A program made the translations under genes and the position numbers. Positions 1 through 64,000 of a DNA stretch of 64,000 bases are shown here, piece after piece (the stretch's first letter is position 1; each line of letters opens with the position of its first letter). Source of the DNA: Filobasidium wieringae (taxonomy: Eukaryota; Basidiomycota; Tremellomycetes; Filobasidiales; Filobasidiaceae); contig BCIV01000010.1 in assembly GCA_001600055.1 (NCBI GenBank), positions 558,001-622,000 on the forward strand, in the 5' to 3' direction. Below the pieces are notes generated by a model that did not search any database, was not told the DNA's origin, and saw nothing but the letters and a program-made list of their open reading frames with translations.

Positions 1-497
1 CTTGAACGCTTACCGACGAACAGGATGAACCTTTGCTTGATATCTTTCTTTGTACGTTTCTGCTCTTCTCCCGCTAATTTGCCGATCTGTTGCTCGGTCT
101 TTGTATCTTCTTCTGTCGAGCTGCTGCTCGCTTTCTCTTTGCCTTTCCCATTTTTGGCAGCAGGCCCTCCGGGCGATGGTTTAGCTAGAGAGACAGTCTT
201 TTGTCCTGACAGCTTGGAAGCCGTTGTCACCTCTTTGGCCTGTTTCTCCCTCAATTTCTTTTCCTTGCTCAATTTACTTTTAGATTTCTTCTTGACATCT
301 TCGGTTTGGTCAGGCTTCAAATCAAGATTGACATCTGGTAGAGATTCGGTTGCGCCTATAGCGATAGTTGGGCTGTCTTCGTGATCATCAAGTAAGTCGT
401 GCTCTGGGACGTCTTCTGGCTGTGTGTCTTGCTTCTTCCCCTTCCCCCCTTTCCTGAACGACTGGGTTTTCTGCTGCTTCTTGGTCAGAGTGGACAT
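1..497 (-). CDS. RRM protein, NOP6-like (5' part, cut by window edge)
   Basis: The first exon runs on the minus strand from the ATG at 497 down to 14. A GTAAGC donor follows at 13-8, so the rest of the gene lies outside the window. The visible 161 residues are a charged, Lys/Ser-rich, low-complexity tail. It ends in KKDIKQRFILFVG, the typical lead-in and first beta strand of an RNA recognition motif. In fungi this arrangement (basic disordered N-terminus, then one RRM opening with RF-I/V-FVG) is seen in nucleolar NOP6-type proteins that help assemble the small ribosomal subunit. Only the first RRM strand is visible, so the family call is an inference and another RRM protein is possible. The gene diverges from SRP54 and shares a promoter region of about 240 bases with it. 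Confidence 0.6.
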   Translation of the reverse strand, partial: MSTLTKKQQKTQSFRKGGKGKKQDTQPEDVPEHDLLDDHEDSPTIAIGATESLPDVNLDLKPDQTEDVKKKSKSKLSKEKKLREKQAKEVTTASKLSGQKTVSLAKPSPGGPAAKNGKGKEKASSSSTEEDTKTEQQIGKLAGEEQKRTKKDIKQRFILFVGKRS

Positions 498-741
498 TCT
501 AAGATTAGAACTATACTATCTGGGTTACGTTTATGTGATGCTACGAACGGCCTGGCTTTAGTGGGTCTAGGCATGCTAGGTATTATGATACGTATAGCTT
601 AGCTGCAGACTGAAATTTAGATATGCGGCTCGAAGTCCACGCTCAAGTGAAGCAAGTCGTCGTACACTTTAGCGACAGTGATCAAGCAAGTTCAAGCACA
701 TTCTCCTCGATCCATCATTATAGTTCATTCTCGCTTGCAAT

Positions 742-3328
<2,587 letters not shown>

Positions 3329-3428
3329 CTCGTCCCATCTTTCGGCTGAAGCAACAAAAAGCAACTACAAGTTTGGTGTTTGTACAAGTCTAAATCAATT
3401 GGGTCAACAGTAGTAGTAACGATTCCGC

Positions 3429-6400
3429 CTAGGTGAAGATCCAATTTGCCGATTTCGCAGCCCAAGAGTCCAGACTTGTCACCTCTAGCTCTTTGAACGC
3501 CTTGCGTGATGGAATGTGACTCGGCTCGTTCGCACCCGGAGCGTTGCCATCGATGGCCGCGATGTCGGATATGGACATGCCTAATCCAGGTCCGCCCACA
3601 GAGGTCACGTACGGCTGAAAGCCCGCAGACAGAAGAGAATCGGTCAGCTCGCGGAGTTGCGATTCAGCCATATCTGTTTAAACAATTCCCAAACAACGGT
3701 TATGAGACTGCGTAGCAATGAAGTAGATATAGCTCACCATCAGGCAACAGCGTGACAGCACATCCGCCGCCTCCAGCTCCTGTGAGCTTCGTAGACAGAC
3801 AATAGGGCGAGGCCGCTGTCTTGGCACGTATGATTTCCAGAGCAGGATGTGAGACCCCTAGATGAGCTAGATAATTATGGTTCTCGTCGATCAATCTCTG
3901 CAATCGCGACGATGAATATCGGTGGGCCATCGTTGCAGCAAAACGCAGACTCACTGATAGGTCATCGATCAATTGTGTCCTCGTTACATCTCGGTTGGTC
4001 AAAAGATGCGTCGCTTGATCCGAGATTGCTTGTATCGCAAGCATGACTCGCTGCCCATCGCCGGGATCATTGTGCAATTTGGATGCAACTTTGGTTACCA
4101 ACTGCTTAGTCGAACGTGGGATTTTGGTGTCGGTCAGAAGGAAACGGATAGATTTGAACCTGCAGATAAATAGAATTATTTGACAAGGTAGTCTCATCGA
4201 GTTGGAATAGCGCAACTTACCCGTGCAAACCATACATGCCACCAGGACTATCGTTCATCGCCCTTGCAAAGCTCAAGGCTCCTCCTTTAACCGCCACAGC
4301 GTTATCTATCCCGCTCGGATTTCCATGTAAAACCTTCTCGGCCAGGAAGGCCCATCCGTTGATGCGATCAACAGTGTTATCATCGAAGCGTGTGGGCTCA
4401 GATGTATGGTCTCTCGTCAACGCCCCGACCGGAAGATGATTGAAGAGCCGAAGGAACGCTGCAGCGATGCAAGAGGCATATGAAGCTGATGATCCAAGTC
4501 CCGCTCCGATAGGAAGTGCCGAACGAGCACAGTAGCTGGCCCCTTGACTGAATCAAAACACCAATGTCAACGTGTGCTTCAACCGAGAAACCAATAAAAT
4601 TGCTTACAGCTTAGCGTGTTTCCCCATCGTCATGTATAGATATAGAATCGCAAGGGTGGCAGCATGAGCTGTCTCCACCAGCCCTTCATTTTTCAAGAAA
4701 GTTTCTACAGCGGCTAGACTCTTGGGATCCAACTCAGTTGGGGAGTCGCCATCAGTGTTGATCGAGCAGGCGCTGAACTCGCTCCAAGGTAACTGCTCAA
4801 TCTGCCATTCTCGGAAAAATCCACCTTCAATGTCTGGCAGATCAATGGAAAGTTTATGATCCAGCCGCCGTGCCAGATGAGCAAAACATCGCAGATTGAT
4901 GGAAGCCGCTATCGCAGTCTGTGCAGGATGAGGGGCGGATCAAACGAAGCATATGGTTGACACAGAAACGATATAAGGATATGTAAGTGACAATCCATTA
5001 TCGGGAGCTTGATTGACCGGATATCAAGTAGATAAGGGTGATAAGAGATTTAACGTACAACTCCATGCACTACCGCATGTTCTCCAAAAAGAATCACTTT
5101 TCCTGGAGCCGACACAAGTATATCTTGTTCTGTGTCAAGATTGGGTACATCGTTGACGGGTTTGAGAGAGCCCAATTCTGCAGCCGTGTTATCGCTAGAG
5201 GTGTCTGCTGCAAACGCGCGATCATCGTGTCTGCCACTTCTAGTGTATTTGCTCGCTCGTCGAATTACCCATGATTCAGGGTCGGAGATATATGCGTCTC
5301 TAGCCAATCCTGTGGTGGTAGGTGTAGCAGGAGTCGAATCGCCATCGAATCGTTCATAGATGGCTCCAGATTCGATCAGAGAGTGTTCGAGGTCATCGAT
5401 CAGATCGCGAGGGTCTTCAATACCAACACACAGTCGGATAAGGTTTTCTGGGAGACCTCTTTCGGCCCTTTTGTCCGCCGAAATGGACGCATGCCTTGAT
5501 GTTCCGGAGTGAGCGAGATGCATCTCCCGTTAATTCGGCACGACCTACTTACGACATTACGCAAGGCATACTGATAAGACTATTGACACATCCAAAGCTA
5601 ACAGAGATTCCCCAAAGCCTGGTCCCGCCGACGATCCTTTCCGAAGTGGAAACATCGTCTGTCGTGAAGCTTAGCACAGCTCCCGCTCCGTCCGCCTGAC
5701 CGTAATGTATCTCTCGACCAGGGTGGCCCGGAAGACCAGGGAAGTTAACGTGAAAGCCCAATTCATTGAGATATAGGGCGACAAGATGAGCAGTGTTTGC
5801 CTGCCGATCCATCCGGATAGACAAAGTCTTAAGTCCGCGCAGGAGAAGGAAACAGTCTTGTGGAGCAAGACCCGTACCGGTCGAGTTGATCATGAATGCT
5901 ATCCTCTTGCCCACGTCCTCTCTCTCGACAGCAATGATACCGGCCATCACATCATGGTGACCGCTGAGATATTTAGTCCCTGAATCATATACCATATCAG
6001 CCCCCAGGTGAAGAGGCCGTTGAAGGTAGGGGGACATCATCGTGTTGTCAACAACAACCAAAGCGCTCTATCCGGTGACGGCATGAGCATCATATAGGCC
6101 CTCATCATGGCGAGGAGCGTTACTCACAGGGGAAGCGCCATGCACCAGATTAGAGATCATCCTGAGGTCGGCGATTTTGAGCAAGGGATTAGTGGGGCTT
6201 TCCAACAAAACCATTTTTATTTTCTGCCCGCATTGCTCTAGGACCTCTTCTAATCGATCTTTCCTGTCTAGATCCAAATGTTTGACATCGACTCCACCGT
6301 TGGTTTTGACGTAGGTCAAAAGGCGGTCCGTGCCGCCATAGATGTCGGTTCCAGCAAGCACGACATCGCCGGGGGATATGAGGCGCAATATGATGTCAAG

Positions 6401-6858
6401 GGCAGTCATACCCGTGCTGACAGCGAAAGCCCTTGAGCAGTCATACAGTCGAGCTAGTTGCGTCTCTATTACGAAAATAGTATCATTGACAAGAATTGAG
6501 TAACAAGCCGCATTGACCCTGAAGAGGTAATTCTTTACCAAGTGCTGTTCTCGTGGGGTTTCCACTCCTCGTGTAGTCGTACTCTCCATTTAACCCCTTG
6601 AAAGTCGCGGTCTGATATATCGGTACGGAAGACGATCCGTATTGATCTTTGCTCTCGGTAGTCGCACTGCATCGAAAATCACTTAGTCCCGACCACTTAT
6701 ATAGGCACTAGTGAGAGGCAAAGTCACCAAATGGTCCCGAATCTCCAATTCTTCCTACGATCCTCCAAGCTCGAGGAAGACATCTTTGTCGGCATGGAAG
6801 CTACAGAGGTGGCTAATGGCGATACCGCGCCGGAAGGCGGTGGAGTGTAATCTTGCAT
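3429..6858 (-). CDS. Cystathionine beta-lyase / mevalonate kinase fusion protein
   Basis: Ten exons in consistent phase encode 931 residues: 6858-6728, 6666-6539, 6465-6128, 6067-5553, 5494-5059, 4918-4608, 4547-4221, 4159-3955, 3897-3738 and 3673-3429. Residues 1 to about 414 are a complete Cys/Met-metabolism PLP enzyme of the cystathionine beta-lyase type (cystathionine to homocysteine). Evidence is YQTATFKG, SGNPTRTALE, DSGTKYLSGHHD with the PLP lysine at 231, and the usual C-terminal block LCVGIEDPRDLIDDLE. A linker of about 80 residues follows. Residues from about 497 are a complete GHMP mevalonate kinase: PGKVILFGEHAVVHG (from 501), PIGAGLGSSAS (632-642), HGNPSGIDN and LTGAGGGGC (835-843). 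Exon 5 spans both enzymes with no stop and no Met. The eighth intron (3954-3898) is 57 bases, in frame and stop-free, so retention would add 19 residues. The gene diverges from BCS1. Confidence 0.88.
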
Positions 6859-7267
6859 GCTTGTATTAATGATTGCAGTTGTATGCTAGAGCGGGAGAGT
6901 GCCAGTCGCTACAGAAACGTGTTTGATGTTGTAGTTGGTAGTGACGATTGCAGGTTGCAGATTGCAGGTATGCGATGGAGAGCGATGGAAGAGTTGTGAC
7001 TTGCTGACTTGATGACTTGATATGTGCAATCACGCAATGTACCATATCCCTAATCTCGCTTCGGCCGGGTGAGATCTACGCTCGTATAGCGCAGTGGTAC
7101 ACGTCATTTACCCTCCTGGAGAACGTAAATTACCAATTATATTGATTAGATTCGCTCAAGAGCTCAACATAAATGAGCGATGAGCGTTGGAGGATCCGCA
7201 TAGAGAATGAGCTTATTGTCATGTCTCCATCCAAACCTGAACTACCGCTCTCCTAGCATCTCATACA
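6859..7267. promoter_or_regulatory. Shared upstream region of the fusion gene and BCS1, with short direct repeats
   Basis: These 409 bases separate two divergent start codons. GATTGCAG occurs at 6871-6878, 6946-6953 and 6960-6967. TGACTTG occurs three times at 8 or 8-base spacing (6997-7003, 7005-7011, 7013-7019). No TATA box is evident. Repeats of this kind may be transcription factor sites, but no known factor is assigned. Confidence 0.4.
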
Positions 7268-8882
7268 ATGCCATCGCCGGAAGCCCCTGTCGTCCCAGCT
7301 ACAGTGGGACCTGTAGGGTTGGATGCCACATCGCCGCAGTCCACTTCTTTGTTGAGTACTATCATGGCAGATAAGTAGGTGTCTTCCAACCACTATATGT
7401 CCGCAAGGGCCCAGGTGTCGAAATCTTCGTTTCTTTGCTGATCTTCATCACTTTGTCGCAAAGCTAAGCCCTTACTTTTCGGCTGGAGCTGGCTTGATGG
7501 GTATTGGTGTTGTCCTTACCGGGCTACGACGATCCGTCAACCTGGCGGGCAATCTGGCCCAGCGCCGCCTATTAGTCACTTTGGAAATTCCCAGCAAGGA
7601 CAGAGCTTATCCCTGGTTTCTAGAATGGATGGCTATACAAAGCAAGAAGCAGAAACAGGTTTCAGCCCCGTCTTCTTCGACTGGCTCCGGGCTCGTATCC
7701 AGGTGGAAACAGCTACTGAACGGTAGCGTCCCAGTTCAGTCTCATCAGTTGGCTGTGGAAACGACATATAAGAAGCATGACAATGGTTCGACCGAGGCGC
7801 TGTTCACCCTTGTGCCTGGTCCAGGTACACACTACTTTCGCTATCAAGGTGCCTGGATACAACTAAAGCGTGAAAGGGATTCTAAGTTGATGGATCTACA
7901 TAGCGGGATTCCATGGGAGACCGTCACCCTGACCACTCTTTCAAAAGACCGGTATCTTTTCCCCCAGTTGCTCAAAGAAGCTAGAGAGTTGGCAGACAGG
8001 GAGAAGGAAGGGAAGACAGTGGTCTATACCGCTTGGGGCGCTGACTGGAGGCCATTCGGCAAACCCAGACGCAAGAGGGAGGTCGGGAGTGTAGTATTGG
8101 CCGATGGTATGGGAGAAAGACTGGAAACGGATCTGCGCACCTTTCTCGGACGTGGCAAATGGTATGCCGATCGAGGTGAGATTCCATCTTGCATCAGATT
8201 CTGAATCAGCCATGCTGACGGCTTGACTTGACGTCCAGGCATACCCTATCGTCGTGGTTATCTGTTACACGGTCCTCCTGGATCGGGGAAAACGTCATTC
8301 ATACAAGCTCTTGCCGGGAACCTTTCTTACAATATTTGCCTCCTAAATCTGTCTGAAAGAGGCCTAACAGATGACAAGTTGAATCACTTGTTGGGCATTA
8401 CACCTGAAAGAAGTATAGTATTGTTGGAAGACATCGATGCTGCGTTCAATCGGAGAGTACAAACCAGTGAGGACGGGTACAAGTCAGCAGTCACATTCTC
8501 CGGTCTCCTCAACGCGCTGGATGGAGTTGCTTCGGCCGAGGAGAGGATCATCTTCATGACTACAAACCACTTCGATAAACTCGATCCAGCACTTGTGAGA
8601 CCAGGCAGAGTCGATGTCAAGGAACTCCTAGACGATGCCGTGCCCGAACAGGTCGAAAGACTGTTTAACCGCTTCTATGGCAAGGAAAGCGCTCAGGATT
8701 CGAACGAAGTACAGGAACTCGCTCGCGACCTAGGGGACATAGTTGGAGCAGAGTTAAAGGCTGGACGTCGTGTCAGTATGGCCGCCCTGCAAGGTCACTT
8801 CATACGTCATGGACCCGCTGAGTGTTTAAGCAATGTACGGGAATTGTTCTCAGGCAAACGGTCGACCGCAACTGTGTTGTAA
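7268..8882 (+). CDS. BCS1: Mitochondrial AAA ATPase BCS1 (complex III assembly)
   Basis: BCS1 sits in the mitochondrial inner membrane and translocates the folded Rieske iron-sulfur protein into complex III. Three exons (7268-7374, 7469-8175, 8239-8882) give 485 residues, close to other fungal BCS1 proteins. Near residue 36 is [17 protein letters not shown], the single membrane anchor, followed by the BCS1-specific domain ([26 protein letters not shown]). The AAA domain has Walker A GPPGSGKT (283-290), Walker [12 protein letters not shown], then [20 protein letters not shown], the second region of homology. The start is the first ATG before the anchor exon and adds a short Pro/Ser/Thr-rich leader. 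Identity is firm. Confidence 0.95.
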
Positions 8883-9276
8883 CCTGACAACCTGTCCATA
8901 CGCATCCCTCATGATTTCTTATCTCGTTATACATTACGAATGGTTGTTATCCTGATGACGGATAAGGGGTTCGGCTTCCTTCCAGCTGTTGTGTGCGGGC
9001 TCTTGAGACAAAAGAAGGCTTGGCGATTTCGGGTTGATATTTTTTCTCAATGGGAGGAACCGAGGTCTCGATCCTAAGGCTAATCGGATTGCATACGAAA
9101 TATGATATTGACGGCTCCACTTGTCAAGTCGCAAGTCGAGCGCTACCACATGACGTCTAGATCCCTCGGGAAAAGATGACGGTGATTGCTCGAGCTTTCA
9201 CACGGCTCATCGATCCGGAATAAACCGTTTGTTTATATCGCGAATTATCAGTGTCATCGCTGCCAAACAGCGAGAT
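8883..9276. other. Intergenic, no gene seen
   Basis: This is the region between the 3' ends of BCS1 and the GTPase-like locus. Open frames on the minus strand here have no recognisable protein character. It probably holds the 3' UTRs of both genes. Confidence 0.5.
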
Positions 9277-9926
9277 TCAGAAACCATGTTGGGTAGCGAA
9301 TCTCCTGGACTTCAGAAAGAAGCTAAAAAAAAAGTCAGAACAAGATCAATAAGTTCCTGCCAATCGCACTCACCGGCCGAATGAGACGTAGTAGTACCTC
9401 GGCCGACCGGTCGATATCAGAATGATCGTAGCGGCCGAGGTGAAGTCTTTTACAGGAATCTGACCCTCATCCCGCTTGTTGTCATTCCGCTCTATCTTAC
9501 TGCCAACGAGTAGACACGGTGTGGCAGCTCACGACACTAGCTACTGATATGCAACTTCAACACAAATCCGGAGGCAAGGAGGGCGTATGTGATTATGCAA
9601 GACATGTACAAGTAAAGATCACCTTGCAGCGGTGTTCTTAGCAAGATCCTCAGCTAGTGAATGGTATTGATTTGGCCAGGAAGATTCATAGTTCGACAAT
9701 CATCATCCCACAAGTGCTGACCTTTGTAAAATGTTGACAGCTTCGCTTGGTCACGCTCTCAAGATATTCGTTTGACAAGGTCCGGTAGTGATGAAGAGCG
9801 GTCTTCCCACGTGCAGCTGAGCCATATCAGTACAAGAACCAGGACTCGAACGGTCTGCACGTCAGGTTGATATGGTCGGATGATGTTGATGATGATTATC
9901 GGACGATAAGCGTTCATGATGAACAT
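9277..9926 (-). pseudogene. Small-GTPase-like locus, broken or with unresolved splicing
   Basis: Several pieces on the minus strand look coding. A frame reading PDVQTVRVLVL resembles the first strand of a Ras-like GTPase. A P-loop GSAARGKTALHHYRTL lies just downstream but in another frame, with no usable splice sites between them. Further on, TPCLLVGSKIERNDNKRDEG resembles the guanine-specificity region, and an exon joined by a GTGAGT donor ends in FFLKSRRFATQHGF with a stop at 9279-9277. The overall order recalls Rab-like 3 (RABL3/LIP1-type) GTPases. The switch II region was not found intact. It may be a decaying gene, a divergent gene with introns I could not place, or a sequence error. The 5' end is a guess. 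Confidence 0.35.
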
Positions 9927-10218
9927 ATTCGGTTTGTTATCTAAAGATCTGAAACGTCACGACGGGAAGTGACCGATTCAGCCAAAATACGTAATGGATG
10001 TTTAGCCGCGGACGTTAGCCGTGCCCTGGAATTTCCGGCAGAGCGCTCGGCATGCCATGAAATCGGTTTTACGGCGATCTTACTGTAATTGTGCAAACAG
10101 GATACTCAAAGGTCTCGAATGCATATAAACCTTCCATATTCATTGACCATGTGATCAGTCGCAGTGTTCCAGTATCCAAGCAGTGACGAACGGACATCTC
10201 TCCCCACTTTGCTCGGCC

Positions 10219-12367
10219 ATGCGACCCTTCTTCGAACTGATATACGCTCCCCTGCGCCAATACAAGCGGCTAGACGCAATCTCGCTCAACAATGCTGCTG
10301 CCAGAGAAGATGCGCTCAGTGTGGAAAAGGATTGGCAACGTCATGGAATGGAGGTACAGGATGGCTATCTTGTAGTTACATCACTGGACGGATCTATGGG
10401 AGGTGAGGAACTTTCGATCTACTATGAGAGCCAACCAGCATGTCTGAGCACATAGTCTTGTGTCTACAGCCAACCCTAGATTATGGTCACAAGCATATAA
10501 AGGATTCGTTCTTGCCAGCATTACGCTGATCGCTCTGCAAACCACATATGTATGAAGAGCTGCGACCAACGCGGTGTGTTATCGATCTTTTGACTGACCA
10601 CGATTGTATGGATGTGTAGGCTTCGGCAATCTCTAGCGCTACGACAGAAGGGCTGGCGGCGGAGTTTGATATTCCTCTTGAAACGGCTCAGTTGAGCACG
10701 GCTATCTTTCTGTTCGGGGTGATTATTAGAACCATTCTGTCTGATTTACACTGCGTTACTTAACCTTCGCTGTTCTCCCTTAGTTCGCATTCGGTGCCTT
10801 GCCGGTGGCCCCATTATCTGAGATGGTTGGCCGGCAGATTGTCTATTTGGTTACTCTCATAATCAGCTCTCTCTTCTCAATCGGTACTGGCGCCAGTCAG
10901 ACATGGGGCGCCCTTCTTGCTTGCCGTTTCTTCGCCGGATTCTTCGGAGGCAAGTCTAAGGCGATTTCACTATTTAAGATACAAGAATGTCTGTTAATCG
11001 AGTCGTTCTCATTCTAGCTGCCGTCCTGGCGGTAGCTGGAGGATCCCTGAACGATATGTACGATCACATCGAAAGAGGTTATACCTTCCCCATATATGCA
11101 GGAGCTGGGTTCATGGGCCCGCTCGTTGCGCCAATTATAGGCTGCACTATAACTCAGCTCTGGGACTGGAGATGGTGTTACTACCTCAACGGGATCATCG
11201 GTTGCGTTCTTTCCGTCTTTTTAAGCGTATCGTGCCCCGAAACCCTTGCGGACATCATACTCTTTCAGAAAGCTCATAGGGTCTGGAAAGCGAACCGAGA
11301 CACGGATTTCTATGGATTGAAAGTTAGGAAACCCGAACGTAAAAAGACTTCTCCAAAGCAGTTTGCAAGGTCTGTACGACTGGGCATCTACTTGGCGCGA
11401 GGCACCAGATACTCATCTCCCTTTCTGCCCAATCAAGAGTTGTGTTACTCAAGGCGATCGAGATGCTCGTTTTCGAACCCCTGATAATATACCTAACCGT
11501 TCTCCTGAGCTTGGCTTACTTTGTCCTCTTCGGCTTCCTTGAGGCCATTCCGGTCATCTACGGAACGTACCACGGCCTAGAGTTATGGAAGGTCGGGCTC
11601 TGCTTTATTCCTTTATTCGTTGGCTCGGTTTTGGCAATCGTGCTATCCATCCCATTTGCCAGGCACTATTCCAGAAAAGCCAAAGCCGATGGAAAAATGC
11701 CAGCCCCTGAGATCAGACTAATTCCACTCATCGTCGGAGGTTTCGTTCTGCCAATCTCCTTACTTTGGACTGGTTGGGCAGGAGGATACAAGCATGGTCT
11801 GTCGCATGCCCGACTGGCTGTATTCACACCAACTTATCATCTTACTTTGTATGATAGTCAGTATCTGGGCTTCTTTGCCGAGTGGTGTCGGAGTCGGTTT
11901 CAGCGTCGTCTGTATGTGATCTTTAAGTATGTCGCTCCGCTTGGTTCTGCTGCTAATCCACTGTTGTTGGATATCGAAATTTGCAGTCATCTTCATATCC
12001 ACCTATCAAATGATAATTGATACTTATCAATCTTCCGCATCTTCGGCTCTAGCCGCAAACGTGACCGTCAGGTATTGTGTAGCTGGAGGTTAGTCTGTTG
12101 TTTCTGTGACAAGGCTGAGACTAAAGTCCACGGAAAACAGGCGCTGTTCTTGCCGCGCGACCGCTGTTTCTCAATTTGACTCCTCAGTGGGCGTGTGAGT
12201 CGAGACTTTCGCCAGTCAGGTTAAGCTCGTCCGATTTTGACCCCCAGGTTTATGACACAGGCACCATGCTCGGCCTACTTAGTTTTGCCTTAACTCCGTT
12301 TAGTATTATCTTTTACCTCAAGGGAGAGCGCTTCCGCCAATTATCAAGATTCGCACCTCACACATAA
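10219..12367 (+). CDS. Major facilitator superfamily transporter (DHA1-like)
   Basis: This is a 12-helix proton-coupled transporter of the plasma membrane, of the drug or polyamine exporter type. Ten exons in phase give 518 residues: 10219-10402, 10470-10549, 10620-10718, 10784-10949, 11018-11369, 11438-11796, 11858-11911, 11987-12088, 12141-12194 and 12261-12367. The family loop between helices 2 and 3 reads GALPVAPLSEMVGRQIVY. Later segments show FGLEAIP-type helices, YGTYHGLELWKVGL and PFSIIFYLKGERFRQ at the C-terminus. The protein starts with a soluble stretch (AREDALSVEKDW). An in-frame ATG at 10183 would add 12 residues. The intron at 10950-11017 is GC-AG. Substrate cannot be told from sequence. 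Confidence 0.85.
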
Positions 12368-12784
12368 ATAGATGCGCGGGTTATATAATTATCGCGACCC
12401 CGTCCCACAATACGTCCTATTAACCAGAGGAAATAGTTTATGCTTCTATTCGTCCCCCTAGCGGAATCCGACGGCGACCAATACTTTCTCGGTTGCCCAT
12501 ACTTCAGTGATGGGACTGCATACCAAACGGTCGAATGAATTTGTGCATTGAAAATGATACAGCATTTTGTGACAAGTCGGTCGTAACAATCTCTATAATC
12601 AAGCTTCCTTCCCTGCAGGACAAGACACCAGTACATTAGCTCCCAAAGGCTTTGCATCGCAATAGGTTCATAATCATTAAAAGGAACGGGGTCGGGTTTG
12701 CCGTTCATGAGCGAAAATTGAACTCCAGACTGAACAACAGATGGTCTGCTGGCTTCTGATATTCTTGATGTTGTTGGCCGGACT
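12368..12784. other. Intergenic between convergent genes
   Basis: The 417 bases between the stop codons of the MFS transporter and the SRPK kinase hold no convincing coding exon. Both 3' UTRs are expected here. Confidence 0.5.
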
Positions 12785-16565
<3,781 letters not shown>

Positions 16566-19500
16566 TTACTGCCCTCTGTAATCGGGACCGTTATATAGTC
16601 TATCATCGATATAGTGATTCCGTCCAGGATGTACGGGCGGTGGTTGATTCGGTGCAGCGTACTGTTGACCCTGGTCATTCATTCCATATCCGTCCCCGTA
16701 TCCAGGAGGTGGACCCCCTCCTTGAGATCCGTTCGCATAGCTAGGGTAACCGTACCCTCCAGTATTCGACATTTGCGACATCCTCTGGCTTCCTCGGATG
16801 GGAGCCCTAGATTCGGACGAGACAGGTCTTGCGGCAGGTGACGCCTGCCTTCTCCTACCCCCACAGCAACCGCCGCAGCACAAACATCGCACGAGAGCCC
16901 ATAATATGGCAAGGACCTACATCGGCAGGCAAGGATGAGCTGGGCATCGAGAGCTGACATTGAAGGAAAGCATGCTTACAATAAGCCCTCCAACCACCGT
17001 GACCGGGATGGAGATATTCTTATTCTGCGTGTACCATGATCCGATTTGGTCTCCAACACTTCCACTCGAACAAGTAGCATTGTAACATCGACCTAAATCC
17101 GGTTGTTTCATGATCAGTACCTTGATAAAGGACCCACAATGCGAATTTTTAGAGTCTCACCTCCGTAGCCGCAGGGGGAACCATCAATTAGCGGCGATTG
17201 CAAGATCAAGCAGCGATTGGAGGAGCTGGGATCTTGACACGATACCACGCAACTCCTGTCGCCTCTTTGACCGCACGCTCTCGTCAAATTGTTACTAGCT
17301 CCTACGGTTTGGCATTGTACTAATCGACCCAAATCAGACCAAGAGCCTCAACCACAACAATCTGGTGACCAACTCACAATCATTGGATGTACATTGTCCG
17401 CTAGCACATGCCAGGCCATTCCCGCATCCTGTGCCGTCGGATACTGTTTCGTCGGCAGGACATGTCCGAGCGCTTCCAGTACAATACTCCACTCGATCGC
17501 AAGCCTCATCCTTTGCTGGACGGCATACGGTAGAATTAGAGGCGAACCTAAGGAATAGAACAGGGTCAATTAGTACCAGTGTACAGAATGAAGAACGTGT
17601 TATTACTCACGAGCATTGGCTAGTACAACAAGCATCTGTGGCTGGATCACATACAGCGCTATTAATGAAACGACAAGCTGTTTGATTTATATTAGATCAA
17701 TCGATATAGACTTTGCCGAATCGGATCATGACTCACTGCTCGAATCGCAACATGCAGAGGAAGATCCCATTCCTGGATCACAGTCTTCCCCATCTTCGAG
17801 AATGCCATCTACGTGAATATTCGTAAGGATCCGCAACATCGAAGTATGCAGTCAGATGGGACTCACTGCCACAGCTCTGCAAGCTGAGCACGGTCCTGCC
17901 TCCAGGAGGCACCATACAGCTATAGTCCAATGCATTGGACTGCATCAAGGAACAAATGTTACCAATACTGCAAGGTGAAAAGTTGGTCTGGGGATCTTCT
18001 GATGAGGTTGATGGATTCATGATGTAACGTTGACCGGCATCGCACGCTCCACTATTCAACGGGCAGCATGCGCCAGACAATGAACAGCCCGACGTGCAGT
18101 CGTGTATCGCACCGAAATTGTGACCCTGCAAGACAAGTACGGCTATCAGAACGGACATGCTCCGGTGGGCAGACTGGGGCTTCTTACCATCTCGTGAGAT
18201 ATCAGGCTCCACTCAGATCTGGTCGCTACACTAACTCCGGTTCCGCTAACATAACCGCTGGACTGCTGATTACTGTTTGTTTGGCAAACAGTTCCCAGCC
18301 AAGCGACTCCGATCTCCGATCCAGTTGCACATGATGTAGCGAGATGATATAGTCCAGCGTCACTTGTACCGGATTCTCCCCTCCATTGAGAAAATCGCGA
18401 TAGCCTATCATTCAGGGTGATCGAGTTGGAGCATTCGACGTTCCAAGGAAGGGGAGAATTTGGAGTACAGGTCTCATTGACGACGTTCAGCTCGATGATA
18501 CCAAGCGAAACGTTGAAAGTCTGACGATAGAGATTGGAAACCCTGAATTGAGGAGCTAAGGTAAGTTCGGGCGATTGAGCTGAATGATTAAAGCTTCGAC
18601 TTACGAATTCATGTTAGTCAGGATTTGGGTTCTGGCAGCCTCTGCTCCTCCATAGGTAGAGACGTAATTACAATCCGCGGCGAAACCAACGTATACCACC
18701 CTCTGCTCGGTAGGGCATCCTGCGGTCGATCCGATCGAATTGATGTAGTTGCTGTTAGGCGTGTTGGTCCCGCCAGTAGGGGTGTCTTGCCTCTTAATTC
18801 GGACATGTCGAGAAGATATGGAATCCGATAACAGATCAGGAAATTCATCTGCAGATGAGACAGCCCACCAAGGGGACGATACTGCTGAAACCTTGGGCCT
18901 CCGGACGGGGTGTGTCGTGTTGTCCATATTCCAGTCCATTGTATCGTGACTACAGCCGGTATGACCTCCATCCGAATCTCCGTCAGAAGTAGGATGATTG
19001 TCCCCTTCTATAAACATCACCAGATCGCTCGATTCTTCCAGGTAAACGGGATCATGCTGGCCCTTATGCCGTAAATAGTTCTCTCGTGTTGCTATGTTCC
19101 ACGTAACTCCATCGACTTGCACGGTTCCGGCAAACTTCGGACTAGTACCGTCTTGAAGTCCGTCATCGTACACATGTATGCTAGCCCACCCACGTACTCC
19201 TCGTTCTGGTTGCGAAAATGAAGGATACCACAGTCCACCCATCAGGTCTTCCTGCAACCTCTGTTGGGTGTGCATCGAAGATATAACCTCTCCAGAATAT
19301 AGCCGATGTCCGTTGTCATGAGGCAACAATGGCTCGGAAACCAGCACTTCTCCAGTTGCTGATAAATAGTTTATCTTGGCTTGAGGGTGAATCAATTCTG
19401 CTGTAGGAGCCAGATGAAGGTGGACCTCGTCCTCCTCGGTTTCATGGTCCATATTGGGTATAGAGAGCGAAAGTCGGAGGGCATCCGATGGAAGTAAGAG

Positions 19501-19786
19501 GTTGGGCGCGAGGGTTGATCTTTTTGTTCCCTTGTGAGGATGAGCGGGATGAGAGGGTATCGATCTGGGTATCACTTGAATTGCGACGTTCCGAGGGTGA
19601 AATATCCGCTTCAATGTGCCCGGTGCTCTGCTCGCAGCTAGAAGCGTGTGCATTCAGAATCAAGACCGCATCACTAGACGGACAGCTTAGCTTACCCGAG
19701 ACATCTTGAAGGACTCCACATAAGAGTATTATTAAAAGTCCAAGCAAGAGCGAAGCCGATATCCGGGAAAAGGGAGAGGCAGGCAT
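16566..19786 (-). CDS. ADAM-type membrane metalloprotease with disintegrin-like domain
   Basis: ADAMs are zinc proteases that cut ectodomains at the cell surface. About ten exons give 889 residues. Placed borders include 19786-19696, 19637-18605, 18542-18188, 18125-17867 and 17808-17737; the last exon is about 16916-16566. In order: a signal peptide (SASLLLGLLIILLCGV), a prodomain, and an M12B catalytic domain with HEMGHNFGAIHD at 491-502. This gives all three zinc histidines and the catalytic Glu; an intron falls just after HEM. Next come a disintegrin-like module (GEDCDPG, CDPATDACC, CRPAKDEACD), a Cys-rich region, a membrane helix (VTVVGGLIVLAILWALV), a CCGGCCGG juxtamembrane cluster and a Gly/Pro/Tyr-rich tail. 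The ATG at 19786 is the first in frame and opens the signal peptide. Substrates are unknown. Confidence 0.92.
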
Positions 19787-20430
19787 GTAGGGTATATCTG
19801 GGTGTGTGCTTCTCGTGCTCACGGAGAGGGTATCTGATGCTGGAGTCGATTCAAGTCCTGCGTTGTTTACAAGCTTTACAAGGGCGGTAGTGATCGAACT
19901 CGAACCCGGATCCTGAGAGATCTGAGAGACGTATGGCTGGTTCCAACGGAAAGTTTCAAGCAAGTCGTTTGATGGGCCAAACGACAACGGGGTAACGCGT
20001 CCTTTGTTGTTATCGCGCTCGGTTAGCGTTTGATGTAGATGTAAGGATCGGTCGCTCGTCCTAGCCACCTTCAACTGTCACAGATTGATCCGGAGGTGTG
20101 GAGAGTGATATATGTTCTGCGACCATGACGACTGCGAGCGATCGACGCCGCCTCTTGTCGCATTGAAATCGCCAAGGTCATGAAATCCTCATCGGTAGCT
20201 TCGGTAGTCGCAAGGGCTTCGTAGAAATTACGCACAGCCTTGACCTCCACTTGATTTTGCTTCCGCGTAAGCTTGGCGACGGGTAAAGTCCACTAGTCAT
20301 GCTCGTCGCTGCCATCGCTTACCAGACGTCATTTCGTGTATCAATCATCAAAGACAAAACCCAATCTTACACCAAGTCTGTTTACAGCAAGTTGGTCTCC
20401 ACGTTTCTCATAACACAATCAACCACGTCC
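19787..20430. other. Intergenic between ADAM and GAD genes
   Basis: Both flanking genes are on the minus strand. The 644 bases should hold the ADAM promoter and the GAD 3' UTR. The open frame that extends upstream of the ADAM start lacks an ATG. Confidence 0.4.
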
Positions 20431-22915
20431 TTAACAGACAGCATGAGTCTTTCCGGTCTTGCCCTGCAAAGAATGCTTGTCACCTCCTGCGACGTGGTGA
20501 CCCTTGGAGTGGTGACGCCTCTCCTTCTTGTGCTTGCTGTTCAACTCCATGTGATCCTGGATAGACTTTTCAGATTGCTGGTCCAAGATTTCACAGGTCT
20601 GAATCAAATCTCGGATAACTGGATCCGGATTACCTCGAGTTAGCGGATACTCCTCATAGAGCGACTGATGTAATCAAGGCTCACGGGCGTTGCATCGAGA
20701 CTTAGAGAAGTCCATCCTGCAGACGACACGCAACAGCTTGAGACCATTTGCGTTGGGAGCCATGCTGTAATGCGTATCGTGTCATCATTTGTACCGCATC
20801 GAAGAAGTCACCATTCGCGAAGGCCACTCACGTGTACGCAGGGACGATCCAGTTCCTGCTCCTCAAGGCCGAGGCGATCGCGAATTCGTCATAGTGTCTC
20901 TTCTCGCTCAACCTGAACGCGACCAAAGGCAATGAATCTCCGTTCCTGGGGTTCATCACAGTAAACCGGCCAGTAGACTCGAGCTGGGCCGCGAGGTAGT
21001 CCGAGGTCTGTGTGATAGACTGCATGATGGCTCTAAATCCGGACTTTCCATTGCGGATCAGAACTGAGTTGACCCGTGAACTCGACTCAATCAGTATCCG
21101 TCAGTTTATATGTATATCAACTCAGGTCGACGAACCGTAGTATTCTAAACAAAGAAAAGAAAGGTCAGTATTGGGAACCTTCCTCGCTAGAACTGATGGA
21201 TCAACTCACGACCGATGATTTGAACCCCGGATTTAGAGAAGTTCAAAGTGAATGATGCCTGAACAAAGGGTTGTGATCCTAATCAGATAACTGAACTCGT
21301 CCAGATATGACCATGGTGACACGTACCTGATCAGCTCCCAGGTAGTTGCTATTGATACATACATAGTGAGTGTCGACCAAGTACAAAGAACCTCGTTCAA
21401 ACTCACACATGGAAGATCAGCTCCTCGGGAAGGTACTCCTGACTCCTCCAAAGAGCCCATCCGACTCTGTATATGACGGGGATTTGAAAAGGGTACTTCG
21501 GTTGTAGACGGCCAACGACTCGCTAACTCACCCAGCATAGGTCATTCCGTATTTGTGTCCAGAGGTGTTGATCGAAACCACTCGGGGAAGCCTGAAGTCC
21601 CATTCAAGCTCAGGCTTGACGAAAGGCGCTACCATTCCGCCAGAAGCCGCGTCGACGTGAATCTTGATGTCCAAACCCTTTTCCTTCTCGAGCTCGTCAA
21701 GAAGCCTTGAGATCTCCTTGATATCCTCATACTCCCCAGTGTATGTGGTTCCCAAGATGCCGACAACTCCAATAGTATTTTCATCGCAGAGTGCGACAGC
21801 CTGTAGACATCAACATAACGCGGTCAGTATAGACAATCTGATCGCGATCAGGCCAACGCGTACCTCTTTAGGGTCAATGACATATCGGTCGTTGGTACAG
21901 TATACGTACTTCTCCTCGATCTCTAGGTACCTGGTAGCCTTCTCCCAGCCTGGTTGCAACTACGGTCATTGAAACCGCTCTTCCTGACCTAAATAACAAT
22001 CTCACTTACAAACTTGTACCGCAGAGTTCATGATCATATTGGGTTTGTCATGAGGCTTGCCAGCTGCTTTCCTGGCGTTTTGCCACTTTCTCTTCCTGTA
22101 CGTAGGAGGATGAGTACCCTTGCAACTAAGCGGACGCGGAAAAAGCTCACATGGCAAGGGTAGCGAGGATGATGGCTTTAAGTGAAAAATGAGCCCCGGC
22201 TAAGACAGTCGAACCCAACGTCGTGCGCTAACCTTCGCTCGATCCTACCGTGGAAACACCCAGACATGCTTGTTCCGCCTGGGTGGGCGCGTTGAAGAGA
22301 CGGCCGATGATATTGACTGTATCTGCGATTTCAGTATTAGGTGGAAGTGGATGACGTATTTAGCTTACCGCATCGGTTCTGGATGTCAACGGTGGCAGGA
22401 TATTCCTCCTACACAAGACGAAACCGCACAGGAATCCATCCATAAGCTGGTGGTTTTGCTATCTTTCTGTCTGCCATATGATTCGATCGCTTACCGCATC
22501 GATAGCGTTCTTGTTTAAGTTCTCCATCATCAGCTTCTCCGCAGCTGGATCCATAAAAGTGGTGACGAAGGACGCCAAATTCAGTGCAGGGGTACCATCA
22601 AGCTGTTGAGGATAGTATGAGGACTTTTTGCTCCTATCGAAGGACGATGTGAGGGAAAACACACCTCGAGTTCGTCGTGAACCAGCTGATAGGCAGTCTC
22701 GGCGGGGATAGGATCTTCCGCCATCTCCCACTGCAAAACAGTGTGTTTGCGGTCGTCAACGTATCTCTTTTCGATGATCAATCAGGTTCACCTACTTGAG
22801 GAAGTTCATTCGCCGCAGCAGAAGATCCGTAAACCAAGCTGTCGACATACTTGATCTTGTTCTGGCTAGCCACCTCGTCCTTCTTGTCGTGCTGGTCGTT
22901 AACGGAGCCAATCAT
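20431..22915 (-). CDS. GAD1: Glutamate decarboxylase (PLP-dependent)
   Basis: The enzyme converts glutamate to GABA in the cytosol and feeds the GABA shunt and redox stress responses. The start is the ATG at 22915 ([14 protein letters not shown]). Conserved blocks follow on the minus strand: [18 protein letters not shown], the [11 protein letters not shown] segment, [15 protein letters not shown] with the cofactor-binding Asp, and [15 protein letters not shown] with the PLP lysine. Then come [23 protein letters not shown] and the C-terminus. The last intron, with a GTGAGC donor and CTCGAG end, removes an in-frame TGA. The final exon codes a His/Lys/Arg-rich tail ([13 protein letters not shown]) ending HAVC. 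At least nine introns are present and several inner borders were not fixed. Identity is firm. Confidence 0.92.
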
Positions 22916-23312
22916 CTTTGTTGATAGTGAGAGAGCTAGTGTGTTCAGGTTATGTGGTAAGAGGGTGATCGCGGTTTAGGGACTCAAGCCTCAAGTTTCG
23001 ATGAAAGGCAGTCATTGGAATGCCAAATATATACTGTGTATGAAATACACAGCGGTCGTCATTCCAGGTATTATTAGATATGACGCGGTCTTGAGGAAGT
23101 CACGTGATGCTATAAAGGCTCGAATACTACTCATCACTGAGGCACATTGCTTAGACTCGCAAACCTCTCAGCCTAGAACGATCCGTTCGTTCATATTTCA
23201 ATATCGAGCTACAAAATTCAACCGGCAACCGGTAACTGGTGCTTTCCAAGACCCAGGGTATATGATAGCTTGAACTGCGATCACGTGAAGTTCGCATGTC
23301 ACCAATGAAGCA
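22916..23312 (-). promoter_or_regulatory. GAD promoter with two TCACGTGA palindromes
   Basis: The 8-base palindrome TCACGTGA occurs at 23100-23107 and 23281-23288, about 185 and 366 bases upstream of the GAD start codon. This is the high-affinity form of the bHLH E-box (Cbf1/USF type in other organisms). Which factor binds here is inference. Confidence 0.4.
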
Positions 23313-24337
23313 TCAGACCTGGTCAGCTGAAGCCTTCCATGCATCGTGATCGGACTTGATCGAGGCCGCCTGATCGCCGAATTTCTACAAGCATGGCGCA
23401 AAGGGCGTATATCGTGAGCTTTCGTAACGGAACGCTTGCCTAGCTACGTACCTCCTTCTCCGAAGCGCTCATAGTGGCCCATTTCTCACCGCCTTTCTTG
23501 CTTAACCAAACTTGAAGCTGCCCTTTTGCAATACCCTCCGACTCCGCTTGCTTTAGCAGAGAAGCATCTTGTCTGACCTCTCGCATGAAGACGAAGAATC
23601 CTCCAATGGGACGTTGGGGTTCGCCGGCTTTCTGTGGGTGACGGCTGTTATACCGAATCTTAGAACCACTCGCTGTAGTCTTGGGCAGATTGGGATCCTG
23701 GAGGGGTCGAGGTAGGATGGCGTTAAGTCCCTTCAACTCTGTAGGTGTCAAGGCGTTGTAATATTTGGCGTATGCGGTCTTGTATGCTTCGGATGCAGCT
23801 TTTCCCTTTTGCACATAGGGCTGAGAAGGTTGTATAGCGACAAGCACATAAGTGATATGTTGGTTCCTCTCGGCTTCTCAATGAAGGAAGAAGGCTTTGC
23901 TCAATCGGCTCCCGGATGCCCTTGAAGTTTCGGAAGCCGACCAGCTCTGACCAGCTCCGTAATCCAAACTCACTTTCTTTTCCTCTTCCGAAAGTTCATT
24001 CCATTTCTGGCCTGCAACTTTAGCAACGGCTCTAGAATCAACTTTGCCTTCTCCATTCAAGTGCTGTTCTCTGATTTTAGGGTAGAGGTCGGTAAAGAAG
24101 TGTGCGTAAGAAGAAGAAGGAGCTTTGGGAGGGAGAGGAAGTCCAGCTATGAATTCATCCAAATGAGTATATGGATCAAACGAAATCTTTAGGACGATCG
24201 ACTAGCTCGATTGAGCTTGACGACTGACCATCTTGGAACTTCTTATTGACCAGGCCATTCACAGCAGAGTGACTGATGGAACGCTGGGTTTGGCGGTTCA
24301 ACTCCCGGAAGAGGTTAATTCTCATTTGCATGGCCAT
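23313..24337 (-). CDS. Double HMG-box protein, probably mitochondrial (Abf2/TFAM-like)
   Basis: Proteins of this kind bend and pack mitochondrial DNA. Four exons (24337-24229, 24146-23974, 23820-23452, 23384-23313) give 240 residues in phase. The N-terminus MAMQMRINLFRELNRQ has Arg but almost no acidic residues, which fits a mitochondrial presequence. Box 1 starts PLPPKAPSSSYAHFF and runs through GQKWNELSEEEKK and PYVQKGKAASEAY. Box 2 starts PQRPIGGFFVFMREVRQD and ends GGEKWATMSASEKEKFGDQAA. Intron 2 is unusually long for the window (153 bases) and could hide a small exon. Nuclear location cannot be excluded; the mitochondrial call rests on the leader and the two-box layout. Confidence 0.78.
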
Positions 24338-24993
24338 GTCGGATCGTTTATGAGAGTTGGGACCTCTATATCCCTACGTTCTTCTAGATTTCAGCAGATG
24401 ACAAATTAACAAAGAAGCTAGCTTTACAGTAATCGCTTTGCCTTCTCATGAGAAGGCAGGGCGGTCGTTACTAGTTCTGGAGCTGAGACTCGACGACCCA
24501 TGAATATGCCGAGTTTCTAGCCTGATGATCTATGAGATCTATGACCTCAGGTCAGCCGCAAGGAAACATATGCGATCTGCAGATGGATGATCGATAGGAG
24601 ATCTTTCGACGACACACAAAGTGCAGTATCGTTAAAGCATTGTTGTAAAGAATCAGTTGCATTCTGAACACGCCAAGGACCATTTGCGATCGATAGTTTA
24701 CGAGATTTCGAGAAAATCGGTCTTTTTTACGCGGATTTCTTACTTCTGGTTCGCGAGAGTCATGACATGACCTCTTTATCTCTGCACTTGATCTCTCTCT
24801 GGGATCTGGAAGCTCTGGAAATTCTGTAACGTGACAGCGTCTGGCCTCTCCAATCACAACCCACTTACGGTCTGAGTTCTTCTCAGTGTGTACATTTCAC
24901 CGGAAAGCGTCTTCGTTCAGTATGACGTCGATGATGCGATAACACCTCAATTCTCTACTTGACATCAATTGAACAAACGAAAAAACGATCTCG
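24338..24993. other. Divergent promoter region, no gene seen
   Basis: The 656 bases lie between the start codons of the HMG-box gene and the membrane protein gene. Reading frames here have no recognisable domain. A TGACGTCG word (CRE-like) lies near 24924. Confidence 0.4.
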
Positions 24994-27720
24994 ATGATTC
25001 TACCAGAGGATCCCGAAAAGGAAGCTCTGCAAAGGCAGCTTGATGCAGCTCAGGAGCTCGCTCTACAAGTTCGCGAATCAACCGAGTCTGGAAATGGTCA
25101 GGAAGAAGCAGGCAACCGTATCTCGAATTTATCCCTACCACCACCTCCTTATAATCCCGAATCCCTGCAGCGCGGCCTCGGAAATGGAATCTCTCCCCGT
25201 CGAGGAGAGCAAGAGCGTTCTTCTATTGGTCTCTCGTCCTCACCCAATGACTTAGGCTATCGGACTCCCTCCCTCGCTTCACTGAACGAAAGAGTTTCGA
25301 CATATCCCCCTTATCATGTCGAAGCTTCCACATCGCAATCTCAACTTCCTTCGACCCAATCACTGAGTATGCGTACATTTGAAACCGAGTCAGGAATTCT
25401 GAGTCGGCGAAGATCTTTCCAGAGAGAAGAAACCACTTCGATATTTAGTGGTTTGAGTTCACGGAGTCAAGCTTCGCTCAATCCATTCGCGAGGAACGAC
25501 GTACGGGGAAGCCGCAAAGGAAAGGAGCGGTCGTGGCGGCGGCAAACGAGGTCCAGGTTTGCATTGATACCTGATTCCTGGGGCTGGAGGCAATGGAGCA
25601 GGAAGACTTGGGTACTGATTCTGCTGTTCTCCCTCGTGAGTCCATCTGCTGATGGCGCTGCATAATCGGCTAGCGCTGAACGATGTGGCTTTGCCAACAA
25701 GTTGGTTGTATGTGGAACTGTTGGAGGTCTCATAGGCGGCTTATCGGTTGGTCGGCAAAACGAGGAACGAATTCCCAAGTACGCAGCCGCAGGCAATCGC
25801 ATTGTGGTACCCTGGGACAGCAACGGATATCTCACGTTTGACCCGATGAAGGACGGTCCCCCAACAGAAGATGGATCTCCACAGACGTGCAACACGTTTG
25901 AACCCCTTGCCAATGATAACATCTTGCGTTCTGTCGCCTTTGCCCCTTATGGACAGAACATCACATATGCTACCTTTTATCTTGACAAAAACGCAACGTC
26001 TCTCTTCATACATGCCAAAGGAGACTCGACTTCAGGCTCTGTTCAGATCGTTGGGATAGAGGATTATGATATGCTTCAGGCGGGACAGACTCCCAAGGAT
26101 CAAGTTCGTGTTGACGTCGTTCGAAGGATGGGAAACAACGCTACGGATAGTCTGGTTTGTCAAATGGGTGACACTACTGGTCGGCAAGGTGTTGGGATAT
26201 ACGTAAGCAGAAAATTAATGCTTCAATCCTTGCGGCTTCTGTCCATTGACAGCTCCGCTTTCTTAGACGCAATCCCTCTCCACACATTCTCCTGACGAAG
26301 TAGTAGCTGGCGATCCAAACCTATCGTTCTTTATTCTGGTTCGGTTTCCACCTCCTTCAAATGTGCCTTTCACCGCTAGTAGGAAAGTCAATGTATCGGC
26401 CGTATTTGACTTACCGGATGACAAACTGCCCAGCCTTGAGGTAACAACCGATCAGATGGGCCTGAGGATTGGGTATATGAAAGGCCTGGTGAGCCTTGAA
26501 GATATGCAAGTCAATATTGGTCGCGGTCTGATCAGCGCTGAAGTGAGTCGAAATACCACTTGGTACATGCGTGTCGAGATATTGACCCGCTTTCCACATC
26601 TAGTACGTAGCGGCGGACACTATGACTTTGCAAACAAGAACCTCCTCGTTATGGGGCACCTTTAATATTACTGACAGGTTGACTATGAACACTACGAGGT
26701 ATGTCTATGGCTTTACCGGATTTGTATTCGCTGTATGACTGACTTTCAACTTTGTTGATCCAGCGGTAGCCTTCTGGCAGACGTGATTCTTCACAATCCT
26801 GTAAGCAATGCCAGCAGAATAGGTTGACCTCGATACGTAGACGATTGACACGCTTTACGGCGTAGTTGCTTTCACCATCGACAAGTACCGCCTCCGATGG
26901 CGAATCTGTCCAACCGCGCGGGAAATACCTTCGAGTATCAAGTCCTGCATATGAGCCTGGAATGCAACCCCCTTCAGCCCAAGGGGACTATACGGGAGGG
27001 TCCGACCCAGAGCTGGCACCCATCAACCCTATCACAGTTCGAGCACAAACGACAAATGGACCTCTAGTATTAAGCTATCTTTCTCAGGCTCCCGGAATAG
27101 TGCTTGATTCTGCTGCATTCACGTCGAACGGAGAAGCTTCTACCAGGACGAATGCCGCTTTCCAGGGTAGCTTCCTGCTGTGAGTTTTGTTCAGGGCCGC
27201 TATGTCTATCTCACGGCTGATTGTTTGAGGACAAACAGACGATCTGTGAACGGAGATTTGCGGATTCCTGAATCCAACGATCTTCAACCGACTGACAACG
27301 GAATTCTCAATTTTGCCGATCCATGGGGCCGGGACAGGCGGAGGGTTATTACGTTTGATCAAGGCAACAACACTGCATTTGGCCAAAATCTTACGTCGAC
27401 TGGCGATGACTCTCGCTCTCCCTGGGGCTATACACGTGGTGGGTCCCAATGGATTGGCTATATGCACGGGCAATTCTGACCATATCTTTTTCCGTACAGG
27501 TGACTCTGTCTACAACAAAGCTGCTGGCTCATTTCAAGTTGCTGGCGTAACAATGTGGTTGACACCTCAGGAGGTCGAAAGGGCTGTCAATTTGAGCCAT
27601 ACTGCCATGGCTGTCGCTCAGGAATGCGCTGACTTGATCTGCAGTGGCTATGCAGCCATGCGAAGCAGCAAAGTCTTGACCCAGACGAGTTGGGGAGGTG
27701 GTGAACTTACGTTCACTTAG
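24994..27720 (+). CDS. Unknown single-pass membrane protein with large extracellular part
   Basis: I do not recognise the family. Eight exons in phase (24994-25635, 25702-26202, 26267-26542, 26604-26698, 26764-26800, 26866-27179, 27239-27438, 27500-27720) give 761 residues. The first 200 residues are Ser/Gln/Pro/Arg-rich and look disordered and cytosolic, ending in a basic patch. One hydrophobic helix follows (TWVLILLFSLLVVCGTVGGLIGG). The rest has scattered N-glycosylation sites (QNITY, KNATS, NNATD, FNITD) and beta-type segments such as VSAVFDLPDDKLPSLEV. No signal peptide is present, which fits a type II orientation. The exon 4/5 region includes a 37-base exon. It may be a wall-facing or adhesion protein, but that is a guess. 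Confidence 0.7.
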
Positions 27721-28069
27721 TCGGATCTCATTGGAGCAGTGTATCTTTTCGTTGTAACCCAAATTGTATCCACATCTTTAGGCTTTCAGGTCATATTATT
27801 TAGTACTTGTACGTTTACTTTGAAAGGCCCACCGCCATCATTTTGATACATGAAGCGAGCAACTGCTGTTATCGTTTCGGGAGGAAATTTACATCCGATC
27901 GATCGTGGTTGAAGAACGGTTCTACTAACTACTATTTTAATTTCGTGATCGGTCTTGACCAACTCCTCGCATACTAGATTCTCCTTCGCGCATCACATAA
28001 CAACCCAGAACGTCGCACCATTCTGGCTTGAGCAATCCGACTTGTCGATATCTAATCCGTGCTCGTACA
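27721..28069. other. Intergenic, no gene seen
   Basis: This 349-base gap is expected to hold the 3' UTR of the membrane protein gene and the promoter of the polymerase eta gene. Confidence 0.4.
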
Positions 28070-30883
28070 ATGGCTTCCGCTCTCAGCCTAGGCAAACGAA
28101 TCGACAGGCATGCCTCTGGAAGTCCGGCTATAACATACAGGTCAGCATTAGGGCCCGACACAAACGCTCAAGTTGCAATGAGACTCAGCATGATCCGTAT
28201 TGGATAGACACTTACTGAGCTCCCAATCTATGACCCCCACGTGAGTTAATAATGATACTGTCTAGCTATGTCACACTACAGCCTGACGAACGCACGCATA
28301 TCTAGCAATCCTCTGTACGTACACCATACGTTGCTGTTTTGTAGCATTGGCTAAAAAGCCCTTGAACGTTATATCAGACGTGTAATCGCTCATTGTGATA
28401 TCGATGCAGCGTATGCTCGTGAGCAGCTTCCTATCCGCATTCCGAATGCCAGCTAATTAGATTTCAAAGAATTCGAAATGGTTCGCTTGGGCATACCCAG
28501 GGACCAGCCTGTATGTGTTCAACAATGGACAGGTCTTATTGCAGTCAACTATCCGGCTCGAAAGTTCGGTATCACTAGGCATATGGATGTAAGCGCCTGG
28601 TATGGTTACGCGTACGATGAGTTGGATGCTGACGATGGAGCAGGTCAATGAAGCGAGGAAACGATGTCCTGAGCTCCAAACTGTACATGTTGCAACGTGT
28701 AAGCCCTGAGTCATATCCTCACTTGGTTGGAATGAAATGATTTTACCCGTTCGGACACCAGACCGTGAAGGTGAAACGGAACCAGGCTATTGGGGGGAGG
28801 GTGATCCGAAACATCATAAAGTATGGCAAATATAACGAAATCGACGCGATCCATGCTGATCATCTTGTGTGAATTTATATAGGTCTCATTAGATCCATAT
28901 CGTCGTGAAAGTGCTAAGATCCTCGCAGTGTTCAAACGCATGGTCCCAGAGGGCGAAGTAGGTGAGTGCTTTGGTTGATAAATACGTCTCAACGTTCGCT
29001 GGTATTTATCGTTATTGTCACTACAGAAAAGGCATCGATCGATGAGGCATACCTTGACTTGACAGCTCTAACTATCTCGGAGATCGTTAGACGCCACAAT
29101 CATCTTGCAGGTGTACCACATGATGCTCCTCAGGGCGAGGACACCCCACTTCCACCACCGCCGCCTGTCAATTGGGATCCTGTCAGCAGCATATTTCCGA
29201 TAGGTGGCGAAAATGTATCTGAACAGGGAGGTGAGGTCGAGCAATTTGTTGACTTAATGACAGAGGAGATTGGCTCGTGGCAAGACTATGCCTTGTCAGT
29301 CGGAGCGGAACTCATGGATCGCATACGGAGCGAAGTTAAGCGCGAGCTAGGCTACACTTGTTCTGCTGTAAGCTGAGCCCATGACATTGACTTGTGACAA
29401 TACACTCAAGCTACTCTTATCAGGGGATAGCCCACAACAAGACGTTAGCCAAAGTAAGATGGCCTCACTACGATCGAGTATGATTTGGCTCATCCAAAGC
29501 TGCTCTACAGTTGTGTTCTGCTTGGAAGAAGCCGGATGCACAGGTGATTTTGCTCAGAGGTGCCGAGCCTGGTGGTTCGTCCTGATCAAGACCCGTCGTC
29601 TTCCCCCTCCCTAGACTGTTCTGCGACAAAGTGCTGTTTCTTCATTTCTAAATCCAATGGAATTTACCAAGATCCGGTTTCTGGGAGGCAAATTAGGAGA
29701 AGCAATGGCAAAAGAGTACGACGCTAATACCGTCGAGGACATGCTGTAGGCGAACCCTTACGATGCCAGCTATCAACGCTGATGTACCTGTCATCCAATA
29801 GTAAAGTATCTCTCGAAGAGATGCAGGACAAATTCGGTAATGAGAGTATATGGGTTTTCAACATATTGAGAGGCATCGATTACAATCCTGGTGAGAACTA
29901 ACCTTGGCTTGCGATACATCTGTATTGATCACGCTGCTTGACATAGTAAAAGAACGTACTGCAACCAAGTCAATGCTGGCATCCAAGAACATCACGCCTT
30001 ATATCACCTCACGAGAAGGCGGATACCACTGGTTAGGTATTTTAGCAGGAGAGCTGTTTGTCAGATTACGAGACGCAAGGGACGAAAGTGGAGGATTGTG
30101 GCCCAAGACCATGGTTCTTAGTACGAGGCAAGGTTAGTCCGCTATCATCGGCCTCGTATAGTCTAGTCTAGCACTAAATGCATCAGATATAGTCCGCGAG
30201 ACACCTCGCTCACGCCAGATTGCTTTCCCGTACACTCGCAACCTGAACTCAGAATACATTCTGAAGTATGCACGGCGGGTCTGGGATGAAGTTGCAGAGG
30301 CAATGACAAGGCCGACAAATGTCAAACCAATGAAGATCAATAACGTATGTTAGGTGATGAGCTCATGCATGTGATTGTCACTGACTTCGCCCCACAGCTC
30401 GGGTTGAGCTTTTCAGGGCTTGAAAGATTGGAGAGTGGCCAAAAAGGTATAGAAGGCTTCTTTTCCGCTAAAAGCATCCCTGCGAAGGGCCTGAAGAGAT
30501 ATCGAGAAGGAGACGAACGATCTTCGACAGACCTGGAGGTAGACGAATGTCCGCTAACAATAGGGTCGGAAGGCGTCATCGAACTAGCAGACAGTTCCGA
30601 TGAGGAACTCATGGATCCAGCAGCAAATCGCTTGGCGTCAACATGCCCGATTTGCGCAAAGAAGCTGAAAGTAGATTACGATGATACAAAAACCAATAAG
30701 CAAGCTGCCCAACACAGTCTTGAGACCTTAGTCAAAGAGCACCAAAGCTGGCACACGACCCAGTCTCGCAAGCATGGGGATTTCCGGCGAGCGAATAGAG
30801 AGAAAAGAAAGGCGGAACCGAAGAAATCTGAAGGCATTCGAGCATTCTTCACGCCAGCCAGTAACGGACATTCGAACCGCTAA
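28070..30883 (+). CDS. RAD30: DNA polymerase eta (Y-family translesion polymerase)
   Basis: Polymerase eta copies past UV photoproducts. At least thirteen exons read in phase. Catalytic blocks are RVIAHCDIDAAYAQFE and KASIDEAYLDLTAL, carrying the metal-binding acids. In between lie YPARKFGITRHMD and CPELQTVHVATYREG, and later GIAHNKTLAK, KKPDAQTVL and IRFLGGKLGEAM of the palm/thumb. The little-finger domain holds TYP-like SREGGYHWLG. The tail has a ubiquitin-binding zinc finger pattern (CPICAKKL, then HSLETLVKEHQSWH). It also has two PCNA-binding (PIP-like) motifs, KGIEGFFSAK and EGIRAFFTP. The favoured start is the ATG at 28070, with exon 28070-28140 spliced to 28282. An ATG at 28268 is an alternative that gives a shorter N-terminus. 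Confidence 0.9.
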
Positions 30884-31113
30884 GCAATTGAGCTCTAGAC
30901 GACCTATTACTATTACGACTTTGTCACCGCCGATTAACGATATCTGATTCTGAAACACGTTGTATGACCTGTCCTGTGACGCTGCTATGACCTAAATAGA
31001 TACTTACGGGCTGTTGCTGAGCAGGCGCGGCCTCTTTCGATGTCTAAAGACGTTTCTGTTTTGCTTTTTGAGGAAAGTTTGAACTCCGGGTTGATCTCCA
31101 TGGTCGCCACGTC

Positions 31114-33060
31114 TTACACACTCACAGATGCGACTGATGTAGAGCCAGGCGGCACTGCGCTCGCCACGCTTATCCCGAAATCGTCATTACTGTGTTCCAC
31201 AATATCGTTGGTAATGTCTGTATCCCTCTCATACCCATCGCTGGTAACCGAAGATGAGACTGAAATACGACGTTTCTTGACTTGACTGAGCGGTTGAGGA
31301 GGAGTATCGTCCGCGGGATGGGGGTCCGCTTCTGCTGCAAGGTTATATGGTGGGCCCAGGCTGATATGTGCTCGAACCACGGACTCTGTCAGATGTGGGA
31401 GGGTATCCATGATGGTCTGCTGAACTGCGCTCTTCAACGTTTCCACCTCACAAGTATATCTATCGGTCAGTCGGTCCACCATCCTTTGCTCCATTTCAGC
31501 CATTTTCGTCTCAAGAATAGTCTCCGCCTTGGATGATAACTCTTGTTCGATCCGATTGTTGTTTATGGAAACGTTCCTTTTGACAGATTCTTCTAACCGA
31601 GAAGGAAGCTCTCTCAAGCTCTCATCTTGCTTCGTAGCAGTCCTGCTCTGGGTCTCGGTCGCCTTCAACGCTACTTTCATATACTGCTCTTGTAGTTTTG
31701 TGCAGTGAGACTGTTGTTGCATCATCTGCGACATCGCTTGATTGAGACCGGAGAGAGCTACTGGTAACTGGCTTATTGGAGCAAGAATCGTGATCAGGTG
31801 TGTAACGAGTGGTTGAATTTGCTGCGAAACGGCCATGGTCAACTCGGAAATCTAGCTCGAGCACTTTATGAAACGCTGACCTTGAGTGCTTCCGCGTTGC
31901 TGGGCCCGCTTCCAGAACCCCTCTGCATCAAATCGATCCCTTGCCCAAATTTCCTCGATGCTAATCGTACCTGTTCGCCCAGGTCCTCTCCTATATGAGA
32001 AAGTAATGGTCTCAAGCGGTCGTCGACCGCTTTGGGGATCGTCTCCATGTTAGGCAGTACTTAGTCGATTGTCAGCTTGCGTCAGATGAGAACTTGGCTA
32101 ATGACTTACTCTGGCCCTGTAGCTCACGTATCAGATCTCCTCTTGTTAAACAATCATCTCTCTTACTCAACGTTTCTACTTCTTGCGAAAGTGCGTGCAA
32201 CTGTTGAGTCAGGGTACCGACATGCTGAGTCAAAGCTATCGGGATGAACATCAATGTCGCGACGACGAGTGAGTTTGCCAAGTGGTACGTACTAGCTATG
32301 CTTCCTCGAAGCGACATAAAACCCATCATGTGAACAGGATCTGCCTTGGATGCGATGGTGTTGTCTGCGATTTGTGTGGCACTACGGCCAGGTTTGGACG
32401 CGGACGGGATTAGATTTGGTGCCATGTCGAGTTGCACTCTGTGCATTTCGTCAGGCATGATGATGAGATGGGCTAGCCTATACTGAAGGTAGTATGCGTA
32501 TTGTACCAATAGGAATGCGGTGGAGAGAACTCTGTTTTCTGGTTTACTAGGCTCTAGAGAATCAGCTATCTCCTTCGAGTCAGCAATTAGCGGAACCAAA
32601 AAGTGAAACACTTCCAGTCCGTGCAGTCCCGAACGGAAACAGGCCGATGGTACAGTAGCGAATGCCAACAACTAAGCATCAAGATCTTATGAGAAGATCC
32701 GCTCGATTGTGTTTGGTTCGTGTAATGAGATTGTGCAGAAGATCGACATAACGAGGCGCAAAAAGGGAAGCTCCGATGTGCGGTTCGATCTCATGACGGG
32801 TGGCAGGCAAAAAAGAACTTGCAGTCCATTCCTTTCCGTGCACACATCCCATCGAGCTAACTCGAAAATACAACCGACAGCAGTTGAAATTACAACTATA
32901 AAATGACACTACGCTGCCTCGGCTTACCGTCGAAACTCGCGGTTTCAAGAGTAGATCGTGTATGATGGGAAAATCATCAACATGGGCCTACCACAACCAG
33001 TCTTTTTATGGTAAGTATGCTCTAGCTATGCGCATGGTCTTACCTCATCTGCAAATGAAG
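31114..33060 (-). CDS. Unknown coiled-coil protein
   Basis: Family not recognised. On the minus strand several exons can be seen: an upstream part near 33060 (HLISRLLFLCERKEASFADE), DDFPIIHDLLLKPRVST, and RYVDLLHNLITRTKHNRADLL. A long helical piece follows at 32671-32090 (LAFATVPSACFRSGLHGLEVF to LTRGDLIRELQGQ), then MQRGSG, and a long coiled coil at 31842-31114 (MMQQQSHCTKLQEQYMKVALK, ELSSKAETILETKMAEMEQRM). The last exon ends with a Ser-rich, acidic region that includes KKRRISV, a possible nuclear localisation signal. The stop at 31114 is taken from the last open frame, and a GTGAGT near the end could extend it. The start is not fixed. A nuclear structural or meiotic role is possible but unsupported. 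Confidence 0.5.
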
Positions 33061-33180
33061 CTTCTTTCCGCTCACAGAGGAACAGCAAACGGGATATCAA
33101 GTGGTTGAAACATTTGAGTAACTAACGTACAAAGAACTGAAACACAACTGTGCAACAAGCAATGTTGGTATATACCCCGC

Positions 33181-36100
33181 TTAGATCTTGCTGATTCCTT
33201 CCATTTCCACGTCGATGTCCGCACCGTGAGGTCGGTGCGCCCTCTTCGCGACTGCCTTTCCACTCAGCAACTTCTGTCTGACTTTGTCCTTCCCAAATTG
33301 TAGGTTTCGCATGAATGTGTTCTGCATCAAGCCCTTCTGCTGTCTACTTAGCATCCGATTGTGCTCCACCCATTTCCCAAATGCTGATGTGGGTTCTTCA
33401 TAGTCATCAGCATCGGAAAGTTCACGATGTGCAATCTCAGCGTCCTCATGCTGACCAGCTTCTTGTGTATCATCGGCTTGACTGTCAAACTCGTTATCGG
33501 AAGAGCCGGGGTCGCTAACGGTACTCTCGCTGTCAAGACCGTCGTCGTTCGCAAGTTCAGGTCCATCCCCTTGCCACAAATGAGCTATCTGTTTACCCCT
33601 CTGCTTAGCCCCCCGGACCTCTTCTCTCCCACCGACATCTTCCGCATTCTGCCAAGCTTGATAGACGTGTAGCATTCGCGGATCCCTCTTTGTCAGCTTC
33701 CTGTGAGCATGGCTTATTCCCGAATACAAGTTGAACGCAACATGAAGCATAGGCCTTCCATGATGGGGATCAGTTTCTTCACGTTGGAGAGCAGCCGTTC
33801 GATCCAAGGCCAAATCACAAGCCTCGTTGATACTCGAGGTCTCGTAAATTGGTATCATCCGATCATACGCAGAATTATCCCTCACGTCCTGTAACCTCAA
33901 ACAGGCAAGACCGAGATGTGAATCTTTCTTGAGCTTCCCACCGCGTTGGGAGAAGCGGAAGACCAAGAAGCAAGAATGTCGGTATTCTACAGCCAGCACT
34001 TTGCTATGCTTGCGGTCCTCAAGCTTCCAATCCAGTACATCCGGTCGCAAACTGGGAGTGGATGACCTCTCTGTGAGGCTTCGAGTCGACCCAACAGATC
34101 TCCTGGATGATATCGACAGACGAGCAGGGGCAGGGACCTCGCCAGGGGTTTCCTCATAAGGGATCCGACGGGTTTCTGAATCCGTCTGGATCTCAACTTG
34201 TAATTTGTTACTCGTCCAGCCAGGGGGCCGTTGGAGTGACAACCGATTCAATCGGATGGTCGCTACTTCGTAACTGCTGATACCAAATGGTAGTTTGGCA
34301 TCTACCGCCTTGAAGAGCAAAGACACGCGTATCAAGCCATGACCGACTCCTCCCACAAGCGGGTACGATCGTGTGATTTGACTGCCTTTATCGAAAGCGT
34401 GCGAGAGTTCGATAGATGTCAGTCCGAGAATTGGATCTAGTACCGGGAAAGCTGATGGTTTAGCGAACATGTAACCGATAACCCAAGTATGACTCACCAT
34501 GTTCCCGGTCTCGCTCATTTCGCACGACTACCACCAGTCGCGCCTTTGTCCAGTCTCGGATAAATCGTTCGCCGGTCGCATTCCAGTATGGGGCAAGACT
34601 GAGCTGCTTTGTTCTCGTACGATAGACTAGTTTTCCGTTTAGGATGACTTCAGCATAGGGACTGGGAGGTTTCCCTTCCCAAGGCTGTGGATCCACATCC
34701 AGTGCTGCAAGAGGCGCGACGTGAGAGAAGAAGCGATGAGCGTACAAACCACCACGTACCTGGTTTCCCACCAGCGGCGCTGGAACCCTTCTTGCTCGAC
34801 TGAGATCCAAATGTTCCACTGTTGTGCTTTAATTCAACGTCCATACCTTGCAGTACACCAAAATGTAGGATTCCGCTGCGCCTTTCCAGAGATGGTTTGA
34901 GGCTGGCCTCCCTTGATTCTCTGGCTCGTTCTCCGGTGAGCCAAGCTATGCTTTCCATCCTCCGCTTCCGTCTTTCAGCTTCCCACGGAAGAGGCTCTGG
35001 TTTCATTCGGCCCATCATGGCATATATAAGGCCGGGAACTTGTGCACCTCCCCCCCGGCCAGTACCGATATCATCCTCGCCATGGGATTCCTTTTGCCAT
35101 TCTTTTGCACCGATTTCTTTCTTGGCATCGCTGTCTTGTGGCATCTTCCACAACGGATAGAAGGCATGAGCCCATAACATACAACCCTCCGCTGGCATAC
35201 CATTCCTTGTGGGTACGAGGTTCGTTTCTTCCTCCAGAAGCTGATCTCGCTTAGGTCGATGGTTGCCCCTTTCGAGCAGATCGGCAAGATCCTCATCGAC
35301 CATTCCAATGGCATCGTCTGCAGAAAAACGATCACTGTGACAGGAGTTGTGTAAGCTGCAGTCTACATCGGCTCAGGAATTCAGCCTTGTGTTTTACGTA
35401 CGAATCATATACGACAATACGTAGTCTTTCGCCTGTTCATGTATTATAATCAGACCAGACCAATATGGGACTGGGGAAACGGTACCTACCAGACTCGATA
35501 GCATCCGGAGTGACCAAGACTAGATTATGGAGCCGTGCGATCAGTCACTTGCCTTGACGGGGCCTTCTTCCGGTTCAAAGATACATACTGTAAGCGTCTT
35601 CTTCCCAACGAGGATCAAGTGTATCAACGATGGTCCGTGTTGCGAACATGGGTTTGCTGAACTTGGAAAACGAAACAGTAGCATACGGATCTGATGATCC
35701 AAAGGCGTCCGCCGACGCGAGCTTCCTGGCGCGATGCAATCGAATATGAAGCACGCCGATGGCGTCAGTTCGTAGAGCGGCTTCTTGCCCCATCAGCAGA
35801 CGCTGTAACGAAACCTAAGCCTTCTGTTCGGTACTCAGTGAGAGTCAATACTCACATCGACATCTAAACGATAGCTTTGAGGTCGTACAAAGCCTCCCGC
35901 GACTTCCAGGATAGATCGCTCGACTGTCGTGGAAACACTCTCTCAGTGCTGACCAATTGTATGTCTTCCTTGGAACTCACTAAATGGCTTGATAAAGGGT
36001 AGACCCATAAAGTCCAGACTGATGTCTTTGATCGGTTTTGCAGCGAAATCAAACTCCGGTAATTTGGGCAGGGATATAGCTGCCGATCGAACAAAGGGAA

Positions 36101-38008
36101 CATCTGGACATAAAAGCAAACGAACATGCATCTGCAGAAACACCGGATTAGACAGCACAGTTTGCGTGACATGATGGTATTCAACTCACAGTACCAGTGA
36201 TTTTGAGCATCTCCACCCAAATAGCTACAAGAGTGCACCAGTAATTAAGTGAACGAAGATATACAAGCGGATATGTATAAGACTCACGAACTTCTGTTCC
36301 GCCCACGCCTTTAAGTCCAATTCCGAAGTACGCCAGAAAGTGTAAATCCCAGCCGTTCCGATTTTTGCGACCATCATAACTGAAGTCGACGGCAAAATTC
36401 ACATATTCTCCACCATCTCCCTTGTCTTCACCGTCTTCGTCCTGCTCCTCGCCTCTAACGGTTGTGCCTTCACTGAATCCTGAATGACCGACAGCTGACT
36501 GAGCCTGGTCACTTCGGGCCATAGATTGTCCGTCTGAAGTGCCGACACCTTGGCCTCGTCGACCGCCAATTCTTCGCAAGATCTTGTCTCGTTTCCTCCT
36601 CTGATCGCTCTCCAATGCACGAGTTTTGAGGTCTGCAGCTTTCCCTTCGGACCGCTTCGCAACTCTGGCATTCTCTTCTGTGTCTTTGGATTTCCCGGGC
36701 AGTATCTTCTGGCGAAGAGTTCCAGCAGTAGTAGCTAGAATTCCATCCTTATTGGAAGGTGCTGAAGGTGCTTCGCTCAGATTGTCGAACCACTGATTGT
36801 AAGGCAACGGATAGATCAGGCCAAGTGAGGCATAGAAGAGTCGCACATCTTGGTACAAACCTCTTCGTCCGACATCGGTCTCATGGATTCTATCCTGACG
36901 GGTTCCTCGCCAAGAGACGGGGATACCAATCGCACAGAAGACTAGGAACAAGAAAGTCATTTTCTCGGACGATGAGAAGCAATCAGTAATCGCTTACGAT
37001 GACCGGTGGAACTTGTGTAAGCAGTGCATCTTCCAGTAAATCGATGAACGGCGTCAGGAGGTCCGTCGTTATCAACGGAAACAGAGCCTTCAAGACGTGA
37101 TTCCTGACGACCGATATAGCAAGGGTTAAGACCAGTATGTTCTTAAACAGGGCACGCACTCACATCCACTCGACCGATTCTTCCTTGTGTCGCTCCCCTT
37201 GCCACGAAGTTCTCAAGCCTTTGACTTTCTCTCGATCCACTTCAGGCCCGTATTCTCCTCTTTTAATCATCTTCCTCTTCCAATCTGCCCAGATATACCA
37301 GGTCCCGACGAAGCTTCCGCATAACACGATGAAGTTGATGCGTATATACGCCAGAAACAAGGGGATGGAAAGAAGTAGTAGGAGAGGCAGAGGTGGAACA
37401 GGGAGAGGGATATATGGATCTTGCGGTTCTATGGGAGGCCTGGTTCGAGGATGGTGTTCAGACCTCGTGCCACCTAGCGTTCGACTTGTTAGAGGGGGAG
37501 CAGTGTTAGGGATGGGGTCTCGAGTTGCGCTGAGAGGGATTGGTCCATCTTTCTGCTCAAGCCTTCCTATCTTCCCAGTATCAACCGGTAACGAAGGGAG
37601 TTCAACATGCAAAGCTTCTTCTTCTTGAGCAGGCTGAAGAGAAGATCCTTCGACAGCGGATTTACTAGACGACGTCCCGGCAGAAGATCCGATAGTGGAT
37701 GAGAAGGGTGTGCTGTACGGTTCTGCGGCACTCGTTCCAGGCGCCTCCTGCTCCGGTTGTGTCTGCCTCCTTTCCACAGCCTCGACTTGTGAAGCCTGCG
37801 TGATCGTGGAAGGGATCGCTCGGATAATTGGCCCATTCTGGATGTAAGTACTGGTCGAATAATCGGCAGTCTCCTGCCCTATCGAGACTTTTTCTCTACT
37901 TGTACTTGCCCGAGGAGGAAGAGGCGGAGGGTGTAAGAGAGGAAGTGGAGGTGCGAGTTCATTTGACCCCTCAACGGGTTTGCGAGGCGGTAAAGCCGGA
38001 GGATTCAT
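33181..38008 (-). CDS. Tricalbin/extended-synaptotagmin-like SMP and C2 domain protein
   Basis: Proteins of this type tether the ER to the plasma membrane and move lipids between them. The ATG at 38008 opens a Pro-rich cytosolic leader. A hydrophobic hairpin follows (LPLLLLLSIPLFLAYIRINF, then IVLCGSFVGTWYIWADW). The SMP domain begins ESVEWMNHVLKALFPLI and includes PPVISSVRLVSPSLGEEPVR, RPMSDEEWF, YVNFAVDFSYDGRKNRNGWD and HVRLLLCPDVPFVRSAAI. An acidic/basic linker splits it. A C2 domain follows (GVLHIRLHRARKLASADAFG, SDPYATVSFSKFSKPMFATR, LDPRWEEDAY), then a second C2-like unit near 34400-34700. The last exon carries an Asp/Glu-rich tail. The SMP insert between its halves is long. Domain order is clear; full splice structure was only partly worked out. 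Confidence 0.82.
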
Positions 38009-38528
38009 GTCGTGATCGAAATAGGAGGATTCGCAGATGGAATACAGAACGCAAGCCAGATATATCACTTAGGCAGCTGACGGGAGATGCCTCTGATGCA
38101 GTGCTCGAGGAAATTCGCGGTCCGTCGGCTAGGCCCGCGATGGATTGGCGGATGTGGAAGCCATGTGTTTGCAAGTTGGTTGTGCGGTGATATCAGAGGA
38201 TGGTATGTGAGTGTCTAGGTTGGAGCAGGATGCGGCGCCGTTGAAGAGGAAGGATGATGTCGAGGATGATGATGGTGAAACGGACAAAGGAGTCGAAAGC
38301 AAAGATCAGAACTACATTTTGGTAGAAGATCGAATGAACAAGTTCAAGATCAGCTTCCGCCAATCCGGCATCGTTCCGGCACTGCTCTCGGGACGTCATT
38401 TTACGGCATGTACCACCGATATCTGAAGATTCATAGGATATTGCACAGGGTATGATCTATACAACCGATTGGAAATGCAGTCTCGTGGCGTTGTACAGAA
38501 ACGAAGACGATTGGTAGATGAATCAAGC
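38009..38528. other. Intergenic between tricalbin-like and CSN5 genes
   Basis: Both neighbours are on the minus strand, so this 520-base stretch should hold the tricalbin-like promoter and the CSN5 3' UTR. A short plus-strand open frame at 38211-38426 has no recognisable domain and is not supported as a gene. Confidence 0.4.
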
Positions 38529-40150
38529 CTAGATCGCTCTCTCAGGCACAATGGGGTCGTCCCTAGAAGTTACAGCAAGCTCAGAGTTGAATAATCGATC
38601 CTTGAGGATCTGCGAGATGATCCCGTGCTGAGATTCAGCCGTAATCCTCATGCTAGAAGATAATCGGTCAGCTCAAGCCTAGACCAGCAATCAGAATCAT
38701 CTCACCTGTCTCTAGCTGTCCTTTGCATCTGTGATTCTTTCACTTCCCATTTGACATTCCTGATCAAACCTTCCTTGTCGTCTTTGACCTCCTTGCCCTT
38801 ACCTTTACTTCTAGTGTTTTTTCCCGCATCAGGCTCCTCTCGATTGATTTCCTTCCTCTTCACCTGCTGAACTTCTTCACGACCTCTTCCGATCTTGTTC
38901 TGAATCTGTGACAGCTTTGCGTTCAAGTCTTTCACTTGCGACAAAGTATAATCACGGGACTGTCGGATAATGGACACCGCTTAGTGACCTCACTCGACCC
39001 TCCAGATTTATTCCATCTATTCTTACGGTAATGATCTGACTCTGACTCAAAGTGTTGACCCAGTACTTGTTCCACAACAAGTCCAATAATTGAGTGTCCA
39101 AGCTGGACTTGAAGACGGATACTTTCAACTGGTAGTACGAATTGGCGTGCACTCCGAAATCTTCAATCTTATCGAGCGGGATCGATTGGTACTCTGATGC
39201 TGTAGCATTGGAAGGAGTGTAGCCCTGTTAAGTGTTCTGTCAGCCTCGTACTTTGAAAACAGACAAAGTTTCCAAAATACCTCAGGATAGGTCCTGAATG
39301 CTCCGATCTCCACTTTCCCGGCAGATACAGTCCTGTTGGGGTCGATCTGTCGGCCCTGGTCAGTCAGTCTGCTTCGTTCAGATGTGGCTTCCTGAAGGTA
39401 CTCACGACAACGGCGAGATAGGGATCGTTGAATGCCTGATTGGAAGATTGAGTATTGACATCGATCCCAGATAACCAACATCCATAACCAGGATGACTAT
39501 CATTCGGCACGTCAGCTCGATTATCGAGACCTATCGTTCTATGCGGAACGCACCTATGGTACCAACCAACGACCAACTCGTTCTTTCCAACCTCTTCATT
39601 TCCTTCTTTGTAAGTCACCATATATTCGGTCGCTGCATCCCCAGCATTGACTCGCGTCTCGGTCCCTTGTACGGGGAGGGCAAAAGTATCCATAACAATG
39701 AAAGCTCGATCCTTTATCTTTCCCGTCATCACTCCCATGATCTCGTATTGTCCTCCCGAGCGTGCGTGAATGACCTGTGATGACAGAATAAGCAGATAAG
39801 AATGAGGATCGGTATTTGCCGGGAAATATATCATGCTTACCATCTTGATCAAGGCGACAGCCGAAATCTTGACCTCCTTGAAGTAGGACGGACTGATCAA
39901 AGAGGATGGCATCAGTGCGCGATCGTATTCACATAAAAGGTGAGCGGCAGGTTACCTACTCTTTTTTCCATGGTTCCTCGTTAACAAGCCTCATCTGCTC
40001 GGCTCTATCGTATTTGAACAGTTCATCGCTAGAAGAAAGAGTCTTTCCCGAGGAGGCCGATCAGCTCATTTGGTTCGTTAAAACGGGATGAGCGAGGTGA
40101 TTCACCTGCACGTCGTTATTAATCTCGAACGTCTTCTTGGCGACGTCCAT
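38529..40150 (-). CDS. CSN5: COP9 signalosome subunit 5, JAMM deneddylase
   Basis: CSN5 removes NEDD8/Rub1 from cullins. The ATG at 40150 starts [15 protein letters not shown]. Next come [36 protein letters not shown] and [20 protein letters not shown]. The zinc site [16 protein letters not shown] is complete once a 60-base intron between WYH and HPG is removed, and the upstream catalytic Glu is in YEIMGVM. The CSN5-specific block follows: [68 protein letters not shown]. The C-terminal half has a Lys/Glu-rich insert before [14 protein letters not shown] and [13 protein letters not shown]. The active site is intact, so this is CSN5 and not an inactive MPN paralogue. Confidence 0.94.
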
Positions 40151-40559
40151 ATTTCGGTTCGGTTCGTAGGAACTACTGAATAACTTGATCTCGAGACACA
40201 ATGCTGTTGGATGACTGTCAGAGCTGTATCTATGGAGCGTTCCTTCAATGTAAGTGTATAAGTGTACACAGCTGCTACGATTGTGATAACAACCTTCGAC
40301 GCCTCCACATTTCCCCAGAGTTACTCGTCATCTCGTTTCACGAGAAGGAACCATCTAAGAAGCGCGACTCGCGCTTGCGTTTTCAGGTAAGGGGATCATC
40401 AAGGTTGGCGAGATGTCGTAGACTTCGTCAATAGGCAAGGTAATCGTACATACCAGGCTACTGGCAGTGAATATAAATACAATCAAGACCAAACGAATCG
40501 GGGGCAAACTCTCCATCTGAAAGACTTTAAACAACAACTCTAGCTAGCTCACAGCCGAA
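40151..40559. other. Divergent promoter of CSN5 and TMA46
   Basis: These 409 bases lie between two start codons. No clear TATA box or repeat was seen. Confidence 0.4.
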
Positions 40560-42220
40560 ATGCCACCTAAAGCCAAGGGAGATGACAAGGTATGAACAAC
40601 TTTCGTCTAGACCTTGACTTGTATGTTCAGTTGACAAACTCGATTGAACTGTTTCATATAGACCTTCGGTATGAAGAACAAGAAGGGAGGGAAGGCTCAG
40701 AAATTCATGCAGACGATAAGCAAGCAGTCGAATACGAGTGGAAAGAGCAAGGAAGAGGCAAGTCGTGCGAGCTTCCTCGAGTCACCTGAACTTGGGTTAT
40801 TAATCAGATTGCTCGCCATATACAGCTTGCCAAGGAAAAGGCGAACGAAGATAAGCGAAAGGAAAAGCAGATGGCTATTGATAGGAAGAAGGCCGAGGCT
40901 GAGCTGTTCAAGACGGCGTTGGTGCAACCTAAAGTACCATTCGGTGTGGACCCCAAGACCATCATGTGCGTTTTCTTTAAGGCTGGAGTTTGTGAGAAAG
41001 GTAAGTCGAGGTCGGACGCTCCGCTATAGCGCACGATTGGACTGAAGACCTGATATGTGATTTCAACAGGAACTCGATGTAAATTCTCCCACGACAAGGG
41101 TGTCGAGCGTAAAGTCGACAAAGCCAACGTGTACCAGGACACCCGAGAAAAAGAAGAGGGAGGCAAAGCGACCGATACTATGGACAAGTGGGATGAAGAG
41201 AAACTGCGAAGCGTTGTTAACAGTAAAACCGGAAACCCCAAGACGACAACGGATGTGAGCCGTTTCGCGTTACGATTGTGATGAAAGGCTGGAGCTGATC
41301 GAATGCTCTCTACAGATTGTCTGCAAGTATTTCATTCAGGCTATTGAGGATCAGAAGTATGGTTGGTTGTGAGTGTAGTCGACTTTAACGACACAAGAAC
41401 GGTAGATGCTGATTTTTCCGTCTTTCCAGCTGGGATTGTGTAAGTCGGTAATGGCAGGAGGGTCTTGTGGAACAGGCGAGACTGATACGTTTAATCGCTC
41501 TCTCAGCCTAACGGATTGGATTGCAAGTACCGACATGCTCTGCCACCCGGTTTCGTCCTCAAGTCGGAGAAGAAGGCGTTGGACGAGCTTGCGAAGAAGG
41601 AGACCATCTCGTTGGAAGACTTCATCGAGACCGAGGTTTGTCTGTTATCACACTTTGCGTCATACCACTCTCTAACTCGACCCTCATGTTTCCCACTAAA
41701 AGCGATTCAAGTTGAAGGGACCATTCACCCCTGTCACGCCGGAAAGTTTCGCAGCTTGGCAAAAGAACAGGAAAGAGAAGAAGGCGGCCGAGTCGGAACT
41801 ATTGCAAAAGGCCAAGGCTACCCAGCGAGCTGCCGGACGAGTGAACGGAATGAGTGGAAGGCATATGTTCGAATTTGGTGGGGTTGAAGAGGATGAAGCG
41901 GTAAGTTGCCGAGATGGCTATATTACCAAGCCGAGCCTGATCCTTACTGCATATCTCAGGAGGGCGAAGATGAGGATTGGGATATCCAGCGATACTTGTC
42001 AACGAGAGATCAGAACGCCCGGGCAGACTCTGAAGCGGGAGACGAGGAGGGTTACCGGGAACAGTCTGATGCTGGTGAAGAGGACGAGGAGGATGAGAAT
42101 GAGAATGACGGCCCCGATGGTACTGGTGTGGCCACTGAGGAGGGCCATGAAGCAGGGACAGGCGAGGAGGAAGTCAAGGATGCGGTGGATAAGCTGGAGC
42201 AAGTGTGGATCGCTACCTGA
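40560..42220 (+). CDS. TMA46: CCCH zinc-finger protein TMA46 (DRG-family regulatory protein)
   Basis: TMA46/ZC3H15 binds the ribosome-associated GTPase of the DRG/Rbg family and stabilises it. The first exon ([10 protein letters not shown]) is followed by [15 protein letters not shown], then [22 protein letters not shown]. Two CCCH fingers are present: [20 protein letters not shown] and [20 protein letters not shown], continuing [10 protein letters not shown]. The DFRP domain follows ([45 protein letters not shown]). The C-terminal third is very acidic. The second intron (40758-40807) is GC-AG, because no GT donor in phase exists. Identity is firm from the finger spacing and the DFRP block. 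Confidence 0.92.
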
Positions 42221-42884
42221 TCTTTTCACGTTGACGACATGAAACGATGCGATAATAATTCATACAGCTGTTGTAACGACTCCTCCTTGCCTTGGTGGCT
42301 TTTATTCCATGTGATCAGGCCAGGCCATCTTTGCTACAGAACTGAAACGCCTCGACTTTTCCTCCCTCCACCGTGGCTGCGGTTCCGGGGGAAAGACGAG
42401 ATCTACAGATACGCCCGGCGATTGGGCCGCCCCTATCACGAATCGGGTAGAGCACATTCGCCTTTGGTCCGCTGGAACGGAATGGCTGATCGTCGTCAAA
42501 GCGAGCGAGGCGAGCGAGGTCCCGAGTGGAAGTGTGCGACATTTATTACGCGATTCGGTGCGACGCGTTCGAACACGGAAGTTTGAGAAATCGGTAGAAA
42601 TGACGTCACGGGATCATTTCTACGAAATGACGTAGTTGTTTGCTCGCTTTGTGTTGTGCAGTCACCGCGCAGCGAGAGTGTGAGAGAGTATATAACGTTC
42701 GACCTCGTCGCCCCCGTCAACAAATCGCATTATCACCCTTTAGGCTCACAACCCCCCCAAACACACACACACACAAATTCAAATAACCTCTCGGATCGGT
42801 CTGCCCATCTTACCATCGCAGACTCTAACCTAAACATTATCAACCCCTGTTACCCCATCAACAACTTATAATCGAATTCATACA
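42221..42884 (+). promoter_or_regulatory. Promoter of the HAM1-like gene: CRE, inverted repeat, TATA box, CA-rich leader
   Basis: A perfect CRE palindrome TGACGTCA lies at 42601-42608 and a related GAAATGACGTAG at 42624-42635. A 10-base inverted repeat (GTAGAAATGA at 42594-42603, TCATTTCTAC at 42614-42623) encloses the CRE. A TATATAA box is at 42689-42695. The leader that follows is C- and A-rich with a CA repeat near 42760-42775 and almost no G. This matches leaders of very highly expressed fungal genes. Confidence 0.6.
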
Positions 42885-45755
42885 ATGTCTCACGTACCAT
42901 CAACCAGGACTGAGATCTCGTGAGTCGAATTTTAGATCTATTGTCGATTTGAGTATATCCATACTGAACCGGCTTTCCCACCCTTCTTAGTAACAACCCA
43001 TCCAAGTATGGTGTCACCGCTTCCAACAGCGCCGAGGAGCAGGAGGCTGATGTCGCCCGAAAGCTGAAGCTTTACGGAGTCATCCAGGCCATGCGAGACG
43101 GACGTATGCCAGACAACACCCAGATCAACGAGGCTCTTGATTACGCCATCTCGACCTCGCCAGTTGACCTCGCCAAGCTCTCCCCCGATGGAAAGCTCTT
43201 GGTAGAGGACGTTCGTGATATATTGGAGACGTAAGTTGACCATTCTCAGACCCCCACTTCACGAACAAGACTCTTACTCCATCCGCGCTGCAGTGCCCGA
43301 ATGATGATCACCGAGAAGAACCACGGAGAACTTTTCCAGAATTTCGTATGGTCTACCCGAAAAGGTGACCCATCCAGAGGAGCCAAGTCCAAGTCTGAGC
43401 TTCTCCCTGCCGACAAGGGCGAGTACAAGGACGATGCTAAGCAGGCCGCTGCCCACCTTCGAACCCTCGTCACTCTTTTCGCTACCAACTCCGAGGCCCG
43501 AAAGCTCCTCAACGACTTCGGCTTTGTCGCTCGTGATATCTTCGCTACTGCTGCCAGCCGTGCCGCTGAGAAGGCCCGACCCTCTGAGGATGCCATGAAC
43601 CAGGTCGACAAGACCGCTCCTTCTGGAGAGTGGATCGGACCTGACGGCAAGAAGGTTGGAAAGAACGAGACCCCCGAGTTGCAGGTCAAGGGACCCAACG
43701 GTTCCGAGTTCCGTGCCAACCCCAAGGATGACCCACGAGACGCCAAGGTCGTCGGAACTGACGGCAGGGAGCGTACCGCTCAGGAGGCCAAGAACGAGGC
43801 CGCCGAGAAGAAGGATCAGGCCAAGGAGCAAGCTAGGGAGAAGAAGGATCAGGCTGCTAACGAGGCCCAGAACCGAACTGGCGGAACCGGCGGATTGAAG
43901 GAGAAGGTTAAGGAGCACGCGGAGGACATCAGGACTTCCGGTCACCCCATCGACACCGCCCGCGCAAAGAAGGACGAGGCCAAGCACGAGGGTCGACGAG
44001 CCCGAGACGAGGCTGACGAGAGGACTCCTAACCAAGACGGTCAGAATGCCAAGGACAAGGCCTTGAACGCTATCCCTGACGAGCACCGAGAAAAGGTGTC
44101 CCGAGGTGTCGACAAGACCCGAGAGATCATTGACGAGTCCCTTCCCCAGGAGCGTCGTGACCAGTTCATCTACCGATTGAAGAAGGTCGTCGTCGACTGT
44201 CAGGAGCACAAGGACTACCAGGAGGCCATCTCCTTCTTCCTCGACAAGGCTGAGAACTACAAGGGTCACGCCCAGCACGTCACCAGCCATGGAAAGGACT
44301 CTGCCGCCAAGGTTGCTGACGACCCCGCTTACAACGCTGCTTCCTTGCAGTTCAGGGCCCTCCTCGAGAGGTTCGCCAACGGACAATCCATGCAGCCCAT
44401 GTGGGATGCCATCGACCAGATGTACACCGACGCTCGTGAGGACGAGGGTCTCCGACACTGGTACCACCGTGCCAACGAGTACATCCACAAGGTTTTGCTC
44501 GAGCCCGGTTACATTATGGATGACGACTCCACCCGTGAGGGTGAGAGGCTTCGTGACGACGGAAGGCAGTACTTCGACCACAAGTACAAGGGCCACTTCA
44601 AGAACCTCGGTAACGAGACCCAGGCCTTCTTCCAGTCCATGGGAGACGACCCGCTCAACCAGCGATTCGGTGAGGACTGGAAGCGTCTTACCAAGGACTT
44701 GCTTTTCGATTCTGAGGGTAACTTGTCCTACAAGCCTCGTCTTTTGAACGATATCCGTCGTGTCATCCTTCCTTCCATCATCAGGAACATCGGTTACGTA
44801 CCCATCCCCAGGGCCGAGTACTCTGACGACAAGATCGACCTTGTCATCGAGAACCTTGTCTTGCAGGGAGCCAACTTGGCCCCCAACGTCGTCGAGATCG
44901 CTTCCAACAACCACTTCAAGTTCTCTCCTTACGATTCCATCCCTGACGCTCAGCACCACATCATCACCCTCGGATTCTCTCAGATCCAGGCTGACTTGCG
45001 TGATGTCATCTTCCAGTTCAGGAGGAAGTCTGGTTGGCCCAAGCTTAAGGACGCCGGTGTTGCCGATGTCTTGATCGGAGGAAAGGGTATCTCCGTCAAG
45101 GTCACTTTGGAGACCAACAACCGACGAGACTCCACCTTCTCTGTCAAGGACATTGAGACCGAGATCGACACCTTGAAGTTCGCTATCCGAGACTCTCACC
45201 ACGACTTGTTGTACAAGTTCGTCAAGGCCACCGCCACCGGTATCATCAAGAAGGCCATCCAGGCTGCTATGCACACCGCTCTCCGAGCTGCTCTTGAGCA
45301 CGTCGACGAGCAGGTCACCGAGGTCCGAAACCGAATGGACCAGGCCAAGCAGTCTGACGACACCACCCGACGAGACGAGCTCAAGAGTTTGTACTCCAGG
45401 AAGAAGGAAACCGCTCAGCACAACAAGGAGAAGGCCGACGAGAAGACCGGTACCTTCAAGATCGTGACCAACGCTGAGGACTCCATCGTTCCCGACATTG
45501 ACCCCAAGAAGTGAGTCGACGCTTCTGAGTATGCATTTCCTAACAAAAGCTAATCGCTCTCTCTCCCTCAGGACCACTCAATCTTACACTAAGCGAGCTA
45601 TCGCTATTGACGAGTCCGTCAACAAGAGCCACGACTGGAAGTCTCCCATCTTCTCCATCGTCAACTCTGGCAACCAGCACCCCGCTCACACCGGAAAGGT
45701 CGTTGGAACCGGAAAGATCCCTCAAGGAGCTCCCGGATCCGGCCGACAGCACTAG
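42885..45755 (+). CDS. HAM1-like (HAM1 N- and C-domain) protein, highly expressed
   Basis: Four exons (42885-42919, 42991-43230, 43294-45510, 45572-45755) give 891 residues. The sequence resembles the fungal HAM1-like family, whose N domain (KLKLYGVIQAMRDGRMPDN, WSTRKGD, LLNDFGFVARDI) and C domain (NIGYVPIPRAEYSDDKIDLV, FSPYDSIPDAQHHI) are separated by a linker. The linker here is rich in Lys, Glu, Ala and Gln with repeated KKDQA/EKKDQA words, like LEA-type segments. The C part has alternating beta strands reminiscent of lipid-binding BPI-like folds. Neurospora ham-1-type proteins have been linked to hyphal fusion; function here is not known. Codon use is strongly biased to C/G-ending codons, unlike all neighbours, and only three introns are present, both signs of very high expression. 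Confidence 0.8.
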
Positions 45756-46090
45756 AGGAATCGAACCTGCAACATTCTAGAATTGCGCATTTGGGCCGTT
45801 CTCATCCTATAATTAGTGCCCAGTTTTCTGATGACCTGTAATGACGACCCTTTTCTTGTATCATACGGTTTTCAACTATTCAATCGATTCGAGTTTGCAA
45901 AACGGTGATCCGGTGACCGATAGTGTGCGAAATCTAGGTGTTTCACGATAGATGCGAAAGATTGACGGATTCGTCAGATCAGATCAGGTTATCGCGTTCC
46001 GGAGCTGTAACTGAATACTTGGCCTTTCCTTTACGTCGCATATTACTTGCAGTGTCGACCATTTCGCTCTTGCATCGAAAACCACCTCGT
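45756..46090. other. Intergenic, no gene seen
   Basis: This region holds the 3' UTR of the HAM1-like gene and the promoter of the PCI gene. Nothing else was recognised. Confidence 0.4.
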
Positions 46091-47932
46091 ATGGCCAATA
46101 GCGCTACTAATCAGATCATTAGGGGTCTTGCCCATGCTTACGCTAACCGGAGTGACCTTGGCTTTTCTCACAACCTAATCTTATCACCAAGAGATGGAGC
46201 TTGGATAAACATCAAGACTGAGCTGTCCAGCGTATGTACCTACCAACACTCAACCATCCTAGTCGACTAACTCATTTCTTCATGCAGCCAGGCTATAGAC
46301 AACCGGATCCTACAGATGTCGCTGCAGCGTTTGCTTCAAGCTCTCAGCCAGTACATCCCTCTTTTATCACCTTGGTAACCCTTCTCCTAGAGTACCTTCG
46401 GAACACAACGTGGTCATCGCAGACTAGTCCGGAGCAAGCTGCCGAAGAATGGAAGGCATTCGATGCTGTGTATACGGAAGGGAACAAAGTCTGGCAAGGT
46501 AGCCCTGATAGCGGATGGATAGGAAAAGGGATGAGACGGATGGCAGAGAATTTGTTGCATCTAGCATTTAGGGTAAGCCGCCTTCCAATGAGACTGTACG
46601 GAGAGGTACCAATGAGATTTCTTCGCAGTCTGCCTCGCTTTCACGGGACAAGAGGTTCACGGCTCCATCGATATCTGTTGACAGGGTCAGGCGAACTTTC
46701 CAAATCGCAACGATATCAGAATGGTACCATCAGTCTCATCTGTCCGAAACAAGCACCATCTCACTCGTAATCTAGTTCTTCAGCAGAAAACCCTGCACCA
46801 AAAAGAGGGGATATGACATTTGCTTTAGGGAATATATGTTGGAAGGTTTATGATCAGGTAAGGTGTAAGTCAAATCCTCTGGGAACACAATCCACTAATT
46901 GTCCACCCATCCGCTATCTAGCTGCAAACATATCGTTTACTTGATACTATTTCCCAAATGTATTCGACGATCCGACCATCCCCTCAAGCACGATTAGATG
47001 CGCCATGCACCTCTAAAGCGGAAGTGGTCGCCTATTGGTATTGGTGTGGGAAGCTAAGGTTAGCCAAGGGAGACGTTCGAGAGGTCAGTCGTGGCACACG
47101 AGATATAGATAGAATGACGCTGAATCATGACAATCATATCAGGCTCGGAATTGCTTGAAGACTGCTTTTGACATGTGCCCTGTCAGAGCGGAGAAGAACC
47201 TGAAGTTCGCTATTTCAATTTCAACCATGCAGTCTCTGTTCTGATCCTTCTGCTCTTGCTTAGAGCGATTTTCATCCGCTTACTGACCTGTCAGATCCTG
47301 CTCGGTCACTTCCCTGCGACGATTCTGCTCGATCACTTCAACCTACACGCCCAATTTGGTCCTTTGCTGGAAGCGATCAAATGGGGAGATCGTGCACAAT
47401 ACTATCGGCATTTCAATAAATGGAGCGAATGGTTCAGAAAGCGAGGGCTTTGGCTAGTGCTTAGGGAAAAAGGGGAGGTTTTGGTATGGCGTAGCCTGTT
47501 CCGAAATTCGTAGGTGCTGCTGGGCCCCTAATTAGCTCTTAGGTTGTTGCTTACTACGCGTTACTTTTAGATACCGAATATATCGTGAAAGCCATCCAGA
47601 AGATCCATCGGCCAAGAGCAAATCCTGCCCAACTTCGATCTTCCTAGCGGCAATGCGATTGTCTTATCAGCAATGCGGGGAGAGCAATGTGGATTTGACA
47701 GATGTGATAAGCATGTTGGCCAGCCTGATCGATCAAGTGAGTCCTTGATTACTGAAAATACGACACCTGAACTTCGACTCATGCTTGAGAAATTGTAGTC
47801 TTATATCAAGGGGCATCTGGGGTATATGCAAACGATGTTGGTCATGCGGAACGCTCCGGAAATTCCGCTCGAATCTGCTTTCCCTCGGATAAGCGGTGTC
47901 AAGGGGCGACGAGTCATGGCTGTGGGATGATG
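46091..47932 (+). CDS. PCI-domain protein (PCID2/Thp1 or CSN12 family)
   Basis: Proteins of this family are part of the TREX-2 mRNA export complex or bind the COP9 signalosome. The ATG at 46091 opens MANSATNQIIRGLAHAY. Helical repeats follow: AAEEWKAFDAVYTEGNKVW, MRRMAENLLHLAFR, TFALGNICWKVYDQ, YRLLDTISQMYSTIRPS and VVAYWYWCGKLRLAKGD. The PCI core is LLGHFPATILLDHFNL, then FGPLLEAIKWGDRAQYYRHF and GLWLVLREKGEVLVWRSLFR. The winged-helix end is DVISMLASLIDQSYIKGHLG and QTMLVMRNAPEIPLES. About seven short introns interrupt the frame; the region around 46590-46790 is poorly resolved. The sequence cannot fix whether it acts with TREX-2 or the signalosome. Confidence 0.78.
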
Positions 47933-48277
47933 CATTAGCCGACCAGTAGTAAACGAAATGCAACGAGTTCTATGATGTCCCACCAAATAATGACGACAAT
48001 CGATATCGGGATCGATGCGCGAGAAAGATCAGGTTCATTGATCATCCTCATGTCGAGCGGAAATTGAAGTAGAGGGGGGACCAAACCGGTTACTTATACT
48101 ACTAATACCTTACATAACCTTGTATCGAGCAGCGGTTCGGAGCAATAGGGATACTGTCGGGCTACTAACAGAAAGTATCGATCACTCAGGCGATCGAGCG
48201 ATCTATTTGCCGAATCGCAGCAACCAGACTAGACGCAACTACTTACGCAGATCACTCGATCTATACATACCCCAGGA
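47933..48277. other. Intergenic, no gene seen
   Basis: These 345 bases, with PCI gene 3' sequence on the left and RFC1 promoter on the right, hold no further features. Confidence 0.4.
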
Positions 48278-51200
48278 ATGCCGGCGACTCCCTCTGCAAG
48301 GGCGAAGAAGCCAGTCAAACAGGAGGTATTCGAATTTGGTATGTGTGACAAAGCTTTAGCTACAAGATCAGGGCTAAGCAAGCCTTCATAGACGACAGCA
48401 GCGACGAAGATGTCAAACCCGTCCCGACTTCAGCAAAGAAACGACCTCGTCAAGTAGATTCGCCAGAAGAGAAGAAACCGGTCAAGAAAAGAAGTTCTAT
48501 TGCCGGCTCTTCTACTCCCAAAGCTAAGCCAAAGCCTAGAAAGGTCGCACACGACGATGACGATGACTTCGAGGCAAGTGCCGATTAGCTGGATTCCGCC
48601 TTTTAGCTAAGACTAATTGCTCCTACAGATGAAGGGTGCCTCTTCTTCTTCCGATGAAGCACCCCAGGCTCTTGATACATCTTCAGAAGAAGATGATCCG
48701 GTGCCGTCAAAAAGGAACACTTCGTCGAAATCGAAACCGAATACCCGAATCGAGCCTATGTACGGGAAGCTGGACTTGACCAAGTTCAAGTAAGTGGACC
48801 CCACGATGTGTAGCTAATGGTATATTAACAGCCAACCTTAAATTGAACAGCTTCGATAGAGCTCAATCTATTATGAAACGAAAGAAGATCCACCTCGATG
48901 AAATGCCTAACGAAATCCGATACGCTTTAAATCAATGTCGTGTCTCCTTTACTGGAACTGCAGTACATGAGCGTGCAGAGCTCGTATCTCTGGTTGAAAG
49001 GGAAGGAGGGTAAGTGTTGTTCGTCCAGTCTTTGAGTCCGATGACTCACATATTTTGCAATCTGCAGGTCGGTCGATGGCAAACCAACCGAAGAGACCGA
49101 CTTCATTGTAACCGGAGCTGATGTAACAGAGAACAAGCTCGAATATATGCGCAAGAAAGGGATCAAAAGCGTCACTGAACAACAGCTTTTCATGCTGACA
49201 AGATTTTGGGCCAACGACGAAATGTACGAGGAACCTGCTGTTGTACCGACTAAAACAAGCAAGGTCGTAAGCACACCCTCGAAAGAGACGACAAAACCTA
49301 GAAAGGGTATCAGCGCAACACAGAGAGCAGCGGGTATCGCGGATCTGTTCAAGTACGTTCATAGTAGCTGGAGGATGCTTTGTAAGATACTGATGAGTAC
49401 TTGTCATGTCATTAGCTTTGAGGCGGCAGCAAAGAGGCGAGAAAAGGAAGGAGTCGACGCGCTGGATATACCATCTGGTCAAGATAACTGCTTGAGCGGT
49501 CTTACCATAGTGTTCACAGGTGAATTGGAGAAAATGAGCCGAGATGAATCGACAGAGCTTGCTAAACGGCTGGGAGCGTGAGTCCTCGCAGGACGGACGA
49601 TTCCACTGAAGAATTGATCTCAGATGATATCCTTTCTTCAGTAAGGTCACGACCGGTCCTTCCGGCCAAACAAGCTATGTCGTTATGGGAGAAGGAGCGG
49701 GACCCTCAAAGCTGAAAAAGATCAAGGAGCTTGGGGTACCGTCGATATCAGAGATCGAATTTTTCGACTTGATTCGGTATCGCCCGGTGGGCGGCAAGCT
49801 AACGGAAAAGCAAAAGGAAGCGCAACAAAAGGCGGAAAAGGCGATGAAGGACGAAGCTGCCCGTATGCTCAAAGAAGAGGCTGATGCGGAAAAAGCAAGA
49901 GCTCGAAAAGAAAAGGTCGCTGAGCGGGAGGGAGTTGCAGCGAAGTGAGCTTCACTCTTTCCCTTTAGTAAACTAGATTGATTGACGCGTTTACCATGAC
50001 TAGAACCGGGCCAGCTTTGTCAAGTCAACTTTGGACCACCAAATACGCACCAAAGACCCTTAAGGAAATCTGTGGGAACAAGGGTTCAGTAGAGAAATTA
50101 GGTCAATGGCTTGAACAATGGTACGCCCTTTATGCATTTCCACACGGTAGGCAGGTTCTAATGTTTCATCTAAGGCCGAAATTTTATAAAGAGGGATTCA
50201 AGAAACCCGGGAAGGATGGTATGGGGCAATTCCGAGCAATTCTGATCAGTGGACCACCTGGGATTGGGAAGACAACATCTGCACATCTTGTCGCGAAACT
50301 GAAAGGGTATAGTCCAATCGAACTGAATGCTTCTGACTCAAGAAGTAAGAAGCTTGTACAGGTAAGCATCACCATACACTAGAAGAGGCAGGGAGATTAA
50401 CTTTACTTCAATGGTAGAATGCCACAAACGTCGATAACTCTTCTCTGGATGGCTGGTTTGAAGGAGGGCTATTGAAAGTAGGTAACGAACTTTACGATAG
50501 GGACACATGAGTTGACTAGACTCTTCCTTTACAGCAAGAGTCAGCGGCTGGCTTGAAAATGAACGCAAGGTCCTGCCTGATCATGGACGAGGTCGATGGT
50601 ATGTCAGGGGGAGATCGAGGCGGTGTAGGAGCAATGAATATCCTTATCAAGAAGACAAAGGTGAGTCAGTACCAAACACCAAATCGGTGCACTGCTGACT
50701 GGTTGGTCTTTCTCTTTCCGCAGATACCGATGATCTTGATCTGTAATGACTCGTCTACACCCAAAATGAAACCCCTCCAAACGACGACGTACAGCATGAA
50801 ATTCAGACGGTGATTTGACTTGTCTGTGATAAGCAAAGTTGTTTACTGATTATATCACAAATTAGACCGACTGCTACGGAAGTCCGTGCAAGATTGATGA
50901 CTATCGCTTTCAAGTGGGTAGAGTTGATACTGCGTATTGCAACACAATCTCATTATGCTTGCAAATCACAGGGAAGGACTGAAGGTGGATGGTCAAGTCC
51001 TGGACGGACTCATCCAATCGAGTCAATCGGATCTACGTTCGGTTTTGAACATGCTTTCGACATGGAAACTGTCCAAGAGCGTTATGTCCTTTGACGAGGG
51101 AAAGCAATTGTGAGCATATATTCTGATTCCATGCACTTCAACGATTTGGCCGTTAACAAGCTACCTATAGAGGCAAAGAGAGCGAGAAGTATACCATAAT

Positions 51201-52539
51201 GACCCCTTTCACAATTACGCCAGCCCTGATCGGTCCTTACGCTTTCTCCAAAACGAATCGAGAAACGTTGAACGACAAGCTCGACTACTACTTCCAGGAC
51301 TTTAGCTTTGTGCCTCTCTTCGTCCAGGTACGTCATACTATTGAATTAGCTGCCTGATGCTTGCTGACCGTCATTGCGGTTTCTTTCCAGGAAAACTATT
51401 TGAAGAACGCTCCATCCCGTGCAGGTCGGGGGGACGACCCTGACACTCAGATGAAAAGGCTGGATCTTGTCAGCAAGGCAGCCGATGCCATCTCTGATGG
51501 CGATCTGATCGATAGGATGATTCATGGGCAAGTCCGTTGCCCACTTGTTGTTTCGCTGCACCTACTCATCCATTAAGCGGTCATTCAGGCAAGAGCAACA
51601 TTGGTCACTGCTTCCGGCTCACGGGATGAATTCCTGTGTCAGACCTGCGTATTGGATTTACGGTCCATCTGAACAGACCGGGTATTCTCCTATCAGCTTT
51701 CCGGCGTAAGTAGATCAGTAATCGTGTCCTGGAGTGCCACGCTGAATGATATCGGACGTAGTTTCTTGGGACAAAACTCCAAAAGGCAGAAATTGGCCAG
51801 ACTTCTCGGCGATATCCAGATCAAGATGCGACTCAAGGTTTCTGGGAGCCGGGATGAGGTCAGGCAGGACTATATGCCGTTACTGGCATCAAAGATCGTG
51901 CTACCGATGACCAGGAAAGAAGAAGCTGCTGTAAGTCTTCCTTGCACCGTTCCAGTACAGTATCTGACTGTCTGACGCATTAAAGGAGGCCCCGGAGCAT
52001 ATCATTCCCTATCTGGATGAATACTATTTGAACAAAGAAGACTGGGATGCTTTCGTAGAATTGGGGGTCGGAGAGATGAATGAGAAGACGATTCTTGGCA
52101 AGATCCCTGCAGCTACAAAAGCCAGCTTCACGCGAGCGTAAGTTAGATCTCACGCTACATTTCCCTAAAATTCAAGTATCTGGCATGACAGGTATAACAA
52201 GGGCGAGCATCCGGTTGCGTTCCATCGAGGCGAGCTGTTGTTCGCGGGAAAGAAAGGAACAGCAGTGAAACCCGATCTGGATGAGGCGTTCGGTGTAAGT
52301 GTCTTGACCGAGGCTCCAGAGTCCTCTTGGCTGACTGGATCATCTGTTCATAGGACGACGACGAAGGATTAGATGATATGGCGGGCGGAGAGGCGAACGA
52401 CGATGAAGCGGAAGGACCTGATCCAAATGCGGACCTGGGTAAAGACAAGCTGATCAAGATGCCAAAGGTCAAGAAGGAGCCAAAAGCCAAGAAGACCGAT
52501 GAGAAACCCAAGGCGGTTAAGGCGAGATCCAAGGCTTAA
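48278..52539 (+). CDS. RFC1: Replication factor C large subunit RFC1
   Basis: RFC1 is the large subunit of the clamp loader that places PCNA on DNA. The ATG at 48278 starts MPATPSARAKKPVKQEVFEF, followed by acidic and Ser-rich stretches with basic clusters (nuclear localisation). A BRCT-like unit (ALNQCRVSFTGTAVHERAEL, TDFIVTGADVTENKLEYMRK) precedes a canonical BRCT (NCLSGLTIVFTGELEKMSRD, GQTSYVVMGEGAGPSKLKKI). The AAA core starts LWTTKYAPKTLKEICGN and has Walker A SGPPGIGKTTSAHLVAKL, Walker B CLIMDEVDGMSGGDRGG and sensor 1 ICNDSSTPKMKPL. The C-terminal collar includes FSKTNRETLNDKLDYYFQD and DLVSKAADAISDGDLIDRM. The basic end is KKEPKAKKTDEKPKAVKARS. More than ten introns are present. The tandem BRCT-like layout is unusual. 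Confidence 0.93.
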
Positions 52540-52696
52540 TGTATCACCTGCATAAAGATTTTGCCACCCCTCTTCCCCATTCCAAACTGTATCTTAAAGT
52601 TGTAGATTGGCACAATCAAGTGAGCTGTCGAAAGGATCAGAATCATATTAAAAGGTATAAGCGGAATTACAAGCATCATCCATGGAATGCTTTAGT

Positions 52697-53430
52697 CTAG
52701 ACCAAGAGAAGCCCGGTGGATAGGCCAACGACGCTCAGTAGCAGGATCGCATTTGTAACTCTGGTGGCAATTACTCCGTTTGTATGGTAGTTGTCGCTAG
52801 GACCTTGATCTACAGAAGGGATGATTAGTTCATCGAGGGACTAGGACCAATTAAGGGAACAACTAACTGGTTGCTCCTGCAGAGGTGTTTCCTGGGTCAG
52901 GGGCCGTGATCGTCGAATCGGCTCCGGCATTCCCGTCTGCCAGCGTTGTGGAGATGTATGGTAGTGTAGTAGGGGTTCTGGTGGAAGTTGGGGTCATGAC
53001 GGAAGTGACCTGTTATGACGCAAACAATCAGCGCTAAATTCAAACGTCTATTTGAATAGGACTGACGTTCTGAGTAGCAGTATACGAGATCGTAGCGTTT
53101 TGTGTACCGGAGAGCTGCGGGCGACATGGAGATGTAAGTTTCGAGCCTTTGCCATTCTCTTCATCACGAGCTTACCGAGTATGTCGCAAAGGTGGTAGCA
53201 TATACATTCGTGACAGGTCGTGTAGCAGGGTCGTTGGTAGTAGTAGAGGCTGTCGAGTTGCCGCTCGCAGTGGCAGAAGCAGACGAACCAGAAGCTGTCT
53301 GAGATGCTGACGCCGAAGCCGATCCGGATGTCGATGCAGGAGCAGAGCTCGATTGTCCGCTCGACGATTGACCGAGAGTCGGAGAGAGCAGAGCAAGAGC
53401 GCCTACCAGAAAGAACACGCTGAAACGCAT
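52697..53430 (-). CDS. GPI-anchored Ser/Thr-rich cell-surface protein
   Basis: The ATG at 53430 opens a clean signal peptide (MRFSVFFLVGALALLSPTLG). A long run of Ser, Ala, Thr and Gly follows (SSSGQSSSAPAS, TASGNSTASTTT), then TRPVTNVYATTFATYS, QNATISYTATQNVTSVMTP and TLPYISTTLADGNAG. The last exon ends with a hydrophobic tail (NAILLLSVVGLSTGLLLV) right before the stop at 52697, with small residues upstream. This is the layout of a GPI attachment signal. The product is likely an O-mannosylated wall or membrane protein of about 190 residues. Four short exons are visible. Low-complexity proteins of this sort evolve fast, so no family name is offered. Confidence 0.75.
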
Positions 53431-53650
53431 GAGGAGAGTTCCTAGTGAGGTAGAAATGTGTAGGTCAAGGAGCCAGATTAGAAACAGGGAATGAAGGATT
53501 CGATCAACAAACCGAGATCAATCAGAAACTCGACAAAGGCTGTGCACGAACGAATATGCGTTCTCACGATCAATAACCTCCACTTCCAAATTCATGGTGA
53601 TAGTATGGCTATGGTTGTGGGCCTTCGTTCGTAAAAGGGGATTCAAGGCA

Positions 53651-54490
53651 ATGTCAACTGAGCCAGCCCTATCTACAAGCGAAGGAATGGTGAGGCAACG
53701 TTAGGTGCAATACAAGTCTAATATATCGATTGAGGATATTTTACACACATAGGACCGTATCAGTCAGGTAAAAACCGAATCCAGAAATATGTAAGAAACC
53801 AGCTGACAATCTGGCTTGAACCTGAACATTTCGGAAACACCAGCTCCAGAATGGGGTGATCGAGGTCATTTAAGCTTCTTCTCTGTTCTCTGATATGCAA
53901 TAAATACCAACTGAAAAGCGTATCCATACAGCTGGTATCGCAGGCAGGTCATAACCTGACGGAACTTAGCTACAAAGTTCCACATCGGTCGATCGACAAC
54001 AGCGGCTATCCTGTCGCTCCCGTTCTCAGAAAAGAGCTAGAGGAACAACTAGATGAAGAGGAATACGAGAGCAAGTCGATTTCGCCTTGAATATGCTAGA
54101 AGGAGCTACTCATGCAAGACCAGTAAACAGAATACAAAACGGAGTTAGCTCTGAATTACGTTCGAAATGCGAAGGAAGTTGAAGCGTTGATTGACAACCT
54201 TCCAGAGCGGCATGATGCCGAAGCTATCGTTAGTTATAGCATGGAGACCCACAGCAGGAGCTGACGAATCAGTGTTCAGAATGAACGATTGAGAGCTTTG
54301 GAAGGCCAGATGAAACAAGCCAACGTAGAATATAAGGAGGCTCTGGAGCAAGCTGGTAGGCACCACATCTCATGGGCTAGAGTTACATCCTCCATGGCTG
54401 ACATGACTGGATGGTAATCTCGTAGAGGCTTTGCAAGCGGAAATCCGAGAATTGATGGACGATGTACTAAAGGACGTAGCCAAGCGGTAG
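53651..54490 (+). CDS. MED21: Probable Mediator complex subunit 21
   Basis: Mediator links transcription factors to RNA polymerase II, and Med21 is part of its middle module. The C-terminal half matches the family: YKTELALNYVRNAKEVEALI, DNLPERHDAEA, NERLRALEGQMKQANVEYKE and LQAEIRELMDDVLKDVAKR before the stop at 54488-54490. Upstream, MSTEPALSTSEGM is followed by a candidate 15-base micro-exon DRISQ, which fits the start of Med21 (MDRI-Q). The piece between DRISQ and LVSQAGHNLTELSYKV was not resolved, and another small exon may be missing. The intron at 54071-54130 is GC-AG (donor GCAAGT). The gene is short and all helical. The call is probable, not certain. Confidence 0.65.
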
Positions 54491-54688
54491 CCATCACGTT
54501 TTGCTAGACGAGGCAGGTAGATGCGTGTGTGTCAAGACCCAGTAGTTGTAGAAGCCATCCTGAAGATGGCGGTATTGTTCTGCTTGTGAATTCAACTCTA
54601 AGTATATAAATTATTGCTGTCAGAATGACGTTCCACAACGCTCTTGATTCCTTTGCGGTTCATAAGTTCATTTCATTGAGGTTGACAT

Positions 54689-55024
54689 CTAGAAGAGAAG
54701 ACGGAGGACTTCGAACAGCGCTACGAACAAGGGAGTGCCGCAGAGCCTTCAGTCAGTAAGGCTTGCTTCGTTTCCGGAAGTAAAGGTGTTGGACTTACTG
54801 CTACCGACTAACAAAACACCTAAAGTGATGACGACCCATAGAGCAATACTGGACTTTTCTTTTCGAGGGGGTTTCACCGGATTCCTTCCGCTCTGAGCCT
54901 TTTGCACGAACGCAGCGTTCCTCCGCTTGATATCAGCTTGAGATGGCTAGAAGTAGATGGTGCGTGGAATGCAAGCATCATTAGTCATCCGCTTCGATTG
55001 TATGCGGAGAGCAAGGCGTACCAT
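54689..55024 (-). CDS. RAMP4/SERP1/Ysy6-type ER stress-associated membrane protein
   Basis: These tiny tail-anchored proteins bind the Sec61 translocon and protect nascent membrane proteins. Three exons (55024-55022, 54946-54799, 54720-54689) give 60 residues. The first coding exon is the ATG alone. The chain reads PSQADIKRRNAAFVQKAQSG, a typical family start, then NPVKPPRKEKS. A membrane helix (IALWVVITLGVLLVGS) and a short lumenal end (TLFEVLRLLF) follow. All three phases agree. The ORF is too short for standard ORF finders. It is convergent with the Med21 gene, 198 bases away. Confidence 0.85.
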
Positions 55025-55377
55025 ATCGTCGATGAATGCTCACCAGCTACTTGATAACGAGTGGATGAAGGGTGCTAGCTACTGTAGCTGAGGTCGTTTG
55101 ATAAAGCGATGAAGAAGGTGAAAGGGACTTTGAATCAATCGTCGTGAGCTATGTTGTCGCTGTGCATGTGGTCCTCGATTGCGGAGACCCCGCTTCGCGC
55201 CTTAAATCGTATCAGTCGTTCGTCGTATCCACCCACAGATCGGGCAACTCCCTATCTTAAGAAAGTACATCACACATCACCGAGTAGCAACCAGTCTCAT
55301 TACTCTGTCTCACTCTGATATCTTCGAGTGATAGCTGGCCCAGTTTTCAAACACACATCTAGAAATCGTCTGTAACC
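55025..55377. other. Divergent promoter of the RAMP4-like and Rab7 genes
   Basis: This 353-base region lies between two start codons. A CT-rich stretch precedes the Rab7 start. No TATA box was seen. Confidence 0.4.
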
Positions 55378-56417
55378 ATGGCTACCAGGAAAAAGGTCTT
55401 GCTCAAGGTGAGTTGCTGCAACTCGATCAGACTACGCATCCAAGCTAATGTCGAGTTGATGGTGTGCACTCAAGGTTATCATCTTGGGAGATTCGGGGTA
55501 AGTGATGGTTGTTATGTAAAGTCTGTTATCAGATCTGCAGCTGATTTGACAATTATACATCGCGATTGATGTCATCTAGAGTCGGAAAGACCTCGTTGAT
55601 GAACCAATATGTGAACAAACGATTCTCTAATCAATACAAGGCTACCATTGGTAAGTAATGCAGAGGTTTATCTTTCGAATCAAAACGTAGAGCTCATCTG
55701 TCAACCCCAAATTCGACTCTATCACCCTTTGCAAACTGTAATTTCGAACCCCCTTTCATGCCTACTCGACTATCGTATACGCCTCCCAGGTGCCGACTTC
55801 CTTACTAGAGAACTCGTAGTCGACGACCGAGTTGTGACTATGCAGCTATGGGATACCGCCGGTCAAGAACGTTTCCAGTCTCTGGGAGTAGCTTTCTACC
55901 GCGGAGCCGACTGTTGTGTCTTGGTGTACGATGTCAACTCCAGCAAGAGTTTCGAAGCGCTTGATGGATGGAGGGATGAGTTTTTGATCCAGGTAGGCAC
56001 ATTGCTTAGTTATTCGGTATCCAAGTCTGTACTAACAAACAAGATTACGTGAGTAGGCCAGCCCGCACGATCCTGAAAACTTCCCTTTTGTCGTTCTAGG
56101 CAACAAGATCGATATGGAGGACTCGAAACGGATGGTCTCTCAGAAACGAGCCATGACGTGGTGCCAATCCAAGGGCAACATTCCTTACTTCGAGACCTCT
56201 GCCAAAGAGGCGATCAACGTTGAGCAAGCTTTCCAGACCATTGCTAAGAATGCTCTTCAGCAAGAAGCAGAAGTCGAGTTGTAAGTGCTTCTCAGGTCAT
56301 CGAGACGAGGTTCAGACGAAATTGACAAAGTGCATGATCTATAGGTACGCTGATTACCCTGATCCTATCAAGATCGATGCTGAGAACCAGCAAGGGTACG
56401 GAGGCTGTTCGTGTTAA
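55378..56417 (+). CDS. YPT7: Rab7 family GTPase (Ypt7)
   Basis: Rab7/Ypt7 controls fusion at late endosomes and vacuoles. Six exons (55378-55407, 55475-55497, 55580-55650, 55790-55992, 56057-56280, 56345-56417) give 207 residues in phase. G1 is GDSGVGKTS, split over two introns. The switch I effector region is [20 protein letters not shown]3 [14 protein letters not shown]4 LGNKIDM and G5 [23 protein letters not shown] is typical of Rab7. The protein ends GGCSC, a double-geranylgeranylation motif. Every Rab7 hallmark and the usual length are present. Confidence 0.97.
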
Positions 56418-56589
56418 AAAGACGAACAGTCTTCTTTCAAAGGCGGCTCTTTCTTTCGCGCTTGGTATTTCTTTTTGTATGAACCGATTCAATTTGGGAT
56501 CGTGAATTAGGCTTGATCCTAGACCTCATATCTAGTACTTTATACATCTATCTTATCTATTTTCCCTGAGTTCTTAAAGGGGGAGCACG

Positions 56590-58378
56590 TCACAATCCTA
56601 ATTCCTCTCGTGTCATCCTCGCGCAAACTTCCTCTTCGTCCGTTTGAACGACGTACAGGCCAAGCTTGGAGTCGTCTGCACTGATCCTGGCGACGACTTC
56701 TTCTCCAGCACTGGCCTTCTTGTTCGCGTCGTCCTGTGCTTTGACGCCAACCCAGCTCAATCGCTTGGCCACGTCAGCTCTGAGGAAATCGCTCTTTTCC
56801 CCGATCCCACCGCTAAAGACGATACCATCAACCTCGGAGGCTTCCAAAGATCCGTATAGCTTGGACAGGTACCCGGTGATGAAGAACATCAAACGGTCCA
56901 CGTAGATGTTGTAAGCTAGCTTGGAAGATTCGGCCTCTTCATCGGAACAAGAAGAGGGATCGTTCATTCGACTGGTGATGGTACCAAAGTTGGCAGTGCC
57001 CGCGACTGCCTGTAGACCGCTCTTCCTAAAACGTCCTGAAACCTTGAACGATCCGTTTCCTTGATTCGGTTGGACAATACTGCAGACTCACTTGTTCAGG
57101 GTAGCTTCCGCTCGACTGACTTTGATGCCTTCAAGACCAGCATCTTCCGCCGCACCAGGTACTAAGTGGAAGATCAACGTAGGGTCGATCGAGCCCGATC
57201 GAGTACCCCCTACAAGACCTTCAAGAGGAGTAAGACCCATGCCTGAGGAGCCAAAACGGTTAGTCCCCTTCGCCCCTCAGAGTGAATCAATCATCTCACG
57301 AAACGTACTGGTATCGATACTTTTCCCTTTCCTGATGCAACAACTGCTTCCACCACTTCCTAGATGCGCAACAACGATACTGACATCTTCTTCTTTCTTG
57401 TTGAGCTTCTTTGCTACTGCCCCCAAGATGGACATGTAAGAGAGCCCATGGAATCCGTACTACTCGGGACGATGAGGTTGGTTCAAAGCGGCTCTGATCC
57501 CCACCAATGCTGCTCACCTTTCGAAGAGGAATTGAACGATCCAAAGCTCCTGCTTCTGACGCGGGAATCGGGTAGGTATAGACTTCTTTAGGGATGGTCT
57601 GGTGGAATAAGGTATCGAAGAGAAGCACCGAGGTGTGTCCTGGCAGGGCGGTCAAGCATGCTGAGGATGGGGGAGATGTTGGTCAGATGTCGAAAGTGAA
57701 TGAGAAAGAAGGACTTTGTACTTACATCGAATAGCTAGAACAGCAGAGTGGTTCTAACGGGAGACTCGGTATACCTCAGTTATGATTGAGACACAAGTCG
57801 CAACGTGATTCGACACTCACATGAAGGGGCGCAAACTCGCTGAGCTTATCCATTCTCTCCAACCCTTCCGCATGCTCTTTGGTTACTGTGATCGGCTTCT
57901 CGGTCGGTCCTCCGTGTACTCTGCGGTACGAAGGCACATATCAACGGTCAAGACAGGTCGATAAGCTTCAGGTAGCTCGACTTGCACTCGGTGACCGATG
58001 GCTTTGATCTGTTTCTTCTCGATCTTGTCTGAAGACTTGATCAGCTGTTCCAGGAGACGAGGAGGTAGTTTCTTGTCTATCAGGCGGTATTACACAGCAA
58101 GATCAGCGTTCAGGAATAGGTCTAACAGGGTGTCCTTAATTACATTCAGCAGAAACCCCCTCTTCCCCTTCCTCCTCGGTATCCTTTCCGAGCTTTCCTA
58201 CACCCTCCGCATCGTTCCACTCGATTTTGAATTTTACCTTGTCTCCCTTACTTCCAATGTTCTTTACAGTCGCATCAGCTACGGGGACTAGAGCTCCCTT
58301 GGATTCAGGGATGAGGAATAGCTTGGATTTGATGGAGGATGATCCGCAGTTGATTGCAAGGATATAGGAGGCGCTCAT
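56590..58378 (-). CDS. ACK1: Acetate kinase
   Basis: The enzyme interconverts acetyl phosphate and acetate with ADP/ATP. In fungi it is paired with phosphoketolase (Xfp), which is not in this window. The ATG at 58378 starts [20 protein letters not shown], the phosphate-binding start of the acetokinase family. Later pieces include [53 protein letters not shown] and [14 protein letters not shown]. Near the end is [20 protein letters not shown], the adenosine-binding loop. Several introns break the middle part. Acetate kinase is bacterial in origin but long established in Cryptococcus-like and other fungi, so a recent transfer is not implied. A CRE palindrome TGACGTCA lies 166 bases upstream (58544-58551). 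Confidence 0.93.
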
Positions 58379-59859
58379 CGTTCCAAGTAGTCTGAGAATG
58401 GTATGATGGCTTGCTATGTAGCTAAAGGAAACTGACTGGGTGCTCTCAATCCAGTTTCTAGGTTTCTAGGTTTGGCATGTCTGTTGAGTGAGATACCTAT
58501 GCCATACGGAACTTCCCGGCAGCAGGGCGTCGCGTATCTCAGCTGACGTCACCGCTCACCGGCGGCCGCATCTGTTCTTCGTGTTTTATCGTAACCCTTA
58601 CTGTAGCTCGATGACTTGGGCAGAGCTCAGTCAGATCCACTTGAGTGTTCCCGCACTTCACCTCGTTCTGATTTCTGATGCGATCTTAGTTGGGATGCTT
58701 GAGATTTGAAGTCAGACCAGACGAAATGATCTGGCTACTACGTCTACTACCACATGAGACGTCGCTTGACTTGCGACTCGAGATCACGGAACCAACCGAT
58801 CATATGACATTCCAGCAACCTTACGCTCGCACGCTCGTACGCTCGAAATTTCCTCTTTGGTCAAATAAAATAAAATAAAGAACCAGCTCGATCAGTCCCG
58901 ATCGATCTGTTTTCCTGGAATTCAGCATAGCCAGCACTACGGGCGAATTCCATCGTCGAAAGAAGGGCCCGGACTGGAATAAGCGTTTCAGATTTTCAGA
59001 TCCTTCAGATGGCTCAGCTTCGGTAACGATAGAAGCTCAAACTTGCTCCAGAATCTCCTGGGTGCTGACGTTGCGAACAGAAGAATGCGAGGTAAAGGAG
59101 GTGAGTTGCTCATCTGGAACACGGAGATATATGATTCCAGCTGCCCGAAACACAGCACGACGTAGATGCCCTGTCAGCTCCGCCGTACTCTCCGTGCGAG
59201 GTCAGACCGTATGATCGTATGTGCGTCACATCTCCCTTTGATCTGCGGGATCTGCAGTGTCACGAAAAGAAGTGCCTAGTCATCTTCGAATCCCATCAAA
59301 GTTTCAGTTTCCGAAGCTTGCCCATTCGCGTGCGCTAAACCCGTCACCTCCCCGCGAGCCAGTGGCGGGACCGAGGTGATGAGACGTCTCTTTTGAACCC
59401 GGAGAACGGGATGGCCGGAGAAAAGATATCCTTTGGATCTCAACTTTGCTCGAACGGATCTTGAGAATGTTTCACTTGACCTCCGAGATGACACCTTTTC
59501 ACATGGTTTGGCGTCGGAATCAGCGTGACTTGATCTCTCCATCGCGCCACAAACGGTGCAGATCTGGCTCCACCCCACGTCGGTTTGACAGAGCACAGGA
59601 TTTCGTTGATGAAACCTGCCGAACGAGTCGTGTCATGTGGCTCGTGGCAGGATCGTCAGCGGCAAAAAAGGGTCACAGGGTGGGAGCAGCAGCAGCACGA
59701 CCACGGCCAGGCCAGGGTGATGGTACGCCGTAGACCGATGATATATAGGCGCAAGGGCAGGGGAAGATCGTCTCCATCATGATTCGCGTCAAACCAACTG
59801 CTCATCTTACCCAAAACTCGCCCCAGAAATCCACATAAACGTCTCTTCCTAGCCACACC
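58379..59859. promoter_or_regulatory. Long intergenic stretch with acetate kinase and basic-protein promoters
   Basis: No gene is supported in these 1481 bases. On the left is the acetate kinase promoter with TGACGTCA at 58544-58551. Simple repeats occur near 58825-58850 (GCTCG words) and 58864-58880 (AAATA words). On the right a TATATA box at about 59742-59747 precedes the start at 59860 by 113 bases. Open frames in the middle look like chance frames in GC-rich DNA. Confidence 0.45.
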
Positions 59860-60662
59860 ATGTACTTTTCCCGTGAAAACACCCCAGCTTCTGTTGTGAG
59901 CTCCCTCGGGTACAAGGCCTACATCCCTACCCTCTCTCAGAGTACGCCCCTCCCCCTTGTGTCGATAATAGATCACACAGCTGACCCTCGTACTTGGTTC
60001 TACCCGACAGGCCCCTCACAGGAACCCATGGAAACCGCAATCGCTAGCTGGCAGGAAGACGTCAAACCCTATTTCATCCCGTTCGAACCCATCAAAACCC
60101 AAGCCTATACCATGGGATCCAAACATTACCTACGAAGTGGTGGAGAACGCCAGCCGACGCCTATCAACGATGTTCCCGAGGACGTCAAACCTGTCGTCCG
60201 GCGAGCTGCACCGGTCAAGCAGGCTAAGAAGGCTGTTAAACCGAAAGCGACCAAGAAGGGGAAGAAGAAGGTAAGTTCATCGTCGCCCCTTTCTTCTCGA
60301 GGTTGTATGTACGTTTCTCATTCATGCCCTGACCATTCTTGCCTCAACTTAGATCGCAGTTCGCCAGCCTCGTCAGCTCAAGTCCACCATCACCAAACCC
60401 ATCTCTAAATCTCGTAAATCCCATTCCCTCCTTCCCCCTCGTCTCCGTTCTTACCGAGGTAGTAGCGCGCCCATGGCCGTCAAGCTCGTCAACATGGCCA
60501 TCGACCGGATGACGAGGGAGGATCTGAACGCTTTGGCCGATGAGTTGGAGGTTGACAGGACCAAGCTGTATGACGTGGGTCGCATGTTCGATGACTTTGT
60601 TTGGTGGATCTGAGCTGATTTGTTATTTCCTGATACAGTCTTGGAGGCAACGATGGAGGTAG
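59860..60662 (+). CDS. Unknown small basic protein
   Basis: I do not recognise this gene. Four exons (59860-59941, 60011-60270, 60353-60574, 60639-60662) give 195 residues in phase. The N-terminal third (MYFSRENTPASVVSSLGYKA) is neutral. A linker with PEDVKPVVRRAAPVKQAKKA runs into a Lys-rich cluster (KPKATKKGKKK) and an Arg/Ser-rich stretch (KSRKSHSLLPPRLRSYRG). The C-terminus forms a likely helix (VKLVNMAIDRMTREDLNALA, DELEVDRTKLYDSWRQRWR). The basic middle suggests nucleic acid binding or nuclear location. A TATA box upstream is uncommon in this window and points to regulated expression. Confidence 0.65.
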
Positions 60663-60987
60663 GTAGTGCGCATGGAACCCTAATAGCAACATGACTGATA
60701 GACTTCTCCCATGTCAGCCCACGGGTTCAAGCCGCCTTGCTCGCCGAATTCAGTTGAATCGTTCCCCCAACCAAGGGATAACACTCATATCGTCCTGTCA
60801 CAACAAACTTACGCATCCCAAGGCTCAAGGAATTGTATCATCTCTCGTTCATCGACTTTTTACCATCGTACTGTCACATGTACCCCTGTAACCCTGTACC
60901 CTGTAACCCGCACGTCGATCACATTCGTCGTTATATGCATGTCATGTCATTCACAAAAACTCTCCCCTTCCCAGGTCCCCTTCCGGA
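60663..60987. other. Intergenic between convergent genes
   Basis: These 325 bases hold the 3' ends of the basic-protein gene and of the bL9m gene. No further feature was seen. Confidence 0.4.
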
Positions 60988-61888
60988 TCAAGCGGAAGGA
61001 ACGATCTCCACGGTCCGCTTGACTTCCATCTCCCCCGTTCTGGACGATTTGACTTTGAGGGTATAATCGTACTTTCCAAGCTTCACGACCCTCCCCGCGC
61101 TCTCCACCCTCCCTGCGTCTTTCTCCTTCTGAGCCCACTGTAGGTCTAGCTTGTCGATCGCCAATTGCGGTACCTGCGTCAAGAGGGCGGAAGAGATGTC
61201 GGAAAGATGGATGGATCCGAATAGGGTTTCCGAACTGGATGTTGCGGGGGCAGAGACGGTGAGGGTTTCGGGAAGGGATTCGACGGTACGGGACCATTCT
61301 AGTTGATTCAGGAGGGGTTTGTGTTCAGGTTGAGATGCGATTGGGGAGTATGAGTTGGAGGAAGACTGGGTGGCGGAGTTTTTTGCGTTCTGTGCGAGTA
61401 CGGATTTGTCAGGGAAGAGGACTAGCGTTGACGGGGAAGATGGACGAACGGCAATGAGCTCTTCTAGCTCGCTTTTCCGCTTCCATGGTACGTAGACAGC
61501 TTTTCCTGTTCGTATGGACAAAGCATTCAGTGAGGAAAAGCTTACATCTGCTATCCCTCGACAAAACCTACCTTCTGGGAACAAAAAATGTCTCATCCTT
61601 CCTGGGTTGACCTGTACATACGCATCTGTAGCGATGATCCGATCAATATCGAGCGAAATGAGCGAACGACAATTAGAGTCTTACTTCTCTTTCCTAGTCC
61701 TTCTACATGTGATACCAGCTGAACAGTGATACTTCGATGACTAGCATGTCGCTAGAAGTAGCGCGGGGAAAGTAGGCATTAGATTCGGATCGGCAACGAG
61801 ATGTAGAACATTAGCTCACGCATTGAGAAACGCTCGATCTCAGCGCTTTTGCAGCATGTGGTCTTAGTGTGGGTGTAATGAATGACAT
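60988..61888 (-). CDS. Mitochondrial large ribosomal subunit protein bL9m
   Basis: The start is the ATG at 61888. MSFITPTLRPHAAKALRSSV is Arg/Lys-containing without acids, like a mitochondrial presequence. Exon 2 gives RHASHRSITVQLVSHVEGLG. Exon 3 gives AYVQVNPGRMRHFLFPEG, the L9 N-terminal signature, joined over an intron to KAVYVPWKRKSELEEL. The long helix/C-terminal part follows (LAIDKLDLQWAQKEKDAGRV). Fungal mitochondrial L9 proteins (MRPL50-type) have this layout with a diverged C-terminal domain. The stop is at 60988. Introns are in phase. Identity is good for the N domain, fair for the rest. Confidence 0.82.
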
Positions 61889-62467
61889 GGCAAGCTTCAA
61901 ATGCTTTTGTGGACAAGTCTTGGTATCTGTAAGGTAAGATGCCTGTAACTGTAATTCAGATGTCAAGGTCTGTCCATATTTCTGAGCTCGATATTCGGGA
62001 TTATAGTCTGCACCGCGGATCTATGCAACTGATAATCACAATCAACAGTCTCGTACTCGCCGCCGACCAATGCACGTTTCTCCATTCTTGGACGATAATC
62101 TTCAGGTTCTTACCATTCTCCCACGTTCCTGTTCGTATATTCGGTACATCCAGACATAGATACTCTCGTATATCCCGCTGGAACTAGTTCGATCGGCTTG
62201 AGATCGCGATACCTCGCCACATAGCACCCCAGTCATACCTGCAAGTTGCCTCCACTTTACACCATTCACGAGGTCGTCATTCGTCTATAACCCCATCCAG
62301 CAAATCGCAATTTCTCTGCTTGCCACGATCACCATCCGAGTCAACGATCTTACGAGGAAACTCTCATCGAACAGACCCGTTCGAGCTTACCGAGTTTTCC
62401 TCACATTCCAACTGAGATCAAGGCCTTTTCCTACAAGGAAGACCTTGAGCTCGGTTTCCTACCTGTT
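61889..62467. other. Divergent promoter region
   Basis: The 579 bases between the bL9m and ankyrin/RCC1 start codons hold no supported gene. A leader exon for the right-hand gene could lie in the part after 62280. Confidence 0.4.
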
Positions 62468-64000
62468 ATGAACAGCACCAATCTACACGTTTATTACCTG
62501 CAAAGGAATTTATCCGGGTTCAAGAAATACCTGGATGGGACGGAACAGTTCGAGGGAGGCAAGGGGAATGGGCACGGTGGGAAGGCAGGATCTTCAAGCG
62601 GTCCCCGGAGTTGGAGCTTGAATTCGTTGTCGTCAGCACCGAAGAAACCAGATCCGAATGTCAAGGATGGACTAGGCAGGACCGTACTCCATCTGGTCTG
62701 TTCCACCGTCAACGATTCCAAATCACACGACTTCCTCTCCGTCCTCCTCAACCATCCTCAAATCGCGGTAAACGTACAAGATTCAGAGTCGGGGTGGACA
62801 CCCCTCCATCGAGCCATGTGGGCCGGTAATCTTCGAGCTGCGAGGGATTTATTGTCGAGGAGTGATATCGACATTGGCGTCAAAGATTATGAAGGTTTCT
62901 CCCCCTTCGATGTTTACAATTCCACCTGTGAGGGTACCAACCCCACGGAAGCTGCCGCCGGTACGGATCTCTACACCTGGGGAAGTAATCGTAATTACAG
63001 CTTAGGAGCGGGGGACGCGACCGATCGAGCTCTTCCCGAGCGAGTCAATCTTCTTAATCAAGTTCAAGCTACTGCTGCGGCCGATACTTCCACCGAGAGG
63101 GACGATTCCGTTCAGCCTTCCTATGATTCGACCAAGTTTGATCGAGTCGGCGTTAATGATGTCGTCATGGCCAAGTTTCATACGGGAGTGCTGACGGCGG
63201 AGAGGAGAGGGAATCTATCTTTGACTGGATTTGGGTCGAACGGAAGGTGAGTGTCGCCTGGAGAGACTGATCCAATGGGCTTTCATTGATATGGTTTTCT
63301 TACAACGACTACTAGGCTGGGCAAATCGACTCATTCGCAATATGCCCTCTTACCCCATTCAGACTTGATGAACGTCAACTTCACTGCCATCGCTTTGGGG
63401 CAGGATCATACCCTCGCCGTGACCTCGGGTGGATATATCATGTCTTGGGGTCAGAACAGGTTCTCTCAATTGGGATACGTTATCGAAGCAGCAGCAGATA
63501 CCGTGCATAAAGCTTTCAACAATTCGTCCGAAGAGGTACAGGTTCAAGTCCAGCCCAAAAGGATCATCGGACCGTTAAAGAAGGAGTTTGTAGTTGGGGT
63601 AGCTGCTAGTCGGCTTAGCAGCGCTTGTTGGACGAGCGATTCGATCTGGACTTGGGGGACGAACAGCGGACATTTGGGGTACGACAAGGCTACCAACCCG
63701 GTCCAGGTCTTGCCGCGGAAGGTCACTGGAATCAGTCAGTCCGTCATTGATATGGCCATGACGGATTATGCGACAGCTTGTCTGGTGGAAACCAAGGAGG
63801 TCCTGGTCATGCATCACGACGCGGTTTTTAAGATCAATTTCCCTACACAACGCTTCCCTTCCGACTTTATCGTTTACCGACCCCCTCAGTATGTTTCCCG
63901 ACCGACAATTGACAAGATCACTTCATGTGGGAACACCGTGGCGGCGGTCTCATCGCTGGGTGATGTCTTCACCTTCAACTTGCCAAATCCGGTCGATATC
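62468..64000 (+). CDS. Ankyrin and RCC1 repeat protein (IBtk/Btb3-like), cut by window edge
   Basis: Exon 1 (62468-63246) starts MNSTNLHVYYLQRNLSGFKK. It has two ankyrin repeats (DGLGRTVLHLVCSTVNDSKS, SGWTPLHRAMWAGNLRAARD, DYEGFSPFDVYNST), then enters RCC1 repeats (DLYTWGSNRNYSLGAGD). Exon 2 (63316 onward) continues the propeller: IALGQDHTLAVTSGGYIMSW, GQNRFSQLGY and IWTWGTNSGHLGYDKATNP. It stays open to the last base. Ankyrin followed by RCC1 and, in known relatives, BTB domains is the layout of the IBtk/Btb3 family, which act as cullin-3 adaptors. The BTB part would be beyond the window, so the family call is inference. A further upstream exon cannot be excluded. Confidence 0.82.

Follow-up and report, generated by a model that had tools for sequence, protein, structure and literature searches.

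A fusion of cystathionine beta-lyase (CBL) and mevalonate kinase (MVK) has been in print since 2012. In the accessible parts of their paper, Liu et al. (PMC3342255) describe a 'metC-MVK' gene in 12 basidiomycetes except L. bicolor, with a conserved MVK insertion of 16 residues in 7 species; in the basidiomycetes analysed there was no other MVK homologue and no other best CBL hit, and its origin was placed in the ancestor of Basidiomycota. Another 2012 paper, on rice-blast STR3 (PMC3468542), reports in its available text that, Postia placenta excepted, STR3 has a mevalonate kinase at its C-terminus in all of the Basidiomycota examined, states that stand-alone MVK was not found in basidiomycetes and leaves the significance of the fusion to be determined. 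Two later genome papers report the fusion again, in two more mushrooms (PMC4129116 and PMC3720577, in the latter as a mycelial unigene, as far as their accessible text goes). The available portions of these four papers, which belong to the open-licence literature, contain neither an enzymatic test of the fused protein nor a test of the co-regulation or oligomer-dependent kinase suggested as gains in an earlier note.

One spot in a proteome of Xanthophyllomyces (PMC3224108) is assigned to mevalonate kinase, and its four peptides are said to span the kinase domain; this spot was considered as protein evidence for the fusion and set aside, because the accessible text gives no spot mass and does not mention cystathionine. 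The ERG12 gene listed for Xanthophyllomyces (PMC4393869) and the mevalonate kinase of R. toruloides (PMC8058980) are also presented without mention of cystathionine in the portions available, and these two papers neither support nor refute the fusion. The accessible part of PMC9810662 counts mevalonate kinase among the SREBP targets of Ganoderma lingzhi; if the fusion were the only MVK of this species, as PMC3342255 says of relatives, the fusion would be under sterol control. Two reviews were searched by term: the text of the one on the mevalonate pathway (PMC13412983) does not contain 'cystathionine', and that of the one on fungal methionine enzymes (PMC11506715) contains none of 'fusion', 'fused' and 'mevalonate'.

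The window (the whole 64,000-nucleotide stretch of Filobasidium wieringae DNA analysed here) carries a gene with the N-terminal CBL and C-terminal MVK described, in the parts consulted, for metC-MVK of Ganoderma lucidum and other basidiomycetes (PMC3342255) and for STR3-MVK (PMC3468542); its protein is somewhat longer than the metC-MVK average of about 886 residues (Table 1). All introns are of the GT..AG type and total 634 bases, and the spliced frame comprises 931 codons followed by TAG, with a calculated protein mass of 100.2 kDa. The earlier note had read ten in-phase exons and 931 residues, a lyase and a kinase joined in one gene, and an exon 5 open from the lyase end through a linker (84 residues in our model) into the kinase motif; these readings are borne out by the in-phase splicing, the domain matches, the fused relatives and the linker homology presented below. 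Its impression that such a fusion had not been described does not stand in view of the publications cited above. The gene is an unremarkable ortholog of a fusion that is shared widely among basidiomycetes and whose architecture is already known, and with high confidence it is regarded as the Tremellomycete-type yeast ortholog of CBL-MVK, predicted to give a single message and a single chain of about 100 kDa.

Table 1. Features of the CBL-MVK gene (positions within the window; residues of the 931-residue protein).
Feature	Position	Strand	Residues	Remarks
CBL-MVK fusion gene	3429..6858	-	1-931	10 exons, 931 aa; in-phase splicing and Pfam/NCBIfam matches
Exon 1	6728..6858	-
Exon 2	6539..6666	-
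Exon 3	6128..6465	-
Exon 4	5553..6067	-
Exon 5	5059..5494	-		CBL end, linker, MVK motif 1; single open frame without Met
Exon 6	4608..4918	-
Exon 7	4221..4547	-
Exon 8	3955..4159	-
Exon 9	3738..3897	-
Exon 10	3429..3673	-
CBL half (STR3/metC type)	5365..6858	-	1-414	exons 1-4 and start of exon 5
Lys231	5972..5974	-	231	aligns with the SATKF lysine of Arabidopsis CBL 1ibj (residue 278, counted on printed alignment)
In-frame ATG for exon 5	5521..5523	-		within intron 4; possible start only with intron 4 retained
CBL-MVK linker	5113..5364	-	415-498	84 residues
Linker motif WxxxRAxx[FY]xR	5239..5271	-	446-456	WVIRRASKYTR
MVK half (ERG12 type)	3429..5139	-	490-931	includes stop
Lys503	5098..5100	-	503	aligns with rat MVK residue 13
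Glu690	4337..4339	-	690	aligns with rat MVK residue 193
Asp701	4304..4306	-	701	aligns with rat MVK residue 204

The identification of the N-terminal part as a cystathionine beta-lyase was confirmed by TIGR01329 (NCBIfam; residues 45-412, 512.6 bits, cut-off 487.5), by PF01053 (Pfam; residues 46-410, 402 bits, above cut-off) and by Arabidopsis CBL 1ibj as best solved relative (E 7e-111). The lysine of 1ibj that corresponds to Lys231 binds PLP, and the motifs SGTKYLSGHHD (which contains Lys231) and YDYTRSGNPTR, both present, are presumably the PLP-lysine and active-site motifs. This half is the same as that of Arabidopsis 1ibj and ascomycete CBL, catalytic residues included, but those enzymes are stand-alone and the one in the window is fused.

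The C-terminal part matches PF00288 (residues 617-706, 29.4 bits, cut-off 22.3) and PF08544 (residues 793-858, 28.9 bits, cut-off 21) with margins of only 7-8 bits over the cut-offs, and its best solved relatives are human MVK 2r3v (E 9e-65) and rat MVK 1kvk, so that its assignment as mevalonate kinase holds. TIGR00549 (mevalonate kinase) gave 82.3, 64.7 and 22.6 bits when searched exon by exon, the whole-protein cut-off being 163, and was not among the 25 of 55 families listed for the spliced protein. Motif 1, GAGLGSSAS and KLTGAGGGG, the GHMP motifs, are kept, and Lys503, Glu690 and Asp701 align with rat residues whose numbers were counted on printed alignments and whose roles we take to be catalytic. 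The human and rat enzymes share this half and its catalytic residues with the window protein, although they are stand-alone. Judged from the alignments to 1ibj, 2r3v and 1kvk, the catalytic motifs of both enzymes are kept, as had been claimed.

The same architecture was found in other Tremellomycetes and in numerous further basidiomycetes, both mushrooms and yeasts. A kinase-part search with the 931-residue query (region 540-931), with candidates of 0.55-1.75 times the query length and hence directed to kinases inside fused-length proteins, yielded 883 proteins at E <= 0.001 of 7992 candidates scored. Both halves were recognised in all of the best 120 listed: PF01053 was present in 120/120 and a GHMP kinase domain in 119/120, the remaining protein (P0038) having no such domain in the table, yet passing a test of three motifs (SxTK[YF], the motif-1 pattern and KLTGAGGGG) that 115 of the 120 passed. 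The five failures are P0002 and P0003, with the variant VIMFGEHA; P0010, with GEHVVVHG; P0113, which is without the piece after SAPGK, perhaps through an exon lost in the model; and P0091, an incomplete model of 618 residues without the lyase front. Sources named among the listed matches include Naganishia, Cryptococcus, Kwoniella, Kockovaella, Naematelia, Cryptotrichosporon, Calocera and Dacryopinax, Auricularia, Exidia, many Agaricomycetes and Bartheletia, as well as Leucosporidium, Rhodosporidiobolus, Phenoliferia and Meredithblackwellia. The two closest full-length proteins among the matches listed have the same fusion: P0001 (944 aa), with 63% identity in the kinase part and a linker of 92 residues against 84 in the window, and Naganishia friedmannii QFC21_005753 (P0002, 962 aa), with 56% identity in the kinase part and a linker of 108.

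Trees were built for each half with IQ-TREE from 47 rows chosen by us (30 fused proteins, the window and 16 stand-alone ones), with a midpoint root and with Ustilaginomycotina not knowingly included. In the CBL and MVK trees alike, all 31 fused rows fell on one side of one branch with support of 100/100. The window protein pairs with P0001 and then with Naganishia and P0004 in both trees (P0001 and Naganishia before P0004). Such congruence is expected if the halves fused once and descended together thereafter, and would be compatible with a single origin rather than proof of it; most likely the fusion arose once, before the split of Agaricomycotina, Pucciniomycotina and Bartheletia.

The junction lies within exon 5, whose open frame reaches PGKVILFGEHAVVHG after the CBL end and the linker. 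From base composition, a stop-free run of 85 codons has a chance of about 1.6%. The linker of the window is 47% identical to that of P0001 (39/83 aligned residues), which is much stronger evidence that it is translated; against five more distant fused proteins the identity is 22-40% over 41-83 positions. Linker motifs were compared in 131 rows, namely the window, the 120 listed fused-length matches and ten proteins picked from the kinase-half and lyase-half searches. The motif WxxxRAxx[FY]xR was found in the window linker and in 26 others, all organism-named carriers being Tremellomycetes, and [RK]A[VI]EK[LI] in the linkers of 47 others, whose named carriers are mostly Agaricomycetes. Neither motif occurs in 57 of the 131 rows, including two in which the kinase start, and three in which the linker, was not cut by the pattern. 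The class-wise distribution of these motifs argues that the linker is no random filler, and the motif common to Tremellomycete-type proteins is a small addition to the published account.

The best surviving alternative, although an unlikely one, is that there is one fused gene and the two enzymes end as separate polypeptides, by proteolysis of the linker or by a separate start of the kinase. The earlier claim that the kinase lacks its own start stands for exon 5, where nine ATGs occur and none (0/9) is in frame, which speaks against separate products, and overlooks an ATG of intron 4 at 5523, in frame with exon 5, from which a kinase-only message that keeps this intron is possible on paper. 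The variable linker length would also suit separation, as the distance from the GIED-type to the PGK-type motif ranges over 9-115 residues (median 67; 111 of the 120 listed fused proteins measured), the low end of 9 probably being a pattern slip. Conservation of the linker motif in Tremellomycete-type proteins argues against it, and so do P0001 and P0004 (939 aa), in which the two halves share contigs that are just 3001 and 3170 bases long; only about 170 and 350 bases are left there for introns, compared with the 634 of the window gene, so that these contigs are most likely transcripts.

In the preferred reading of a single chain, one spliced message would be translated in this organism into a protein of about 100 kDa, whose N-terminal half is predicted to split cystathionine to homocysteine with PLP in methionine synthesis, and whose C-terminal half is predicted to phosphorylate mevalonate with ATP in isoprenoid and sterol synthesis. 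Each half would act much like its stand-alone relatives, CBL as tetramers and MVK as dimers, tethered to the other by a variable linker. The default explanation for the persistence of the fusion is that both functions are needed and have simply been retained in one gene. It is unlikely that the fusion is a metabolic coupling in which CBL assembly or occupancy controls MVK through a class-specific conserved linker segment (WxxxRAxx[FY]xR in Tremellomycete-type proteins, an AVEKL-like motif in many Agaricomycetes); if coupling did exist, sterol supply would be tied to the supply of methionine and SAM, which sterol methylation needs too. Why certain gene fusions persist can well be asked of a natural example like this, old, widely kept and formed from enzymes of unrelated pathways, and the reason for this one is a testable but modest question. 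If a fungus has no other copy, methionine synthesis and sterol synthesis would each depend on this single gene for one step.

No second MVK or CBL gene, stand-alone or otherwise, was recognised in the genome of the window's organism by profile searches (PF00288, PF01053, TIGR00549 and TIGR01329) carried out exon by exon with the best candidates only, a procedure that could miss a diverged copy. PF00288 marks four loci, the CBL-MVK gene and three others: one frame reads as homoserine kinase and one as diphosphomevalonate decarboxylase, with 202 and 335 bits and both over their cut-offs, and a partial frame reads as galactokinase (158 bits, below the cut-off of 227). TIGR00549 matches three exons of the CBL-MVK gene; its two other matches, which are weaker, lie in the loci read as galactokinase and homoserine kinase. 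The 12 matches of PF01053 fall at the CBL-MVK gene, on C17, at two places on C1 and weakly on C9. TIGR01329 scores highest on the CBL-MVK gene (252.5 and 118.6 bits), its best match elsewhere being C17 (126.6 bits). The single-exon frames on C17 and at C1:1774-1776 kb score higher with gamma-synthase/gamma-lyase type models than with the beta-lyase model, none at a curated cut-off, and the frame at C1:737 kb gives weak matches only. At C9:795773-796153 the PF01053 match (22.7 bits, below cut-off) lies in an open frame of 452 residues. Pieces of ERG8 were found at C16.

O-acetylhomoserine sulfhydrylase (TIGR01326) was not recognised in this genome by the same exon-wise search of best candidates, where the best score was 58.7 bits against a cut-off of 495 and the only matches were the CBL half and the other PF01053 loci; with this model, scores above the cut-off are reached in 9 of 14 control genomes. 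If a dedicated enzyme for direct sulfhydrylation is indeed absent, homocysteine depends on the lyase half. The absence of a recognised O-acetylhomoserine sulfhydrylase is another small addition to the published account.

It is very unlikely that the protein is fused with one half inactive and now serving as a scaffold or regulator. The kinase half evolves faster in the window's lineage, with an end branch of 0.43 in the MVK tree against 0.13 for P0001, and the long branch would fit an inactive kinase. It is also less conserved than the lyase half, with 66.5% identity to P0001 compared with 86.7%. Against this, the aligned catalytic residues are kept in both halves, and with no second MVK or CBL recognised in the genome an inactive half would leave a needed step missing.

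Apparent stand-alone proteins were examined by searching with each half alone. The kinase half (442 aa) gave 6075 matches; among the best 120 listed, the named stand-alone kinases come from Mucoromycota, other early-diverging fungi and Ascomycota. The accessible text of PMC3468542 confines fungal mevalonate kinase proteins to Ascomycota, whereas stand-alone ones are listed here from Umbelopsis, Mucor, Mortierella, Basidiobolus and others. A pattern detected lyase sequence upstream of the kinase in 18 of the 120 listed matches and missed P0127, to which PF01053 had been given; the sole named basidiomycete without an upstream lyase among those listed was Phaffia rhodozyma P0237 (315 aa), whose sequence begins part-way into the kinase and has no motif 1. 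A search with the lyase half (416 aa) gave 7877 matches, and 15 of the best 120 listed continue into MVK motif 1. Eight of these 15 depart from the kinase straight after GEHAVVHGV, the position of intron 5 in the window, among them P0239 (89% identity to the window lyase), P0241 and Vanrija humicola P0242 (506 aa). Three more proteins, P0253, P0255 and P0257, stop at SMPCxMS or very shortly beyond it, which is the position of the exon-4 donor.

True stand-alone basidiomycete copies were sought and rejected: every CBL-only or MVK-only model that was opened breaks off at a conserved intron, is truncated beyond that point or begins within the kinase. On this comparison of models, the 'stand-alone' basidiomycete CBL proteins are read as gene models that probably run into conserved introns, not as separate genes, and the public records P0237 ('mevalonate kinase') and P0242 ('cystathionine beta-lyase') would be partial models of the fusion gene. 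That such database models are cut at conserved introns is a further small addition to the published account. That two adjacent genes were misread as one, as the CBL-only and MVK-only basidiomycete models in databases might suggest, is hardly credible in view of the truncation points of these same models and of the 120 listed fused-length matches with both halves, and separate genes or a gene-model artefact are rejected on the strength of the in-phase exons, the fused relatives and the linker homology.

The region upstream of the gene (6859-7370) contains TGTGGC once (0.18 expected) and TCACCC once (0.22 expected), and none of the other six patterns tried for sulfur or sterol control sites; these single occurrences are not informative as a regulatory clue. 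The divergent neighbour (7356-8882, plus strand) is a BCS1-type mitochondrial AAA chaperone gene with BCS1_N, AAA and BCS1 lid domains. The convergent neighbour (2695-3189, plus strand) has at its end part of an SRP54-like signal-peptide binding domain (26.5 bits, slightly below the cut-off of 27) and a GMPG-rich tail.
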